In this document: positions 1-7,945 of the stretch, in pieces
Layout: each line of letters opens with the position of its first letter
Numbering within the stretch: the stretch's first letter is position 1
NCBI GenBank assembly: GCA_016188625.1
Contig: JACPHL010000199.1
Coordinates: 1 to 7,945, forward strand
DNA from: Candidatus Rokuibacteriota bacterium
Lineage (GTDB): Bacteria; Methylomirabilota; Methylomirabilia; Rokubacteriales; JACPHL01
Direction of reading: 5' to 3'
DNA: 7,945 bases
Program-made: the position numbers and the translations under genes
The notes under the pieces: model-generated
The model's input: the letters and a program-made list of their open reading frames with translations, nothing else
Databases searched by the model: none
Told to the model about the DNA's origin: nothing

Positions 1-52
1 AGCGCCATCAGCGCCGCCCCCCGCGTTCCTCGTCCGGTCCCGCCGCCCGACT

Positions 53-68
53 TTTCCGCTTGGTACCG
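53..68 (+). repeat. left copy of -35 region repeat
   Basis: This 16-base block matches 6301-6316 at 14 of 16 positions by hand alignment. The right copy carries the TTGACA box of the grdE-like promoter; the left copy reads TTGGTA at that place. In the left copy the block runs directly into the grdE-like start codon relic at 68. Against the right copy this is a deletion of about 63 bases that removes the -10 box and leader. It is probably a dead promoter fragment from an old duplication. Confidence 0.5.
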
Positions 69-127
69 TGAGGCTGACCCCGGAGGGCTTTGAGGTTCGC
101 GCTGTCGAATTCGGCCCACGCACGGCG
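68..127 (+). pseudogene. grdE-like 5' end relic (20 codons)
   Basis: The first 20 codons from the GTG at 68 repeat the start of the intact grdE-like gene at 6379. By hand, 16 of 20 residues and 49 of 60 bases agree, including the shared peptide FEVRAVEFG. Several differences are silent (gct/gcc, gaa/gag, cgc/cgg), so the copy diverged partly under coding constraint before or after it was cut. After about base 127 the similarity stops and the frame continues only into arginine/serine-rich translation ending at 271, with no resemblance to the family. The normal protein has about 430 residues, so this is a truncated relic, not a working gene. There is no Shine-Dalgarno sequence or promoter leader in front of it. 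Confidence 0.75.
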
Positions 128-347
128 TCGAGCCGTCGGCGCTCCCGGGGCGCCCTGAAACCCCGAAGAGGGTTCCTTACGTTTGCGTGTCTCACTGATG
201 CGTTTGCTTCATTGACAGGGTGGCGCGCTCAAGTCACTCTGATACATGAGAAAGCGATTCTCACTATGTGAAAATCATGGAACGCTCGCCTAGGACGGTC
301 TACGCCCTCTGCCCCGCCGGCGCCCGCGCCCGAGGGGAGCCGCGCCG
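128..347. other. non-coding stretch before the metF-like gene
   Basis: No coding region is supported between the grdE-like relic and the GTG at 348. The stretch holds two short GC hairpins (138-154, stem GGCGC/GCGCC; 159-174, stem AACCC/GGGTT), neither followed by a T run. A TTGACA box lies at 212-217, but no good -10 box follows at 16-18 bases. The repeated leader element lies at 243-276, and a Shine-Dalgarno sequence (GAGGGGAG, 332-339) serves the next gene. The cassette promoter is probably in here but cannot be placed with confidence. Bases 1-52 show no recognisable gene; they may be the edge of something upstream. Confidence 0.5.
243..276 (+). repeat. left copy of grd-type leader element
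   Basis: Bases 243-276 align without gaps to 6343-6376, the untranslated leader of the grdE-like gene, with 25 of 34 identities counted by hand. The best core is TATGTGA-A/G-AATC. In both copies a start-like codon plus GAA follows soon after (ATGGAA at 277, GTGGAA at 6379). The left copy also contains an imperfect dyad: ACATGAGAA (244-252) pairs with TTCTC (258-262) and ATGT (266-269), with a 3-base bulge. It may be a relic of a second grd-type leader or a regulatory site shared by both modules. Confidence 0.5.
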
Positions 348-1829
348 GTGACCCCCCACCACGCCAACGCCCTCCGCCGGGCCCTCGAGTCGGGGGGCTT
401 CGCGGTCACCGTCGAGTTCGTCGTCCCGGAGGCCCGCGAGCCGTTCGAGACCGCCATCGCCCCGGCCCTGGAGCTGGCCCAGGCCATGAAGGGGGAGCCC
501 CGCTGTCACGCCCTGGCCATCGGCGACCGGATCCGCTCCGACCATGACCACGACCCGATCGCCGTGGCGGAGCGGGTGGCCGAGGCGGGGGGGACGGCGC
601 CCCTGGTCCACCTGGCCGGGAAGGACCGCTCCGCGGCGGCGGTCAGGGCGAGCCTCGAGCGACTGCTGGCGCTGGGGCTCGAGAATGTCCTGCTGATCAC
701 CGGCGACAAGGTCAAGGCCCCGCCCGGCGACCGGCCGGTCGGCCACGTCGACGCCGTCCACGCCATCCAGGAGGCCAAGGCCCTCTCCCCCGACTTCCTG
801 GTCGCGGCGGCGGTCTGCCCGTTCAAGTACCGGGAGGAGGAGTGCCTGAATCAGTACCTGAAGATGGTCAAGAAGTGGCGGGTCGGGGCCGACTGCTTCA
901 TCACCCAGATCGGCTTCGACATGCGGAAGCTCAAGGAGCTCATCGCCTACGCGCGCGCCCGCGGGCTCGAGGTCCCGCTGCTCGCCAATGTCCTGGCCCT
1001 CACCGCCGGGCGCGGCCGCTACATCCGCGAGCACGCCATGCCGGGGATCACGATCCCGGACGAGCTCCAGGCCCTGGTGGAGGCGGAGGCCCAGGACCCC
1101 GCCAAGGGAGCCGCCCGGGCCCTCGAGCGCCTGGCCCTCCAGGCCCTCCTCGATCGGGTCGAGGGCCTCGAGGCGGCGATCCCGACCGAGGCGGCCTGGG
1201 CCGAGGCCTGGCAGGCCTCGCTGACCCGCCCCGACGGCACCCTGGTCCCTACGGCCCCTCCCGACGGCTTCTACCTGGACGGGGGGCCTCCGGCCCAGGG
1301 GGTGCGCGCCAGCGTCGGGGCGTACGCGAAGTATCTGGCCCTCGACGGGCTGGACCGCCTCCTCTTTCAAGAGGGGTCGCCGGGGGCGCGGCTCTTCGCC
1401 CCGCTCGCCCGGCGCCTGCCGGACGGCTCGAGGCTCGCCCGGGCCGTGCATGGCTTCGAGCGGCTCAGCAAGGAGCCCCTCGGATGCCAGAGCTGCGGCG
1501 TCTGCCGGCTCCCCCACACCTTCTACGTCTGCCCCGAGACCTGCCCCAAGGGGCTCGCCAACGGGCCCTGCGGGGGGACCCGGGAGAACACCTGCGAGTT
1601 CGGGGACCGGGAGTGCATTCACACCCTCACGTATCGGCTGGCGAAGCGGGCCCACGCCCTGAAGGCGCTGGAAGCGGTCGTCATCCCCGCGGTCCCGGCG
1701 GAGCGGCGGGGGACCTGCTCGTGGATCCACCACTTTCGGGGGCAGGACCCGCCGGTCGTCCGACTCGTCGGACCCCGCCGCGGGGACCCGACCGGGCCCC
1801 CCGACCCGGAGGCATCGTCAGCATCATGA
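348..1829 (+). CDS. metF: methylenetetrahydrofolate reductase, MetF-MetV-type fusion
   Basis: This 493-residue protein interconverts 5,10-methylene-THF and 5-methyl-THF in the cytoplasm. Residues about 10-280 form the flavin-binding TIM-barrel MetF domain. It has the N-terminal TVEFVVPEA strand, where E23 matches the catalytic Glu of E. coli MetF, and the LLITGD segment with D120. Residues about 365-465 are the MTHFR C-terminal (MetV-like) cysteine-rich domain, with Cys at 380, 383, 386, 395, 399, 408, 416 and 423 and the signature NGPCGG. Such cysteines bind metal or Fe-S in relatives. E. coli MetF has about 300 residues, so this is the long single-chain form. The GTG start is supported by GAGGGGAG eight bases upstream. 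The stop overlaps the next start (ATGA), so the two are translationally coupled. In this cassette it probably runs oxidatively, taking methyl-THF from the methyltransferases. The last 30 residues are proline/arginine-rich and match nothing I know. Confidence 0.9.
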   Translation: MTPHHANALRRALESGGFAVTVEFVVPEAREPFETAIAPALELAQAMKGEPRCHALAIGDRIRSDHDHDPIAVAERVAEAGGTAPLVHLAGKDRSAAAVRASLERLLALGLENVLLITGDKVKAPPGDRPVGHVDAVHAIQEAKALSPDFLVAAAVCPFKYREEECLNQYLKMVKKWRVGADCFITQIGFDMRKLKELIAYARARGLEVPLLANVLALTAGRGRYIREHAMPGITIPDELQALVEAEAQDPAKGAARALERLALQALLDRVEGLEAAIPTEAAWAEAWQASLTRPDGTLVPTAPPDGFYLDGGPPAQGVRASVGAYAKYLALDGLDRLLFQEGSPGARLFAPLARRLPDGSRLARAVHGFERLSKEPLGCQSCGVCRLPHTFYVCPETCPKGLANGPCGGTRENTCEFGDRECIHTLTYRLAKRAHALKALEAVVIPAVPAERRGTCSWIHHFRGQDPPVVRLVGPRRGDPTGPPDPEASSAS

Positions 1830-2800
1830 GCGACGCCCTCATCGTCATCGGCGAGAACCTCAACGCGACCCGGAAGCTCAAGGCCACCAGCCCCCGGATC
1901 GTCCCCCTGGACGACCACCGGTGGGGGCTCGGCTACACCGACCTCGGAGGGACCAAGCGGGTGCTGGACCTCACCGAGTGCTACCCGAAGGACCCCGAGG
2001 AGCGGGGCCGGGCCCTGGTCCCCTACATCGCCCAGGCGATCCGGGTCCGTGATCTCGACTACCTGGCCTACGCGGTCCACGCCCAGATCCGGGCGGGGGC
2101 GGACCTCATCGACTGCTGCGTGGACGAGATGTCCCCCTGGCCCGAGGAGCGGATGGCGCACATGCGCTGGCTGATCACGACGCTCCAGTCCATGACGGAC
2201 GTCACCCTGAGCGTGGACTCCTCGGACCCCGACACCATCGCCGCGGGGCTTGAGGTCTACGACCGGAAGAAGAGCCGGCCCTGCATCAACTCCGTCAACC
2301 TCGAGGAGGGCCGGCTGGTCCTCCTGGACCTCGCCAGGGAGTACGACGCCCTGCTGGTGGCCAATGCCTCGGGGCGGGAGGGGATGCCCTCCAGCGCCCA
2401 GGAGCGGGTCGACAACCTCTGCCAGGTCATGGGCCACATGGACCGCGCCGGGATCCCCCTGAAGGATCGCTACCTCGACGGGCTCGTCTTCCCGATCGGC
2501 GCCGGGCCCGACTTCGGCACCCACTACCTGGACGCCATCCGGATGCTTCGCGAGCACTTCGGGCCGGAGGTCCACCTCTTCGGTGGGCACTCCAACGTCT
2601 CCTTCGGGATGCCGAACCGGAAGCTCCTGAACGATGCCTTCCTCATCCTCTCGATCCTGGCGGGGTGCGACTGCATCATGGTGGATCCCCTGATGAACCC
2701 GCCCCGGCGGTATCTCGAGTTCAAGCTCGCCGCCGACGCCCTGACGGCCAAGGATGAGTACGGCCTCACCTACCTCGCCCACTGCAGGGCCTCGGCCTGA
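1826..2800 (+). CDS. pterin-binding methyltransferase (corrinoid:THF type)
   Basis: A 324-residue TIM-barrel protein of the pterin-binding family that includes AcsE/MeTr, MtgA and the folate domain of MetH. It likely moves a methyl group between a methylated corrinoid protein and tetrahydrofolate. Visible family marks are GENLNATRK (residues 9-17), the acidic LIDCCVDEMSP segment (about 95-104), SVDSSDPD (129-136), INSVN (154-158) and GGHSNVSFGMPNR (253-265). The Asn in the last motif, N257, matches the MeTr Asn that contacts the pterin. Its ATG overlaps the metF-like stop; the GGAGG at 1808-1812 is 13 bases away, so coupling probably matters. Next to MetF and with a corrinoid protein downstream, it is best read as methyltransferase II, delivering methyl groups to THF. 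Dihydropteroate synthase is unlikely because the HSNVSFG-type motif is of the methyltransferase branch. The natural methyl donor is not known. Confidence 0.87.
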   Translation: MSDALIVIGENLNATRKLKATSPRIVPLDDHRWGLGYTDLGGTKRVLDLTECYPKDPEERGRALVPYIAQAIRVRDLDYLAYAVHAQIRAGADLIDCCVDEMSPWPEERMAHMRWLITTLQSMTDVTLSVDSSDPDTIAAGLEVYDRKKSRPCINSVNLEEGRLVLLDLAREYDALLVANASGREGMPSSAQERVDNLCQVMGHMDRAGIPLKDRYLDGLVFPIGAGPDFGTHYLDAIRMLREHFGPEVHLFGGHSNVSFGMPNRKLLNDAFLILSILAGCDCIMVDPLMNPPRRYLEFKLAADALTAKDEYGLTYLAHCRASA

Positions 2801-2835
2801 GGGCGTGGCCGTGAGGCGCCGACGGTCCCTCTCGT

Positions 2836-2840
2836 GAGGT
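2836..2840 (+). promoter_or_regulatory. ribosome binding site fixing the ATG at 2846
   Basis: GAGGT lies five bases before the ATG at 2846. The alternative in-frame GTG at 2834 has no purine-rich sequence at the right distance. The protein from the ATG starts MPVPFLERLE, a normal N-terminus for this family. Confidence 0.65.
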
Positions 2841-2845
2841 CAGGC

Positions 2846-3814
2846 ATGCCCGTCCCCTTCCTGGAGCGTCTTGAGCGGGCGCGGTCGCGGCCGATCCTGG
2901 TCGACAGCGCCACGGGGACCTGGTTTCAGGAGGCCGTCCCCGGGATCGGGGGGGAGTGCTGCGAGCGCTTCAACCTGGAGCGACCGGACCTGGTGCGCCG
3001 CCTCTACCGCGAGAAGGTCGAGGCCGGCTCGGAGATCATCCTCACCAATACCTTCAACGCCAACCCCCTCCGGCTCCGGGAGTTCGGGCTGGAGGACCAC
3101 TCCGAGGCCTTCAACGAGGCGGGGGTGCGGCTGTTGCGCGAGGTGATCGACCAGGCCGACTCCCCTTGCTTCGTGGGGGCCAACATCGGGCCCACCGGGA
3201 AGCTGATCGGCCAGACGGCGACCTACGAGGAGACGGTGGAGTCGTTCCGCCGCCAGGCCCGGGCCCTGGTCCGGGCCGGGGCGGACCTGATCTGCATCGA
3301 GACGATGCTCCAGGCCCTGGAGGGACAGGCCGCGGTGGAGGCGGTGAAGGCGGTCTTCGTGGACGAGGGGGTGGAACTCCCCCTCTCCCTGACCTTCGCC
3401 TTCATGGAGCGGGCGCCGGGCGCCGCCGTCTACCGGACCTTCTTCGGGGACACGGTCGGCCAGCTCCTGGAGGGCCACGAGGACCTCCTGGCGGAGCGGC
3501 GCTACGACGGGGCCCTGGCGCTGGGGGTCGCCGTGGTCGGCCTCAACTGCTCGGTGGGAGTGGACGACGCCATCGGGATCACGGCCGAGTTCGCCGCCGT
3601 CCTCCGCGAGCGCGGTCTCGAGCGGCCCCTCGTGGCGGCGAAGCCCAACTCGCGGGTCATGTCCACGCAGCGGTACGAGACCCCGGAGTTCGTGGCCTCC
3701 CGATTCGAGGCGCTGGTGGGGGCCGGGGCCTCCCTGATCGGGTACTGCTGCGGGTCTGTCCCCGCCCACATCGCCCGGGCGGCGGAGGAGCGCCGGCGGC
3801 TCTTCGAGGGCTAG
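2846..3814 (+). CDS. homocysteine S-methyltransferase-family protein
   Basis: A 322-residue protein of the zinc-dependent homocysteine-binding TIM-barrel family (BHMT, MmuM, N-terminal module of MetH). Family marks are VDSATGTWFQE (19-29), LTNTFNANPLRL (67-78), GANIGPTGKL (111-120), GLNCSVG (232-238) and GYCCGS (299-304). C235, C301 and C302 are the expected three zinc ligands, so the thiol-activating site looks intact. In the family the methyl acceptor is usually homocysteine and the donor is a betaine, S-methylmethionine or a methyl-corrinoid. Here it sits 45 bases after the pterin methyltransferase, in the same direction, with a corrinoid gene downstream. It could therefore pass methyl from corrinoid to homocysteine, or act as a substrate-specific methyltransferase. 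The protein lacks its own cobalamin domain, so it would need the separate corrinoid protein at 4196. The substrate cannot be told from sequence. Confidence 0.87.
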   Translation: MPVPFLERLERARSRPILVDSATGTWFQEAVPGIGGECCERFNLERPDLVRRLYREKVEAGSEIILTNTFNANPLRLREFGLEDHSEAFNEAGVRLLREVIDQADSPCFVGANIGPTGKLIGQTATYEETVESFRRQARALVRAGADLICIETMLQALEGQAAVEAVKAVFVDEGVELPLSLTFAFMERAPGAAVYRTFFGDTVGQLLEGHEDLLAERRYDGALALGVAVVGLNCSVGVDDAIGITAEFAAVLRERGLERPLVAAKPNSRVMSTQRYETPEFVASRFEALVGAGASLIGYCCGSVPAHIARAAEERRRLFEG

Positions 3815-3846
3815 AAAGAGCTGAGGCCGCGCGAGCGAGGCGGCGC

Positions 3847-4125
3847 ATGCGACCGCTTGACGGCATCCGGGGGTGGACCTCTCGCGCGGGTCCTGGCGGG
3901 TCCCTGCTGCATCATGCTGCTGGCCGACATGGGGGCCGAGGTCATCAAGGTGGAGGAGCCGGGCAAGGGCGACGACACCCGGGCGTGGCCGCCGTTCCAG
4001 GGGGAGTCGGGGATCATGGCCTGACGGGGTTCCCCGACGGGCCACCGGTCAAGGTGGGGATCGCCATCGCGGACCTGGCCTCGGGGGCGATGGCAGCCCA
4101 CGGGATCGGCCCGTCCCTCGGACTC
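3847..4125 (+). pseudogene. decayed CaiB/BaiF family III CoA-transferase
   Basis: Pieces of a CoA-transferase family III protein appear in order but in three reading frames. They are MRPLDGIR (3847-3870), VDLSR (3873-3887), a 44-codon run from V3890 containing [19 protein letters not shown] and [20 protein letters not shown], ending SGIMA and a TGA at 4022, then [13 protein letters not shown] and IAIADLASG (4021-4125). The family start is normally MxPLxGIRVLDLSRVLAGP, so the frame breaks sit inside conserved sequence. The FQGES and SGIM parts are normally some 80-90 residues apart, so an internal deletion joined them. The Asp in IAIADLASG (codon 4072) corresponds to the family's catalytic Asp. 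About 250 C-terminal residues are absent. A purine-rich GAGGCGG before the ATG may be the old ribosome binding site. Frameshifts alone could be sequencing errors, but the deletion and missing C-terminus cannot. Hence it is a true relic. Confidence 0.82.
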
Positions 4126-4195
4126 GCTGCAGCCGGTTGCGCGGCGGACCTGGAACCGACATCCGCCGGAGGCTCGAACCCGAGAGGAGGGAAGC

Positions 4196-4984
4196 ATGGC
4201 CATCGCCACGATGCAAATCGTCGACCCGATTACGGGCGACCTCGTCGAAGTCTCCGGCACCCCTGACCAGATCAAGGCCCTCCGGACGCTCGCTGCCCAC
4301 GTGGAGCGCGGCGAACATCTGGTGGTGCCCGACGCGACCCAGGCGGCCCTCGACACGGGTCTCCCCGCCTTCGACGTCCTGGTCAACGGTCTGCAGGCGG
4401 GCCTCGCCATCGTCGGCGACCGATTCAAGCGCCAGGCGGCGTTCATCCCCGAGGTGCTGATCACCGCACGGGCGATGAAGACCGGGATGACGGTGCTCAA
4501 GCCTCTCCTCGCCCCGACCAGCCAGAAGCCGAAGGGCATCGTGGTGCTCGGGACCGTTAGGGGCGACCTGCACGACATCGGCAAGGGGATCGTCGGCATC
4601 ATGCTGGAGGGCGCCGGCTTCGAGGTGCACGACTGCGGGGTGAACACCTCCCCGGAGCAGTTCGTCCAGAAGATCCTGGACGTCAAGGCCGATATCATGG
4701 GCATGTCCGCCCTGCTGAGCACCACTATGATGAACCACAAGGTCACCATTCAGGCGCTGACGGAGGCTGGCCTGCGCGGCAAGGTCAAGGTCATGTCTGG
4801 CGGCGCGCCGGTGACCGCGCGCTTCGCCGAGGACATCGGCGCGGACGCCTGGGCACCCGACGCCCTTACTGCGGTGGAGGCCGCGAAGCTGTTGATCAGT
4901 GCCGACTGGGGCGGGACCTTCGTGAACGGTGGCGCCCTGGAGCGGAAGGCTCTCGTCGATACAACGCCGGAGGCGTCCGCCTGA
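4196..4984 (+). CDS. corrinoid (B12-binding) methyl-carrier protein
   Basis: A 262-residue relative of MtaC/MtbC/MttC and the MetH cobalamin module. Residues about 25-105 make the helical cap domain and about 112-235 the Rossmann-like B12 domain. The cobalt-ligand motif is intact: GDLHDIGKG at 123-131, with His126 as the lower ligand. The supporting SALLST (171-176) and SGGAPV (201-206) loops are present. It would carry the methyl group between the URO-D-type and pterin-type methyltransferases in the cytoplasm. AGGAGGG ends four bases before the ATG, a strong ribosome binding site. Typical members have about 210-220 residues. This one has roughly 25 extra at the N-terminus (MAIATMQIVDPITGDLVEV, and on) and a 25-residue tail after 238. 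More A/T-ending codons occur here and in the next gene than in the three genes before, so this pair may have a separate origin from 348-3814. A reactivating ATPase (RamA/RACE) would be needed but is not in the window. Confidence 0.92.
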   Translation: MAIATMQIVDPITGDLVEVSGTPDQIKALRTLAAHVERGEHLVVPDATQAALDTGLPAFDVLVNGLQAGLAIVGDRFKRQAAFIPEVLITARAMKTGMTVLKPLLAPTSQKPKGIVVLGTVRGDLHDIGKGIVGIMLEGAGFEVHDCGVNTSPEQFVQKILDVKADIMGMSALLSTTMMNHKVTIQALTEAGLRGKVKVMSGGAPVTARFAEDIGADAWAPDALTAVEAAKLLISADWGGTFVNGGALERKALVDTTPEASA

Positions 4985-4997
4985 GATGGGAACCTGA

Positions 4998-5020
4998 CGC
5001 CGGCGCGCCTGCGCCTGGCG
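4998..5020 (+). other. intergenic stem-loop between corrinoid and URO-D genes
   Basis: CGCCGGCGC (4998-5006) pairs with GCGCCTGGCG (5011-5020) through nine base pairs with one bulged T and a GCCT loop. There is no following T run, so it is not a classical terminator. It could tune relative expression or protect the message end between the two genes. With this base composition such stems can also arise by chance. Confidence 0.4.
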
Positions 5021-5041
5021 AATGCGGGGGGAGGAGAGAAC

Positions 5042-6079
5042 ATGGCCCTGGCGTCGATGAGCCCCATGGACCGCATCATGGCGGTGTGCCACCACGAGAT
5101 TCCCGACCGCGTGCCGTTTCTCCTCACGTCGCGGGAGTTCGGCCTGCGCTACGCCGGGGTCAAGCATTCCAAGGCCTACGAGGACCCTGAGATCTACATC
5201 GGCGCCCAGTTGAAGCTGCTCAAGGATTTCCAGCTAGACGGGGTGTGGGACATCTGGTGCACACCCGCGGTCGACGAGGCCCTCGGCGCCACCATGGAGA
5301 TCCCGGATGACGATCCGCCCTGGATCACCCGCCCGTGCGTACATGGGCCCGCTGACCTGGAGAAACTCAAGCCCGTCAATCCGTGGAGGGATGGGCGGAT
5401 GCCGTATCTGCTGGACGTCATAGCGAGGCTCAAGAAGGCGGTCGGCCCCGACGTGCCGGTCATCGCCTGGGCGTCGCCCCCCTTTCGGACCGCGTGCATG
5501 ATCCGGGGCAACACCGAGCTCTACATGGACATCTACGACAACCCACAGTTCGTCAAGAACCTGCTTGAGTTCACCACGGAGACCTGCACCGCCTATGGGA
5601 AGGCCCTGGTTGAGGCAGGCGCCGACATCATCGCAACCTCCAACCCGGTCGCCAACATGGACTGCATCTCGCTTGACCACTTCAAGGAGTTCGCCCACCC
5701 CTACAGCAAGCGCATGTTTGCGGCCCTGAAGGATGCCGGTGCCAAGGCCATCAACTTTCACACCTGCGGCCGATGGGACGACCGCTACGAGCTCTGCGTG
5801 GAGAACGCGGACATCATCCACTGCGATCGGGTGGACCTCGGCGAGTTCAAGGCCAAGTACTCGAACAAGGTCGTCACCATGGGCAACGTCAAGTCGGTCG
5901 CCACGCTGCTGCAGGGAACGTCGGAGCAGGTGGCTGCGGAGGCGCTCCAGTGCATGGCGGCGGCGCCCGGGGGGCGCTACATCTTCAGCAGCGACTGTGC
6001 CGTGCCGCGCGACCCCCCGCCCGCTAACGTGCGCGCCATGGCCAACGTTCGCGAGGAGGTCGGCGCCTACCCGGTGTGA
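5042..6079 (+). CDS. URO-D-fold corrinoid methyltransferase (MtaA/MtvB type)
   Basis: A 345-residue protein of the uroporphyrinogen decarboxylase superfamily, in the methyltransferase branch. The zinc-ligand pattern is His240-Thr-Cys242 (FHTCG) with a distal Cys319 in FSSDCAVP, as in methylcobamide:CoM methyltransferases MtaA/MtbA and bacterial O-demethylase methyltransferases. True HemE uses different conserved residues and lacks this triad. Other marks are PDRVPF (21-26), a MALASMSPMDRIMAV start typical of the family, and NADIIHCDRVDLGEFK near 255-270. GGAGGAG ends five bases before the ATG. It follows the corrinoid gene by 57 bases with the stem-loop between, so the two are likely co-transcribed. 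In bacteria without coenzyme M such proteins move a methyl from the substrate (methoxy, methylamine, methyl halide or methylthiol type) onto the corrinoid protein. That is the likely role here, but the substrate is unknown. Confidence 0.88.
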   Translation: MALASMSPMDRIMAVCHHEIPDRVPFLLTSREFGLRYAGVKHSKAYEDPEIYIGAQLKLLKDFQLDGVWDIWCTPAVDEALGATMEIPDDDPPWITRPCVHGPADLEKLKPVNPWRDGRMPYLLDVIARLKKAVGPDVPVIAWASPPFRTACMIRGNTELYMDIYDNPQFVKNLLEFTTETCTAYGKALVEAGADIIATSNPVANMDCISLDHFKEFAHPYSKRMFAALKDAGAKAINFHTCGRWDDRYELCVENADIIHCDRVDLGEFKAKYSNKVVTMGNVKSVATLLQGTSEQVAAEALQCMAAAPGGRYIFSSDCAVPRDPPPANVRAMANVREEVGAYPV

Positions 6080-6204
6080 CGGCCCGGCAGCGAGGCCTGA
6101 CGCGCTGCGCCGCATCCCGCCTTCTGCGATCGGTGTCGGGAGGGCATCGTCGTTGTCGGTCACCTCAGGCGCCGAATCATCTCGATCGAGGATGGAGGCG
6201 GCCG

Positions 6205-6291
6205 ATGATGAAGCCATTCACGGTATTCATTACATCAATCGGTTTTTCGGCGGCCTCGGCGGCGGGGACACGGGGATGAGCCCGGAGCCGA
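6205..6291 (+). pseudogene. grdB-like 5' end relic, frameshifted
   Basis: Starting at ATGATGAAG (6205), this copies the beginning of the grdB-like gene at 7687. The peptide MKPFTV is followed, after a one-base loss near 6224, by IHYINRFFGGLGGGDTG and MSPEPT. The intact gene reads MTPLKVVHYINQFFGGIGGE. A GGAGG at 6194-6198 keeps proper spacing to the ATG, so the relic retains its ribosome binding site. Similarity ends near 6291. The +2-shifted frame stops at 6309-6311, inside the promoter of the next gene. The normal protein has over 400 residues. It is an abandoned N-terminal fragment of a second grdB-type gene, not a product of the neighbouring URO-D gene. Confidence 0.78.
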
Positions 6292-6307
6292 CGGCGTGGC
6301 TTTCCGC

Positions 6308-6336
6308 TTGACACCGGCCCGGCCGCCGCGATAAAT
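6308..6336 (+). promoter_or_regulatory. sigma-70-type promoter of the grdE-like gene
   Basis: TTGACA (6308-6313) is followed by 17 bases and ATAAAT (6331-6336). This is a near-consensus pair in DNA where such boxes are rare. It is followed by an AT-rich leader (ATATTAATTTT at 6351-6361). It predicts a transcript start near 6343 and a leader of about 35 bases. It shows that the grd-like pair is transcribed from its own start, separately from the methyl-transfer cassette. Confidence 0.65.
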
Positions 6337-6342
6337 TCCTTC

Positions 6343-6376
6343 TACGGGAGATATTAATTTTCAGTATGTGAGAATC
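6343..6376 (+). repeat. right copy of grd-type leader element
   Basis: This is the leader of the grdE-like gene, aligned gap-free to 243-276 with 25 of 34 identities. It ends three bases before the GTG start codon. GTGAG at 6368-6372 within it is the only ribosome binding site candidate, six bases from the start, so part of the conservation may reflect translation initiation. The rest, including TAC at 6343 and TATGTGA, suggests common descent or a shared regulator. Confidence 0.5.
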
Positions 6377-6378
6377 CG

Positions 6379-7671
6379 GTGGAACTGACCCTGGAGAGCT
6401 TTGAGGTTCGCGCCGTCGAGTTCGGCACGCGGACCGCGTTCGTGGACGGGGTCCTCTCGATCGACCGGGAGGAGATCCGCCGGCTCGCGGGGGACGGCCG
6501 GTTCATCGAGGACGTCCAAGTCGAGCTGGCGTCGCCGGGCGAGGCGACCCGGATCGTCCACGTGCTGGACGCCCTCGAGCCCCGGATCAAGGTGGACGGG
6601 GAGGCGGTCGCGTTCCCGGGCTTTCTCGGGCCGGCCCGCACCGTCGGGCACGGGGTGACCAGGCGCCTGGCCGGGCTCGCGGTGCTGGAGTCGGCCGAGC
6701 TGCCGGAGCCGACGGGCGGGATCCTGGAGTTCAACGAGGGGGTCATCGACATGAGCGGGCCGGGGGCCGACCGCTGCGCCTGCTCGACCACCCACAACGT
6801 GGTCCTCCTCTTCACGGCGCGCCGCGGCGCGACCAACCGCGAGTTCGAGTCCGCGCTCCGCCTCGGGGCCCTCCGGGTCACCCGGCGGCTCGCCGAAACG
6901 GTGCTCGACGCGCCCGGGCCCGACGCGGTCGAGCGGTTCGAGCTGGGCGGGGCCGATCCCGACCTGCCGCGCGTGGTCTACGTGGACCAGGTGCAGCACC
7001 AGGGCTTCCTGGTCCAGACCTTCCTCTACGGCCAGCCCATCGAGCACCTCGTCCCCACGGTCCTGCACCCGAACGAGTACTTCGACGGGGCGGTGGTGAG
7101 CGGCAACTACCGGAGCATGATGAAGGTGCCGACCTGGCTCCGCCTGAACCATCCGGTCATCCGGGCGCTCTACCGCCGCCATGCGCGCGACCTGAACTTC
7201 ATCGGGGTGGTCTTCTGCCGCGGGCACCACGGCGATCACCTGCTCAAGGAGCGTAACGGCCACATGGTGGCGAACGCCGCGCGCATGCTCGGGGCCGAGG
7301 GCGCCGTCATGACGCTCGAGGGGACCGGGAACACGTGGGTGGACTTCATGCAGAGCGCGCGCGCGCTGGAGCGCGCGGGGATCAAGACCGTCCAGGTCGT
7401 CCATGAGCTGGGCGGACCGGAAGGGAAGGACTGGCCCGTCGTGGATTACACGCCGGAGGCCGACGCCATCGTGAGCGGCGGCGGCGCCGATCGCCGGTTC
7501 GCGCTCCCGGCGGTCGCGCGCGTGGTCGGGGGCCCCGAGGTGGTGTTCAGCACGGCCGAGGGGTGGGGCCAGCGCTTCAGCGCGGCGGATAGCCTGACCG
7601 TCAGCGCCCACGAGATGTACGCCGGATTCTGGATGATGCAGACGAACGGGTTCACGGCCCGGGACTTCTAG
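6379..7671 (+). CDS. GrdE/GrdG/GrdI-like reductase component B protein without the pyruvoyl Cys
   Basis: A 430-residue full-length homologue of the component B proprotein of glycine, sarcosine or betaine reductase. Family marks in order: ELTLESFEVRAVEFG start, VELASPGEATRI (48-59), GIIDMSGPGA-like GVIDMSGPGA (121-130), THNVV (138-142), PNEYFDGAVVSGN (231-243), LNFIGVVF (272-279), EGTGN (314-318) and SGGG (366-369). In the studied enzymes the proprotein is cut between Asn and Cys in the SGNC/SDNC motif and the Cys becomes a catalytic pyruvoyl group (about position 242 in GrdE). Here the motif reads VSGNYRSMM, with Tyr244 in place of Cys. No auto-cleavage or pyruvoyl formation is expected. A C133-A-C135 pair lies in the middle domain, which I do not recall from classical members. 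The GTG start is supported by the weak GTGAG and by a matching N-terminal relic at 68. The product probably pairs with the GrdB-like protein 15 bases downstream. Substrate unknown. Confidence 0.88.
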   Translation: MELTLESFEVRAVEFGTRTAFVDGVLSIDREEIRRLAGDGRFIEDVQVELASPGEATRIVHVLDALEPRIKVDGEAVAFPGFLGPARTVGHGVTRRLAGLAVLESAELPEPTGGILEFNEGVIDMSGPGADRCACSTTHNVVLLFTARRGATNREFESALRLGALRVTRRLAETVLDAPGPDAVERFELGGADPDLPRVVYVDQVQHQGFLVQTFLYGQPIEHLVPTVLHPNEYFDGAVVSGNYRSMMKVPTWLRLNHPVIRALYRRHARDLNFIGVVFCRGHHGDHLLKERNGHMVANAARMLGAEGAVMTLEGTGNTWVDFMQSARALERAGIKTVQVVHELGGPEGKDWPVVDYTPEADAIVSGGGADRRFALPAVARVVGGPEVVFSTAEGWGQRFSAADSLTVSAHEMYAGFWMMQTNGFTARDF

Positions 7672-7686
7672 GACGGGGTGGTCGAG

Positions 7687-7945
7687 ATGACGCCACTCAA
7701 GGTCGTCCACTACATCAATCAGTTCTTCGGCGGGATCGGCGGTGAGGACAAGGCGGACGCGAGCCCGACCTACCGATCCGGGCCGGTGGGGCCCGGGACG
7801 GCCCTGGCGAGGCACCTGGGCGCCGGGGCGACCGTCGTGGGAACGCTGATCTGCGGGGACAACTATTTCGTCGAGCACACGGACGAGGCGGTCACCGAGC
7901 TGCTCCAGCTGGCCAAGACCTACGACGCCGACGTGCTGGTGGCGG
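7687..7945 (+). CDS. GrdB/GrdF/GrdH-like component B subunit, 5' part
   Basis: The first 86 codons of a gene that continues past the window. The translation begins MTPLKVVHYINQFFGGIGGE and continues through GPVGPGTAL (32-40) and ICGDNYFVEHTDEAV (55-69), ending VLVA. These are the N-terminal marks of the selenoprotein/cysteine B subunit of glycine, sarcosine and betaine reductases, normally over 400 residues. GGGGTG at 7675-7680 is six bases before the ATG, and the grdE-like stop is 15 bases away, so the pair is an operon. In the family the catalytic selenocysteine (in-frame TGA) or cysteine lies in the C-terminal half, outside this window, so the active-site type cannot be judged. A decayed copy of this start is at 6205. 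Confidence 0.88.
   Translation, partial: MTPLKVVHYINQFFGGIGGEDKADASPTYRSGPVGPGTALARHLGAGATVVGTLICGDNYFVEHTDEAVTELLQLAKTYDADVLVA

Follow-up and report, generated by a model that had tools for sequence, protein, structure and literature searches.

Glycine/sarcosine/betaine-type component B without a pyruvoyl group is already a published principle: FarE of fluoroacetate reductase, in common with GrdI of betaine reductase, is without both processing cysteines and is no proprotein, and FarB, the selenocysteine (Sec) partner of FarE, has lost the CxxC beside Sec (PMC10838667). Here we analysed a 7,945-nucleotide stretch of DNA (hereafter, the window) that carries a grdE-like gene. It is contig C341 in a fragmented assembly of 344 contigs, which totals 2.6 Mb and is 84% complete. 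The product of the grdE-like gene resembles GrdI/GrdH in that it belongs to the same family, has an aromatic residue in the pyruvoyl-Cys column and has a partner that is probably a Sec protein. It resembles FarE/FarB, which come from Synergistota, in the absence of both processing cysteines, and a CxxC-less Sec partner is found both in FarB and in the GrdB of the window's subclade. Neither of the genes farA (antiporter) and farC (radical SAM) was found in the window, whose contig ends within grdB. Our main reading, to which we assign a probability of about 0.7, is that the window encodes a pyruvoyl-free, non-proprotein alpha subunit of a component B of this type, acting on a substrate that has no need of a Schiff base.

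A full-length GrdE-like protein without processing cysteines

The grdE-like gene (6379..7671, + strand) encodes a component-B-type reductase alpha subunit of 430 aa. All of its 430 codons are open, with no interruption and a third-position GC of 0.96, and the product matches the Gly_reductase profile PF09338 at 378 bits (curated cut-off 22.2, E 5e-113) over profile positions 1-414 of 426. This whole-length match places the protein within the superfamily and agrees with the first-pass annotation, which had described the chain as full length and uninterrupted. In a search of NCBIfam, no curated equivalog cut-off was reached: the best profile was GrdG, at 290 bits versus a cut-off of 780, and membership in FarE was rejected at 116 bits versus a cut-off of 675. 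A phmmer search of the PDB gave no credible solved relative, and an AlphaFold2 model made from two sequences had a pLDDT of 34, too low to place Tyr244 in an active site.

Alignments placed the former processing-site region at residues 237-251 (7087..7131, + strand; GAVVSGNYRSMMKVP). Within the translated segment HPNEYFDGAVVSGNY-RSMMKVPTWLRLNHPVI, Tyr244 (TAC, codon 7108-7110) stands in the pyruvoyl-Cys column, so the earlier claim that Tyr replaces the pyruvoyl-forming Cys is borne out by both translation and alignment. The window site reads SGNY-RSMMK, versus SGNC-VSACDK in GrdE/GrdG; the second Cys, that of the SAC/APC motif, is missing as had been claimed, along with a one-residue deletion that the annotation did not mention. 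Among the compared sites, GrdG of Peptoclostridium acidaminophilum reads SGNCVAPCDK, the GrdE types of A. noterae and Photobacterium read SGNCVSACDK, and several proteins of the Desulfovibrio phylum likewise have SGNC, with VSACDK or APCDK after it. PrdA, the proprotein of D-proline reductase, is a distant homologue that shares the Cys column and, unlike the window protein, keeps Thr-Cys (ALTCIGPASK, or ALTC-IGPASK when divided at the same point).

Homology to GrdE and GrdG extends over the full length of the window protein, with 37% identity to GrdG, but the invariant or near-invariant residues of their Cys clade (K63, H212, D213, D248 and both Cys) are missing from it. Its only cysteines are C133, C135 and C280. 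An Asn-Cys elsewhere in the chain had been named beforehand as the observation that would speak against Cys loss; neither an N-C nor a T-C dipeptide occurs anywhere in the protein, and with Tyr244 in the column the processing-site Asn-Cys of GrdE/GrdG is absent. Without both processing cysteines, the protein would therefore carry no pyruvoyl, and it is predicted from its sequence to remain uncleaved. The earlier suggestion of changed chemistry thus holds as regards pyruvoyl loss, which is supported, but not as a novelty, as GrdI and FarE had already been described without both cysteines. Sequencing error or chance as the source of Tyr244 was rejected, since SGNY is common to homologues in independent genomes, where it was found again in two phyla.

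Phylogeny of the Cys-less proteins

A first tree covered 60 family members. The 17 that have Cys fall into a single clade, close to which lie two betaine-type GrdI proteins with Phe, and the remaining members are without Cys. In a thinned tree rooted on PrdA, a single clade (support 94/99) takes in the other 25 Cys-less proteins. The trait columns were excluded from both trees; PrdA was the outgroup, and no FarE sequence was included. The first-pass annotation had proposed such a tree, asking whether Cys-less members form one clade with a conserved alternative in the Tyr244 column. Outside GrdI, they do form one clade. Tyr is the commonest residue (12 of 25) but not a strict one, the others having Arg, Met, Thr, Ser or Phe in the column, which led us to reject Tyr as a universal substitute. 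A Tyr-derived quinone was likewise rejected, having no support and with the residue varying across the wider Cys-less clade. As the Cys is also present in PrdA, a Cys ancestor is the simpler assumption; the order of Cys losses rests on a long outgroup branch, and we make no claim about it.

GrdI branches separately, close to the Cys clade and outside the 25-row Cys-less clade, and is 34-36% identical to the window protein. At the two betaine-type loci checked (E. gilvus and A. noterae), it has Phe in the column, whereas the window has Tyr. Membership of the window protein in GrdI was rejected: it shares the absence of the pyruvoyl Cys but does not group with GrdI in the tree.

The Cys-less branch spans two phyla, with Cys absent from all homologues found in the window's phylum and, in the Desulfovibrio phylum, from about half. 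The closest relatives of the window protein are a protein from a Desulfovibrio MAG (L031, 46% identical) and one from G009, a genome of the same order (48%), both of which have SGNY. Together with the window protein they form a subclade (support 100/99), and C135, H283 and H342 are invariant in its three members and rare or absent elsewhere. One could imagine that in the subclade another electrophile or Lewis acid has taken the place of pyruvoyl at the same site, with Tyr244 and these three residues forming a metal or acid centre where a methylated carboxymethyl substrate is activated for selenocysteine attack, though we hold this to be very doubtful. A scan of genome contigs for relatives returned the Desulfovibrio locus only, and a scan of viral contigs gave no match. 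Separately, MT838886.1 (L126), an UNVERIFIED record from human faeces labelled 'Bacteriophage sp.', carries a Cys-type GrdE, an adjoining GrdB and a partial trxB; it is probably a mislabelled bacterial contig.

The probable selenoprotein partner and the other pathway components

The grdE-like gene is followed by the start of a grdB-like gene (7678..7945, + strand; PF07355, 1e-30), which the contig end cuts off after 89 codons, short of the selenocysteine site; a search of the window's genome found no further grdB piece. Homologous partner grdB genes have an in-frame TGA near codon 346-347, and an in-frame TGA is present in every GrdB partner readable across the site, beside Cys-type or Cys-less E alike. 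In six of six partners checked, the reading frame stays open past the TGA for about 90 codons before a stop. A hairpin of 6 or 7 pairs lies within 39 bases from the TGA in 49 of 49 distinct sequences, and this SECIS-like element has 98.5% of its cells paired and 22 compensatory cells, versus 4.4 in shuffles. We infer that the window's own grdB, cut off ahead of its Sec codon, likewise encodes a Sec protein. The GrdB proteins of the window's subclade lack the CxxC beside Sec: the usual UGTCTRCG is replaced by UGTGTRSG or UGSGTRSG. GrdH, by comparison, keeps TSTUGTCTRCG, while the longer subclade motif is TATUGTGTRSG or VATUGSGTRSG. In subclade grdB, the Cys-to-Ser change (TGC to AGC) is offset by a silent GCA to GCT, with the stem kept.

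For the E-B pair, we propose a reductase reaction in which the alpha subunit, having no Cys, would stay uncleaved and bear no pyruvoyl, and the selenolate of its GrdB-type partner would attack the carbon bearing the leaving group. By analogy with the proposals made for GrdI/GrdH and FarE/FarB, the substrate would be activated through its binding or through a good leaving group instead of a Schiff base. The resulting carboxymethyl-Se adduct would pass to selenoprotein GrdA and then to component C, which would yield acetyl phosphate. The branch as a whole probably reduces something other than a simple amine. An amine could still be the substrate if the carbonyl came from another residue, such as a formylglycine derived from Ser in the GrdB STUG motif, an idea speculated for FarB (PMC10838667) and in keeping with a review according to which the glycine reductase carbonyl has never been clearly identified (PMC10298544). 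In the subclade, however, this motif reads T-A-T-U-G (Desulfovibrio) or V-A-T-U-G (G009), so that the candidate Ser is gone too, and C133, C135 and C280 of the window protein lie outside any processing motif; we regard such a source of the carbonyl as quite improbable.

The further components of the pyruvoyl-free route that we favour, GrdA and component C, are present in the window's genome. Contig C140 carries grdA (C140:620-1060) with one in-frame TGA and, beside it at the contig start, a partial grdC (C140:4-609); beyond grdA lie an IclR-type regulator, a TRAP transporter and the start of a TPP enzyme. The genome also has selA and tRNA-Sec (75.7 bits). The gene order is C-A-E-B at one Cys-less locus (G072) and E-B-C-A at another (G086), and because of the latter we would guess that C341 and C140 are two pieces of one operon. 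No grdD was found near the grd sets of the window's genome or G086. In the Desulfovibrio relative, trxB-grdC-grdD-trx-grdA lies on the same contig as the Cys-less grdE. As an observation in its own right, the gene directly after grdB in the Desulfovibrio MAG (L031:10695-12425) encodes a four-domain rhodanese-like protein, followed by a peptide-type ABC transporter; the rhodanese-like neighbour is a possible hint of a sulfur-containing substrate.

Neither GrdA nor GrdC was found in G009, the close subclade member, a draft genome at 92% completeness. Because of this absence, acetyl phosphate delivery may fail in some members, and the gap is the main objection to a uniform acetyl-phosphate role. 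It would favour a route in which the subclade stands outside acetyl phosphate formation, E-B cleaving a C-X bond and handing the product to another acceptor, for example that of 2-oxoacid:ferredoxin oxidoreductase-like genes. Related TPP-dependent genes of this kind do occur near grdEB in G009 (L078:2957-4885) and near grdA in the window's genome (L112:5467-5835), with 43% identity to each other over 103 aa. Set against this are the GrdA and GrdC of the window's genome and of the Desulfovibrio relative, and the draft state of G009, and we consider this alternative route unlikely.

Neighbouring genes, candidate substrates and implications

Upstream of grdE, the + strand of the window carries a set of methyl-transfer genes: a MetF-like methylenetetrahydrofolate reductase with a DUF5981 C-terminus (348..1829; PF02219, PF12225), a pterin-binding methyl-THF:corrinoid methyltransferase-like gene (1826..2800; PF00809; NF005719 at 191 bits, below the cut-off of 259), a homocysteine S-methyltransferase / betaine-homocysteine methyltransferase-like gene (2834..3814; PF02574), a corrinoid protein (4196..4984; PF02310, PF02607) and a URO-D/MtaA/CmuA-type corrinoid methyltransferase (5042..6079; PF01208). 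The NCBIfam families nearest to the corrinoid protein are MtgC/MtbC, its MtgC score of 187 bits falling short of the cut-off of 370. Between the homocysteine methyltransferase and corrinoid genes, at 3842-4023, there is also a short coding-like remnant that by eye resembles a CoA-transferase N-terminus.

A sigma-70-like promoter, TTGACA-18-TAAATT, lies 5' of grdE (6308..6337, + strand; one found versus 0.1 expected in shuffles), and just 5' of the grdE start is an operator-like dyad, ATTTTCAGTATGTGAGAATC (6357..6376, + strand), of the pattern ATTYTCASTATGTGARAATC. A second copy, ATTCTCACTATGTGAAAATC, lies 5' of the methyl-transfer operon (257..276, + strand). These are the only two exact copies of ATTYTCASTATGTGARAATC in the 2.6 Mb genome. 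A third dyad, with 2 mismatches, lies where contig C19 ends, 5' of another grdE head, and contig C140 has no copy. The C19 locus (16282-16445; L130, L132) stops inside this other grdE-like 5' end, with promoter layout and dyad as at the window grdE; a second grdE copy may be present in the genome.

Two decayed fragments flank the methyl-transfer genes, both on the + strand: a 5' fragment of a second grdE copy (74..128; 85% nucleotide identity to 6385-6439, E 1e-13) and a grdE-grdB junction with a grdB 5' fragment (6186..6284; 77% identical to 7667-7767, E 1e-12). Their arrangement looks like that of an older grdEB copy split by the methyl-transfer genes. With such grdE and grdB heads decaying in the same window, the grdE-like gene might itself be a paralogue whose active site has been lost and which is turning into a pseudogene. 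Its fully open reading frame, high third-position GC and full profile match disfavour this, as do the intact promoter-like site and dyad and the retention of SGNY in the 46-48% identical homologues of other genomes, and we judge decay to be extremely unlikely. The earlier view that the gene encodes a maintained protein and is not dying is supported by this retention.

Returning to a maintained, pyruvoyl-free component B, a methylated substrate is plausible because the corrinoid protein is nearest to MtgC/MtbC. Because the corrinoid methyl-transfer operon shares the operator-like dyad with grdE, we would guess that a methylated onium or a comparable carboxymethyl compound serves as the substrate. 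A methyltransferase operon beside grdEB was absent at every other locus examined, so that this hint at the substrate comes from one genome.

While pyruvoyl-free component B is known as a principle, the broad clade of Cys-less proteins in these phyla, in which Tyr is the most frequent residue of the column, appears to be undescribed in the open-access papers searched. Pipelines name family members glycine or sarcosine reductase although many are without the pyruvoyl-forming Cys, and the presence or absence of Cys in the alpha subunit offers a simple one-residue test for loci able to reduce amines by a Schiff base. This split makes substrate activation without pyruvoyl directly testable, and the Cys-less clade points to further selenium-dependent substrates in uncultivated bacteria.
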